Assembly (NCBI GenBank): GCA_015227615.1
Contig: JAALGZ010000004.1
Span: 1,612,001-1,676,000, forward strand
Direction: 5' to 3'
DNA from: Labyrinthula sp. Ha
Lineage: Eukaryota; Sar; Bigyra; Labyrinthulida; Labyrinthulaceae
DNA: 64,000 bases
The notes under the pieces were generated by a model. That model worked only from the letters and a program-made list of their open reading frames with translations. It was not told the DNA's origin and made no database searches. Made by a program: the position numbers and the translations under genes. This document shows positions 1 to 64,000 of this stretch, piece by piece. The first letter of the stretch is position 1. The number at the start of each line of letters is the position of its first letter.

Positions 1-1290
1 ATATTTTCCTACATTTGGCTAATAAACTCTTATAGGTGGTCGTACTTTTGTCTGTGTCAATAGTCGGAGAATCCAACGAGGATCTATTAGATTGTTGTTA
101 ATAAAAACAAAACTTATATTTTATATCGAATAGGGAAAGGGTAAAAACCCATACTTCAAATATCAGATTTTAGTGGTGTTATAATCTAAATCGAATAAAT
201 TCTATCACTGACTTAGTATAAAGAAAGATTTAGATATATTCAACTAGAGGGCCTAGCAATTGCCTTAAGTTCTTGGGACACCAGAATATGGTATAGGTGT
301 AAATTTGAATAAGGTTTTAGCTCTTAGAGATTTATCTATAATAATTTTCTATAGTAGAATCCGATAATATTTTTCATGCATTTAGAAGTCTATTTTAATC
401 TTGAAAATTATCGTACAATCTAAAACTTCTATAGGTGATAAGGTTAACTCTTACACAACCTGCAGTTTTTTTTATGTTTACTACGGATACGTACTGATAA
501 ATGCACCAGAGAGCCAAAATATAAAGTATCTATGAGGTAGTATTGTAAGACAGTTATACATCGATTCATCTTATTATAGCTAAATAATTGAACATCGCCG
601 TGTACAAAGCAGTTTAATAATAATGGACACGACAAGTGAGCTAAATGCTTCTGCAGACGATTTATCCGAATTTAGTGTTTCAAGCTCTTAAGTTTGCTAA
701 GTAAATTTGTTATATAGGTGCTTAGAATTTTTGTTTACTAAGAATGATGATTTGAATGTTAGGGTTGTTGTCGTTTATTGCCCAAGTTCTAAGAGAAACT
801 GTCCATTACTGGTTTTAGGACAATATGTACCAGAAACCTGACTAAACTTAACAGTGTTAATTTAAAAAATAAAAATAACTAACTCCAGAAAATCGAAAAT
901 TATTCTCTATTTGGGAATGTAGTGGTGTGGGCACATTTGAGATGAAGTCTGGGAATATTAAAATAAATGTAAATTGATAGTAATTTCCTTATTAATTGTT
1001 TGTGTTGTGGAAACAGCTTTTTGTCATATAATAATAAAAACTATGAAATATACTATATTAACCCTAATAAAGAATATTGCATCCATTAGTGTAGTCTTTT
1101 AGCCCTAATTCAAAAAGTAAAGACTCTTTCTTCCATTATCCCATTCGAAACGGTACTAAATTTCTGTCTAAAGATTGAGATCATCAATCCAACTTTACGA
1201 CATAGGCCATGTGGCCTTAAGTAAAATTCGAAATAACAAGAGAAAGATACAAGAACTAAATCTGTTACCTTTAGTCCTTTCAAATGCTTA
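1..1290. other. Intergenic stretch, no gene seen
   Basis: A+T-rich DNA upstream of the large glycosyltransferase gene. Only short open frames occur, the longest being a 63-codon one on the minus strand that shows no family features. No RNA gene or repeat was recognised. It presumably contains the promoter of the gene at 1291. Confidence 0.5.
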
Positions 1291-4200
1291 ATGAAGTGTT
1301 CTTATAAATTGTTTTTTATTCTAATCTCTTTTCAGATGTCAATTTCATTCCTAATATATATTTTTTTCTTTGAAGTGAACTCAAACCTTCCTGGTGCAAA
1401 ACCAACACCTAACTCGTTTTCTCATGTTCAACCAAAACACAGTTCTATTAAAGAAAAAGCCTCAACTTATATTCAAGAAAAACTTAGAAATTGTAATAAC
1501 TCACCTGCATATATACAACTAGAAAATGACGTTGGTCTTGGTCTTGCTCTTACGCAAGTTGTGCTCCTTACTAATAAAGCACTATCCCAAAATAGAACTC
1601 CTGTTTTAGTCGGAAAGGATGAAGATTATGTTTGGTTCAGTGGACCTATGCTAAAGCTTCACAACTTGTTAAGTTTTCCTTGCAGTAATAAGTTTAATGG
1701 CCCTATTTTTGACAACCAAAAACTTTCTTGTTCAAAGAGATGTTCAAAAGAAATCTTGAGGAGTTTCTATGTGCCAGATGAATTTATAAATTTGGGATTG
1801 AAAAGCTGGTTAAAGCTGATAACATTAGAAGTGATACAGCCATCAAATACTTTGCTTTATGATTTACTGGGTACATCAAGTTTTCATAATGCACGAAGTT
1901 TGAAAAGTAAATCTTTTCAGAGACGACACTTTAATGTTAAGAGTTTGCAAACTTTTACTGATATCTTTGATTTTAAGAAGTATGAAAAGCCCTTGATAGG
2001 AATACACATTAGACGAGGTGATTCTTGTATGAAAGATCGACCACCTTGTGTTTATAACTTTGAAAAAGTTCTAGAGAAGCTGAGTGAAGAAGGATACAAC
2101 TCAGGAACGCTTTTATTAGCAACAGATAATTCAGATATTCGAAAACAGGGTACGAAATTTTCTGATTATGGGTTTTCAGATGTTATAACTATACCATCTA
2201 GTACATCCTTTTACAATGAATTGGAAGAAAAAAAAGGTGGTGTTCCCATTGAAGAACACCCAAGTCTTCGAAAACAAATTCAAGAGAATAATCTTGCTGT
2301 AGAGGCATTACTGGATATTGCACTGTTAGCACAGGCCGATGTCCATGTAGGCTCGTTTTACTCTAATTTTATTCGTATCTCTATGGCTCTCAGTAAAAAC
2401 AATCCAACATCAAAGTATATATCTTTCGATGCTGAATGGTGTCCTTTTGAAACCTGCTCATATGGTTGGGTGAATATTCCAACTTGCTCTAGATGGCATA
2501 AACACTTTTGCCAATGGAGACCGCAAGATTATTGTGGAAACTCAGAGCATCCAGAAAATCAGATTGAGCATTGTGGTGCTGTGGCTGGTTCAAGGTGTTC
2601 TTTTGATTGCATGAACTATCAGCTAACGATGCACTATTATCATAGCAGTAAAACATTGTTTTCCTCTTATGGAGAGTTCCTGTGGACTAAGGAGCTAGAG
2701 CAAGACGAGTTGAAGATGAAGTATATTGACTTAAATTTGGACTGCTCTGCAGAGAGTGTGGCAAATTCAATTAACTCGTTTCCACTAAGAAACCAAAAAA
2801 CTGTGTGCAAGAAAGTTTTGGAGCATATGAATGTTCTTGACAAGGGTTTAAATGACGTAGTATATGAGGAAAAGGATCGAAATATTTTAGAAAGGAAAAG
2901 GAAAAGGCAAATGCACCCCTATAATATAGTGGCCGCACCAAAGTGTGATCCTGAAAATGTTGTTTTGAATATGGATCATAACGCAGCTCGCAGACGAGCT
3001 CTTGGTTGGTTGAATAAGGTTCGAGCCTTAGAGTCTATCTCACAAGAGGAGCTTTTCGATAACATGCCGGCGGAAAGTTGTACTCAATTAAGGGAGGTAC
3101 CTGATTTCGATCGGTTAAGAATGGATGTAAAGAGAACTTCATCAGCGATTGTATATCTCGCGCAAAAGCAGCACTCATCTTATAAGACAAACAGTTTTCA
3201 AAATTTGGTACTATCCCTAAAATTCTTATATAAGAATTTCAACAACAAATTTAACTACGATGTGCTAATTTTTCACTCTGGTGATTTTATCGCCGAAGAT
3301 CGTCTTTATCTAATTAAAGAGATTGGACTGGATGAGGAACATGCTAAGAGCTTAAATATTGTAAGATTAAGCGGAAAGTTCTGGGAACTGCCCGGGATTT
3401 TTGATACTAGCAAGTTAGATCCTGAGAGATGGACAGATGATTCCTTTAGTGTTGGATACAGGCACATGTGCCGCTGGTATGCTGGTTTAATCTTCGAGTT
3501 TATGGGAAAGCTTGGTTACGAATATATTATGAGATTCGACGAGGATTCTTTTCTGTTGTCTCCAGTTGAATATGATATTTTTGACTTCATGAAAAAACGT
3601 CAACTAGACTATGGATTTAGAAATGACATATTCGAACCTTGCTGTGATTTACAAGTTAGAAGAAATCTTATTGCTGACTTCCGTAAAACTTACGAAGATA
3701 AGTTTGGAAAACTTCCGGGATTTTATCAGAAACTTCAACAGTCTCTTGGAAATGATTCGTTAAATTATGGATACTATAACAACTTCTTTGTTAGTAGAGT
3801 GCAGTTTTGGTTACAGCCAAATGTCCGTGCTTTATTTAACTTCTTTGACTGGTCTGGTGCGTTTTACCTTTATAGAGAAAATGATCTTACTGTGCAAGCG
3901 CTGTCAGTGCAAATGTTCCTTCCAGAATCCAAAGTGTACAAATTTACCGACTTTACTTATCAGCATATTACAGGTTATGACAGAAAAACATGCGAGTGGG
4001 GAGTACTGGTAAGAGGTGATGCCGATTTGGTTTCTTCACCAGCGTCAGAATTTTTTCTAAGGGCTCAATTGTTAGAAACATGGTCAGCCAGACATCCCGA
4101 AAGGTTGCACAAAAGTCTTGATTCTGAAGGAAAACTCACAGGTATTTACTGCGATGCCTCAAATTTTAAAGCTGATGTGAAACTAAATTACCATCTCAGC

Positions 4201-5472
4201 ATGAAGGTAAACGAATTACCATATTGTTTTGATCTGAATAAGCGCAACGTTCTGGAGTATATATCTCGTAACGAGTTTGTAAACATGGCTAGAGACGTTA
4301 TAAACCTAGAGGGGAAAGGATACACTGTCCCTAGTGCTTTTGAAGATAACTTTATTTCAGAGTTACTTGATTTCACACTTTCTGACTGCGAAACGCTGGA
4401 GGATCAAAAAAGATTTCTTTACTTAGATGCACCCGAATGTGGCGCAGGTTGTACTATAAACTTTCTGGTTAAACCAATTATATATGCCATGATTAATAAA
4501 CAAAAAATTGTAACTCCGGGAAGTCGCTGGCTACATGGTATTATGTAAGTTATATTTAGTCTTTAGGCTCCAAAGGAAAATGTGATAAGAAGAAACATCT
4601 AGGTTGCTTTCTCAAAGAATTTGCATCGAAAGAATCCTGTGGGTCGCGTCCATCTCAAGCTAAAGATGGATTGCTTTGGCGAAGAGTTGATCAAGATAAT
4701 TTAGATTTTTTTAAAGAAGTGAATACACTGTTAACAACGTTGAAACCTAAATCTCCTGTTTCAGAACCTTGTACTTTTATTTTGTTTTTTTATTTTAGTG
4801 TTTCTGTTGGTATCTCAAATTATTCATCGAATCCTTACCCCCTCAAAGATTTTACAGGAATATATAGAAAGTATTCTAAGTGATATCAAACTGAAGCAAG
4901 ATGATAAAAGAAAAGTACTTGGCGTTCATATTCGCATGGGGGATTCATGTTCAGACCCAAAAAAAGAAGAGAAAGGCAGGTCATGCGATGGGTTCGAAAC
5001 CTTTGAACCATATATAGACCAAATGATAGAAGAATTTGGATATAATGCAGTGTATGTTGCAACTGATTCTGAGGATGCATTGTCCCAGGCTCTATCTTGG
5101 AGAAAAGATGTAGCAATTCTCTACAATACAAAACTGTCACGTTCCAAGTATAAAGTTTTTACAGATAATGAAGATAACCCAAAAGCGGAACTATCAATAG
5201 AGGGAATTTTATTTGGCAACCCTAAACTGAAATCAGCGGGATTCGAACCTTTTGCTGAAATGATAGATTTCCTGGCCGACTTGTATATCCTAGGAAAATA
5301 TACTCATGGCATAGTAGGGAAGTTTACTTCTAACATGGATAGAATCGCTGTTGGATATTCTGCTTTTCAACACAAGTGTCTGCACCCAGTAATCTCGTTG
5401 GATGCACCTTGGTGTTTTGATTTTGGGATTCAATCAGGCAGAAGCTATACCGGACAGCAATTTTATTGCTAA
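1291..5472 (+). CDS. Three-module Golgi-type glycosyltransferase (fucosyltransferase-like, GT15 mannosyltransferase, fucosyltransferase-like)
   Basis: Exons 1291-4537, 4567-4770 and 4799-5472, joined by introns of 29 and 28 nt, give 1374 aa. A hydrophobic segment at residues about 7-27 looks like a type II signal anchor. Residues about 55-420 form a fucosyltransferase-like module with the motif GIHIRRGDSC near 237-246. Residues about 615-950 resemble the fungal KRE2/MNT1 GT15 alpha-1,2-mannosyltransferases: MRFDEDSFLLSPVEYDIF, then YYNNFFVSRVQFW and a late LPESKVYKF block. Residues about 1045-1374 repeat the first module, with GVHIRMGDSC near 1190-1200. The two outer modules look like a duplication flanking the GT15 unit. 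A role in building N- or O-linked glycans in the Golgi is inferred; donor and acceptor are unknown. The start is the first ATG before the anchor. It converges on the next gene with 23 bp between stops. Confidence 0.82.
4538..4566 (+). other. 29-nt mini-intron 1 of the three-module glycosyltransferase
   Basis: GTATTATG at the 5' end, CTTTAG at the 3' end. Phase 1. Removing it joins a codon CAT to GGC and keeps the third module open (SRWLHG then SKGKCDK). Without removal the frame stops within a few codons. Confidence 0.75.
4771..4798 (+). other. 28-nt mini-intron 2 of the three-module glycosyltransferase
   Basis: GTACTTTT at the 5' end, a T-rich middle and ATTTTAG at the 3' end. Phase 1. Removal joins SEP to LFLLVSQIIHR and brings the upstream frame into the frame that carries GVHIRMGDSC. 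Confidence 0.78.
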
Positions 5473-5495
5473 GGGCTTCATGTATCTTTCACGCG

Positions 5496-6974
5496 CTAGT
5501 TTAGACATCTGTGATGTCTGAGATATGCATCATCAGTTGATATATGTTCTCCGAGGTATTCGATGGACCTTACGACATCATGTGTACGAAAGTGCAAAGC
5601 ACTAATTCTAGTGCTAACAATGATTTTGCGAAGCCCTGCTGCTCCTTTACAAAGCTTATACTTGAGACAATTCTGTTTTCCAGTTCTTGTGAAATTATAA
5701 GTCACATAATCCCGGGGCGCGTTTCTTTCAATTTTTCGATGATACCTGTGAAATCTTAGTTTGATCTTATGCCAATCGTAGAAAATGAACTCCATATTCC
5801 TATTTTTTAGCTTTGGAAGAAGGTATTTTGTCTCTCCAGCACATATCTCGTCATCTAGTTTTTTGTTCTTAATAGATCCAAAGCTTACCCACAGCATAGT
5901 GTTTAGTTTGTTGAATATGAACTCTAGTGAATCGGTTTTACCTTTGTTTGGCAGTGCTGGGTAAAGATACTCATCTAAGTCAAAGAATGCTACCTGATTA
6001 TACCCAACAGTCTTTGCTCGTAGGAAGCAGTCTCTTCGTGTCCATGTTTGCGCTATTGCATCTGTGTGCAACATATTGTAAATATATAGTGAACCATATT
6101 CTTCTAGTAAAAACCTTCTAAAATCGTATATTATCAAGACGTTCCGCTTCAATAGATGATTAATTAAACTGGGAAAATCTATCCAGTGTAGTCCAACGTC
6201 ATATAGCACAAGTGGAGTCATATTGTATGTGCTATAGTATTCTACTTGTTTTATTATACTAGCTGCTTTTACTTTACCATGTAAAGCTCTTCCGCAAAGT
6301 ACGCAACTTAAATTATTTTGTGGGGCAGGAAACTCATCGTTTGAAGTGTGGAGTTTATAAGTTTTCATTTGGAGCTTGTTCTCAACTGGCCAGGGAATGT
6401 TAATAGTAGCATCGTATAGCCTCTTAGGTAAAGTGTGTGTAAATTTACATTGCAAGAGAGTAGCAACATTGTCATTCCGGATTCGTTTCCTATAAGGGAA
6501 AAATTCCTGGCCTAGAAACTTTGCTTCCTGCTCTAAGTACATTTTTCTTTCTTGATTTTTTAAATTGAAAACTTCGTACGCAGAACCAAATGTGAACTGA
6601 CCAGTAATGCGTTTCCCATCATAGTTAATGAAGCAATTCCCTGATTTCTGTAGCTTACAAAACTCTAACCTTGAACACCTTGGGTCTCTGAGCTCTTTCA
6701 AGAACATAAGATTGTTTCTCTCCATCAGAATATTTAGTATTATTGTATTGTCAGATGGCAGAAAGATAGGGGAAGCATGATTCAGAAAGCTATTAAGGAT
6801 TCTATTTGGTGCAAAAACATGCTCATCGTCGGCAACCAAATCATCTCTAAAAATGTTAGTCTCAAATTTAAATATTTTGTAAAGGCAGAGAAAGAATCCG
6901 TATCCTAGGCACACATTAATAGAGATTATTTTTATAGAACAACCGTTTTTTACACTTCGTTTCTTGGAATACAT
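5496..6974 (-). CDS. GT92-like type II membrane glycosyltransferase
   Basis: 492 aa without introns. Residues about 13-35 are hydrophobic and probably a signal anchor, so the catalytic part would face the secretory lumen. The segment from residue about 223 (CVLCGRALHGKVKAASIIKQ) through the acidic FFDLDEYLYP motif (DLDEY at 332-336) fits the Glyco_transf_92/DUF23 family, whose DXD-type motif binds a nucleotide sugar with a metal ion. The last 20 residues keep a Cys/His-rich pattern (LRHHRCLN). Known family members transfer galactose or related sugars; the substrate here is not deducible. It is tail-to-tail with the large glycosyltransferase (23 bp) and shares a 59-bp divergent spacer with the epoxide-hydrolase-like gene. 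Family call moderately sure. Confidence 0.75.
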   Translation of the reverse strand: MYSKKRSVKNGCSIKIISINVCLGYGFFLCLYKIFKFETNIFRDDLVADDEHVFAPNRILNSFLNHASPIFLPSDNTIILNILMERNNLMFLKELRDPRCSRLEFCKLQKSGNCFINYDGKRITGQFTFGSAYEVFNLKNQERKMYLEQEAKFLGQEFFPYRKRIRNDNVATLLQCKFTHTLPKRLYDATINIPWPVENKLQMKTYKLHTSNDEFPAPQNNLSCVLCGRALHGKVKAASIIKQVEYYSTYNMTPLVLYDVGLHWIDFPSLINHLLKRNVLIIYDFRRFLLEEYGSLYIYNMLHTDAIAQTWTRRDCFLRAKTVGYNQVAFFDLDEYLYPALPNKGKTDSLEFIFNKLNTMLWVSFGSIKNKKLDDEICAGETKYLLPKLKNRNMEFIFYDWHKIKLRFHRYHRKIERNAPRDYVTYNFTRTGKQNCLKYKLCKGAAGLRKIIVSTRISALHFRTHDVVRSIEYLGEHISTDDAYLRHHRCLN

Positions 6975-7033
6975 TTATTGTTAAACATAATACAACATTA
7001 CCAGGAATAAAATACTAGAACGGTCGTGGTTAA
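6975..7033. promoter_or_regulatory. 59-bp divergent intergenic spacer
   Basis: Start codons of the GT92-like gene (minus) and the hydrolase gene (plus) are only 59 bp apart, so this interval must contain or overlap both promoters and both 5' leaders. No recognisable TATA box or TGCCCAAAA copy lies in it. The regulatory role is inferred from geometry. Confidence 0.45.
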
Positions 7034-8098
7034 ATGTACGAAGAAACAACTGAACTGTCAAATGGAATATCTCTACATTATGCAGCGGCAGGACCTCAGC
7101 CCGGATATGCGGGGTACAAAGATACAATTATATTTATTCACGGATTTCCAGAGTTATGGATAAGTTGGAGGGAGTTGATGCAATTTACTGCGGATCTTGG
7201 ATACTTCTCAGTTGCGGTTGATTGTAGAGGTTATGGCGGATCAAGTGCGCCTGATGAGATAGAAAAGTATTCAGTTAAGGAGGTTTTATCAGATTTCAAT
7301 CTTTTACTAGGTCATTTCAGCCTAAAGCAAGCCATTTTTGTTGGACACGACTGGGGAGGAAACTTGGTTTGGATGTTGTTGATGATGTATCCCAAACTTG
7401 TTTCAGCAGCTATAGTTCTAAACACTCCGGCACCTAAAATTATGTCCTTAAAAAATCCACTTCCTTCAAATATTTTAAGAAATATAACGATGAAAGAAAG
7501 GGGACACTTGGATTATGCTCACTATTATTGTGAACACCCTTCACTGGCAGACGCAGAATTGAACGAAAATATCTTTCGTACTTTAAACGCTTTTTATCGA
7601 GATGGAAATAATAAAGAAAGTATGAAGTTAGGAATGAGAACAAAGTATACTATGGCTCCAAAGTCAGAAACAGATTCAACACCTGTTGGAGTACTTGGCA
7701 AGTGTCCAAGAAACATTCCTCTTGACGGATTATTCTCAAGAGCCGAGATTGAGGAGTATACAAAAGGTTTTTCACGAAATGGATTTCATGGCCCTTTGAA
7801 TTATTATAGGGCGAGGGATTTTAATCATAGACAAATTCAAGAGCATTTGCGTGAAGGAAAACTCATACAGCAAGATATTCAAGTTCCTGTGCTGTTCGTA
7901 CGAGCAACTTTAGATGCTTGGGCCAACTATGTACTCGAAACTGATGTAAGCATTGATGAAATGAAAAATCGTGTTCGAAATTTCTCCGTAGTGGAAGTAA
8001 ACAGTGGCCATTGGACCCAAAAAGAAGCACCTGAAGCTTTAAATAAATGTGTCGGGCTCTTCCTTGCAAGACTAAGACTTCCGGATTCGAAGCTGTAA
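7034..8098 (+). CDS. Epoxide hydrolase-like alpha/beta-hydrolase
   Basis: 354 aa, single exon. The oxyanion-hole motif HGFPE is at residues 36-40, and the nucleophile elbow GHDWGG has Asp106 as the expected nucleophile. Asp294 (in DAWANY) is a candidate acid, and His326 (in NSGHW) completes the triad. An Asp rather than Ser nucleophile, followed by Trp, is the hallmark of epoxide hydrolases and related dehalogenase-like enzymes, so hydrolysis of an epoxide to a diol is the best guess. No signal peptide is obvious, suggesting a cytosolic protein. Length is close to that of EPHX3/4-type enzymes without their membrane anchor. DNAAF11 follows 115 bp downstream on the same strand. Confidence 0.85.
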   Translation: MYEETTELSNGISLHYAAAGPQPGYAGYKDTIIFIHGFPELWISWRELMQFTADLGYFSVAVDCRGYGGSSAPDEIEKYSVKEVLSDFNLLLGHFSLKQAIFVGHDWGGNLVWMLLMMYPKLVSAAIVLNTPAPKIMSLKNPLPSNILRNITMKERGHLDYAHYYCEHPSLADAELNENIFRTLNAFYRDGNNKESMKLGMRTKYTMAPKSETDSTPVGVLGKCPRNIPLDGLFSRAEIEEYTKGFSRNGFHGPLNYYRARDFNHRQIQEHLREGKLIQQDIQVPVLFVRATLDAWANYVLETDVSIDEMKNRVRNFSVVEVNSGHWTQKEAPEALNKCVGLFLARLRLPDSKL

Positions 8099-8213
8099 AC
8101 TCAGATCAAAGTTATTTATTTATGTGTATATCTTGGCGAGTTCAAAAATATTTAACGCATAAGACTATTATTCGTTAATTAATATTTTTTACCGTTAAAT
8201 AAGCTGAAAGAAA

Positions 8214-9455
8214 ATGCCGAGAATAACAAGGGAGTTAATTCTTCGAAAATCTGAACACAATGAAAAAACAATTGGCGAGTTAGAAGAAATAGCTTTGCAT
8301 CAGCTGCAGATTGAAAGAATTGAGGTAATAGGAAACCTTTGTAGGAAACTGAAGATACTGCTGCTCCAGGACAATATCATTTCAAAAATTGAAAATGTTC
8401 ATTATATGAAAAACTTGGAGTACTTAAATCTTGCTATGAATAATCTCACATATGTAGCAGGCCTTCGTGCATGTGAGTTCTTAAACAAACTGGACTTAAC
8501 TTTGAACTTCATTGATATAAAGATGCTTAAGAGTAGCTTAGACGAACTGCAGCACAACAAGTTTCTCAAAGAGTTCTTTGTTCTAGGAAACCCTCTAGAT
8601 TCGTGGGCAAACTATAAACAACTAATTATTTTCATGCTACCTTCGGTCAAAGAATTAGATGGCGTTCACATTACAAGTACAGAAAGGATTCTGGCTAGGC
8701 AAGAAGCTCCAAGTATGCTGTTAGACTTAGAAAACAAAACTCAAATAAGTTTGCAGGACTCAATCATCGAAACAATCGACACTGATAACTACTCGGCTAA
8801 TACACCAGAAGAAAGAGTAAAGATGCAGAAGGAACTGGAGGAAAAAAATCGAGAAAGAGAAGAACTGGAGCAAAGAAGATATCCTAAAAAAAGAAACTAT
8901 GAAAAAGAGCATAAGGAAAGGCTACAGGATCTATTGAACGGTTCTGAGGAAACTTGTTTCCCTGATGGAAGAATAAAACAGGTAAATGAAATGAGCCTCG
9001 CATTCAAGATATTTGAAGATGAGTATAAGTACTATTATGAAGTGCAAACCCCTAAATTCTTGAGTACAGAGTTGATCCACTGTGATGTACACCCAACATA
9101 TTTTACACTTCTAGTGAAAAATAAATTATTTCGACTCAAATTTGAAGCAGAAGTCAAATCCGCTGAGGCTAGATGCAGGCGATCATCTGTCACAGGTCTA
9201 CTTTGCCTGGATGTGGACAAAGTATCTCCTTCCATAGGTGTTGGAGATTATTGTCTTTATAAAAGACCTAAGGATACGAGAAGACTTCTGAAACCAACGA
9301 AACCTAAGGCTTCCATAAGAAAGAGTCCCATTGACGGAATCCTTCAGGCCACTGTTGTTGAGGATGACTTCTTATATGAAAATCAAAAGCAAGATGAAGC
9401 AAATAAGCTTACTTCAACGTACAAACCAGATGAGCCTCCTCCGCTAGTATTTTAG
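8214..9455 (+). CDS. DNAAF11: Dynein axonemal assembly factor 11 (LRRC6/tilB/seahorse)
   Basis: 413 aa, single exon. The N-terminus (MPRITRELILRKSEHNE) closely follows the conserved start of LRRC6. Leucine-rich repeats fill residues about 20-130 (LKILLLQDN, LEYLNLAMNN, LNKLDLTLNF), followed by the LRR cap GNPLDSWANYKQ. A charged coiled-coil-like segment covers about 200-240. A CS/p23-like beta domain (about 270-345: LIHCDVHPTYFTLLVKNK) comes next, and the protein ends in the PPPLVF tail typical of the family. The protein helps preassemble outer and inner dynein arms in the cytoplasm with HSP90-type chaperones, so its presence suggests a flagellate or ciliated stage. Assignment is very secure. 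Confidence 0.95.
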   Translation: MPRITRELILRKSEHNEKTIGELEEIALHQLQIERIEVIGNLCRKLKILLLQDNIISKIENVHYMKNLEYLNLAMNNLTYVAGLRACEFLNKLDLTLNFIDIKMLKSSLDELQHNKFLKEFFVLGNPLDSWANYKQLIIFMLPSVKELDGVHITSTERILARQEAPSMLLDLENKTQISLQDSIIETIDTDNYSANTPEERVKMQKELEEKNREREELEQRRYPKKRNYEKEHKERLQDLLNGSEETCFPDGRIKQVNEMSLAFKIFEDEYKYYYEVQTPKFLSTELIHCDVHPTYFTLLVKNKLFRLKFEAEVKSAEARCRRSSVTGLLCLDVDKVSPSIGVGDYCLYKRPKDTRRLLKPTKPKASIRKSPIDGILQATVVEDDFLYENQKQDEANKLTSTYKPDEPPPLVF

Positions 9456-9769
9456 TTCTTTTGGGTAGTGTTGAATACGTAGCCCAAAGTTAACTTCATT
9501 TCTTACCTTTCTCTTCAACGAACCGAAAAATTCAGTTCAAATCCAGTGAAACAGTCTATAACAGTGTCTAAAACATAAATAAAATACTGTTAATAATAAT
9601 TTTATATTAAACAGCGTTTCTTCATCTATTCATTTCCCACTTGCAACTATTCTAATCTATGACTTGTATTATACTTGCATATAATCTATGTGTGTTGTAA
9701 TAGTGAGACTATGAAACAAGAATCTGCCCAAAATTACATACAAATGTTGCTTTACCAAAGTCTTTGATA
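9456..9769. other. Intergenic spacer between DNAAF11 and CMC4
   Basis: 314 bp, A+T-rich. It holds an AATAAAAT stretch near 9580 that may serve the DNAAF11 3' end, and a TGCCCAAAA copy at 9725 close to the CMC4 start. Nothing else was recognised. Confidence 0.5.
9725..9733 (+). promoter_or_regulatory. TGCCCAAAA motif upstream of CMC4
   Basis: An exact 9-mer ending 36 nt before the CMC4 ATG. The same word, on either strand, lies upstream of five other genes in the window. A promoter role is inferred from position and recurrence only. Confidence 0.45.
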
Positions 9770-9967
9770 ATGGAAGGTGAGTGTTCAAGAGTTAAGAAGT
9801 GTAAACCACTTGCTTGTGATATACAATACTGTCTACAAAGATATAAGTATCAACAAGATAGATGTCTTAAAGTTATAGAGGATTGGCGTTCCTGTTGTAA
9901 ACAGTATCTCAGAACCCCTTCGAGAAATGAATCAAACTCAATGACTATAGAAACCAAGGAAAGGTAA
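9770..9967 (+). CDS. CMC4: CMC4-like twin CX9C mitochondrial protein
   Basis: 65 aa. Cys11-x9-Cys21 and Cys32-x9-Cys42 form a twin CX9C hairpin. Cys16 and Cys43 give the third pair typical of CMC4 (p8/MTCP1 neighbour). The spacing and the run CKPLACDIQYCLQ ... RSCCKQY match the human and yeast proteins, although those were recalled, not searched. Such proteins are imported into the mitochondrial intermembrane space and oxidised by Mia40; CMC4 is linked to respiratory-chain assembly. I chose ATG 9770; the frame is open two codons further up, from a TTG. It ends 5 bp before the end of the convergent unknown gene. Confidence 0.9.
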   Translation: MEGECSRVKKCKPLACDIQYCLQRYKYQQDRCLKVIEDWRSCCKQYLRTPSRNESNSMTIETKER

Positions 9968-9972
9968 TACTT

Positions 9973-10572
9973 TTACCGGCTCAGAACTGAAGATTTTAAG
10001 GATCTCTTCCGCAAAACCTCCTGCATCTCCTTCCTAACTTGTCTAGCTTCATTTCCAGAAGAATCTTCAATCCAGCTAGTCTTTAGAATACCAGCAATGT
10101 GTGGCAGCTTTCCTATATGGACGTCTTCCATTCTAGAGCACCATTTACTTTCTTCGTCTTCAATGTGCTTCATAATGGACGATACATTGCCCACCTTTTT
10201 GTTCCTCAATTTTGATTCAGTAACCGCTTTTTCTTCGCTAAGAAAACATTCGACATCAAGTTCTTTCTTTTTTACCCTAAAACTTAAACTTGATACAGCT
10301 TTATTATTATTCAATGCAGAGACTTTAAATTTATGTTTAGACATCCACGTCTCTTCCTTAGAAATATACTGAAATTCAACCTCTGTTTTCTCTTTGTTAG
10401 AATCTAAATGCACTTGGGTTTCTGTTGGAAAATATAACTTCTTGTACTCCATTATTATAGGTTTCATCTCAATTGGCAGATTAGATGTATTCTTTGTTTC
10501 GGAAAGAACATATAATAATTTTTTTGCCCTGATTCGGCGCTCCTCTGGTACTAACTTAAGCAATTCGTCCAT
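9973..10572 (-). CDS. Unknown 199-aa charged protein
   Basis: The frame is open for 199 codons from an ATG and has a coding-like composition, but no family is recognised. The protein is rich in Lys, Glu and Ser, has no membrane segment or signal peptide, and starts with a predicted helix (MDELLKLVPEERRIRAKKL). The C-terminal part contains IAGILKTSWIEDSSGNEARQ and a basic tail. The frame stays open about 20 codons upstream of the ATG without another ATG. Two TGCCCAAAA copies lie 25 and 78 nt upstream, so ATG 10572 is preferred. It is convergent with CMC4, with 5 bp between them. Confidence 0.65.
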   Translation of the reverse strand: MDELLKLVPEERRIRAKKLLYVLSETKNTSNLPIEMKPIIMEYKKLYFPTETQVHLDSNKEKTEVEFQYISKEETWMSKHKFKVSALNNNKAVSSLSFRVKKKELDVECFLSEEKAVTESKLRNKKVGNVSSIMKHIEDEESKWCSRMEDVHIGKLPHIAGILKTSWIEDSSGNEARQVRKEMQEVLRKRSLKSSVLSR

Positions 10573-10597
10573 CGTCTTCCTGTTAGTATCTTCAAAA

Positions 10598-10606
10598 TTT
10601 TGGGCA
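10598..10606 (-). promoter_or_regulatory. TGCCCAAAA motif, proximal copy
   Basis: An exact 9-mer on the minus strand, 25 nt before the ATG of the 199-aa gene. It is the first of two copies spaced 53 nt apart. Confidence 0.45.
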
Positions 10607-10650
10607 ATTTGAGCTAGATCTTGATTTACAACAAATTAGGAAATATGGAA

Positions 10651-10659
10651 TTTTGGGCA
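10651..10659 (-). promoter_or_regulatory. TGCCCAAAA motif, distal copy
   Basis: A second exact copy on the same strand, 78 nt before the ATG of the 199-aa gene. Tandem use would be consistent with a promoter-proximal element. Confidence 0.4.
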
Positions 10660-13600
10660 AACCTAATGGTTTAGCATTCCAAACTTCTATTTGAATTGAA
10701 AAGGTTCAATAAAATATTATATATTTCATTGTACTAAAATATTTTAATTATTTACTTCATGTTATTATTATCTTAATTATTTATTTTGGCATAAAGTAAG
10801 ATGGTAAATCTGTAGCAGTAAACATATATAAAACTTATTCAAAGATTAAAGTTTTTGGTGCCAAATACATGTATCAAGAATCGTGTACTAAAGTATCAAG
10901 GGATATAGATAAGATTTTAATATTTTATCTATATGTCGTGCAGAAAATAAGAATAGAGAGCTGAATATCTGTTCTAGAGTGAAGTTGCAATTGTCTTCTC
11001 TATTAGAAACCACAACTTGACTTAAGTATATCAACCAAAAGTCTCAGTAAGCAATTCCTTTTCCTAGAACTAATCTAAAATTTACTCAATAGCTCCAATT
11101 TTTAATTTGTAATAGCATGACAAGAACTTATGAACAAAAGTTTTCTGTTCCTGACGTCTAGATCCTCCAGATTTCACACCTGGTCAAACTGAATATAAAT
11201 CACATTTGTATTAAATAGTTTCAATTTAACTAATAGATTCCCCGTTTAGGTTTTCAAGAATTTTTTGTATTCAACTAAGTGACATTCTTCTGCTTAAACT
11301 TGTTTTTTTAACTTCGACGCAAACGTAAAGGTGAGGGTATTGCAAAGAATACATTCTAGGTAATGTTAACAGCATATTGAATGGATAAAATTGCGTTGAG
11401 TCCACAACAGGTACACAACTTTTTTAAATGGTATTTATTAAATTGCTCAAAAAGTTCTTTGCAAAAACAGGAGAGCATGAAAAAGAGGATAATACTTTCC
11501 AACATCCGTAAGCACACTATCGGGGTTGTGTTATTACAACATGCTAATAGTTTAAATAGGCATGTGTAGGTCCTGGCATGGACTTAAAATCTTTTAGGAA
11601 ATAAAGTTTTTCTTACCAGGATTAGGGACATGTATTGCTATATTATCTCATCATTATGACACACTTTGTAGCTTTAAATAATAATAATGCTGGTGTGTAT
11701 CGCATGGCCTGTGGTACAAAGCTTTGGTCCAAGGTTCTATGTGACTGCCTTTCCCTTAAGCACAATTAAAAACTTTATCATTGTCATACTCAATAGAAAT
11801 ACCTTAAAAGTCGTTGAAAATCAGTTTTTTTAATTAGCTGGGAGATAAATAAAAAAAATTCAAACATTGGTAGGTGCAAAATATTTCTTGAGTAAACAAA
11901 TGCATCACTTATGTGTAAGACAATCGGAAGCCATAATTTGCATGGTTTTTGGAACAATTGATTCTTCTTTGGTTGTATTATTCATTGCAATTGCTATAAC
12001 TTACCGGTTGTAAGTATTCTAGTATATCAAGATTCTATGACTGAGGTATGGAAGAATTCCAACTTTTGACTAGAAAATTTGAAACGCCTCGGAGAGGTTT
12101 ACTCTAGTACCATGATATTTTGTTGTTAGCCTCAACAACGGTTCATGAACTAATTTAACCTTGAAAAACTCCATTGATTAAGGGAGGAGAATGGGTATTG
12201 TCACAGGCAGTGATAAGACCCTTTCGCATCGAAACATAAGAATGAGCGAACAGTATCAAACTCCTCAAATGATATGTCGAAAATGAACTGTTGATTCTCC
12301 ATGGCTTGGATGACATGGAAACTATTTTTATGACATAGAGAAATATAACCATAAGATGGATACTATGTAATATCCTAAGAGTTTTATCAGTAGATTGTAA
12401 ATATAACTTCAAGACCAGTGTAAATTTTCTATGTTTCGTATGCTCAGTATTATCAAGGTATTTGTTGCAGAAGCTTAAGAGAAAATACTATGCAGTAGAC
12501 AAATATTAAAGTTATTATTCCCTGTTTACAGTTTCTGAGAATTGATGAATCAACACAATGTAATGAACCCTTTAACTTAAACTCTACTTATTGCAAATAG
12601 AATAAATTGTTTTAATAATTGATGTAGGCACTATTAGCAGAGTATAATATGTATTCCTGTTAGAAGAGACCCTGGCAACAGCTAAGAAAAGGAGTCTTCT
12701 CATTACAACGGAAGAAAATATAATATTTTCGTTGAGTTTCATAAGTAAAATCCCCGTGAAATCTTAGTGATGTTTGAGGAGAATCTACTAAAACTGCAAG
12801 ATGGAAAAGCATGTAACTATACAGGTTTTTTACAGGGACTGAGCTTTATTATCATCTAGCAAGAGTATCTTCCAAAACCTTTGGTTAAATCATTTTAGAT
12901 AATCTTTTCTGATTAACTTAAAGGCAAAGTAACGAATACTTAGGATTTATCCTATGATTACAAGGGTTCTGGTTATCTGTTACATAAAATTAAAGGCTTT
13001 CTGTCTTGCATAACTCTAATAGATTCCTCTTTATCAATCAAAATAAATAATTCGATAATGAAGATACAATCTTTAATAATAGACCAAGGTGCAGATCCAA
13101 AAAGCGTTTGACTTTGTACATGAACAATCTAAGCATGACCTATCAGTTATAAACTTTTGTAACGAGCCTATAAAGAAAACCTCCAGTAGCTCAAGTAAGG
13201 TGCATTCAAGGTGGCATAATAAATCCTTTTGTTGTTCCCTAATATTTTAGTGGTTTTGGATATAGTTTTCTTATATATAGATACTCAACACTGATAGATG
13301 CAGTTCAATTTATACTATTAAAAGTATGACAGGTGATGGGTGCTGGGTGTAAATGAACAAAGTATTCTAAGTAGTTCAACCAGGAGTCCCCTGTAGATCC
13401 CCCCCCCCTATTCCTTTCATACAAAATGTTCCCAATTTTCTAAAATTTTACGGAGGAAAATGTTTCTGGTATAAAAAATCAATTTAAATTGCTATGAAGG
13501 GGATAGATAGGAATCCTGCATCGTAAGATGAATAATTTGACAAAGATTCTAAAGGGCTTGCAAAAGATTTCAAGCAAAACCATGTAGCAATGAAAACGTT

Positions 13601-15213
13601 CAACATGTTCTTTTCCTCAAGTAGAACCCATATTTAGTACATAACCAGCAGTCATAGATTTTTAGTGTCACTGATATCTGTAATGTGACGGCTGAAATGC
13701 CATCGAGTATTAGACATTGTAAAAAATGTCTCATGTATTGTAAAACATTGATACAAACGTGTTTGATCCAAGAACAAAGTGTTCATGGATGGAATTATTG
13801 TTCCAAAGACCCATTTTTAAAATCCCAAAACCATTGACAGCACTACATTTATAATAAATGTATTGTTCTCCTGATTATTAAAATAATTTGTCTCTGCCCT
13901 GACTATCTAAACTTAACCAAAAAATAGCGGGTAATTCATGGCATAAATTTGAAGCAAGAGAATCATAGGTAGATGAAACAAGGTATCGATGAAGATCCTT
14001 AATTTGGATAGGTCATAAATTATTGCTTCATTAGCAAGAAGTGATTTTAAAAAACTATTTTCCCTAAGCTTAAGTTGGATTAGAAAGATTTGTATGGTTT
14101 GTTTGAGGTGCAGGGTAAAATAAAGGAGGCATACTTATTTTTAAAAGTCTTCACTGAGCGATCTTCGAAACGTGTACAGCTATTCTGACTTCAGAATTTA
14201 ATTTCTTAGGAAAACCGTGAAACTATAATTGATTATTTTCAAACCTTTAATATTAGTTTTCTATGTTAGCTGTTAAGCAAAGTCCGCACTCTATAGGTTT
14301 GAGCTTTGGTTTCTATGAGTAAGCCCATGGAATCTTAAGTAGAGCGAATTGCTTCGGATACAATCTGATCATCATTGCTAATAACTAACATTCGATTTAT
14401 GTAGCTGGAAATATTAAGTCACGTCAAAGCCATTTCTTGCTGATTTTTTATTCTTTCCCACTAGTATACCTCAAGATTAGGTGTAAACTCAATTGCGATG
14501 TCATGGTTAGTATGGTCAAACAAATTTTACTCACTAAGCAGTTCCATGTTTAATATACTAGCTTCATTCTTATATTTTAACATTTTATATTGTATCCTAA
14601 ACATATATGAAGTCTTGACCCTTCTGTAAACTACCAATTTCATATATCGATTGTATTAATCCATCAAGTGGAATATTGTAGAAGCCTAATTTGGACATTG
14701 AGAAAGGCCTGGACCCAGTTCCAGTTGGGTTAGAACACGTGTCAACTACTTAGTATAAAAGAACCAGGATAGTGGATATGCCCAGTTAATGTAGTGCTGA
14801 ACCTGATTAAAGATATTACAAGGTGGTTAGAAAGAATTAGAATATAGATATATTAGATTTAATTAATTAATCGAAAATAAAAGAAACAGAAGTTCAGTAG
14901 TACCAGTAGTCACTTTCTTATCCTGTGTAAATACCCTCTAAACTTTTGGAATAGAGGTTAATAATTGGCACTAATAAAACAAGAAAGTTATGCGGTCAAA
15001 ATAGTTTGATTGAAAGATATCGGGTGTTTTACAGGTTTGCTGCGTTTGTGAACTAAGCCTTAAAACGTATGAAACAGTAACTGTTCTGTTTCACGGTTAG
15101 TAATGCTTTCACTATTGAAGCTAGTGGTAAGTCAGAATTTAATAATTAAAACTATCTTGGAAAACTTCATCCAAACTTTTATTATGCTTTCATCTCTTAT
15201 ATTGAAATTTTGG

Positions 15214-15229
15214 TTTCAATATAATACAA
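15214..15229 (+). repeat. 16-nt word shared with 19893
   Basis: TTTCAATATAATACAA occurs here and at 19893-19908, in two different gene-poor intervals. Both copies are followed by YCTG. It may be a remnant of a dispersed repeat or chance. Confidence 0.3.
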
Positions 15230-16080
15230 TCTGCTTAAAATATGTTGCATATGCTGGACCCATAAAAAAGAGCATGCCCATGCCAAAATTACCATAGAAA
15301 ATACTCTGATAGCTCTCCAGAGTCAGGCAATGAGCAAACTTAACTAATGTAGTTCTTCATTAACTATATTTATATGAACTGAGTTTTTATTCTGAACGAT
15401 GCCGATGCTATCCGAGTTATATAACAATGTAGACAATGATAAGCGACTTGATACAGGTTATCACAGCAACACCCAATCCATTACTTTGGTTATTAACAGA
15501 GCTTATCAACAAGAGCTTAACTACAGATTTAGAAAAAAAAAGAATAGATGTTAGAAGTACCTCTTCACAACATAGACTAAGCATTGAACCTTCTCTTATT
15601 ACAAAGCACCTGGCGTCGTATATAACAAGGTGTCCCAGGTTTTCAACTTGACTTATTCCTGTAGTTTATTTGTATTTCTTATATAATAATTAATGAACCA
15701 AGACATAAATAACAAATACTTTTCTCTCTTTAAAACGTGAATATAACGAACAATTGCGTCTGAAACGGCTCCATATCTTATAAACTGATTAATTTCTTTT
15801 TCCGTAATCGACATACACAAGATAAGTATATTTGTAATTCGTAATATATATAACAAGAATTCATATTTAAAAATAAAAACTCTCGTGTATTGAATTCTTG
15901 AATACTCTTTCTCTTTCTATCTGTATTTCTGTATTAAATTTCAAGCTATTAATATGTTAAGAATAGAATAAAACTATATATTCAAAAGAGTGATAATATA
16001 TTAAGTTGTATTCTATTTTAATTTTATAGAGATAGTTTATATAAAAGTATTTTCTTGATTATTCAAAAATGTCTCGAAAT

Positions 16081-16107
16081 ATAATAATAATAATAATAAT
16101 AATAATA
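16081..16107 (+). repeat. ATA trinucleotide microsatellite
   Basis: About nine perfect ATA units in the very A+T-rich upstream region of the zinc-knuckle gene. Confidence 0.9.
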
Positions 16108-16405
16108 TTAAGAAAATTTTTCTTGTCTCGTAATATTATAATAAAGTCAATCATTTACACAAAAAGACAGACATTTTTTTTTTGCTTGACCAGATTTTTC
16201 TGCTCTTATTCAGTTTAGTTCAATAATAGGATTAATTAAAATAATAAATAATATAATCCCGTAGATATTAGAACCGTTTTTAGTTATACAGCAATATACA
16301 GTAATCTCTAGCTCTTTGTTATTTTCTCCCAAATCACTCATTAAAACGAAAAAAAACTATCTATATAACATAATATCATTGAGAGACCATTATCTTATAA
16401 TCTAA

Positions 16406-17512
16406 ATGAAAAACGTCAATGAAATAAGTACAAATACTCTGCAAGAACAGAATACAAACTCAAATGTTGAAACAAACCAAGTAGAACAAAGTTATTCTTC
16501 GGTAAAAGTATCACAAAGTGGTTTTGTGAAGGACAGGCAACAAAAGAGTTTTTCTTCAGATTATTTTGAACCTTCTATAGTAGGTATAAATAATCGTAAC
16601 TCAATGTATCAACATAAACACAGAGGAAGTTATACAAATTTCAATATACAAAGTATAAATCAAAGAAATATCCAAAATTCAAATAGCTTACCAACTGCAT
16701 ATTATAATATTCACCAAGTACCTCAAACATATCAAAACTTTTATGATAATAGAAAGATGAGTCATGTGGATAGAATGAATAGTATAAGTAGTATAAGTGC
16801 ATATTCACTTAATACTGCTATGATGCAAATGTCACTTGGACAACCTTCTAACCATATGCACTCTAGTTCACGTTGTTACAACTGTAATCAAATGGGTCAC
16901 TTATCTAGAGATTGTATTTTACCACGTGCTTGTTTCTTATGTGGATTAACAGATCATATTTCTAAAAAGTGTCCTTTTATTGAAGCTGCAAAAGTTGATC
17001 CACTTGTAAAAGAAGCTTTAAAAATAGCAGAACAAAAAGCAGCTACTGAAAGAAGTTTGAAAACAGTAGATGAACAAAACCAATCTCAAGAAGTTTCAGA
17101 TACACAAGGTGATGCAAAACAGTTGATCTGTTTGAATTGTAATCGAGCAGGTCATAGACTTAAAAACTGTCCTTTTCAAAAACAATGTTTTCTTTGTACT
17201 TCTATTGAACACATTGCTCGTGATTGTCCAATTGCTTCAAGTATAAAAAAACATGCTTTTAATTCTCTCTCTGGTATAAATCAAAATTATGCAGCAAATG
17301 TATTGAATTCAGGTCAATATAATTCTATGTCTTATTTAGGTGGTTTAGGAAACGTTCCTCAAATGTCTATGGGAAGAATAAACAGTGTTTTATATCAACC
17401 AACTATTGCAAATCCTCAACTTTCTGGAAACTATTATTCTTTTCCAGAACAAATGTTGAATAATAATAATGTCTTAGATAGACAACAACAATACCAAAAT
17501 AAAGGTGTGTGA
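16406..17512 (+). CDS. Four-knuckle CCHC zinc finger protein (CNBP/Gis2-like)
   Basis: 368 aa, single exon. Four C-x2-C-x4-H-x4-C zinc knuckles come in two pairs: residues 157-170 and 176-189, then about 243-256 and 262-275. The flanks are rich in Asn, Gln, Ser and Tyr and probably disordered. Such knuckles bind single-stranded RNA or DNA; CNBP/Gis2 proteins act in translation and mRNP biology, so an RNA-binding role in the cytoplasm or nucleus is inferred. The paired arrangement with prion-like flanks differs from the compact seven-knuckle CNBP, so the family tie is loose. Gag origin is unlikely because no capsid domain is visible. It converges on DPH6 with 100 bp between. Confidence 0.82.
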   Translation: MKNVNEISTNTLQEQNTNSNVETNQVEQSYSSVKVSQSGFVKDRQQKSFSSDYFEPSIVGINNRNSMYQHKHRGSYTNFNIQSINQRNIQNSNSLPTAYYNIHQVPQTYQNFYDNRKMSHVDRMNSISSISAYSLNTAMMQMSLGQPSNHMHSSSRCYNCNQMGHLSRDCILPRACFLCGLTDHISKKCPFIEAAKVDPLVKEALKIAEQKAATERSLKTVDEQNQSQEVSDTQGDAKQLICLNCNRAGHRLKNCPFQKQCFLCTSIEHIARDCPIASSIKKHAFNSLSGINQNYAANVLNSGQYNSMSYLGGLGNVPQMSMGRINSVLYQPTIANPQLSGNYYSFPEQMLNNNNVLDRQQQYQNKGV

Positions 17513-17612
17513 ATGAATATTATTAATTGAAAAAAACTAAAATAGAATATATAATTTATTTGTTATTTTTTGTCTAATAAGTTATGCAGTTTTAACTATA
17601 ACTCAGTTTATT

Positions 17613-19535
17613 TTATATTGTGGATATTAAGAGACTTAATATTCTAGTTTTTGGAAGTTCACGAACAAGAATTAAACTCTGTAACAAAGTTTGGTCTTGA
17701 AGGGAGATAATTTCTTCTTTTCCAGTTTCTTTTGTGTAAAAAGCTTTTATGAAACTTATGCACTCTTTGTTCTTTTGCAATAATTCAAGAACTTTTTTGA
17801 AATTTTCGTTAATCTTACTTGCGTGAATTGTAAAAGAAAAGCTATTTTTCTCAAAATAAACCTCAAAATCTTCGTTTACTTTTGAAAATTTCTCAATAAG
17901 CTTTATGAAACTGGGCTGTTTGATATCTGAGTATTTCGCAAGAATCGTTTCCACTTCATAACAACAATATTTTGGTAGTTTAGGTACACTGACAATAACA
18001 CAACAATGTCGCAAATCCATAAACTTTTCCAAAACTTCTTTAAAAGAAGCTTCTTCTCTTGTTGCAGAGACATATACAACCACAGAAACACACGTTTTCC
18101 TCCACTTTTCAAACCCATGTACTTTAGCGACTGCATCGACATGTTCAACACAATATCTTAGTTGTTCATTTGGTGCTGCTAATTCCATTATACTTGGAAC
18201 AAGTCCAATCTGACCAGCAATGAATAAAAGATTTTTTGGTTCTAATGATGTTGCTTGACAATACGGACCAATACATAAAGGAGCCCAGTCAGAATAACTT
18301 TGTACATGAAGATACTTTTTTTCTTTCTCAGTATAAAAAGCTTGTGCTGCTACAGATACACCTTTAGGTAAATCTATTTGAACGCATGATCTACTTGCAG
18401 GTTGAAGCTGACTAAAAAACTTAGAGTAGGTCTTATTTATTTCATTGAAAGAACTCATATCTCTTAGGTAGAGATTAACAAAAAGTATTTTATCAAGTGA
18501 AACTTGAATCTTGTTTATTTGTTGTTTCAACTGTTCCAAAATAGATTCCATAGACTCAGATGCGCTATTTTCATCAACATTAGATATAAATAAAGGAGTT
18601 GACCTAACTTCAAAATTATGAAAACAATTTGAGCTTCCAAAAAAATGTATCTCTTGATTTGAGCTTACCTCAGGTAGTGTCTTGTATAAAGGGTTTTTCT
18701 GCTGGGAAAATGATGGTGCAAACTTTTTTTTTAACTCTTCTAAAGACAGTAAAAATTCTTCTTTTGAGCCGAACTTTTTTTTTAATGACGAACTTTTGAT
18801 ATACAAATGAGCAACAGTTTGAACAATATCTTCACTTACAACAATGAGTTCCTTTTCATCAACTACAATTTGTTCTTCAAACAAAGGGCAATCCAGAACT
18901 AAGGTCTCATATTCACCACCTTCACCACATACATGAAAACCAAAATCTTGATTCAGCTTCATAAATTTTTGCGTTAAATGGTCCAAACTTTTACCAAGAA
19001 ACTCTTTTTTCAAACCCAAACTAGCAACTTTGACTAAAATAGCGTTAAAGTTATATCTTTTTAATCTATTTAATACTTCTATCTGAGAAAGTTGCCACAA
19101 AAATGCAACGGAGCTTAAGTTCAGTTTCTTACAAACATATTCAACTCTGTTTCTTTGGTATGTACTTAAGATTGCACCAGAGGAAACAGCATTTGCTTCA
19201 GGAAACTTTGACTTGGCTTCAACTAGAAGTTGAAATAAATCATTTATTTCATCACTTTCAAATTCTTCCTTTGATAAATTTTTATATTCAAGTGAAAGTA
19301 TTTTTGAGCCCTTTGTGATTTCTCTGGTTAGTAAAGGAAGTTTCATTGCTTTGGATATTTGTTGGACCATAGAGGACCCTACTGTTTGAAACATATAGGA
19401 ATCCATCTCCTCTGATAAATTTAATTTTGGAGGTGTTAAATGACATAAACATATAATTTCGTGTCCGTGGAGAACACATTCCAATAAATTCAACAATGAA
19501 TCTTTTCCACCAGAGATGAGGCCAATTACTTTCAT
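17613..19535 (-). CDS. DPH6: Diphthine--ammonia ligase fused to RidA-like domains
   Basis: 640 aa from ATG 19535, which begins MKVIGLISGGKDS; an in-frame ATG 14 codons upstream would put an unlikely extension before the P-loop. SGGKDS at residues 7-12 is the ATP pyrophosphatase loop, and CGEGGEYETLVLDCP near 205-220 is the second ATP/substrate signature. Two YjgF/RidA-like domains follow (about 285-400 and 420-540; LLFIAGQIGLVP marks the second), the usual eukaryotic DPH6 architecture. The enzyme makes the last step of diphthamide synthesis on elongation factor 2, using ATP and ammonium in the cytosol. Length matches fungal and plant homologues. Confidence 0.93.
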   Translation of the reverse strand: MKVIGLISGGKDSLLNLLECVLHGHEIICLCHLTPPKLNLSEEMDSYMFQTVGSSMVQQISKAMKLPLLTREITKGSKILSLEYKNLSKEEFESDEINDLFQLLVEAKSKFPEANAVSSGAILSTYQRNRVEYVCKKLNLSSVAFLWQLSQIEVLNRLKRYNFNAILVKVASLGLKKEFLGKSLDHLTQKFMKLNQDFGFHVCGEGGEYETLVLDCPLFEEQIVVDEKELIVVSEDIVQTVAHLYIKSSSLKKKFGSKEEFLLSLEELKKKFAPSFSQQKNPLYKTLPEVSSNQEIHFFGSSNCFHNFEVRSTPLFISNVDENSASESMESILEQLKQQINKIQVSLDKILFVNLYLRDMSSFNEINKTYSKFFSQLQPASRSCVQIDLPKGVSVAAQAFYTEKEKKYLHVQSYSDWAPLCIGPYCQATSLEPKNLLFIAGQIGLVPSIMELAAPNEQLRYCVEHVDAVAKVHGFEKWRKTCVSVVVYVSATREEASFKEVLEKFMDLRHCCVIVSVPKLPKYCCYEVETILAKYSDIKQPSFIKLIEKFSKVNEDFEVYFEKNSFSFTIHASKINENFKKVLELLQKNKECISFIKAFYTKETGKEEIISLQDQTLLQSLILVRELPKTRILSLLISTI

Positions 19536-19892
19536 TGTTGAAATGAAACAGAGTAATGTCATATTGTGTAACAACAAACTAGTACAAAGCTGATGAATTC
19601 AAGCTAACAAGCTTCGAAAAGTGCTAAAGCCAGAAAACTGTTCTTGCAGAAGTAAAAGATTTTATTAATAAATAAATAGCTTTCTTCCATAAATGTGTGA
19701 ATTATATACCTTCTGGTCTAGATTGCACAGTAGCTAAATATTAGGCGGATGCCCTTTTCTGTGTTGATTTGAGCTTATACTAGCACTAGAATCTTGTATT
19801 ACTATGTTTGTGTGTTGACTTGTTTAATTTTACATAGTTTATCTTACCCATTATAAGCTACTGTACATTAATTTATTTTTGAATTGAAGTGA

Positions 19893-19908
19893 TTTCAATA
19901 TAATACAA
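19893..19908 (+). repeat. Second copy of the 16-nt word
   Basis: Exact match to 15214-15229. Confidence 0.3.
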
Positions 19909-22029
19909 CCTGTCTCTACTCCGTAAAGAGTCATAAACTTCGTCTTGGTGTAATTCAGTTTCAAACTAATGAAACAAAGATACTGCATTGCAAATACTAT
20001 ATTTTAAGAGTAAAATAATATATTTATATGTTAAATAGATAAGAATAAATATATCAAAGTATTTTACTGCAATTTGCTGTGCAGCAAGACTGTTGATAGC
20101 CGATCTACGGACACTGGAATAAATGCAAATGTAAAAGCTACTACAATCGAAACTGGAAAGTTCTAGGGACCATTATTGACTTAACACGTGTATAAGCATT
20201 TCATATGTAGGATATGCTACATGGGACAGAAAATCTTTAAGTTAAAACACATAGCTTTCTGTTTCGATAATTTTATTCGGTTTTATGTAGAATTAAGGCC
20301 GATTTTTCATGGAAATTCGGCTATAACCCCCCATTGAAAATAATTGCACATAGCAAAGGACTAGCTTGATATATTCTGTATTACTCTTCAATGTTTGTTG
20401 GGGGCTGTTTATTACCAATTTGGCCCAAGGGAATCAGTAAGAACAGGTATAAAGGTAAACTATATGCCAGAAGATACACCAAGAAAAATCAGTGGTTGAG
20501 AGCTCATGAAATTTTAATAGCACCACAGGAAAGTTACAGGAACAATTTCAAAGTCAATTTTGTTGGTGTTAACCCTGGAACTAGTTTAGTAAACTTCAGG
20601 TATGTTAAAGAGATTACAGTGTGGTATTTTGAAAAGAAGGTCTTGAGCAAATAAGTGTAAAAAGCTAGCTTGGGAAACCCAACCTAACCAAATTCTGATT
20701 ATCATGAAAGCTAGTGCAGATTTGGAAAACTATAAAAAAATCGTCTAGGACAACAAAAAATCTATAAATCATTATAATATAAAGGTCGATAACCCACTTT
20801 AAAGTGAATAGAAAGAATATATATCTTTTTTTGTTTAGGCATTCAAGCAAAATAGCAGGCATACCAAAAGTTTTAAGATTTCTGAGATTATTGAACGCAT
20901 TCTTCGCTTTAAAGTGAAATTCCCTAGAAAAAATAAATCATTCAGAGAATTTTATGTAATTTATTTAAACGATGATGAATTCTCTACAAACATTAGTTTA
21001 AAATATAAAATGGCATATACTTCTTGCATTATATTCTTACATACGAAGTAAGGACTACGTATATGAGAATAATAACTTTGTTTCTCTGCACATTTTTATA
21101 TTGTTGTCTACTGGTTTTGGATTCTCCTAAACCAGCGCCGATGCATAAGCTTAGCAGTTCAACGATACATACTAATTAAAGAGGTACTAATTAACAGTCG
21201 TGAATGCTATGACTATTAACTTATTTTTGTTGCATTTCCTAGCATTTTAATCATAACCTGTATTTCACGAGATTGTACTTGTAACCAGAAAAACGGTGGA
21301 ATAATTTAATTGCCGTTAGAAATAGTTTACTATATTCTTTAACAGCTAAACAGAAATAATAAACTCATTAACACTAAATTACTATTTCAGAAATCAAAGA
21401 AATGAAAAGAAATTTCTTCGTGCAAGAATTTTAGGAAAATTAATATATTATATCGTATGCTCAAAACAAGATGTTACTCAAATTTACATATCTTTGGAAG
21501 ATGAAAAATTGAGGATTAAATTTTGAAACAAGATTTTGACCATAAGTTTACGACCTGGTGTTTTTATAGTCAACTGTGTTTGAGAAGAAAAAAACTTTTT
21601 AAGGGGCATGTTTATTGCAATATGAGATTAAGTCTTGAACAAACACAATATTATTAACTTGCTGTAATCGTGCATATTTAGAGAAATACTTCTACAGTTC
21701 TGATAGGAAATAAAAGACATCTTGTACAATTAGAAAATTAGAGATGAAATATAAAATATTTTATGACCAACTGAGAAAAGGAGCTGACCCAAACGATATG
21801 ACGTGCTTTTCATAATGTAGCAAGATTCAATCTTCTCTAGAAATAAAGTAATAGACTTCTGAAGCTTTACAAGAAGAACGAGACTAACAAATTCAGAGGA
21901 ATGAGTAAAATTCTTCTAGAAAATGAAGTACATCAGCCCAATGCTCTATAGTAACTGTAAAGAATACCAATAGATACGAGTAAAAACTATAAGATTTAAA
22001 AGCAAATTTACTACAAAAGAGTAGCAAAT

Positions 22030-22230
22030 ATGGAAAAGGTTTTATTTCATCCTTTTCTTCATAAAGCAAAAAATTTAGGAAGTGCTAACACACGTCTGTC
22101 AGAAATACTAAGTCAGCGGCATCATAAGCATTTTCTCAACATATCACATAAAATAGTGCTTGGAACAGGCCTTATGTTGTCTACAGTAATTAGTGATGAC
22201 TACTATGCCGAGTTATTAACTAAATTTTAA
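22030..22230 (+). CDS. Possible small protein, 66 aa, unknown
   Basis: An ATG-initiated ORF with a basic, His-rich N-terminal half and a hydrophobic stretch (IVLGTGLMLSTVI) that could span a membrane once. Small mitochondrial proteins can look like this, but there is no family match I know and no conserved neighbour. It may be a chance ORF in a gene-poor region. Confidence 0.22.
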   Translation: MEKVLFHPFLHKAKNLGSANTRLSEILSQRHHKHFLNISHKIVLGTGLMLSTVISDDYYAELLTKF

Positions 22231-23899
22231 TTTGAGTTGAAGGTAGTTTGCTTCAAGTTGGAGCTTGGTGCTTCTGGTAGACGGCGAATACATAGGGGAT
22301 ATGATTAAGAAAAACGGGTGGCCCATCTTAAGTTTCAGCAATAAAATGAATTAGTGCCAGCGTTAAACAGTTAACAAAAATGTATATATTTCAGACGAAT
22401 AAGTCCCATGCTTTGCATACCAAATTCAGTTTCTGTCTCTAGCTGGTTAACTTCATATATATTTCATTAAAAACATGGGATTGCTTCACATAGACAGAAA
22501 GCGTGAAGCATTTTACTATCAATGCATTACTTGAAAAATTACAAGAACATTCCTCATAGCTCGTAAAACCTTAGCCATGTTTACATCTTAAGGTATTTTA
22601 GAGTCTTAGAGTTAATGGTATAATTTTAAGGAAATTTCTGGTTTGTTTCCTATGTTTTGCATACAATGGTTCAATGGATCTCTTTTTATTTCGTACTGTC
22701 TTCATCTTGTCTCAAACGTCATTTTTCTGGAATAATTAAATTCCAATCACTTGGGGACTCTGATCATTTACTGCTAGCACTATATTACCTATCCTGTTAT
22801 ACAATGATCTAGTTTAGTACTTCAACTTCTACATATCTTCATTTAAGAATACACCGTGTTTTTGTGGGCTTAAAGTTAGATAATGATAATATATTCTACC
22901 TAGTGACATCGACGAGAGCTACATAAAGTAATTATTTAGAGCTTAAGGGTACCATCTCCGTCTTCAAGTCTTGTTTCATTATTAAGCTAATCATGTTGCT
23001 TTAAGGCCATTCATCCTCTGATATTCAGCATAACTAACTGTAGCTTTGTCTTAAGTTCTACGTCTGCTTATTCATGCATGAAGAGTAAAAAGCGTTTCTC
23101 TCCGTTCAAAACTACAGAATCTTACATCTACTTACTTCGCTTACCTGACTTTGTTCATGTATAAAATTGATGAAATATGTTCTTGGTTAACCTTCCCAAC
23201 TCAATAAACCTAAAAAGAGCTCATAGAATTACCTACTTTTGTGTAACAATCAGCGTTTGATAGGATAACATATTCATGAGTAGAATATTGCCTGATCTTA
23301 GGTAAGAGTTCGTTCAAGATACTGCTTCTGTTTTCTTGTTATGGCCACACCCTATAGTATCGGCCAGGGCTTGAAAAGTAAAAGACTAACTTGAAATGTC
23401 ATCTCATTCATAGATTTCTCGTACCTGAAAAAGTAAGCAGCAAATAAAGCTTGCATCGTGAACCTTTATTGGATAAGATATCTTAGTTAGTATTTCTTGA
23501 GCAAGTCCAGGAGATAATTAACTTACCTGTGTCATAGTACCCGAACTCAGAGTAACGCGTCTTAGTTCTGTATAATACTTCTAAATTTCAACCTAAAGAC
23601 ATGTGTTTCCTGTGTTTAAGATAGCAAGTTGATTAGTACGGCATCTTTTTTTTACTAAGAGTCTCAAAGTAAGAAGTGTATGGTATATTGTTAGGTACTC
23701 GTTGCAGTCTGTGGAACAATATGCTTCCTTTGTTAATGTTCTATAATTCCATGCATATGGCTATTTAACACATATTTGGCAAATTGCTCCACTCCTGTGA
23801 AACACACGACCTATGTTAAAGAACTATGTATAGCTTTTAAGGAGAAGATTAACTACTGCAATACTGCATTACTGCTGATTCTTAGTGCAAACAGAGAAA

Positions 23900-25507
23900 A
23901 TGAGACAAACGAATACAGGCAGGATTCTCTCAAAAAGTCCAACAGGAATAGACATATTCAAAAAATATGTACCATTAGACCCTGTTTCTGTACCCTTTCC
24001 TATTTATAAGTTATAGGGGAGGTCAAATATTTTCTCGAAGGCTTGTTATGAGGAATGGTTAAACACTAGACGGAAAAGACCAAAAGAGCCGCAGCCATCT
24101 TTTCGCAAGGCTATAATAGCTCATTTGAGAGCAAAAGATGGTAGGAGACCATTCTCTGAAATGGAAGAGACTATTGTGCTAGAAGAGCTGCGCAGAAATG
24201 AACCGTGGCCATGCTTCAAGAATAACCAAGGGAGGTGTTTTGAAAATGTAGGAACTCGTACAACAAAACAACCAGGCTTTCACGAATCGAAGCATTTAAA
24301 AAGAAAGAGAAATAATATTGAAAGTAACACGAATAAAGAAGCCATAAAAACCTCTCCAGAAAAGAAAACTGACAAGGTTAAGGCATCTGCAACAGCCAAA
24401 AATTCTGTTGAAGACGTCGTAGTTGATATTGAGTTTAGTGTTCTTCTGGAAGATAAAAAATTTCTCGAGTCTATCGAACTTGGACAAGACCAAACTATCA
24501 GGAATTTTCCCTTTGAAACTGAAAGTATCTTAAATACTTTTTGTGATGTCTCAGAAGATGAAATAAACCTTGTGAAGGTAATAAAACCTACAATAATTAA
24601 GCTATATTCTGAACACTATGATGAATTTGATGTAGATATAAAGTATCCAGATGTTTGTGGAGACCTTAAAATCCTTAGACTATTAAGGAGCTGTTATTAT
24701 GATTTTAATAAAGCTATTACTAGAACTAAAGAAACAATCCATTGGCGGCAAACATATAGTCTTGACAAAATTCGACAAAATCTCTTGAAAACTAATCCTT
24801 GCTTTCATAGTTTGAAAAAAGGATTTATGATTGGAAATAACGGTGGATATTTTGCTTTTTTCTCCCTACTAAGTAATGGAAATATCTTAGATCATATAAC
24901 TTTAAAGAAAAGACATCCTAAAGATTTAGATCAACTTTTAAGTGGATTAACTGAACATTATATTGTAATTGAGTTTCGAAGTATTTTTATTGATCGTCTA
25001 AGTCGCATAAAAAGAAAAGTTGTTTGTGTTGAATGTATAATGGACTTCTCAGAAGTCAATGACAAGAACTCTTGGTCTTCAATTCAAGAGTTTGACTCTG
25101 CAGGTTTTGCTATGAAAGAAGAACCTAGACTTAGTAAAGGTGAGTTCGATGAATTTTTTTCTGAATACAATTGGTTCGAGTTTTGTAGAAAGTGTGCTTG
25201 GTGGCTAAAACGGGTTTTTAACGCAAATACAACTTATAGTCCAAATGTTTTTAATAGTCTTCATGTAGTTGGTTATGGATATATTTATAATGTCTTTATT
25301 ATAAATATAATACAAACAGGACTGGGAAAAAATAGAAAAGAGGAAAAAATATTGCATTTACATAGTTCACATAAAGAACTACAGAAATTTTTTATCAGTA
25401 TTGCAGAAAGAGATGAACTACCTAAATGTTTAGGTGGAAATATAGAAAGTTTTATAGGTACCGATTTATCTTTACTCTGTCTTAATTCTCTCAGAACTGT
25501 TAGTTGA
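23900..25507 (+). CDS. Sec14-like CRAL-TRIO lipid-binding protein with long N-terminal extension
   Basis: Exons 23900-23989 and 24017-25507, joined by a 27-nt intron, give 526 aa. The core is a CRAL-TRIO module. Residues about 245-285 (LKILRLLRSCYYDFNKAI) are the helical N-lobe, and the end carries LPKCLGGN near 500, the LP-x2-LGG signature that closes Sec14 domains. Such proteins transfer or present phosphatidylinositol and other lipids. The first 150 residues are basic and Lys/Glu-rich (KRKRNN, KKTDK), with no domain recognised. The frame is open upstream of the first in-frame ATG of exon 2 (24161), and the intron model extends it in phase, which is why I favour the longer protein. It ends 9 bp before the convergent dehydrogenase gene. 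Confidence 0.7.
23990..24016 (+). other. 27-nt mini-intron of the Sec14-like gene
   Basis: GTACCC at the 5' end, GTTATAG at the 3' end. Phase 0. It joins VPLDPVS to GRSNIFS. Support is size, splice sites and reading frame; no homologous protein backs the junction, so it is weaker than the others. Confidence 0.5.
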
Positions 25508-25516
25508 ATGAATATT

Positions 25517-26660
25517 TTACTTATCTATATTATTTAACCAACTACAAGGTTTCCTACTTTTGTAAATAGAAATAAAGTTTTTAACTATGGTTTTTGATAC
25601 TTGTTCATAAGCACCATCTGCAGATCCACCTAAGTGAGGTGTAAAAAAAGTATTCGGGTGTTTATACAAACCTTCATCTGGAGAAAAAGGTTCAGGTTTA
25701 CCTAGAAGATCATCTGTTAGTTTCCCATCAACTAGTTTTGTCTTGGTACAACCTACATCTGAAGCAAAAAATGAAACTTTATTTCCTTCTAGTGCTCTTA
25801 ACATAGCTGTATTACTAACTATAGGACCTCTTGCTACATTTATAATGAAACATTTTGCTTTGACACTATTCAAGAACTTTTCATTGACTAAAAGTTTTGT
25901 TTCTGGAGTTAATATACACGCAATAAAGATATAATTGGCCTCTTCTAGTGCTTTGAAAGCAGATAATTCTTCTTTTGAATAGTCCTTTTGTTCTTCAAAA
26001 CCATTTCTAAACACTTCTAAATCCATGTTGATACAGCTAAAATCAAAATTAAAAAAATTGGATAAAGAAGAAAAATATTCTAGTTTTTCTTTTGATAGTT
26101 CATTTCGTTTTATTCCAATAATTGAATTTGGTGAAAAAGAGGCAAGTCTTTTTATTATGTTTTCGCCAACAGATCCCATTCCAAGCACTAAAACCTTTTT
26201 CCCATCAATTTGAGTAGAAAGAGGGCTTCCCAGTATTCCTTCTAAAAATGCTTTTTCTGAAGACTTTGGTGGTCGACCAGAAGCAAGAGCAAGATAAACA
26301 GCATGTTCTGCAGTAGCAGAGGCATTTTGGAGAGATGGGGTATTTTGCACGTAAATCCCTTTCTGGGAGGCTGCATCAAAATCAACACCTTCAATACCAA
26401 CCCCAAACTGAATTATACTGTTCAAGCCTAGATATTTAATAGTGATAAAATTATACTTGAATTCAAAATAATATCTTTTGTCAAACGCGACATAGCCGGG
26501 ATTGCAATGTCATATTTAGTAGAAGTAAGTTCCTTGGTTATTCCTTCTTCGGGAACTGCTGATATTACTATTTTATCCAAGTATCCTTCAATTTTCAATT
26601 GCTTTTTTATATAAGTTATGCATGATGGGAATTGGGTTCCACACAATAATACTTTTAATT
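25517..26660 (-). CDS. D-isomer 2-hydroxyacid dehydrogenase, 5' end displaced by a retrotransposon
   Basis: Exon 2 is 25517-26427 and the rest of exon 1 is 26457-26660, with a 29-nt intron between. The first 37 nt of exon 1, including the ATG, now lie at 34604-34640, beyond the LTR element. The NAD-binding fold has VLVLGMGSVGENI (GxGxxG) and FGVGIEGVDFDAA, typical of phosphoglycerate dehydrogenase relatives. FIINVARGPIV (Arg), a later Glu (FSPDEGLY) and PHLGGS (His) give the catalytic residues. Such enzymes reduce 2-keto acids with NAD(P)H; the substrate is unknown. Counting the distal piece, exon 1 has 241 nt, giving phase 1 at the donor, which agrees with the acceptor. This copy is probably inactive or at least unable to use its normal start. 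Confidence 0.85.
26428..26456 (-). other. 29-nt mini-intron of the dehydrogenase gene
   Basis: On the minus strand GTATAATT at the 5' end and ATATCTAG at the 3' end. Phase 1. Removal joins ILNSS to LNSIIQFGVG, restoring the family's conserved block before the NAD-binding fold. Confidence 0.82.
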
Positions 26661-26665
26661 GTTTC
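26661..26665. repeat. Target-site duplication, left copy (GTTTC)
   Basis: GTTTC directly abuts the left LTR and recurs at 34604-34608 directly after the right LTR. Removing the element plus one copy rejoins the host dehydrogenase exon in frame. Confidence 0.88.
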
Positions 26666-27138
26666 TATGGAGTGCTAGTATAGGTTTCTACCTGTTAAAA
26701 TACTTCTCTGATAAGTATTCTTTGATGCTGGTTTTTCTTAAAACTTCTGTTTAAATCTTCTGATTCTTCTCTTCTAAATCGCAAGGAAAAGTCGACACGA
26801 GTTCTTTTCTATATTTTTAACTATTAAGTTAGTGTCTGCTTAATACTCCCTCTAAACTTCCCACTGAACCAAATTCTACAGCTAATTAATACGCTAAAAT
26901 ATTCTAGTCTTTACACTGCAACTTCCTGTATTCTCTTCTCATATCCTTACCGGTATTCTTCCAGTTAGCTATGTTTCAATTTGAAATATATATCACGAGA
27001 TTTCATTCACCATACCACGTCATCACTTTAGTTAAAAGATGTTAAATTTCAAACTTCGTAAATACAATAAATTGCGAAACGATCTTTTACCAGAAATTAC
27101 GAGCGCGGATACATACCAAACTTCCCCATATTTCTACA
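26666..27138 (-). repeat. LTR (3' LTR of the element)
   Basis: 473 bp. In element orientation it begins TGTAGAAATATGG and ends GCACTCCATA. The only difference I noticed from the other LTR is one base near the outer end. Confidence 0.93.
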
Positions 27139-27150
27139 CCGCTCTCTTCT
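27139..27150 (-). other. Polypurine tract
   Basis: On the minus strand AGAAGAGAGCGG directly precedes the 3' LTR, the place where plus-strand DNA synthesis is primed in LTR retroelements. It fixes the LTR boundary and element orientation. Confidence 0.75.
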
Positions 27151-27166
27151 AAGGCGCGAGTTATCC

Positions 27167-28051
27167 CTATTTTACTCCCTTTTCCCAATCAAATGGCGCA
27201 GCAAATGTCCACCAACCTTTTCTACAACCCCAATACCTTCCAAAAATCTCCAACTTCCTAACTCCTGGGTTCAATATTTCTAATACTTTATATGCTTCTC
27301 GAGGCTTTCGACTTTGTTGGAGAACAGTGGAAACGATGACATCTGAACTTCTCTGTTTGGCTAAAACTGGACTTCCTTTAATTCCTACGAGCATAATTTC
27401 TTTAGAATGCCTCAAGTATTGGCCTTGTGATGAGTGTTGATAACCATTCTTGGTTCTTTTGCTCCAGATGACGTATTCTACTAGACGGAAACCTTGGTTG
27501 CTCATCAACTTTCGTCCAACATCTATCTTATTATTGGTCACCCACAAACCTACAATACCATCTTCTACAAGTTCTCCAAATGATATATTAAAGAGCTCCT
27601 TATCTACTAACGTGGGATATTTTATGGTTAGCCCTCTCGTAGGACTGGATGAGGCTTGGTTTTCCCACGGGGGATCAATCATTAAGACCCCAAATCTGCC
27701 AAACGATGTTAGATCCTGACATCTTATATCTCCGATTTTTAACTTGCTTCCGACAGGCTGCCTCCATAATACAAGGTCATTAAACATATCTTCTCTTTTA
27801 TATTTTATTGTAAAGTATGAATCAGCAGGTGAACCAAAGATGGACCATTCAAAACCTTCAGGATCATTTTCTAATAGATTGGACAGTTTGGAACGATATC
27901 TTCTCCTCTCAACTACCTTCGATTTTTCCTTCTCTAAAAACTCCTCCCACTTATCTAGAGCGGTTACAACTTCTACTCTCTTTAATTCTGAAACTATTTC
28001 TAATTTACCTTGAGATCGATTTTTCAGTAATTCCAAAGGGCTGATTTTCAT
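27167..28051 (-). CDS. MT-A70 family adenine-N6 methyltransferase (METTL3 type) encoded by the retrotransposon
   Basis: 294 aa. The catalytic motif DPPW is at residues 126-129, preceded by the typical FGRFGVLMI strand. Further METTL3-like blocks are LWVTNNKIDVGRKL (about 169-182), LRHSKEIMLVGIKGSP (about 213-228) and SRKPREAYKVLEILNPGVRK (about 247-266) followed by LEIFGR. These match METTL3 better than METTL14, which lacks DPPW, or METTL4. The first 100 residues are charged and have no CCCH zinc fingers. It would transfer methyl from S-adenosylmethionine to adenine N6 in RNA or DNA. It lies 9 bp after the pol stop, on the same strand and in the same phase, and inside the LTRs, so it travels with the element. 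The function for the element is unknown. Confidence 0.9.
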   Translation of the reverse strand: MKISPLELLKNRSQGKLEIVSELKRVEVVTALDKWEEFLEKEKSKVVERRRYRSKLSNLLENDPEGFEWSIFGSPADSYFTIKYKREDMFNDLVLWRQPVGSKLKIGDIRCQDLTSFGRFGVLMIDPPWENQASSSPTRGLTIKYPTLVDKELFNISFGELVEDGIVGLWVTNNKIDVGRKLMSNQGFRLVEYVIWSKRTKNGYQHSSQGQYLRHSKEIMLVGIKGSPVLAKQRSSDVIVSTVLQQSRKPREAYKVLEILNPGVRKLEIFGRYWGCRKGWWTFAAPFDWEKGVK

Positions 28052-28060
28052 TTCCTTTAG

Positions 28061-31000
28061 TCAGTTATTTCCTAAAATGAACTTATTTGTACTGCAACTT
28101 AGGACATAGAAATGCGTATCTGGAAGCTCTAGAAATATGCCTTCTCCTTTTAGACAACAATGAATTTTTATGTAGCCGATGATATCAATCTGAACGCCAG
28201 AAACTCCTTTACATCTCGGGGCCTTTTTATGCAGTTCATCATTCTTATATATTGTTAATCCTCCCACTAAATTTTTACCAACGCAACTTTGCCACGCTCC
28301 ACTATCAAGAAGAACATTATATTTATTATTTCCAAAAATTATCTTTAAAACGGATGATCTATTATGATTTGCTTCTACTTCCAAAACATCTATCTCTTTT
28401 CTATCTTGATTTTTAAAAAGTTTGACAATCTTGGAAATATCTTCAATACTTAGCTGGCAGTTTAAAATTTGTTCTGCCGAAAGCAGCGGTATTTCTTCTT
28501 TCTTCTTTCCAAATTTCTGATATTGATGTAGATCTGACCAAGTCTTCTTTCTTATTTTCTTTAGTTCTTCTCTGGTCAATTGGACTCCGTTATTTATTAT
28601 TACACCTTTCCTTCTAAAAACTGATCTTTTCTTATCATTGTAAGCTTTTACAATTCTTAAAGATATCTTGAGTCCGTGGAATTCATAGAGACGCTGGCTT
28701 CCTATTGCAACTTTTACATATTCAACTAATTGGGACCTAGTTTTTCCGGGTAAATAACCTTCTTTCAAAATGGGTTCCCATTTTCCTAAACCGAATACAT
28801 AAATGCAATATTGAAGAGTATCTTTCTCATAACTATTCCAGCCTTTGGACCTACCCAATCCTGGATACACTTGATCATTCAAAAGTTTTAGCTGTGGAGG
28901 ATATTTTATTATTTTCCAAGCTTCACTCAACCAGTCCGAACTTCTTAGCTGCGTTGCTTCTCGGAGTAAGTTTACTTCTGTTTCTTCTACTACTGTTGAT
29001 TTTCTCTTATATATATTGTAAGCTGACGTGAAATCTTCATGATCATTCTGATGTTGATTTAGGTATTTCTGGACTACACGAGGTACATCCTCAAATAGGA
29101 GCTGCAGGTCTTGCCAATTTGCATCTTTTCTGGGGAAACCTTTCCACCAGACAAGTGCTTCAAAACCTTCAACTGATTTCCTAATGTCCAGAAGCTTGTG
29201 CACTTCATATACTCCCTGATTGTAGTAGAAAGCGGCCTTAACTTGATCTGATATTCTGAAATCAGTGGGCTGCGCTTCATAGAGACTGAGTCTCTGAGCA
29301 TGCGCAACATAATTCTTGCCATCTATGCTCTTTACTCTATAGGTAGTCGTACCTAGAACATCTGTTACTATATATGGACCCAGCCATCTTAGATGCAGTT
29401 TACCTTGGGCTCTTTGAGTACCTATATTACTCATAAGTACAAAATCTCCTGGTGCAAATTGCACTTGAGAAGATTTGAACTTTCGATTTATATATTCTCT
29501 TTTTCTCCTTCTATCTTCTACTATGATTGGAAATATTTTTGTTCTCCTATTCTCTATCTCTGATAATAGTTTATGGCATAGATTAATAAAACGAGCTGGA
29601 TCTTTTGGAAAAACAATTTTGTTTGCTGAATTTATTAATGGAAAAGGTTCTAATTCCCTGGCTGGTTCGGCTACCATTTCGTTTTTTCTACCGAAGATGG
29701 AAGTCAGTTCATTAGGTGTGAAGCCTTTTCGAGTTGGTGTGTTATTTATTACATCTGTGACCAGGTCTACGAGCTCATACCATCGGTCTCGATCAAGATT
29801 GTATTCGCTGCAAAGTTGCCTGAGATACCTCAGGATATATCTATTCATCACTTCAATGGAGCCATTGCTCCATGGTGAATACACCACTGAAAAATGGTGT
29901 TGCCCACCATAGATGGAATTAAATTCTGAAACAATCTGGTTGCAGAAATGAGAACCATTGTCAGTGGAAAGTTTGAAACGCGAAGGCATTCCGTGCTCTG
30001 CCCTCCACCTAACTAGCCCCTTTACTACAACGTGAGCACTTGGGCTTGGGTCATATATCATAAGAACTTTCCGAGATATATCCTCGACTAAAACTAACAG
30101 GTATCCCGAATATACTTTCATAAAATCGGAATGCAGTAATAATTCAGAAGAATCAACTGCATGAGGTATTTTTTTATATATTCTTCTCTCCAACTTTAGG
30201 TCTTTATCGCAGTGCAAGCATAACCTCTTTAGTTTGGAGGCTAACATTCTGACATCTGATTTATTCAGACCTTGAAACTTATATTTATTCAAAATACGAA
30301 CCACTTCTTCTACGCTTCCATGTTTACTTATTTGATGAGCTAACACTAAAAATCTCTCTACATGCTGCGGATGAATCAAGATCTCTCCTGCTTTATTTCT
30401 GTATAATCCATCTTCAGATGGATTTACATGCGCAGTCGATTTTACTTTATCTTGTTTTTGGAGGTTCAATAGCTCCTTAACTGAGAGGTCTTTCCATTTT
30501 ATTTTATTTTTAGGAAAGTTTCTACCTACTCTGGCTTCTATGAAGGATACAGATTCTGGATCAAACCTCCATCCTTCCTGCTCATTTTCAATCAATCCTA
30601 CAAATGACTGCCCTTTCTCTTTACGAATATTCACGATTTTCTTCTTCTCCAACTCAATGTCCTTCTCCCTGACCAAAAAAGTTATTCCTTTCCAGGTGAG
30701 GGTCCAGTTGTAATCATCCGTTGTTGGCATGATCTCAGTCTCAGTACCCGCTGTTGATCCTAGATATCCCCAGCGCGTAAGTAAATCTGCAAGTACATTA
30801 TGTTGTCCACCTATATGGTAGACTTCAACGTCGAATTCTTGCACTGTCAAAATCCACCTCTGGATTCTGCCAAAGGAAGATTGTTTCAAGTCTCTCGGGC
30901 TGCTCATGAGGTGCTTCACATTCATGTGATCAGTAAATATCTTTATTTTTCTAGTGACATTTATTAGTAAGAAACGATATCTTCGAAGGGTGCGGATGAT

Positions 31001-32536
31001 GGGGTATATTTCCTTATCTGTTATTGACCAGAATCTTGACGACTGAGTAAATTCTCCGCTGACGAAGAATATTGGCTCCCACCCATCTCCCGAAAAGCTA
31101 GCTAGAACGCTGGACCAATATTTATCGCTGGCATCAGTAAAGATGCCCATCTGGCCGTCAGCTTCAAAAATCTTCAACTTTTTCTCTTGGCATCCCTCGA
31201 TTATCTGCAGAAACTTCTGGAACTCTACTTGATCTTCTTCTCTCCACAACTTCTCTATGTCAACTTTCTTTCTGGCATCCTTCCTCATCTTTTCCCCTTT
31301 TTCCAATTTGATGTTCTCTTCAATTTCCCTCATTCTTGTATTTAAATGTCCTTTATTTTTACTTAGGTTGGGCAAAGAATCTGATAACCAAGTTGATACA
31401 TACACTACGTCTTGAAGTTGGCCAAGGGTTTGTGGACGCGGCAACTTTATAATTTTAGCGAAATAACTTGAGTCATATTTCCAATGACCTTTTTCCAGGA
31501 TCCTGCCACACCATTTGGTTTTCGATTGGACTAGATCGCACTTGTCCAAGTTGAGCTTGGACTTCTTTTGGATGCAATTTTTTAGGAACGTTCCAAGTAG
31601 TTGAAGATAACCTGCAAACGAGTTATGGTATAATAGAGTATCATCTAACCATTGCAGGGCACCTGCTCCGAATATCGAATCTCCCTCACTATTTGTCAAT
31701 ACTTCGTTTACCAGCCGTTCTTGATACACCTGTGGTGTATTTCGGAACCCTTGTGGTGCCATGCGCATACAATACGTACCAAGAGGTGTCACCATTCCGA
31801 AGTATTTATATGAAGTTTCCTCCATCTTCAAATAGTCAAATCCCGAAAGGCCGTCGAAAGAACCGAAACAACATTCATTCCCCTTTAGCCATCCAAGTTG
31901 CGCCTCAAGGTCGGGCAAGCCAAGCCCTGCTGGCAAACAGTTTTTGTTCACCTTCCTCAAATCTACAACCATCCTGTATTCCGTTGGCTTCCTTGGCTTG
32001 GGCAACATCATCACTGGACTAGAGAAAAATGGGTTGGGTTCCCGGTAGATCATGCCCATGTCAGTGAGCTCTTGTATGTTTTTCTTTAATTCTTCTAGGA
32101 TAAGTCTCTTCACTGGATATGGTTTGGATACAAAAGTGCTGCTTGATGGATTTATTTCAACCCTCATTGGAGTGAGGTTGTTGAATTCACATTTGGCTTC
32201 TTTAAAAGCAAAGGCTGCTTTGAACTCCTTCAAAACTTTTTCTAACTCTGTTGCTTGTTCTAAATTCAAAGCTTGAGTCTTCACTAGGTCTTCAACTTTC
32301 TTTTCTATTTTATTATTTAGGAGCTGCTGCATTTTTGGGGTGTCGATGTGAGGTTTGCCGGATGACGCTCCCACCTCATATTCCTTTCTCAGAATTTCAT
32401 CCGACAGCTCATCCCGATAATATGCATGCTCGGCGTAGTCCGGTACTTCTCCCTCCTCTGCTGGTCTTACTTCCTCATCACTACTATTCGAACTCACCTC
32501 CGCAACTTTCCAGTCTCCCATTTCAACCATGTACAT
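28061..32536 (-). CDS. pol: Retrotransposon pol polyprotein (RT, RNase H, integrase, chromodomain, SANT-like, protease)
   Basis: 1491 aa from the first ATG; the frame is open further upstream to the gag stop. The RT domain spans about 130-345, with an LDD-type active box at 297-299 and a KWCGR block at 341-345. RNase H is at about 463-590. Integrase has an HHCC zinc site (about 725-777) and a DDE core (Asp804, Asp859, Glu895). A chromodomain (about 1108-1160, with VWWKGFP) may target integration to marked chromatin. A SANT/Myb-like segment (about 1230-1295) follows. A retropepsin-like domain (about 1395-1491) has LLDSGA and ends in FILGN. Protease at the C-terminus is not the usual gypsy order. 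No break recognised. Confidence 0.92.
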   Translation of the reverse strand: MYMVEMGDWKVAEVSSNSSDEEVRPAEEGEVPDYAEHAYYRDELSDEILRKEYEVGASSGKPHIDTPKMQQLLNNKIEKKVEDLVKTQALNLEQATELEKVLKEFKAAFAFKEAKCEFNNLTPMRVEINPSSSTFVSKPYPVKRLILEELKKNIQELTDMGMIYREPNPFFSSPVMMLPKPRKPTEYRMVVDLRKVNKNCLPAGLGLPDLEAQLGWLKGNECCFGSFDGLSGFDYLKMEETSYKYFGMVTPLGTYCMRMAPQGFRNTPQVYQERLVNEVLTNSEGDSIFGAGALQWLDDTLLYHNSFAGYLQLLGTFLKNCIQKKSKLNLDKCDLVQSKTKWCGRILEKGHWKYDSSYFAKIIKLPRPQTLGQLQDVVYVSTWLSDSLPNLSKNKGHLNTRMREIEENIKLEKGEKMRKDARKKVDIEKLWREEDQVEFQKFLQIIEGCQEKKLKIFEADGQMGIFTDASDKYWSSVLASFSGDGWEPIFFVSGEFTQSSRFWSITDKEIYPIIRTLRRYRFLLINVTRKIKIFTDHMNVKHLMSSPRDLKQSSFGRIQRWILTVQEFDVEVYHIGGQHNVLADLLTRWGYLGSTAGTETEIMPTTDDYNWTLTWKGITFLVREKDIELEKKKIVNIRKEKGQSFVGLIENEQEGWRFDPESVSFIEARVGRNFPKNKIKWKDLSVKELLNLQKQDKVKSTAHVNPSEDGLYRNKAGEILIHPQHVERFLVLAHQISKHGSVEEVVRILNKYKFQGLNKSDVRMLASKLKRLCLHCDKDLKLERRIYKKIPHAVDSSELLLHSDFMKVYSGYLLVLVEDISRKVLMIYDPSPSAHVVVKGLVRWRAEHGMPSRFKLSTDNGSHFCNQIVSEFNSIYGGQHHFSVVYSPWSNGSIEVMNRYILRYLRQLCSEYNLDRDRWYELVDLVTDVINNTPTRKGFTPNELTSIFGRKNEMVAEPARELEPFPLINSANKIVFPKDPARFINLCHKLLSEIENRRTKIFPIIVEDRRRKREYINRKFKSSQVQFAPGDFVLMSNIGTQRAQGKLHLRWLGPYIVTDVLGTTTYRVKSIDGKNYVAHAQRLSLYEAQPTDFRISDQVKAAFYYNQGVYEVHKLLDIRKSVEGFEALVWWKGFPRKDANWQDLQLLFEDVPRVVQKYLNQHQNDHEDFTSAYNIYKRKSTVVEETEVNLLREATQLRSSDWLSEAWKIIKYPPQLKLLNDQVYPGLGRSKGWNSYEKDTLQYCIYVFGLGKWEPILKEGYLPGKTRSQLVEYVKVAIGSQRLYEFHGLKISLRIVKAYNDKKRSVFRRKGVIINNGVQLTREELKKIRKKTWSDLHQYQKFGKKKEEIPLLSAEQILNCQLSIEDISKIVKLFKNQDRKEIDVLEVEANHNRSSVLKIIFGNNKYNVLLDSGAWQSCVGKNLVGGLTIYKNDELHKKAPRCKGVSGVQIDIIGYIKIHCCLKGEGIFLELPDTHFYVLSCSTNKFILGNN

Positions 32537-32719
32537 TTCTGGAATATCGACGGGATCTACACTTTCTACTGTGGGAACTACGCTGTCACCGGTTACCCCC
32601 GATACTCCCCCGAGGTTCCCGACCTCAGATGAGTCCTTCTGGTTGTCCCTTGATACTTCATTTACCTGGTGTTTCTCCGAGGTTCGGTGTTGGTACGTAT
32701 TTTGCTGATGGTTTTGTTG

Positions 32720-34081
32720 TTAGAAATTTGAACCCCTACCATATCCTCCTCCGGTTTCTCGCTCTTTTTCTCGTTTCTTTAGTAAAGGGCAACTTTGTGC
32801 ATAGTGGCCAGTAGAAAAGCAATATCCGCAAAGATTATTTTCTCTGGAATATGCCCTTCTTTTCTCCAATGGCCATCCTCTGGGTACAATATGTTTCTGA
32901 TATCCATTAGCTAAGGTAATTATTTTTAATTCACTATTTTTAGGATAAAAGACTGAAGAAGCTGATTTCTTTACTGCACTCTGCTGTGTGTGATCTGGTG
33001 AACTTCTTTTTGTCTTGGAAATCTTCTGATGTTGAAGGGCAGCGCTTTGAATGTCCCACGTTGAAATTGATATCGCCGCTCTTCGCAACCCTCTCTTCAA
33101 CTGCTTGTACGTCCTCCAACCTTCTTCCGTCTGTCTCTCTTTTGCTCTACTGCTACCAAATTCGGTTGGGAGTCTCTTGATTATTTTTAGGCACACTTCT
33201 TTTTCTATGCTCTTATTGTCGAAATGAATTCCGCGAAGTATTTTATCTGCTGCCTTCAAGAATGCTCCCATAGAAGCTGAAGGACTTCCCAAGTTCTTCC
33301 ACTGGATACCTTCTACCTCCCTTATTACGATTTTGGACCTACTACGATCCTCATTCTTTTTTATTTTTCTTAAATACTTTAGGATCTTGGCCTGGACTGT
33401 CATATCAAAGCCTTCCTCAACTAAATCAACTTTCACTTCATTGGTCAAACATAAAGACAGATCTGCTACCGAAAGACCAAAGCGGCGTCGCACTACCATG
33501 GCCTCGTAAATATCGTATTCTGCGATGAATTTTGAAACCACTGGGGGGTCAAGATTAGGCAAGATTGGCTTGTCCTTGTATCTTTCCTCCCTTGCTCTGC
33601 CTTTAACTTCGTTCCTAATTAAAGTGGGTACAGGTTGGAGTTCCGTTTCTTCTTCTTCACTACTGGAGCTATCGCTTGGTGAACTTTCTTCTAGATCTGC
33701 CTGCTCATGATGTATTCTAAATGGGGTATGAATGTTTGAAGGAGTGGTATAACCAGTTGGACTATTTGACAAAGGTGGGCTCACACCGCGTTTTAGGAGG
33801 TCCAAGCTTCGTCTTATCTCCTCCCATTCCTGCCTTGACAAAGTGACTGTATCACTCTGTACCCCCTTTTCGGGAGTAGGATTTACTGCTGCTGGACCAG
33901 TTGATATTTCACCCTCAAATGACGGGGTTTCTTCTATTGGTTGTACGTTGACTGTTACTGAAGTATTATGGGTTTCTTCTATTTTTTCTTCTGTATTTGT
34001 GGAAGCGGTTTCACCAGTTCTTGGTTCACTGGCACGGGTTCCCAATCTGCTGGATCTTCTTAAGGTTCTTCTTTCGCTCAT
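32720..34081 (-). CDS. gag: Retrotransposon Gag protein with CCHC zinc knuckle
   Basis: 453 aa. The N-terminal third is acidic and Ser/Thr-rich. The middle part (about 155-340) is helical and charged and presumably contains the capsid fold. One zinc knuckle (CGYCFSTGHYAQSC) lies near the C-terminus, followed by a Gly/Arg tail. Gag packages the RNA and forms the particle. It starts 49 nt inside the 5' LTR. It shares its reading phase with pol, with the gag stop between them; read-through of such a stop is a known way for some LTR elements to make Gag-Pol. Confidence 0.88.
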   Translation of the reverse strand: MSERRTLRRSSRLGTRASEPRTGETASTNTEEKIEETHNTSVTVNVQPIEETPSFEGEISTGPAAVNPTPEKGVQSDTVTLSRQEWEEIRRSLDLLKRGVSPPLSNSPTGYTTPSNIHTPFRIHHEQADLEESSPSDSSSSEEEETELQPVPTLIRNEVKGRAREERYKDKPILPNLDPPVVSKFIAEYDIYEAMVVRRRFGLSVADLSLCLTNEVKVDLVEEGFDMTVQAKILKYLRKIKKNEDRSRSKIVIREVEGIQWKNLGSPSASMGAFLKAADKILRGIHFDNKSIEKEVCLKIIKRLPTEFGSSRAKERQTEEGWRTYKQLKRGLRRAAISISTWDIQSAALQHQKISKTKRSSPDHTQQSAVKKSASSVFYPKNSELKIITLANGYQKHIVPRGWPLEKRRAYSRENNLCGYCFSTGHYAQSCPLLKKREKERETGGGYGRGSNF

Positions 34082-34130
34082 GATTTACTACTTTTATTAT
34101 TTTTGGCACTTCTGATCTTATTGAATTCAA

Positions 34131-34603
34131 TATGGAGTGCTACTATAGGTTTCTACCTGTTAAAATACTTCTCTGATAAGTATTCTTTGATGCTGGTTTT
34201 TCTTAAAACTTCTGTTTAAATCTTCTGATTCTTCTCTTCTAAATCGCAAGGAAAAGTCGACACGAGTTCTTTTCTATATTTTTAACTATTAAGTTAGTGT
34301 CTGCTTAATACTCCCTCTAAACTTCCCACTGAACCAAATTCTACAGCTAATTAATACGCTAAAATATTCTAGTCTTTACACTGCAACTTCCTGTATTCTC
34401 TTCTCATATCCTTACCGGTATTCTTCCAGTTAGCTATGTTTCAATTTGAAATATATATCACGAGATTTCATTCACCATACCACGTCATCACTTTAGTTAA
34501 AAGATGTTAAATTTCAAACTTCGTAAATACAATAAATTGCGAAACGATCTTTTACCAGAAATTACGAGCGCGGATACATACCAAACTTCCCCATATTTCT
34601 ACA
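34131..34603 (-). repeat. LTR (5' LTR of the element)
   Basis: 473 bp, the partner of 26666-27138. It presumably carries the element promoter. Just inside it the minus strand reads TTGAATTCAATAAG, where a primer-binding site is expected; I do not recognise a matching tRNA. Confidence 0.93.
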
Positions 34604-34608
34604 GTTTC
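34604..34608. repeat. Target-site duplication, right copy (GTTTC)
   Basis: Pairs with 26661-26665 and is part of the host dehydrogenase coding exon. Confidence 0.88.
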
Positions 34609-34640
34609 ACATCTTCTTGGGTGTTGGATATTTTTTCCAT
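34604..34640 (-). pseudogene. Displaced 5' coding piece of the D-isomer dehydrogenase
   Basis: 37 nt beginning with ATG 34640 and encoding MEKISNTQEDVK plus one base. In the pre-insertion arrangement it runs straight into QLKVLLCGTQF at 26660. Frame agreement across the insertion, together with the GTTTC duplication, is strong evidence that the element split this exon. Confidence 0.8.
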
Positions 34641-37432
34641 TTTTCTTCTAGGAAAATTTAGAGAAGAGATAATTCCCCAAAAATATATAATTATTAAATT
34701 ATTGTGAAACAAAATAGAGTTATGCTTCACTTAAACTACTCGAATAAACTATGAATAACATAAAAGACCAATGAACTTGCCAAGCTTTAGTAGGCTTCAT
34801 TACTAATGTAACTATGCTAATCAGGATGAGGTAAAGGACCTCTATATTCTTGCTATTTGCTAATTCCTTAGTCTCTTTCTAATCATTGTTCTTACCTGCG
34901 TATCTTACAAAAATAAGTCCCTCGGATACAATATACTTATTAGTAATTTGTACTAGTTAAGATTTAAGACATGTATAATGAAAGCTGGTTGTAGATAAAC
35001 ACCAACTTTAATTTTTACTTTGTTGATAATTAAGCATATTCCTTGAAGTTTTCTAACAAGAAAGTAATGATGTTTGTCAGATCAACAAAGAACTTGATAT
35101 TAAAAACAGAATTATGCGATAGCGCGTTACTTTTTATTGCTATAAAAATACCAGATAAAAGGGAAAGAAATGATAAATGCCTTGGTAGAATAAAAGAGTT
35201 GAATATAAACAACAAATGATGTTTTCTTAGAGAGGTTTGGCAAAAAGCAAAAATTAGACCAGACAAATCCTGGAAAATAAATATAAACCTTTAGACTGTT
35301 GCACCTTAATTAGCCGGGAGCAAGGGCATGTTATCAACAAATTATTCCAGAGGAAAATCAAACATTTCTTGATCATATTCTGATATAACAGAAAGGTTAA
35401 TGTTTAAGACTATTAAAGTCATATGAGCTGTCATCATAGACAAAGGTTACATTATAGATGTAGGAGGAGTTATTTTCAAAGATTGTCATAATGCTCTTAA
35501 TTTATTCCACGGAATACGATAGATGCATACTCTTTTTCAGAATCTATCTATTTAAGAAAAGAAGATGCTGATTACAGGGAAACAAAAGACCTTCTTTATA
35601 CATGATGCTTCACTCTTTATTCTGGATGTTACAAAACTGATATTGAACAAGGTTAACTAGGTAGATGTAATAAGGAAACATAATATATAAAACATAATGT
35701 TTCCTGCAAAGGAAACCTTGTTTTGACGATATCTATGCGATGGTCTAAGCTAGACAAGTGAGAGCTCTTCATAATATATTTTCAAAGTTACTCAAGTTGT
35801 CCTCACTAGAGAAACCTAAACATGTAAGAATATTTAGGAAAACTAACAAACTATGAACCAATTTTTGAAGCACAAATATTGGAAAACTCATTCCACCTGG
35901 AATTCAATTTATTATCATGAAAATTCCTGCAGCATATATAAAGTGAGATTTATCAATCCCTCATTAGTGTTTATTTTTGCAATAGCTCCGCAATAAAAAC
36001 AATCCCCAGAATCGTAGACCTGAGCTGATAGGAGCATTTTTAGCTGTGGCGACGTCAGTGGTATATTTTTGCAATTGGTGTGATTAGATTTGTTCTTACA
36101 TACTTATCACATAGTCCCTAAACTTTGATTTTACTAGAAGTCCGCAATATGGAAATTGGAGCTCTCTGTGGTGATGTATGCTATAAATAGTTAGCTCAAG
36201 TGCATAGGCTTTTACCCTGTTAACTCCCTGTTTCAAAGGCAAAATAAACTATGTCAAGAGATCATTTTTATGCAAAATGAGGATAACATCAATCTCTAAA
36301 TTGATTGACCTTAGCACAGCACCTAAGAATATGTTTACTGAACATAGATCTTATAGCATAAGATTATTGGCAGGTTAGATTCGGGAAAAATAGGAATAGT
36401 TTTGAGTGGCGAGATATCTTTTCTAGTATTAATTCTCATGATAGAAAATGGATAACCTGATTAGTGAATGTATTACTTAAGGATTATTCTTAGTACTGGG
36501 AAAGACTAGCCAGGTGATATCAAATCTTTCAAACCCTAAGTGTTTGTTATAGGAATGTTGGATACAATACAAATGCAGCTAGCTTTTAGATCTTTCAACT
36601 ATTTCGAATGTGTAAAACATCTTTACTTCTTGTTACAAAGGCTTGGACACGTATTCTTCAGTTTTCTGAAAGAAATGCTCAGCTTCAAATTTAATGAAAA
36701 ACTAATTTACTTCTCAATTTTAGTGGTAATAATCTTAGTGTTAACCTCGAAGATAAAAGAATTATATGAATTTGAACATATCTAACACACACAACAACTT
36801 TGAGCTTGCTTCCGCCCATCTCTTGCTTTTCTAATTCATTCAGAGCAAGAAATTTTTGCGAGTAAAAACCTTTAGGTTGTAACTTTCCAATAATAATATA
36901 GTTAAATTTCGGACTGAAAACGGTGTGAATTTGTAGTTGCACAGTTTTATCCATTTTCGTAATGGCTGGTTTAGCTGCCTCGCCACTAGGGATCAGGTTT
37001 GCTTTATTGTTAATTTATCAATAAATTTTATGTTTAGAACTTTCTTGCTAATTGATTATGATAATTCTGAAACCATTATGATTAGTTATTGCTACTCAAT
37101 TGATACTCAGAATGAAAACAGAATCCATGATATCAATCAAAAATCTCCATTCTCTTGTTGATAATCAGAAACAAAACAACTATGAAGTATTTACGACTAA
37201 GCTTAATTGAATACGATCCTCAGCCACCACTCAAATATTTTTGCTGTTCAAAATATCTACCATTAAAGCATTATCATTTTGGGAATAGAGTTGTTATCCT
37301 ATAGAATTTTAAGAATCAATGATTCCTTTGTAGAAAATGTTGACTCAGCTGAGTCATTGGACTTCTGAGATAGTATTACAACAGTAGTACATTACCACGC
37401 TTCAGCGTTCGTAAATCATAAGCTCTTTCAGA
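34641..37432. other. Gene-poor interval (2.8 kb)
   Basis: A divergent interval between the dehydrogenase and SPPL start codons. Apart from one weak small ORF near 36954 I see no gene, RNA or repeat. Confidence 0.5.
36691..36954 (-). CDS. Possible small protein or first exon, unknown
   Basis: An 87-codon ATG-initiated frame. The first 57 residues (starting MDKTVQLQIHT, containing FYSQKFLALNELEKQEMGG) look more protein-like than the rest, which turns into Arg/Leu-rich sequence as if an intron had been entered. I could not find a convincing 27-31-nt intron to extend it. No family recognised. Confidence 0.25.
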   Translation of the reverse strand: MDKTVQLQIHTVFSPKFNYIIIGKLQPKGFYSQKFLALNELEKQEMGGSKLKVVVCVRYVQIHIILLSSRLTLRLLPLKLRSKLVFH

Positions 37433-39298
37433 ATGAAAACGTCCGTGTTCCTAAATTTACTGAGCACGCTCACTGCACTTCCTGTTGATCCTATTGGCAT
37501 TAACACACTTCATTTGATAAGTGATAATAAGGAAGACTATATATTTACAATTTCTCCGTCTTTTACACACATCCCTCTTCAATACAACACCTACATGAAC
37601 ACAGTTCACTCCGCTTTCCCGTGTTCCTTCCCTGACCCAACTCCTGAACCAAACTCAGTACTTTTTCTACCAAGAGGAAATTGTACGTACCATGAAAAAG
37701 CATTATTAGCACAAAGTTTAAAAGTTAATGCCCTAATCGTCTATAATACTGAGGATTCCATGTTTTCCAACAGGAACATAAAAAATGCATGTGACATAGA
37801 TTGTAAAGCAGCAAAAGATGTTTCAAAAGACGAATGTCAGAAAAAATGTGAAACGGGACTATGCTTACAAAAGATTAATGGTGAATCAAGTTTTTGTTGT
37901 GCAAGGGATGAGCTTCTGGTTTTTGATGTTCAAGGAGATGAAAACACAAGTTTTGATTTTCCTGTTCTTTCAATGAAGATAAATGATGGGAAAACTGTTA
38001 AAGCCTTATTTCAGGGAAGCTTACTGTTTCATTCTGTCTTCTCTATGAATAAAGAATATTTTGAACAGTTTGATACTGGATATTCAGTGTTTTTCATGTG
38101 GCTTTTTGTTTCTCTTATGTTTCCTTTAGTTGTTTTTCTTTCCATTAAGAAAGAAAGAGAACTTACAAAAGAACTTGAAAAAAAACTGTTTTCTAATTCA
38201 GCGCTTGATGAAACTAGAAACTTGCTACTAAACAAAAGTAAAGAGGACGAACATGACGAGGAAGAACTTAACTTGGACTTCAAGTCCTCTTTGTCTTTTT
38301 TGGCGGTTTCTTCATTCTCTTTACTTGGGTTATATGTACTTGTAAAATTCTTTCCATATGATACAACTCTGATGTTAATATATCTCTTTGCATTTGCTTC
38401 TATTTTTGTTCTTGCAGAAAGTTTTGTTTCTCCTTGTCTCCAACATATATTTAAATCAACTCCGCACAACAATCTAATTTTACTCGTTTCCTCTTTTCTG
38501 AGTCTTATTTTTTTAATTTCAAGACATCCAAGCTCAAATTTTGAATTTTATCTTCACTTATTTCTTCAAAATCTTATATCTATATGTTTAGCAATATCTT
38601 TTTTAGAACAAATTAAACTAAACTCAGCTTCTAATGCTTACAAATTACTTTCTTTATTTTTCTTATATGATATTTTTATGACTTTTTTAACTCCTTTGTT
38701 TTTCAAGGAAAGTGTTATGATGTCTGTTGCAACTGCTGCTAATGAAATGCATGAAAAAACAACACAATCACTAATTTGTAAAAGAACTCTTCCTGAACAG
38801 TTACCTATGGTCTTTCTTTTTCCAAATAGTTTAGTTCAACACTTTTATACTTTTGAAACAGATATTTCTCAACATAGAACAAGTTTATTAGGTTTAGGAG
38901 ATGTTTTCATACCTGGTCTTTTTGTCTCTTTTTTATTTCATGTTGATTTACTTAACCTTCAATTGTATAGTCTTGAAGTAAAGAAGAAAAAGACAAAGTG
39001 GAGATACAAATGGACTCTTGCGGGATTTCTAGGATACATGATTGGATTTGCCATGACTCTATTTGCAAATGTAAATCAAATCAGTGTATTTGGAGTTAAA
39101 GGGCAACCTGCGCTTATGTATCTTGTTCCTTGTCTATATCTCTCTGTTTTTCTGGTGAAGAAGATCCTTCGGGAAGAGTTACCTGAGGACCTTCACGTTT
39201 TGAAAGAAAGAAGAGATGAACTTATTGAACGTCAGTTTGAAGAGGAGAAGTATGACCAATTTGAGTCTGATGAAGACCACACGGAAGAACATGTCTGA
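37433..39298 (+). CDS. Signal peptide peptidase-like intramembrane aspartyl protease (SPPL2 type)
   Basis: 621 aa, single exon. A short N-terminal signal-like segment precedes a Cys-containing luminal part with a protease-associated (PA) domain (KVNALIVYNTED near 100). About nine hydrophobic segments follow. Catalytic motifs are all present: FLYDIF (YD, near 411), GLGDVF (GxGD, near 489) and the QPAL motif near 558. Enzymes of this type cleave type II membrane proteins inside the bilayer in Golgi, endosome or ER membranes. The PA domain places it with SPPL2 rather than plain SPP. The C-terminal tail is acidic and cytosolic. It converges on histone H4 with 55 bp between. Confidence 0.93.
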   Translation: MKTSVFLNLLSTLTALPVDPIGINTLHLISDNKEDYIFTISPSFTHIPLQYNTYMNTVHSAFPCSFPDPTPEPNSVLFLPRGNCTYHEKALLAQSLKVNALIVYNTEDSMFSNRNIKNACDIDCKAAKDVSKDECQKKCETGLCLQKINGESSFCCARDELLVFDVQGDENTSFDFPVLSMKINDGKTVKALFQGSLLFHSVFSMNKEYFEQFDTGYSVFFMWLFVSLMFPLVVFLSIKKERELTKELEKKLFSNSALDETRNLLLNKSKEDEHDEEELNLDFKSSLSFLAVSSFSLLGLYVLVKFFPYDTTLMLIYLFAFASIFVLAESFVSPCLQHIFKSTPHNNLILLVSSFLSLIFLISRHPSSNFEFYLHLFLQNLISICLAISFLEQIKLNSASNAYKLLSLFFLYDIFMTFLTPLFFKESVMMSVATAANEMHEKTTQSLICKRTLPEQLPMVFLFPNSLVQHFYTFETDISQHRTSLLGLGDVFIPGLFVSFLFHVDLLNLQLYSLEVKKKKTKWRYKWTLAGFLGYMIGFAMTLFANVNQISVFGVKGQPALMYLVPCLYLSVFLVKKILREELPEDLHVLKERRDELIERQFEEEKYDQFESDEDHTEEHV

Positions 39299-39353
39299 TT
39301 CGAATTTACAGATCTAATACATGAATATCGCAGGAGTGTAATGTATTATATCT

Positions 39354-39800
<447 letters not shown>

Positions 39801-40283
39801 TTAATCAGAGAAAAAAAAAAGTAAGCTATAAATTTACACTAATGAAAAGAAACAAAAGAGCATTCACTACTTGAAGATATGATGAATCGAGCTCGATTAC
39901 TTTATTAGACGCTAAAAATACCTTTCTGGATCTATCGCGGACAATTATGCAGAAACAAAACCATTATCCCCAAAAAAATCTTTAGTAGCTCGAATAATAA
40001 AACTCAATATATGACTATTTTGTCGATATATGAAAAACAGAAGCAGGGATTATACTTAATAAGATCTCTTAGAGAAACCTTTTAGAAAGAAAAAACGAGA
40101 CGCGAGAGTTCTTCCTTACAAATTTGTTAAATGTAACCCTTGTGTCAACTTATCTATTTAGTCTTTACTTTATATCCTACTATAATCATACTTTTAACTG
40201 GCACAAGTTAGAATATTTTCAAATTACCCATGAGATCCTTGGAATAATTCCTGAACAACCTCAGGTTATGGCATGGGATAGTA

Positions 40284-40292
40284 TTTTGGGCA
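40284..40292 (-). promoter_or_regulatory. TGCCCAAAA motif, isolated copy
   Basis: Exact minus-strand copy about 620 nt upstream of H4. It is the only copy in the window not close to a start codon. Confidence 0.25.
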
Positions 40293-43200
40293 ATTAAACC
40301 ATAATTAATTGAAAAAACCAAGCATTAGATAAAAGCGGTTGTGAAATTCAACAGCCTCGAATTTTTAGATACAATCACCATAGTCTTAAGCATCATAAAA
40401 CAACTGAAATAAGATGTTTTTAGAATAATTTGTTCTGAGTTTGTGACTACTCCGGTTGCTTGTCTAGGAAATCGAAACCGATTTGTGACCTTCTTGTGTT
40501 ACTTGGAGCCCTCTTTTAAGTGTTTAGCGGTTAGTGCCACATTGACTGAAAGACTATATGGGCCATATATCTAAAAATTAAAATATTTTGAGTATTTACC
40601 TGAGAGTTAAAATCACTACTAATTTACCATAAAAATTTATCAGCCCTGCCCTGATTTTTGAACCCAATATGCAGTGTTAGTTTTCCCGTCTAGTTTCTTC
40701 CGCTCTTATGCATTGGCAAAAAACAGAGTCCTTCAAGAGTATGTACAAAATAAATTGTAATCATGCTGAAAGAAAATAATTAAAATGCGAGAAAGTTAGT
40801 TTCCTGAGGCAAGTTGGCCTTGTGGATGTTGGGATGTGATTTTTACTGACGTTTTACACAAGCAACAAGATAATTACCCATGTCAAGGACTGCAGGAAAA
40901 GAAATTTTAAGATAAATTTGCACACTCATGGAAATGTGGCCCTGATTCATTGTCACATTAGTGATTATTAAATGTAAGATATTAGAGAGTTCTATAATAA
41001 AACTGAACAAGCTCCAAAGAAAACCTAGCCTAGAATAAAATCTGGTTTAGCTCAAACTTGGCCCCGCAAACTTATTTAATTGCATATTTAATGTGACCAA
41101 ACAGTAGTTTGAACGCTAACAAACTTTTTCTTATGAAATTTTTTGAGCATTAGGTGTATAAACTCGGGGTAGAGGCTTAAATTTCATAAATTTGGTGCAG
41201 TGTTACTCTTTGCAGGATAACTAATGCGTAAACACAGCATCTACTCCGATTCAATATATCTTTTTATGAGCATACGACGAATATCCCTCCAGCAAAACAT
41301 AATGTCCCTTGGTTGTTTGCATAAACCAAATATTGTATTACACTGAACAATTAATATTTGGTGTAATCATGGACCATTAAAGGAATCTAACTTCTAAGCT
41401 AAGAAAGTGATTAAACTCCTTGAAACATGACAGCTTCACCATCTTATTCAAAGAACGATAGAGAGAATACTATGAAAACAAGAAAAAATGGTTTTTTCTA
41501 ATTACCAGGCTTGTCCATAAGTAGTTTACTTCTTCGGTCAGCGATTCGCCTTTTTCATTTCGATTTCATTGATGTTGCAATTTTATCAAACTTCTTGTTC
41601 ATGTTATGATTAACTTTTATGTTATGCTTGAAAACTATGAGTTCCTCGAAGCCTTTATACACATTATTGTAGTTTGTCTTTAGTAAAATCTCCATACAAG
41701 CTGCCAACAACAAATTATTTCCCCCAGATATATTAAATTCGTCACATCAAACAAAAACTAGGAGCTCCCTGTCATCCATCAAATAGGCGATCTTTTCTGT
41801 AATGAATCTTTAGTGGATAAAGTTTCTGCTAGTTTGAAATGTTGACGTTGTATTGATGTTGCCTCAGAAAGAAAAAAATCTTGCCATGTGCTAGATAGAT
41901 TCTACAGAACACAATTAAAAACGATGATTGAAGAGAAAGTGCTCTACTTAGTTGTCGACATTGTTTAAATATTGACTTTAAGATGCCTTCATGTTATTAT
42001 TACTTTAAATAAAATCTTTAAAGATTGGAAGCTATGTTTTCAACGGATACATAAGTCTGTATATAGAAATATCTCAGGTTGGGTTACTCAAACATTGAGT
42101 CGGGCATGTTTAATCGATACCCCTGTACAAAATGGGTTAGAATTTACAGAAATAAATGAAGATTCATTGCAGTGTAACATTTCATATGAGGAAAGAAGAG
42201 CTCATGGCCCAACTTAAAAAAGGTGACACTATGTGGATAAATCTTCATTCAAAAATTTTCCTTCGGTGGCAACAACATTCTCTTGCTTGAAGCCTGTGAT
42301 CTTTACTTGTGCTTTCATTGATAATCTTATCTCCTTAGAATATCAAATAAATCTAACTGAATTGAGCCCTAGATTATAAATGAAACTAGGAGCTCATCTT
42401 ATCTATTTTTTCTTTACCTACTGCTAGGGCACCTCTAATGGTGTAGCGAAGTCTCAGTAAGAGAGTGTATCTAATTAAAGTAGTACCATGTTATCAGAAA
42501 TAATGTTACTAGCTAGGATTTTGAAGACTTAGAGAAAAACCTAGTAGCAGCAAATAATTAACTTGATTTTATGTTACAGTATTTGAGTTTGTAAAGCATT
42601 GGCATACATCATCAGACAAAATTACAACTCCCACCACTTAAGAAATGCACTGAAATCTTGGTTTGACTCAACTGGTTAATTTAATTCAGGAATTATTTTA
42701 CAAGACACAGAAAGGATAAAAGGATGAAACTTATTAATTAAAATTTTTACTAATAGAACGTAATCGTAATGCGTTTCTCGCTGAGAAACTGTGACCAAGC
42801 ACACTTAGTAAAGTTAAACTGGATATCCACAGCGAGAAATAATAGTCGATGAATATGGATAGATTACCCATTATAATACTTATATAATATTATTTCAAGG
42901 ACCTTTTCCTCTACAAATAAATAAGATAATTTTATTCCTTTGCAATTCATGAGTCATTATAAACACTTAGTTAGGGAATGAAATTTGAGAAGGGATATAA
43001 TTAGAGCTAGTGTAAAAACTGGATGAGAACATATTTTCAATGTCTTAAGGTTACCCCAATCTTATTATTCTACATTTTCCTTTAATGAAACATAAAATGA
43101 AAAGCTGATATTGGGTATGTGCCCTTTGGAATATTGGAGTCTGAACTTGTCCCAGTTTCATTTTTCTAACTTTATCACATTCTATACTTCTTCTAAAAGC

Positions 43201-43670
43201 TCTTTTTAATTAAAATACAGCAGAATAGAGGTTATTATGAGGATTCTTATCAAAATGGCTAATGTAAGACACGGTAATTAGCTCCACAAAGGTTCTCAAC
43301 TTTTAAACCAGGGTGAGCTACTAAACGGAATTTAAGAAAATAGCTCAGAAAACAAGTTTTATCAAACAAGAGAAGCTAAACTTTGAAAATTTGCATAAAA
43401 TTATTAATGTAAAATTGGAAAGTTTTCGTAAACGAACGCGAAAGTTTAATTTGAGAACGTCTGTAGTGCAGTTCAAATTATGTAAACAGAGGGAAACAAC
43501 GCGATATACAGTGTATAATTACTTGATGATGAAACTTTTATCGGAAAGCCCTATAAGAAATAATTAATCACATATAATATGTTTATTTCTGACCGATTCT
43601 CTTAGATAAACCTCTATTATTAAGAAATCATTTGTTGTTTCTCTGTCGGCACTGGAGGGAAATGCAATTT

Positions 43671-43679
43671 TGCCCAAAA
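43671..43679 (+). promoter_or_regulatory. TGCCCAAAA motif upstream of MetAP2
   Basis: Exact plus-strand copy ending 42 nt before the MetAP2 ATG, a spacing close to that at CMC4. Confidence 0.45.
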
Positions 43680-43709
43680 GTAAGTAAATATGATATTAGG
43701 TAATATTGA

Positions 43710-45200
<1,491 letters not shown>

Positions 45201-48200
45201 GGTCTACTGTTTGACCAAGAGCTAATAAAATTAAGTATTATCACTTTTCCCGTTCTTTCTTCTCTTTTAATTTTCTAGTTTAGTAAGGGTGGTAGAGACC
45301 TTTATTTTCTACAAAGGGTAATCATTGAAACCAAGCTCTGTAATATAGTGTTCTTCAAGGGATTGCATTGTCGGAGTATAAGTAATCTAATACTGAAAAC
45401 CCATGTAGGCCACTTCGGAGTTATGGTATTACCATGAATCTACCCAAAGTAATAGGAACGTTCTGCTGGCAACTTGATTTTAGAGAATATTTTCATGCTT
45501 CGCTTCTTAGAAAATCACTGACTGTAAATCCCGATTCTGTATTGGTGTAGGGTACTAGTGCGTTGGAAAAAACGAAAAACCTTTAAAATTAGTACTTCTT
45601 ATTATATACCCTTTATCATTTCCACTAGTGGGCATCAACAGATGTAGCTCACCTCTGAATAGTTTGCAGTTAATATAAGGAGTGGTTAGCTTTGGACAAT
45701 AAGTAGCTCGCTATTAGCAGTTTACAGGCAAATTTTAATTGACTGCATAAAGCAGTTTGAGTAATACTTACTGTAGAGAACATGATCCTAACATTAAAGT
45801 ACTGATGAATAAAATACTAAATTAGTTGATTTCTTAAATACTTTCTAGTCGCACGAGTTGTGGCTATGGATAAAAGAGAAAAACATGGTGTTTGCATAAG
45901 TTTATGCTGCAAAGGTAGAGCAACATATATAAGGAGTAGAAGATCTACAGTGGATAGCTAAGAAAGTCAGAGCAAAATTTGCTGCTTAATCCAGCGCTAA
46001 GAAATTGATCTGTAGCTGTAATATATCACATGAATGGATTTAAGCATTTCTTTATCAGACATAGGGCTGTAGTAATGGTTTTCCCAAAAAAATATCTATT
46101 TCCAAGTGTAGATATTACATGCCTCTTCTAAGCAAACTATTTAATGGTCTCAGTAAGTTTTACCCACCTGTCCACCCTAAATAGACAACACTTTCTTCCA
46201 ACCATGGAGTGAAAGAAAGCGAACCATTAAGCTTAAACTAATCCTTCGCATCCCTTAACTTGGAGCTATTCGTTTTATTGTTTCTTTTATTGGTTTCATT
46301 CGAACTTTTTTTTCTCAGAATGCTAAATAACTCAATTGATAAACTGTGGAAAAATGAACAATTCTGTGGTACAAAGTAACTACATTTCTGGAAAATGTAT
46401 AAGTCACTCTAGCTACCTTATATAACTCAGTAATCTTAATTTCGAATTTTGTTTTCCGAAAAATATGTTCGAAGGCTATTATGGGAGTCATAACCATAGG
46501 CCCAACCTGTTCCTGACTTGGAAGTTCTTATCGACCTAATGAAAGTGAACATCAGCAAATGAATAAAATTAATATACTAAATTTAAACCCTATAAAAGAA
46601 ATATTCCAAGTTTTTACTAACTGAGGGGATAAAAATTTCTATGTAATAGAACTCATGACTAAAATTTTATGCCATCTAAGCATAGTGTTGTTTTCGTGTT
46701 AAACCTTAGCAATGCTTTCTTACTAAAATTAAAAATTCAACAACTTTTACATACACATACCATGAAATAGAGAAGGAATTAAAAAAGAACCAATGACTTG
46801 ATGCAACCCTATCTACTTTGTATCGTATCGGGGGCACTAGTTTTTCTTGGGAGATCTTTTTTCACTGATCAGAGTTAATAGAAAAAAACAAAACCGACCT
46901 ATTTAAGGGTAAAATGATACATCTGTTAGATACTTCTACAGCTCGGAACCTATCGAAAATAGTATTCAATTTTCAAAAACCTAAAAGTAATCATATGTGA
47001 CCGCAGCAATTTTTCTATTGCCTGCATCAACTCGGAGTCTCTGAAGCTACGCAGCCTGCATACCATACACTTGAAACATATCTACCAAGATTACAGGCCA
47101 AGATAGCAAACAGAAAAGCGGAAACACTAACTAAGCAATAATAACTTTTAGCCAAAGCTCTCAACAAGAAATAAATAAAATTTATACTTGAATCAGTCAA
47201 GGCAATGCACAAAAAATCACAAAATGAAACAAGATCAATTGAAAACTTAACAGTTGTGTTAGTTTGCAACAATTAGTGATATTGAACTCCGAAAGCCTTT
47301 CCTATTGCAAACGTTATAAATAAAATTTTACTTTCTTGCTGCAATGGGTTCCTTTGAATCTTGTCTACTTAGATGCACGTATGCAATGCTCTATTATAGT
47401 ACAACAGCTTGTACTTCGAATGATAAAAAGTATTTTCAATGGGTAATATTCTCCAAAATTACCAAAGTTGCGTCACAGAGAAATTTTCTCCATGATTTGG
47501 CTATATCTTATAAAACTTGAGTATTTTTACGCTGAATTACAAGCAGAAGTTCGCCATTAACTTTTCCCCATTAACTAGAACTTGGTCCTGGGTGTTAATC
47601 TTATTTTTTACGGCATATCAAAAAGCTGAAAACAAATTTTGATAAAGTGATTTTCAAAGACACTTCTTAGTCCTCTATACCAGTTTATATTTAAGTTGAA
47701 AAGAAAGAGAGGTGAATATATATTTAATATAATAGAACATTTAGAAGAAGAAGGATGAAGTAGGACGAATAATGTCCACTGCTAAAATCAATCTTTATAT
47801 AGCATGAGAAGAAGTTATTGAAACACGGGAGGTTTAGATGCTCTAATTTAGATATTGAATCACGGCTAAGGTACTGAAACTGATAACATGATTGCATAAA
47901 TAATTTTTCTTTCATTCTTAATAATAGGAGCATTTAAATATATTCCCTTTATACTCTGAAGGCTGTCTTATTTCTTGCGGTTTGTGGGATACGGAAACAT
48001 GTACTTGGTCGAAAACGTTTGTTTTATACAAGTTAGGATGTCTAAACCAAGGTATAAAATCACTGCGTGTTATTAGTTACGCTACTCATAGTACTAATAG
48101 TTACCTTCTAGCTAGAAAAAAAAACTGAAACTACTTTCTTATTAGGCTTGGAAATAAAGAAGACGAAAATTTTCAGAGAAATTTTATTCAGCGACTAATT

Positions 48201-48762
48201 CACAATATTCTACTCGTAAGTGATTTTAAGGAGTTAGATACACTAATCAATATTAAGCAATTCGATGACTTTGCTATTAAAAACAACAAACTGTGTGGTA
48301 ACAACTCTGCGTCATAGTTTCTTTATTCAAGAATACCGGCAAATCTACTCCACCCGTACGGCATATACTTTAAAAACTCTGCAAAACAAAATTATATATA
48401 TTTAGTACCATATTTACCTATAAATTAATTCTATCATAGTCACTAAAAGTTTTGCATCATGAGTTCTCCTTTCAGAGTTCACGACAACAAACACCATCTA
48501 AGAAATCATGAGAAATTATTTACTCGGCACTCCCCTAAAAAATGAGATCATAATATTTTTTTTATTTTTTCTACATGAAGTAACATGAAACATTAAAGTG
48601 AAGTTTGGTTTTGTGCAACAAAACCTAGTACTGCGGGTCTACTTCATTGGAAGTTTAAGAGTATCCTTAGGTATGCTGTTTTCACATCGAGAAAACTCTA
48701 CGGTAATACAATATTGAGATTACAAAAGCAATACCCAAACAAGACAACTTATCGAAGAAGAA
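45201..48762. other. Gene-poor interval (3.6 kb)
   Basis: Lies between MetAP2 and the dihydrouridine synthase, both on the plus strand. Open frames are all below about 81 codons and look random. No RNA gene, repeat or motif recognised. A lost convergent partner of MetAP2 would be expected here if the pairing pattern held. Confidence 0.5.
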
Positions 48763-49901
48763 ATGAGCTTGCCGTTCAAAGTAAGAAAACAGCTTCCTAT
48801 TGTAGCTCCAATGGTTGATCAATCTGAATTACCATTTCGGATGCTCTGTAGAAAAGTTTTCGGGAAAGAATTGATCTGTTACACACCAATGCTCCACTCT
48901 CGTCTTTTTGTGGAAGACAAGAACTACAGGGATGAAAAGTTTACAACTTGTGAAGAAGATCGACCTCTTGTAGTTCAAATCTGTGGTCACGATCCAGAAA
49001 TTATGTTAGAAGCTGCAAAAATTGTTGAAAATCGATGTGATGCAATCGATATAAATCTTGGATGTCCACAGAAAATAGCTAGAAGAGGAAACTATGGATC
49101 ATTTCTTCTAGAAAAGTTTAAATCAGGTGATAGAACAATTGGGGAAGTAGTCAAATACTTATCAGATAATTTATCTGTTCCTATATTTTGCAAGATCCGC
49201 GTATTTGACAATGAAGAACAAACACTAGCAGTCTCAAAGTTCATTGAAGAAAGTGGCTGCAAACTTTTAACAGTACATGGAAGAACAAAAAGACAAAATA
49301 AGAATGTTGATCACGCAAATTGGGATCTTGTCAAAAAAATTAAAAGCGAACTTTCGATACCTGTTATTTCGAATGGATCTATTGGAAACTTGCATGAGCT
49401 TCAAAGCTGCTTAGAACAAACAAACTGCGATGGAGTTATGACTTCAGAAGCAATACTAGAAAATCCGTATGTATTTTCCGTACTTTTTTCTTTATCCTTA
49501 ATCTTTAGCCTCTTTTCTTAGATGGAAAAGTTCCAACTCAATTTGATGTTGCAAGAGAGTATCTAAGTTTCTGTGAAAAATATCCTGGTGCAACATCTAA
49601 AATGAAAAGAACACATTTATTTAGGTTTCTTCATGGACCAATAAGTAATCATTCAGAATTTCGTCCTATTATTGGAAAAGCGCATCAAACTGAGTTTTTA
49701 GAGAAAATAAATCAACTTGAGACTTTTCATAACCAATCTGCGTGTAAACATCCAAGTTGCACAAAGTTATTTGAAGGAAAATATGGATGGTGGTATGCAA
49801 GACATAGAAATAGTGAAATAACAAAAGAGAAGAAAAGAAAATTAGATATTCTAAAAGCCCAATTAGAAAAAAGAAAGAAAATATCTCCAGACCTACATTA
49901 G
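48763..49901 (+). CDS. DUS1: tRNA-dihydrouridine synthase, Dus1 type
   Basis: Exons 48763-49479 and 49509-49901, with a 29-nt intron, give 369 aa. The FMN barrel starts with LPIVAPMVDQSELPFRML. LGCPQKIARRGNYG near 104-117 carries the catalytic Cys, and LLTVHGRTKRQ and PVISNGSIG are the phosphate-binding strands. These features fit the Dus1/DUS1L family, which reduces uridines 16 and 17 in the tRNA D-loop using NADPH. The C-terminal part has a CKHPSCTKLF-x4-YGWWYARH patch, a conserved family tail. Its last nine coding bases overlap the end of the ketohexokinase gene on the other strand. Confidence 0.92.
49480..49508 (+). other. 29-nt mini-intron of the dihydrouridine synthase gene
   Basis: GTACTTTT at the 5' end, AATCTTTAG at the 3' end. 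Phase 0. Removal joins LENPYVFS to PLFLDGKVPTQFDVA, as the family requires; without it the frame stops five codons after the acceptor, at a point where homologues continue. A donor 9 nt upstream is also possible but would give a 38-nt intron. Confidence 0.78.
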
Positions 49902-50877
49902 ATTTTCCAAGAAACTAAAACCTTGACTCTTTACTTTTTGTGCAGATAGATTTATCGCAAACTGAACTGCAGAGTTAATGGAGTTTGTTTTTGTGTAGTT
50001 GAAGAGAAAAGATGCTATAAAAACATCTCCTGCACCAAGAGTATCAGCAGGTTCTTCGGCTGGAGTTATTTTGGCATAATTGAATTTTTCTTCGGAGGCT
50101 TTATACGTGAAGATTCCAATAGTTCCAAAAGGTACAATGAAAACTTGATCTGGATTTGTTCTCATACTCTTCAAGAAGGATTTTATTGTCTCAGTTGCAT
50201 TTCTTTCTTCTATGTTGGGAAACCTTTTGCAGATAAAATCCTTGGAGAAAAAGATAATGTCTCCAAAGGATACCAAATTTAAAACTGAGTCTTCGCCTTT
50301 TCCTCGTTCTTTTTCTACTTCTATACTTATGAACTGCTTTTTCAAAGACTTTTTTTGGTCCTTTAAGTACGTAAGCATTTTTTTTGTTTCAATGACGTTT
50401 CTTCCTTCAAAGTGAAAACAAACTTGCTCTTCTCTATAGTTAAAATTTGATAATGAAATTTTAAAATCTTCGAAAGAAAGTTCAGGTAAATCCCTATAGT
50501 GAATAATTGTTCTAGATCCCGTTTTTCTTGATACAAGAATGTGGGACTCTGGCTGAATACCAGCCTTCTCCACTTCCACTGGAAATATACCAAAGTTTCT
50601 TACCATTTCAGATAAGGAAATTTCAGAGGAGCAAGAATACATAAAGTGAACAGTATTTTCATTTAGTTTAGCAAGTACTTTAGCCTGATTGCATCCGTCT
50701 AAGAAAATATGCAGATTAACGAACAGTACTTCCTCCAAGTTGGGATATTCTAGATAAAGCACGAATCTATATTATTAATAAAGAGTATATTACTTCTTGA
50801 TCTTCTTGTGGAAAGTTTTCTACGATTGATATCTTGTCCACACAACATATTCCGACAACGAAAAACTTAATACTCAT
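49893..50877 (-). CDS. Ketohexokinase-like PfkB sugar kinase
   Basis: Exons on the minus strand are 50877-50794, 50766-50730 and 50698-49893, with introns of 27 and 31 nt, giving 308 aa. The first exon encodes MSIKFFVVGICCVDKI, a typical PfkB opening. The second junction creates LGGNGCNQAKVLAKL, the PfkB substrate-binding GGN motif. GSRTIIHYRDLPELSFEDF and FEGRN match ketohexokinase closely, and ADTLGAGDVFIASFLF holds the catalytic Asp and anion hole. Length equals that of human ketohexokinase (298 aa). It would phosphorylate fructose or a related ketose with ATP in the cytosol. The 3' end overlaps the synthase CDS by 9 bp. Confidence 0.88.
50699..50729 (-). other. 31-nt mini-intron 2 of the ketohexokinase gene
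   Basis: GTACTG at the 5' end, TTTCTTAG at the 3' end. Phase 1. The junction forms the Asn codon of the GGN motif, strong support for exactly these splice sites. Confidence 0.85.
50767..50793 (-). other. 27-nt mini-intron 1 of the ketohexokinase gene
   Basis: GTAATATA at the 5' end, AATATAG at the 3' end. Phase 0. It joins ENFPQEDQE to IRALSRISQ, matching the spacing before the GG motif in ketohexokinases. Confidence 0.83.
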
Positions 50878-53800
50878 ATTGTTGCTCTCAGATATTCTTC
50901 ATGAGGTGGTTGCAACATTTCCCCAAAATAAGGGAAAATTGAATCTATCCATTGTTTTCTTGCAAGCTAAGATTAAATATTCTATGTTATAGATAGGAGT
51001 ATGGCGTTTCAATATTTAAAAGAGGTGAACTACACTTTCCCTTGAAGATCTTCATCATTTGTGGTAAAAGTTTTCTAAAGTATTTCTATTAGAGATGCAA
51101 CATGAGCTAGCCAACCAATATAGATGGTTGGAACTTGTGACACGAAAATGCACATGAACTAGTGCTATATAGAATATTCAAGTATGGTCACACATTGGGA
51201 AAGTACACTATGCAATAATTAACTAGAGCAAAGTCTGTCGCGCTTTCCATAGTTCAAACTGCATCTTGTTGTGTACTTTGCCTAAGGAAGATGAAAGGTA
51301 GTTTGTACTCTGATGTGTATGAAAGGCTAGTCAATCACCCATATATGCGTAATATTCAATAAACAAATTATAATTTTTAGCTTAGTAGCTTAATCGCCCA
51401 CGATTATTTCGAATAAAAATATAACTACTAATTATGTTACCCAATAACACAAACCTTCTGCTACAAGAAGTCTAGAGCTCTCCACAGAAAAAACACCAAT
51501 CCGCTTGAATTCCACACACCTAAAAAACTAAACTAAATATCCATAAAGAAGTTAAAACCTTATTTTGGCGCAAGAACAGTTGAATAAGTTATACAGGTCT
51601 AACCCTATGAATCTAGAAAAATAGACTTAGCTGACTTAAGGTACATCATAATAGGCTAAGGGAGCTAATACCAAATAATTGGCCAATTAACAAATATTCA
51701 CCAAGTAGAAATTTTTATAAAATCTGAAATTAACAAAACAACTGTTGTTTCTTGACCTAATTTATAAGTTTTCTGTAGGGAATTTAACTAAAGTTTGTAA
51801 TCATGACTTGATCAGCTAGACAGCAGTTGACAAAGGTGTTCCCAAATGAAATATTGTTTGAGAGAATGCAGTGTATATATATTATCTTTCAGTAAGATTT
51901 TCCAAAATGTAAATATGTAGCCCAATAATGGATTACCATGCTTCTAATAAATTTTTAGATTAATTACTAAAAAGCATGTTTGAACTAAGGAAAAGAAGTA
52001 AGTTTTCGAGTCCATCTTGGGTAATCTTAAGTCAGGGCTCTTATCCATGTGAAATTATGTCCAAAATTTCATAGTTCAAACAAAGAAAATCCATGCTTAT
52101 CAATAGGGTCCTTGTTTGTGTTGATCAATATATTTTCAAGAAAAGGTCGGCAAACGGAGTTATAATTGGTTTGTCCTTAATTAATGTGGTTAAAAACCTT
52201 TATTGAAATTTTGAATACAGACGATCTGTTTGGATTAGTTTAAATATATAAAGAAGATTTTAGCCAAATATTTAAAATAAAGCTTTAGCACAGATTCATA
52301 AGTTGGACTGATATTTTTTAATTCAGGTTTATAGGATATGTTCCCAGTATCAGAGCTTTTTTTATAGTAGCTCCTCTTAGTTTTCTTTGAAAGCTTTTCC
52401 TTATTTAAGTAGTCTATACCTGACAATCCATCATCAATGTTTCTACATCAAGTATTCGTCAACCAAAAGAGTCAATATAGGTGTTGCCTATTGTTGCACG
52501 TGGTTAGAATCTAGGATTCATCACTTAGATTAGCACCTACAAAGTTATCACACAAGAGTTTTTTCTTCGCCTGGTTGATAGAGCGACACCTTGTTAACCT
52601 AGACGGCTGCCATTTTTTAATTGTGCTGAGATCTGACTAAACTTAACTTCTCTCTGATTGCAGGTTAGTATTAATTTTCGTTCTCAAGAAAACATCTTCC
52701 TTGAATTTTTTATCGTCTGTTCTATTTCTGGGCTGAAGCTCAGCATACTTCTCATTTCCGAACATATTTGAGCTTTTTTCAATAAAAATTTGTAATTACA
52801 CTCCAACATGCTTGTTTATATTCCTTTAATTTCTGTTCACTTTTTTTGTACTTCTCTTCGTATTATGCCAATACTGTTCAGTATTTTCCATTTTAGCTTC
52901 ACATTTATCAACCTTTCAACACCTTCTAGTCCAATATTAAGATGCTACTTCCCTAATTTAGCATGTGCTCTTGGATAGAGGAAATTGAATCTAGCCTCTA
53001 CTATACCTTGAACCAAGGTATATTTAATTCTTTTTCTTTCCTTAATCTTTAAGAAACTCAATACTTTTGTTACCCCAGTCCTGACTAACTACTCGTAAAC
53101 TGGGCAATCTTGATGGATCTAAAAAATATACAGTAGAAATGGATTGCTAAGACAAAATTGTATAGAAATATATTTGAGATGCATTTGCAATGAAAATGCT
53201 TCAAAATAAAAAATTTATTTATCACATCAATCTTACTGTGTCGTATATTACAAATCTTAAGATATGTCCTATTTGCACAAAACTCTTATTCTGAACTAGT
53301 CTATTTCTCAACAAATGAATTACTAATTCTATTGTTTACATTAGTATTTCTGGAGCTTTAAATCACCAATAGAAAATATAGTACACACAATTTCTATGAT
53401 TTAGTAAATTCTCGGTATTTCCCCTCAACTAATAGAGCATGAGAAACTAAGGTTTTTCAAAAATACTCCGTGACAGAAACGATGACGCATGAGGAATCCG
53501 GTATTTTTGTTGCAGCTGAAGTAACACTGGATGTATAGATTCTCCAGCTGGCTTTAAGATCAGATTTTCTGGTGAGATTAAGCTTTAAAACTATCTTGTG
53601 TGTTCACCAGCTGAATCTATATCAACAATATGCTCATTATATCGATATGCGCTGAAAGGATCTTAAACTCTTTGTAATTAGCATTTTCTTCTTCTTTATA
53701 GTTGCTTTGCCAGAGTGCACAGCTGATGTTATACGCTGAGTAGAAATGCCTTAGCCATTTGATCTTAATAGTCACCTCACTAAAGCATCATTCGTCAAGC

Positions 53801-54685
53801 TTAGGGCGAAAAAAGTGTCTTTCAAAGTATTGAATAGTTATTCTTTTTTTTTCTTCTTTATTTGTTAGTTTATGATTTTTTCATTGAATAATGAAGAGTG
53901 TCGCGGTGATCTAACTATTAACAACATTATGACTAGGAACTCGGTCAGAGAAGCTTACCCAATAATAATATTTTCAAAGGGTCCCCTTTACTACTTGTGT
54001 TTATAACCAAAGTTGCTGACAATATGACTGGAGTCTAAGGGTATAGAACTAGGGCATATGAGATGTTGTCAATGAGTAATATACTCTCTTATCGAAGCTT
54101 ATGCGTTAGCATGGGTATTGCAAAGTTTAATTGTTGAGGTGTAAGGCCACATTGTATCGGCTCGTTCAGAGGATTTTCCACTTGTGACACTTCAACTTTT
54201 TACCACGGGTTACGGTAATGGAGCAATGTGCACTAACTTTAACCTAATAGAATCTGGGCGTTATTAGCCTTATAAAGGTTTCTTTGCCACTTCACTCTAA
54301 CTTCGCTCCCATAGTTTTTATGTACAATATGTTCTTATCAGTGCATATGAACTTCGGGATTAAAGCAAACAAAATTTGTTAATTATGACTTGCAAGTGTA
54401 AAATACTAATGATAGCTGAATCTAATATTTTGTTCTATCTTTTTCTTTCTGAAACTCCACTTCGGTTTATCAAAGAAAGTTATGTAGATATATAATCTCC
54501 TTATATTTTCCCCTAAAACTCATATGAAAGTTAAATTACTTTCAAACACAGGTGCACATTATAGAAATGCCCAAAATATATTTTCATCTTGTATTATTAT
54601 TCATGCCAAATTAATTTCCGTTTACAGCATAAATTGTTCTATACAAAAGATTCAATTTCCCAGATATATCATCATCTTTATCTCT
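50878..54685. other. Gene-poor interval (3.8 kb)
   Basis: Divergent 5' flanks of the kinase and the chromate transporter. A minus-strand frame near 52235-52450 is coding-like in composition but has no ATG and no recognisable family. One TGCCCAAAA copy lies at 54568. Nothing else recognised. Confidence 0.5.
54568..54576 (+). promoter_or_regulatory. TGCCCAAAA motif upstream of the chromate transporter
   Basis: Exact plus-strand copy ending 109 nt before ATG 54686. It falls inside an upstream in-frame open stretch, which argues that the true start is the downstream ATG. Confidence 0.38.
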
Positions 54686-56203
54686 ATGACAGATCAAAAC
54701 CAGGAAACAGAAACAAACATAGATAAAGCACAACCCATGTCTTCTGAAGATTCAGTGGACCAAAACTCACCACTTAAAACATCTTCTGACCTAGAAAACA
54801 AACCTCCACCTGAACCAGTTAAAGTTGACACTGCAGTCAAAGCTGATGCGGAACTTGAAATAAAACCGCTACCCGTTCGTCTCTGGGAGGTTTTGTACGC
54901 CTTTGCCCCGCTTGGGTTGATAGCCTTTGGTGGTCCTGCCGCACATATTGGGATTCTCCATACCCAGTTTGTAGAAAAATATGAATGGTTGACGGATGAT
55001 AGATTCGTAGAGTTGATGGCTGTTGGACAGGGTTTACCTGGTCCAACAAGTACGCAAATGGTCATAGCAACAGGAGCGTCACACGCCGGAATCCTAGGAG
55101 GTTTGCTTGCATTTTTCTTATGGAACATACCTAGTTTTATTGTTCTTGTTACTGTAGCTCTAGTGTCGCGGGAAAACTTAGATCCGGATGAACTTCCTGA
55201 TCAACTTTCTGGTTTAGCACCTGCAGCAGTTAGTCTCGTTTTTATCGCGGCGTATAAATTAGGGATGAAGGTGCTCAAAGCCGATGTTAAGTTAGGTCAG
55301 GAGGAATATGTAGAGAAGATCAAGTTGTTTTTGGCTACGGTGTCGACTGTTGTCACATTGCTTGTTACTGGTGAAGATAGCTTTAATGATAGATTAGTTG
55401 CAATAACGTTTCCGGCGTTATTAATTGGAGGCGGATTAGTTACTTTGGTAGACTCTCGGAGGGAAGGAAAGGTTGGAAACTATTTTAAACCTCCTGATGT
55501 TGAAGAGCAAAGAGAAAATGAAAGTATTTTGAAGACTATCAATATATCTCCCTATGTAGGTGCTCTACTTATTCTCATTTGGTTGGGACTTTTGGGATCT
55601 TTCGTCACACTTAGAGCTCTGGGAATAATAGGAGAAGATGGAAAAGCGGCTTTATTTGAAGCTATGTTTCGAATGGGCTCCATTATCTATGGAGGTGGTC
55701 AAGTTGTGCTTCCGATGCTGCTTACTGAAGTTGTTGACACCGGTTGGGTTTCCAGGAACCAGTTCTTTCAAGGATTTGCCCTTGTTCAAGCCCTTCCTGG
55801 TCCTCTATTTAACTTCTCCTCTTACCTGGGTGCAATTTATGAAGGACTAACAGGAGCATTTATTGCTTGGGCTGGACTCTTTGGACCTGGTTTACTTTTG
55901 ATCCTAGCGTTCCTTCCGTTTTGGATGAAGGTGAGAAAAGTTCCGTGGTTCAAGTGTTTTTTAGCAGGTGTTAATGCTGCTGCCATTGGATTAGTTGTTG
56001 CTGCAACTGCGCAACTATGGGAAGCAGCTGTTGAAACCTGGGCTGATGCTGCTACATTTTTTTTTACAGGTTCTTTCATACTCTTCTTTGATCCACGTGA
56101 ACAACGTCCAACCTTGTCTAAACTCTGGGTGCCAATTGGAGTATTGTTTGGTGGTCTATTCGGCTACATGCTTACAGCTACAGATTTTTCTCAAGACTTT
56201 TGA
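54686..56203 (+). CDS. Chromate transporter family (CHR) membrane protein, two-domain form
   Basis: 505 aa from MTDQNQET; an in-frame ATG 54 codons upstream would add a hydrophobic stretch unlike the family. After an 80-residue Pro/Glu-rich cytosolic tail come two homologous CHR halves. The first has FGGPAAHIGILHTQFVEKY and GLPGPTSTQ; the second has GGGQVVLPMLLTEVV and ALPGPLFNFSSYLG. These mark the long bidomain CHR type. About ten membrane segments are expected. Characterised bacterial members export chromate with proton coupling; eukaryotic members are less well known and may move sulfate-like anions. The family is patchy in algae, fungi and protists, consistent with old transfer from bacteria, but base composition here is like its neighbours. 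Confidence 0.92.
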   Translation: MTDQNQETETNIDKAQPMSSEDSVDQNSPLKTSSDLENKPPPEPVKVDTAVKADAELEIKPLPVRLWEVLYAFAPLGLIAFGGPAAHIGILHTQFVEKYEWLTDDRFVELMAVGQGLPGPTSTQMVIATGASHAGILGGLLAFFLWNIPSFIVLVTVALVSRENLDPDELPDQLSGLAPAAVSLVFIAAYKLGMKVLKADVKLGQEEYVEKIKLFLATVSTVVTLLVTGEDSFNDRLVAITFPALLIGGGLVTLVDSRREGKVGNYFKPPDVEEQRENESILKTINISPYVGALLILIWLGLLGSFVTLRALGIIGEDGKAALFEAMFRMGSIIYGGGQVVLPMLLTEVVDTGWVSRNQFFQGFALVQALPGPLFNFSSYLGAIYEGLTGAFIAWAGLFGPGLLLILAFLPFWMKVRKVPWFKCFLAGVNAAAIGLVVAATAQLWEAAVETWADAATFFFTGSFILFFDPREQRPTLSKLWVPIGVLFGGLFGYMLTATDFSQDF

Positions 56204-56264
56204 GGTGCTATTAAATACTTTCTTGTTGACAAATTATTTCACGTAACATCTCTACACCCATAAC

Positions 56265-57686
56265 CTAGATGTTTAAATCTCGCTTCAAGTTTTCAATGTA
56301 CTCGTTCTCTTCATCAGATTTCGATTGAGATTTTCGAACAGGTGGGGTATTAGCATCCTCCTCAGGAGCTGGTAAAAACGAAGCAAACATCCGCTGGATA
56401 AACGTAGGGGATCGGTCTCTGTTCGCATCTTCATCTGATTTCTGTTGTTCATCTAGCATCAAGTACTGCGAAAAACTCTGCCTCACAGTTGAAAAAGAAT
56501 CTAAGAACGAAAAAGAACCTGATTTATCCTCACCTCCTTCAACATCCCAATCTTCTGCTCCACTTTCATACTCCAAATTTTCATAGTCGATATCATCAAG
56601 ATTAAAATCGTCTGCTTCTTGAGATGAACTTTCTTCTAACTCAACCTCAGGGAATTCCCCATGAGCAACATAAGAAAATGCACGTTGAACACCAGCTCCA
56701 ATCAGTTTCAGCTGCTCCATAAAACTCATCTCAAAGGAACTTTCAGCCACGTCAACCTCTCCAGAACTCTCCTTTGCATCATCTTTGTCTTCAGACATTT
56801 CCCTTCGCTTACTTTGTTTCAAATCACTAAAATCATCTTGTTTTCTTCCCCTTTCCAAATCCTTGTATGTATTAATAATAAACTCTTTATCTTCTTTCAT
56901 TGCCTGGTTAATCTGTACAGTTTTCTCTTCTTCCACTGGTGCGAATGAAGGTTGTTTTTCAATCCGAATTTCCCCTTGTTCATCAAGCAAGCTCTTTGAC
57001 TCCCCAAGCGATTCAACCTTAGAAACATCCAAACTGAAATCTCCACTAACATCAAGAAGTTCAGCGGGCATAGAAGAAACTGTCTCCTCTTGCGCAGCAG
57101 TTTTTTCCTTTTCCTTTTTTTCTAGTTTTTTCTTTCGCCGCTTAAAAAGTCGAAGTCTCTTTTTCTTTTTCTTTTTAGCTTCATCTCCAACTTTTTGTGT
57201 TAGATTTTGTAACCTTGAGCTTGACGTGATGCTTTCCAAATACGTGCTAGTTGAACCAATGCTTGATTTCTTAAACAACTTATTTGCTTCTTCCAATGTT
57301 TTTCGTCTTTTATTGTGAATCTCAACTTCATCTTTAGACTTAACAAATTTAGTCCGTCCCTTTGACTTTCTTTCAAAAACTAAAGTAAAAACTTGATTCG
57401 GTAACCTTCTTCTCCATTTATATTCTTTGTTCACTTTTTTTAGTTCCCGCATGCTAAGTGGCTTTGGCCGAAAATCTTGAACATAACCCTATGGAATAAC
57501 AACATTAATCTCTTGTACATCCCAAAGCTCGTCATGAAAAGGCGCCATACCCCAGATCCCGAAGCGAGAGAGCCAGGCACTTTGAGCTTCTTCAGCTGGC
57601 AAATAATATTCAACTCTTGTTTCACTAAAACGCACGCGTTTGCGCTTAGGAGGTAAGGGGACTAACCTTGCCTTAGTCCCACCCAT
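56265..57686 (-). CDS. Unknown basic/acidic protein with an RVxF-type motif
   Basis: Exons 57686-57519 and 57488-56265, with a 30-nt intron, give 463 aa. No known domain. The N-terminal part has RVRF at residues 17-20 after a basic run, a fit to the PP1-docking RVxF motif followed by Ser-Glu. Aromatic-rich sequence follows (SRFGIWGMAPFHDELWD). A long Lys/Arg-rich helical segment fills about 130-195, and the C-terminal 250 residues are acidic with Ser clusters. The second exon's frame is open through the junction, and the intron is a multiple of three ending in an in-frame TAG. Without splicing the protein would stop after 65 residues. It converges on the chromate transporter with 61 bp between. 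Confidence 0.68.
57489..57518 (-). other. 30-nt mini-intron of the unknown gene
   Basis: GTACAAGA at the 5' end, TTCCATAG at the 3' end. Phase 0. Because 30 is divisible by three, retention keeps the phase but brings in the TAG stop at its end. It joins HDELWD to GYVQDFRPK. Confidence 0.7.
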
Positions 57687-57828
57687 ATTTGACTATGTCT
57701 AAATAAAGTTGATATTCAGTAGTTGTTGTTTGGTCCGGTTTTACCTGCTTTGTGCCTGGAAGAGATATCTGGAAAACAAACGCACTCTTTTATGTTGCGG
57801 TTCTTAAGTTACAATCAAATCGCTAATA

Positions 57829-57837
57829 TGCCCAAAA
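57829..57837 (+). promoter_or_regulatory. TGCCCAAAA motif upstream of the RVxF-motif gene
   Basis: An exact copy 142 nt before that gene's start, but inverted relative to it. With the others it shows that orientation is not fixed. Confidence 0.33.
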
Positions 57838-59821
57838 TATTTTCATACCATTAGAAATAAATATGGGACAAAGGGATATAAATTAGAATGTTTTCCTTAA
57901 ATTGATACTAATTAACTTATAGGACAATTCTTTGGGAGAAATAGTTATTATAATATAATTATATTCCACACTAGCTTAACTATAAGTTTTTTTAAATATA
58001 TAAGACCTGTTTTGGTACTGGAAAACTTTATTATTGAGAAAAACTAAAGTTCTGCTGCAGTTATGTCATTCTACCAACCCTTGAACAATAGGTTAAAATA
58101 AATACAACTTCCAAAGGGTATTGAATTTGTTCAATATTTAAAATATAATATGAATTGATTAATGTAGTTTAACTCGTACTTAACCTTAGGGTGTTTCACT
58201 GAATAGTTCGGTTAAGCCAATAAAATAAGTAATAGTGGGCCAAGATACGTCAAACCAACGGCATTCAACAAGAAGCAATACTCATTTAGAAATTGTTGTA
58301 ATTACATTGTGATGCAACATTGACTTAATCTATAATATTCAATAAATGTTTGTAAATTCTTATTAGAGGGAGACTTGGTGAAATTTTGAAACAGCTTTAT
58401 CTTATATTAGAAAATGAACACCTTTTGTTCCTTGTATTGAGTTCCATCCGGACAAATTGGGCAAATCAGCTCCCGGTAGAGTGGAGCTAATCACACGGTT
58501 CTTTATCAACTTCGGTACAAATAGTTCTTCTATTTGTACCTCTTTATTACTTGTATGAATAAATCAACCCCGCCTGTAGTGAGATGCTGTCGTTATTACC
58601 ACAAATTTTCAGAAAATATATCCAGAGAGCTAGGACTATAAAACTAGTGTACAAGGTAATTTGTGGCTTAAATTATTTCCACAACCTAAAAAAATATATT
58701 TAAGATATTCTTTTCTCTTGATATTAACTAGTCGGTAGAAACATGTTAGAAACCGGTTCAACAATAGAGTTCAATACTACTATCGTTTTCTGGAAGCTGT
58801 GATTTTTCACTAACCTCAAACCTAATGAATTACATCTATTTCTAAAAAAAATCAAAAGCACTCCAGTGTAAGCGTGTAGTTTCAATTTGAATGCCTCAAT
58901 CTACAAATAGAAACAATTTAACAAGCAATTGCTGGTTAGAATAGTTATCACGGTAAAGAGGTAACAGCTTTAAAACAAGCTTATCAATCTTGTCATGCTC
59001 TAATGATTGGCCATTTTAGTAATTAGAATCTGTAACATTAAATAGTTTGATAACGCTATAGTCAACTATTTTGCAAAATACTTCCAAACATTGTTTAACT
59101 TTGAAACCTCTTTCACTGCTGTAGGAATCTAACTATGGTTGGAAAATAACGGTACAGCATAGAGCAGGACACAAAAAAAACTTGAACGATTAAACTTTAA
59201 TTAAGGCACGATACAGAAAAGGTGTTGCATAACTTTCAAATAGACAAAGGTGAGTATTAATTTTGACTCAATTTGAGCTAGTTTATCTTAGATCTAAGCA
59301 ACATAGGGAAACCAAAAACTCAATCTTGTCTGTTCCGGTGGGGTTGGTATCACAAAATAATAACCAAATCTCTCTACTTTTTGTCATCCCTCCATGACAC
59401 TAAGTTTTTAGATTTTTCGTAATGTATTTAATAGCTAAGTGCAAAAGTCTAATTCCATGGATGTGATTTAAAGGCAATAGGAACCCATATTTTTATTGGA
59501 TGTCTCGTTAATAAACTTGAGCTGGTTTATAAAGTTATATTCAGGTTTCAATCTTAGTTTGTTCTTGTTTTCTACAAATGATTGAGTTGCTAATCATTAA
59601 TCAAGCAGCATGGCTACTATTATCTGGTGATTCGCAACAAAATACTCATAATCTTATTTTTCTTATATGTTGTGTTGTTGTAATGTGATATTTTCAACAA
59701 CTCCACAGAAATATGGAAAAACTTTTGTTCTGTTTTATTGTTGAAATGGGTCCAGTTTTCCTTAGTTTGGTGGGAGATATGTCGCTAAGAAAAGAATTGT
59801 ACTGTTCTCCGTTGTCTTTTA

Positions 59822-60357
59822 ATGGGTAGGGCAACGGGGCTTAAATTCCAGTTGATATCGGTTGCAATATCAAACTTCTCTCAAAGTAACTGGCAAGACC
59901 ACAAGAACGGTTTCATTACCATTAATACTACCGAATGGAATTTCAACATGTAAAATATAAGGCTATTGCGTGTTTTTTGGTTCCCTTGAGCAATGTCGAA
60001 GCGGTTGTTAAAGCAGGGATGAGATTCGGCAATCAGGAAATGAAACATTTTCAAGACGCTCCAACAAAGATAAAACTTTCGAAGAGTCTCTGGGACCTAT
60101 GGCAAGAAAAGGAAGCGCTGCAATACCTCAAGTTTTCTTGCATACTCCATCGCAAAAAAAACAATACGTAGAATTTCGAGAACCAAACAAAGAACTTTCA
60201 GATGTGTACATCTCAAATTGCCAAATGCAACAAGAAACCTGCTACGCTAGAAAAAGCCAGGTATTTTTCTTAGTTACTTTAACTCTTACCTATTTCAGAT
60301 CCTGTATCTGCAGAAGAGTGTCAAAATAAAGAATTTACTAAAGTATTTGCTTTAGAT
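59822..60357 (+). other. Coding-like patch, possible multi-exon gene or decayed gene
   Basis: Three open stretches in shifted frames follow each other: 59822-59944 (starts MGRATGLKFQLISVAISNF), 59935-60171 and 60099-60329. A 41-nt GT-AG interval at about 59945-59985 would join the first to the second in phase. A 38-nt GT-AG interval starting near 60262 could end the third. These lengths exceed the 27-31-nt class seen elsewhere, and I could not link the second and third stretches. Local composition is more protein-like than the surroundings. No family recognised. Confidence 0.28.
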
Positions 60358-61881
60358 TGAATCATGATCTGAAGTGCACTGTATTTAAAATATAGAAAGA
60401 TTTCGTTATGCTACAATAGAGCCTAAACAATAACGTAGCCCACTATTCTTACTTTTAGTTTCACTGCTCTCTGTCCAGATTTATAGGTAATTTATGCTTG
60501 AACATAGTTAGAAAAGAAAATATAGATTTATACGTGTAGTTCAACAGCTTATGGAGAAATTAATCCTCTGGAGAAACTACATCATCGGCAAGAATAACCT
60601 AGTTGGTACATCTATAATTAACCTTATCTGTCCACAAGTCGTTAAAAACCTTTTAGCTATGTCTAGCTACATTTTATTTACTTCCTAAGAGTCCATGTAA
60701 GAATTTCAGAAACCAGGGAAACTTTAGGAAGTGCATGAGTTGCATGAAGCTGTAAAGGAACGCAACAGGAAAGGACGGAGATAGCAACTAAAAAAGTGTT
60801 TGATGAAAAAAATTCGGCAAAAATTCCCGATATCAAGTATCAATGTAAAGCAATATACCAGGCAAGACAGTTTCCATAGAGGAACAAGTACCATGATTTT
60901 AAAGACACAACTCTGGGCAACATGTAAAGTTTAGACTCAAAGTTATCGTTTAATGGATGAAGTTCAGAGGAATATAATTAAAAGAAGAAAGGAGACCCAT
61001 TCTTTCATTCTGTTAGTTGCAACAGGGATCTCATCTTAAAATATGGAGGTAAAACATTTAACTGCATGGCATTATTGCGGATCTCTTCTACTTGTCACAG
61101 GAAAATGCCATTTAAGAAAAATTAGTAATGAAACAATTGAATTGACAATACTAGAAGATTGCTACAAGACTTCATTACATTAGCAGTTGATTCTTTGTTA
61201 CAAATAAGCTTCGCAAACCTCAATGAGATCCGATTATCTTCAATCCTGATTTCTTTCAAGGCATGATGTACTTTACTGCTACAGCGAGTAGGCGAACTCA
61301 CAAGCTGCATCCTTGAAACCTGCCAAAAAAACTTTCATTCAACATACCGAACGCCGTTTCAACTTATTGGTAAGAATATGATTAGGAAAATGGAGATAAC
61401 ATGGTTCTCTCTTTACATTTTAAATATTATATTAAACTTACAAGAAGATACTCAGGACACTCGCTGTAGTTGTGAAAAGGAAGTACTAAGCTAAAATCTC
61501 TATTCCAACACATGATGTCTAAAGTTTCAATCATATATCCTAACTCTTCATCCTTTCTTGCCTTCCAGACGTAAATTACAAAGAAGGGTATTCTTCTAGG
61601 AAAGGATTGACCAGCACTTCGTTCGGTAGGGCTGAAATCATAGGCTTACACCTAAAAATCTGCATAAATAGCTTAATAGAATTAACCATGTTGTACTTTC
61701 TTCTTATAATTTTCCTTGGACAATTCAAAAGTTAATAAGAAACATTACTCCTCTTTCACCATTGAAGATTCGTTTAAGAGTATTGACTTCTTATTTTTTT
61801 CTTTTTAGTCGGGAATTGGAACGAAGTAGGACTACGTCATTTATTATGACCAATAATGCCACTTAAAATATTACCAAAAAA

Positions 61882-62532
61882 ATGCAAACACGAAGATTTC
61901 TCAGCATCCAACGACTTAACCGTTTAAACAAGTTGATCAACAAAAGAAATTTTTCTAATTTTCCAGAGCATGCAATTCTTCCAATGCCTGCACTTAGTCC
62001 TACGATGACAGAAGGGAATGTTGGTACGTGGCAAGTGAAAGAAGGCGACGAACTGAACGCTGGTAGTGTAATATGCGAGATAGAAACAGATAAAGCTACT
62101 GTGGACTATGAAGCTCAGGATGATGTGTTTTTGGCTAAAATATTGGTACCGGAGGGAGCTCAAGGAGTTGCTGTTGGAATGCCTATTGGTGTCACAGTTG
62201 AAGAAGCTGATCTTGTACCTGAGTTTGCTAATTTCACGCTCGATGACATTCCCACGGAGCATTCCCCTACAGAAGAAGTTCAGGCAACAAAGTTGGAGGA
62301 ACCAAAGATCGAAGTCCCAAAATTTGAAAAAAAAGAACCAGAAAAAGTAGTAGAAAATCCACCAGCTATGAAAGCTGCCCCTGCTCCTGTAGCGATTCCT
62401 GCAGTAGAAAAGAAAGTCGACATTTCTTCTCCAGTAATAGAGCAACGCGTTGTTCCTAAGAATCCTTTAGCAAAATTAATGGAGGAAGAAAGGTTGGCAT
62501 ACAAAGAAAAATATGGCACCACTTTTTTGTAA
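61882..62532 (+). CDS. Mitochondrial lipoyl-domain protein related to pyruvate dehydrogenase E2/protein X
   Basis: 216 aa. The N-terminus is basic and Ser/Asn-rich (MQTRRFLSIQRLNRLNKL), as expected for a mitochondrial presequence. One lipoyl domain follows (about 30-108): MPALSPTMTEGNVGTW, then EIETDKATVDYE, where Lys is the lipoyl attachment site. This is typical of the acyltransferase component of pyruvate dehydrogenase. A Pro/Glu/Lys/Ala linker leads to NPLAKLMEEERLAYKEKYG and the stop. There is no peripheral-subunit-binding domain of normal form and no catalytic acetyltransferase domain. The gene cannot continue far, because PP4 ends 10 bp downstream on the other strand. It may be a structural lipoyl carrier like a reduced protein X. 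Confidence 0.85.
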   Translation: MQTRRFLSIQRLNRLNKLINKRNFSNFPEHAILPMPALSPTMTEGNVGTWQVKEGDELNAGSVICEIETDKATVDYEAQDDVFLAKILVPEGAQGVAVGMPIGVTVEEADLVPEFANFTLDDIPTEHSPTEEVQATKLEEPKIEVPKFEKKEPEKVVENPPAMKAAPAPVAIPAVEKKVDISSPVIEQRVVPKNPLAKLMEEERLAYKEKYGTTFL

Positions 62533-62542
62533 GTTATTAAAG

Positions 62543-63550
62543 TTACAAGAAATACTGCGGCTCAGGAAGTTTCTTAGGAACACCTCTTACACTCGCAGGT
62601 GCCGCTTTGAATATTTTATATTCAGACGAAAGATTTTCATCGATTTCCATAATGCTGGCATCATTGCCGCGCCGGTAGCAGTAATTTGGAGCACTCCAAA
62701 CGGTGACAATTTTCTTGTTAAACAGTTCATTGTATCCTGCAAGAGCAAGCTGGTGCGCACGTATTATCTTCGCTACGTCATTGGTATGGCAAAACTCATT
62801 GACCGCTTTTTCTCCGAAAAGAAACCCTGCACCTCTTGGACTTATGCCCCACTCAGCAACAGCCTCTGGATCTGACCACAAGAGATCACACATAGGTCCA
62901 TCATGAGGAAGTTCTTGGAAGCGATCAAGCAGAAGAATGTCTTCAAAGTTTTGTATGCTTGGGCTTAACCCTCCATGAACACAGAAAAACTTTTCTGAAG
63001 ATTCCGAAGAAGAGATAATTGCACTCAGTGACAGGTGATCAAATACTTCCGTGCAGTTCTTCCACACGTTGACAGATCCATATTTCCGAAGTACTTCGTC
63101 ATAAAACCCATAAACTTGGGTAATTTGTCTGCACTCATGGTTTCCTCTGATCAAATGTATTTTATCTGGATATCGGACTTTAAGTGCAAGAAGTAGCTGG
63201 AATGTTTCGACAGAATAAAATCCTCTGTCTACAAAATCACCCAGGAAAAGGTAATTCGTCTCAGGCGCATTTCCTCCAACCTTCAACAACTCCAAGACAT
63301 CATAAAACTGCCCATGAACATCTCCACATACTACTATAGGGGCTCTCAGCTGTAGGATATTTGGGTTTTGAATCAAGAGTTCCAACACTTTGTTACAAAG
63401 ATCTTGAACTTCGTCTTCAGGTAATGGCTCACACCTAAGAAGCTGTGCGATCTGTCTATCAAGATCGCTATTTGTTGATGAATGCTCAGCTGGAGAGATT
63501 ATTTTTGGTGGAGCAACAGGTTCAGGTACACTTTCTGTTAAGCTTGGCAT
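62543..63550 (-). CDS. PPP4C: Serine/threonine protein phosphatase PP4 catalytic subunit
   Basis: 335 aa, about 28 more than human PP4C, owing to a Pro/Ser-rich N-terminal extension. From [14 protein letters not shown] on, the match to PP4 is close. Metal-binding motifs are GDVHGQ, GDFVDRG and [13 protein letters not shown] and [12 protein letters not shown] follow. The C-terminal YFL is the carboxymethylated tail shared by PP2A, PP4 and PP6. PP4 acts with R2/R3-type subunits in DNA-damage repair, centrosome function and signalling. RDLDRQI-type N-terminal residues and the NYCYR-x-GN context favour PP4 over PP6 and PP2A. It is convergent with the lipoyl protein gene. Confidence 0.94.
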
Positions 63551-64000
63551 GTTTTCTGGACATGTATTAAATTGCGATTATTTTTTTTTTGTTTTTTCCG
63601 TAGTAATGCAGTATTCAGTTTCTGGATGTAGGTGCTCTTACATTGCACCTTGGTGGTTCAGTCTTGTGAAAAACAATAAGTCATTACAAAAGAATATTTT
63701 GAAACTTATCTCTTTATTTCAACTCCAAACCTATCTAAAGTAATGTTATAGTACTACTCTATTGTAGTATACTAATGGTTTTGCAAACATCGAAAGAGAT
63801 GTGGGACTGGAGGAATAAGCACTGTAAGCTGACCTCACTTGAAGTGCAAGAACATCCAATTACATAGGAAGGGATATTTGATAGCTCTAATTTTGCACAA
63901 TATACCATCATGATGTCTAATGAATCAATGGGAAAAATAACTAAGGTCCAGTAAAAAATTAAAAGCAAGAATGAACTTCTTTGACGGAACACATGAGAAT
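63551..64000. other. Intergenic end of window
   Basis: The 5' flank of PP4. A T-rich tract lies near 63581. Two frames of 64-77 codons have no family features. Confidence 0.5.

Follow-up and report, generated by a model that had tools for sequence, protein, structure and literature searches.

What is an MT-A70 adenine methyltransferase doing at the end of a retrotransposon in Labyrinthula sp. Ha? The first-pass annotation of a 64-kb window (the whole stretch of DNA analyzed here, part of contig C88 in a genome that we searched over 50.8 Mb and 153 contigs) had proposed an LTR retrotransposon with its own METTL3-type enzyme, encoded by a full-length and separate ORF, which might mark either the RNA of the element or its DNA. 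Element and enzyme are both present. The window (G+C content, 34%) contains a young LTR retrotransposon of 7.94 kb on the minus strand, at positions 26666 to 34603 (Table 1), whose LTRs differ by 1 mismatch in 473 bp in an ungapped comparison and which is bordered at both ends by GTTTC, a 5-bp target duplication. Based on its domain order and Pfam matches, we file it as a Ty3/gypsy-type element with a chromodomain. The 294-aa ORF lies where it had been placed, on the minus strand 9 bp past pol, with an intact DPPW motif and the blocks LWVTNNK, KEIMLVGIKG, and LEIFGR, and the Pfam model agrees with the family assignment to MT-A70 (E value of 7e-32; 111 bits, with the cut-off at 23.9). The gag-like ORF contains a C-x2-C-x4-H-x4-C knuckle close to its end, as read from the sequence; it matched no Pfam family at an E value of 0.001, and zf-CCHC_2 reached just 0.062.

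Table 1. Parts of the window element and the host gene at its insertion site
Feature	Position in window	Strand	Basis or remark
Host 2-hydroxyacid dehydrogenase gene, two reading blocks	25517..26660	-	PF02826, E 5.5e-28
Target-site duplication, copy 1	26661..26665	.	GTTTC on + strand
3' LTR, 473 bp, TG start on minus strand	26666..27138	-	Ungapped comparison
MTA1-like methyltransferase stretch, 294 aa	27167..28051	-	Pfam MT-A70, motifs, scores, trees
MT-A70 domain inside methyltransferase stretch	about 27203-27694	-	
pol frame, 1491 aa	28061..32536	-	Sequence and Pfam
Aspartic protease-like domain (LLDSGA), after integrase	28064..28459	-	Alignment and profile match
p1-like Myb domain (p1, DNA-binding subunit of MTA1c)	28547..28894	-	Profile search
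Chromodomain	29057..29209	-	PF00385, E 1.6e-6, 28.4 bits, above cut-off of 25.1
Integrase core	29873..30130	-	PF00665, E 4.7e-6, 27.2 bits, under curated cut-off of 32.6
RNase H	30833..31153	-	PF17917, E 2e-19
Reverse transcriptase	31505..32002	-	PF00078, E 7.2e-12
gag-like ORF, 453 aa	32720..34081	-	Sequence; knuckle near end
5' LTR	34131..34603	-	Paired with 3' LTR
Target-site duplication, copy 2	34604..34608	.	GTTTC

The enzyme does not appear to have a gene of its own. Its ORF is in the same frame as pol, with one in-frame stop between them, located where the protease-like domain ends, and gag and pol likewise share one frame with a single stop separating them; two in-frame stops (gag/pol and pol/methyltransferase) thus split the polyprotein of this copy. 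In the relative L014, whose identity to the window element is 96 to 100% across nine compared pieces, a single open frame of 2305 aa spans the whole coding region; for this reason, the ATG at the head of the 294-aa ORF is probably not a natural start. The ORF is real, as annotated; that it is a piece of a polyprotein frame qualifies its description as full length. We fetched 20 full-size relatives, picked from the MT-A70 matches and mostly with long open frames. Similarity to the window pieces gave the order RT-RNaseH-INT-chromodomain-Myb-MTase in all 20, and a single open frame ran from before RT through the methyltransferase in 14 of them, exceeding 2100 aa in 11 of these. An LTR pair was found in 19 relatives (truncated in three cases where the fetched stretch ended), and because the identity between LTRs, 93% at the lowest, reaches 100%, some of the insertions are recent. 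Judged from these frames, the methyltransferase forms the C-terminal part of a polyprotein in the relatives, and in the window an in-frame stop separates it from the rest. A separate accessory ORF is ruled out, as the relatives encode the enzyme within one polyprotein and the window keeps the same frame. Several elements have a single in-frame stop between gag and RT (L026, position 2326, and L027, position 550, both counted along the oriented stretch; L015, position 2610; window, position 32720). The stop is TAG in L026 and L027, and it may serve for readthrough instead of being a sign of decay.

The window element is one of many. The genome contains at least 157 MT-A70 places besides one host-type AMT1 (L008); the best 150 of 354 candidates were scored, and a search with a METTL3 query added 8 places, two of which are possibly pieces of one domain. 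A good part of these places sit in open frames of more than 1000 aa and up to 2660 aa, and the 45 domains that we compared fall into 15 to 25 groups at thresholds of 50 to 80% methyltransferase identity. For comparison, the cytosine methyltransferase family has two places in the genome (G000:C77:362853-363845 and C121:1129060-1130208), against at least 158 for MT-A70. Looking from the retroelement side, we scored the best 150 of 379 RNase H candidates: 72 have a listed MT-A70 place downstream, and the number rises to 81 when listed p1-like places are counted as well. Two of the 78 without a listed MT-A70 place were fetched and both carry the domain (170 and 44 bits, the second being weak), and gypsy elements without the methyltransferase are therefore not established here. 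The eight top RNase H matches (L049 to L056) look like a second, different retroelement type, with no methyltransferase domain in the part examined, outside which their far ends lie. Beyond this genome, a search of 5.8 billion proteins, which sees just relatives with exact shared words and 604 to 1921 aa long, yielded one pol-fused MT-A70 protein among 503 candidates, and this protein shares its methyltransferase domain with locus L016 of the genome searched here.

Which MT-A70 enzyme did the elements acquire? By score, the window methyltransferase is nearly tied between MTA1 (112 bits) and METTL3 (107 bits), which made the METTL3 call a reasonable one on the sequence alone. Its identity is 40% to a METTL3 and 34% to the host AMT1, and a genome search with a METTL3 query ranked the window element itself first (44% identity, 133 bits). 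These similarities favor an enzyme that writes m6A on the transcript of its own element. However, the residues argue against it. The motif P[TVSIL]RG is found in 44 of 45 non-host-type MT-A70 domains and in all 25 AMT1 rows (24 of them distinct) but in none of the 6 METTL3 rows, in a comparison that took in AMT1 and METTL3 out of the eukaryotic MT-A70 families; an acidic residue replaces Q550 of METTL3 in 36 of the 45 domains, the window having a proline. P0008 was left out of these residue counts, and L001 to L004, which are the same places as refetched loci, were left out of the trees. Among the tree topologies, computed for AMT1, METTL3, and phage MT-A70 sequences and so for part of the six eukaryotic MT-A70 families, the best constrained one joined the elements to AMT1 (AU, 0.536), a grouping with METTL3 was marginally rejected (AU P value of 0.047), and the other groupings, including the one with phages (P value of 0.376), were not rejected. 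The first 119 residues of the window methyltransferase contain one cysteine and hence no CCCH fingers. A structure model predicts the first ~100 aa to be mostly helical, with low confidence (helices at residues 16 to 41 and 46 to 61, low pLDDT); alignments to MTA1 chains extend to model residue 14, and METTL3 and MTA1 could not be told apart by comparing structures. By its residues, the element methyltransferase appears to be of the AMT1 type and not of the METTL3 type, with trees that are not decisive.

Two other sources of the enzyme were considered. Capture of a host METTL3 finds no candidate, as no match to the METTL3 query exceeded 44% identity (111 scored of 355 candidates), in a search that could miss an ortholog broken by introns. 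For a phage origin, identity to the window protein was at most 35% in the best 10 of 72 phage records, and in the tree the seven fetched phage sequences cluster with one another, but the topology that joins the elements to the phages was, as stated above, not rejected. The host AMT1 scores 250 bits to MTA1 and 127 bits to METTL3; its closest named relatives are from thraustochytrids (Mucochytrium and Hondaea), and the trees place it weakly with stramenopiles.

Most of the element domains have kept their catalytic residues. The tetrad is DPPW in 26 domains, the window included, DPAW in 10, DPPY in 4, and another in five, so that 40 of 45 retain one of the three main forms, and the equivalents of K513, E532, and R536 are kept in 43, 41, and 42 of the 45, respectively. 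DPAW need not mean loss of activity because it occurs also in two METTL3-like proteins (P0006 and P0007). The window and L014 copies have a glycine at the N539 equivalent and A/P at N549/Q550 in the SAM pocket, and these two copies may bind SAM poorly.

The polyprotein contains a second domain that bears on the identity of the enzyme. When the Myb-domain alignment of 11 elements was compared with PDB sequences, Tetrahymena p1 was matched with an E value of 9.4e-27 (96 bits), and other Myb proteins scored far lower, the best being SNAPC4 (9.4e-14), with c-Myb at 1.1e-7. The match covers ~100 residues (profile positions 15 to 113 against p1 residues 21 to 120) and extends beyond the ~50-residue Myb core; the block after the Myb is shorter in 5 of the 11 sequences, and p1 residues beyond 120 have no match in the profile. 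When the profile was built from five divergent elements alone, p1 again ranked first (E value of 2.1e-13), and the window domain alone reached 65.8 bits and 40% identity to the Tetrahymena p1 fragment. The generic Pfam Myb model matched 6 of the 11 members at an E value of 0.1 (6.2e-7 at best) and did not match the window member at that threshold. Two matches to the p1 fragment (45 to 47% identity, 96 to 97 bits) outrank the element copies in the genome. They are p1-like genes outside the elements, L072 (G000:C1:1284467) and L073 (C100:136015), mutually 55% identical over the stretch compared, and we take them as host genes because no listed MT-A70 or RNase H place is close by. The p1 domains of the elements form one group (support of 97), apart from the two host sequences and the one from Tetrahymena. 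A listed MT-A70 place follows 0.65 to 1.5 kb downstream on the same strand in 106 of the best 150 p1-like places; counted the other way, and again among listed matches, a p1-like place lies upstream in 106 of at least 158 MT-A70 places.

A p1-like partner argues against an RNA methyltransferase. As described in PMC9174199, a helical arm of MTA1 holds p1 and p2, which contribute to DNA binding by MTA1c, and the complex prefers dsDNA, its activity on RNA and ssDNA being weak or absent; the account in PMC12695648 has p1 and p2 exclusively alongside AMT1. METTL3, whose partner is METTL14, is without PxRG in the rows compared, unlike the element enzyme. Its CCCH fingers and RNA substrate are described in PMC9174199. 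We consider it quite unlikely that the enzyme methylates the element transcript. Given the AMT1-type residues, the marginal rejection of the METTL3 grouping, and the p1-like domain, a writer on DNA is likelier than an RNA m6A writer, which leaves the DNA half of the first proposal standing; the label METTL3-type does not fit PxRG in nearly all domains, the AU result, and the p1-like domain in the same polyprotein.

Have these domains traveled with the element? We built domain trees for 18 of 21 elements, using unjoined open stretches only (L019, L024, and L025 were left out). The RT, INT, p1, and methyltransferase trees share 10 to 13 of 15 splits, with the methyltransferase tree sharing 11 with RT, 13 with INT, and 12 with p1, while label-shuffled trees share ~0.3 splits on average and 4 at most. 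This agreement suggests that the 18 elements most likely inherited the p1-methyltransferase module from their common ancestor. The methyltransferase dN/dS lies between 0.04 and 0.23 in nine usable families, with 0.089 in family B (10 pairs), 0.155 in family A (28 pairs), and 0.04 to 0.23 in seven further single pairs, ranges that are given without the methyltransferase pairs of C and J (saturated) and K (wrong neighboring match). The corresponding values for RT are 0.048 in family B and 0.273 in family A, the latter inflated by frame-broken copies, and those for p1 are 0.069 to 0.151 in three families, p1 of C being saturated. By this measure, the methyltransferase is under purifying selection in most of the families tested. 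The first-pass annotation had named a lack of other copies, or neutral decay among them, as the sign of a one-off capture, and such a capture is ruled out by the many copies, the 20 full-size relatives included, the low dN/dS, and the shared tree splits. It also seems extremely unlikely that the enzyme is a passenger without function. The window copy is split by its two stops, several other copies are broken, and the methyltransferase dN/dS between the window and L014 is 0.63, a value that rests on 10 changes (the p1 domains of this pair have zero amino acid changes); against this, the domain was inherited together with RT, INT, and p1 across 18 elements, and its dN/dS is far below 1 in nine families.

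The position of the protease offers a hint about how the enzyme could act. In Ty3/gypsy-type elements the protease is usually encoded upstream of RT, an arrangement that the window element does not share. Here, a DSGA protease is located between p1 and the methyltransferase, as it is in 5 of 10 relatives (L009, L013, L015, L021, and L022); it precedes RT in three others (L020, L023, and L028) and was not found in the frame examined in L026 and L027. The protease profile matches retroviral-like aspartic protease 1 with an E value of 2.7e-4. That the protease is found past the integrase in one set of elements and ahead of RT in another amounts to a relocation within one group. Its place next to the methyltransferase suggests that the enzyme is released by cleavage, a retroviral-type protease cutting it free.

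The architecture, the homologies, the co-inheritance with RT and integrase, and the purifying selection are all documented at the level of sequence. Beside them we set an explanation that we regard as probable, although far from certain: an old and diverse Ty3/gypsy-type group captured p1 and MTA1 as a cis-fused writer of DNA 6mA, whose activity and target we infer. In the clade of the window element, the protease between the p1-like domain and the methyltransferase would free the enzyme, which the p1-like domain and the chromodomain would direct to DNA. There it would methylate adenines, probably in ApT, the main site of AMT1 (PMC12695648), and the target would be the cDNA of the element or its fresh insertion. 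MTA1c is described as requiring the holoenzyme, with SAM binding enabled by p2 (PMC9174199), and Mucor as having mta1, mta9, and p1 while p2 is absent (PMC11258239); on these grounds we place p1 and MTA1 in one chain and suppose that MTA9 (AMT6/7) and p2, neither of which was recognized in the element, are possibly borrowed from the host. The likeliest benefit would be a self-written permissive mark with which new copies are transcribed, because 6mA in the species of PMC12695648 is found on expressed genes that bear H3K4me3 and shows no enrichment on transposons.

The same domains could instead serve targeting, with the p1-like domain, the chromodomain, and the methyltransferase acting as readers that steer integration to promoter chromatin carrying 6mA and H3K4me3, and with catalysis being secondary or lost in some families. 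The chromodomain and the p1-like domain come directly after the integrase, several methyltransferase domains have substitutions in the SAM pocket or in DPPW, and the window element interrupts the dehydrogenase gene near its 5' coding end. Joining the flanks into an empty site gives one open frame continuing from the far flank, and, provided that translation begins at the first ATG in this joined frame, the insertion lies ~12 codons into the gene. This insertion fits promoter-proximal targeting, without showing it; however, it is a single site and yields no statistic, and the retention of the catalytic residues and the purifying selection on the methyltransferase speak for an enzyme. We hence regard targeting as unlikely to be the main role of the module. 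At the insertion site, a 29-nt GT...AG stretch at about 26428 to 26456 on the minus strand, where the reading blocks of the dehydrogenase change frame, may be a very short intron. Elsewhere in the window, a 368-aa ORF (16406 to 17512, plus strand) has a strong zinc knuckle (PF00098; E value of 4.8e-17) and could represent either a relic of gag or an RNA-binding protein of the host, and a 460-aa ORF (24125 to 25507, plus strand) has no Pfam match at an E value of 0.001.

Adenine methylation might also shield the cDNA of the element against a nuclease or sensor of the host. A like hypothesis has been proposed for DNMT-bearing elements (PMC5890265). That the methyltransferase shares its polyprotein with RT and integrase would suit such a role. 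No 6mA-sensitive defense is known in this setting, and we rate protection of the cDNA as very unlikely.

How does a cis-fused 6mA writer, our preferred explanation, compare with known systems? KnitGypsy-Dnmt3 of Klebsormidium nitens is likewise a Gypsy element with LTRs whose Pol frame includes a DNA methyltransferase and whose distinct copies are under purifying selection (Ka/Ks < 0.2), but its enzyme is a cytosine-5 methyltransferase that makes 5mC and not 6mA, and the description in PMC5890265 mentions no DNA-binding partner. DIRS elements also encode an N6-adenine methyltransferase; theirs is a bacterial-like enzyme of the Dam type and not a eukaryotic MT-A70/AMT1 protein, and the accounts of it in PMC5890265 and PMC6338049 name no MT-A70 enzyme and mention no p1-like domain. 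MTA1c of ciliates and early fungi (MTA1-MTA9-p1-p2) has the same combination of an MTA1-type MT-A70 enzyme and a p1-type Myb protein, as separate host proteins (PMC9174199, PMC11258239, and PMC13297926), whereas the elements fuse the p1-like and MTA1-like parts to RT, integrase, and chromodomain and have no recognizable MTA9 or p2 part. Among the best matches in the open-access literature, judged by titles and abstract openings and with bioRxiv and most subscription papers outside, we found no earlier report of an MT-A70 enzyme in a retrotransposon. Compared with the known methyltransferase retroelements, the enzyme family, the carried partner subunit, and the likely sign of the mark are new.

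In summary, the retroelement DNA methyltransferases known so far are cytosine or Dam-type enzymes, and the parts captured here resemble two subunits of a eukaryotic 6mA complex. 6mA is tied to active chromatin, and its origin and use are debated. We tentatively propose, as a possibility a little short of even, that this lineage writes the activating 6mA of its host on its own copies by means of a single-chain p1-MTA1 protein and so licenses itself for transcription. With its many families, the lineage would have become the largest source of AMT1-type domains in the genome and may shape the 6mA landscape of the host. The proposal predicts 6mA on transposons in this genome, as opposed to the species of PMC12695648, in which they are reported not to be enriched. 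The eleven sampled lineages of natural p1-MTA1 fusions also provide material for finding the smallest active 6mA writer. If the enzyme is active, it becomes directly testable whether a transposon can write an activating DNA mark on itself, and such self-licensing, if true, would be opposite in sign to the cytosine mark that commonly silences transposons.
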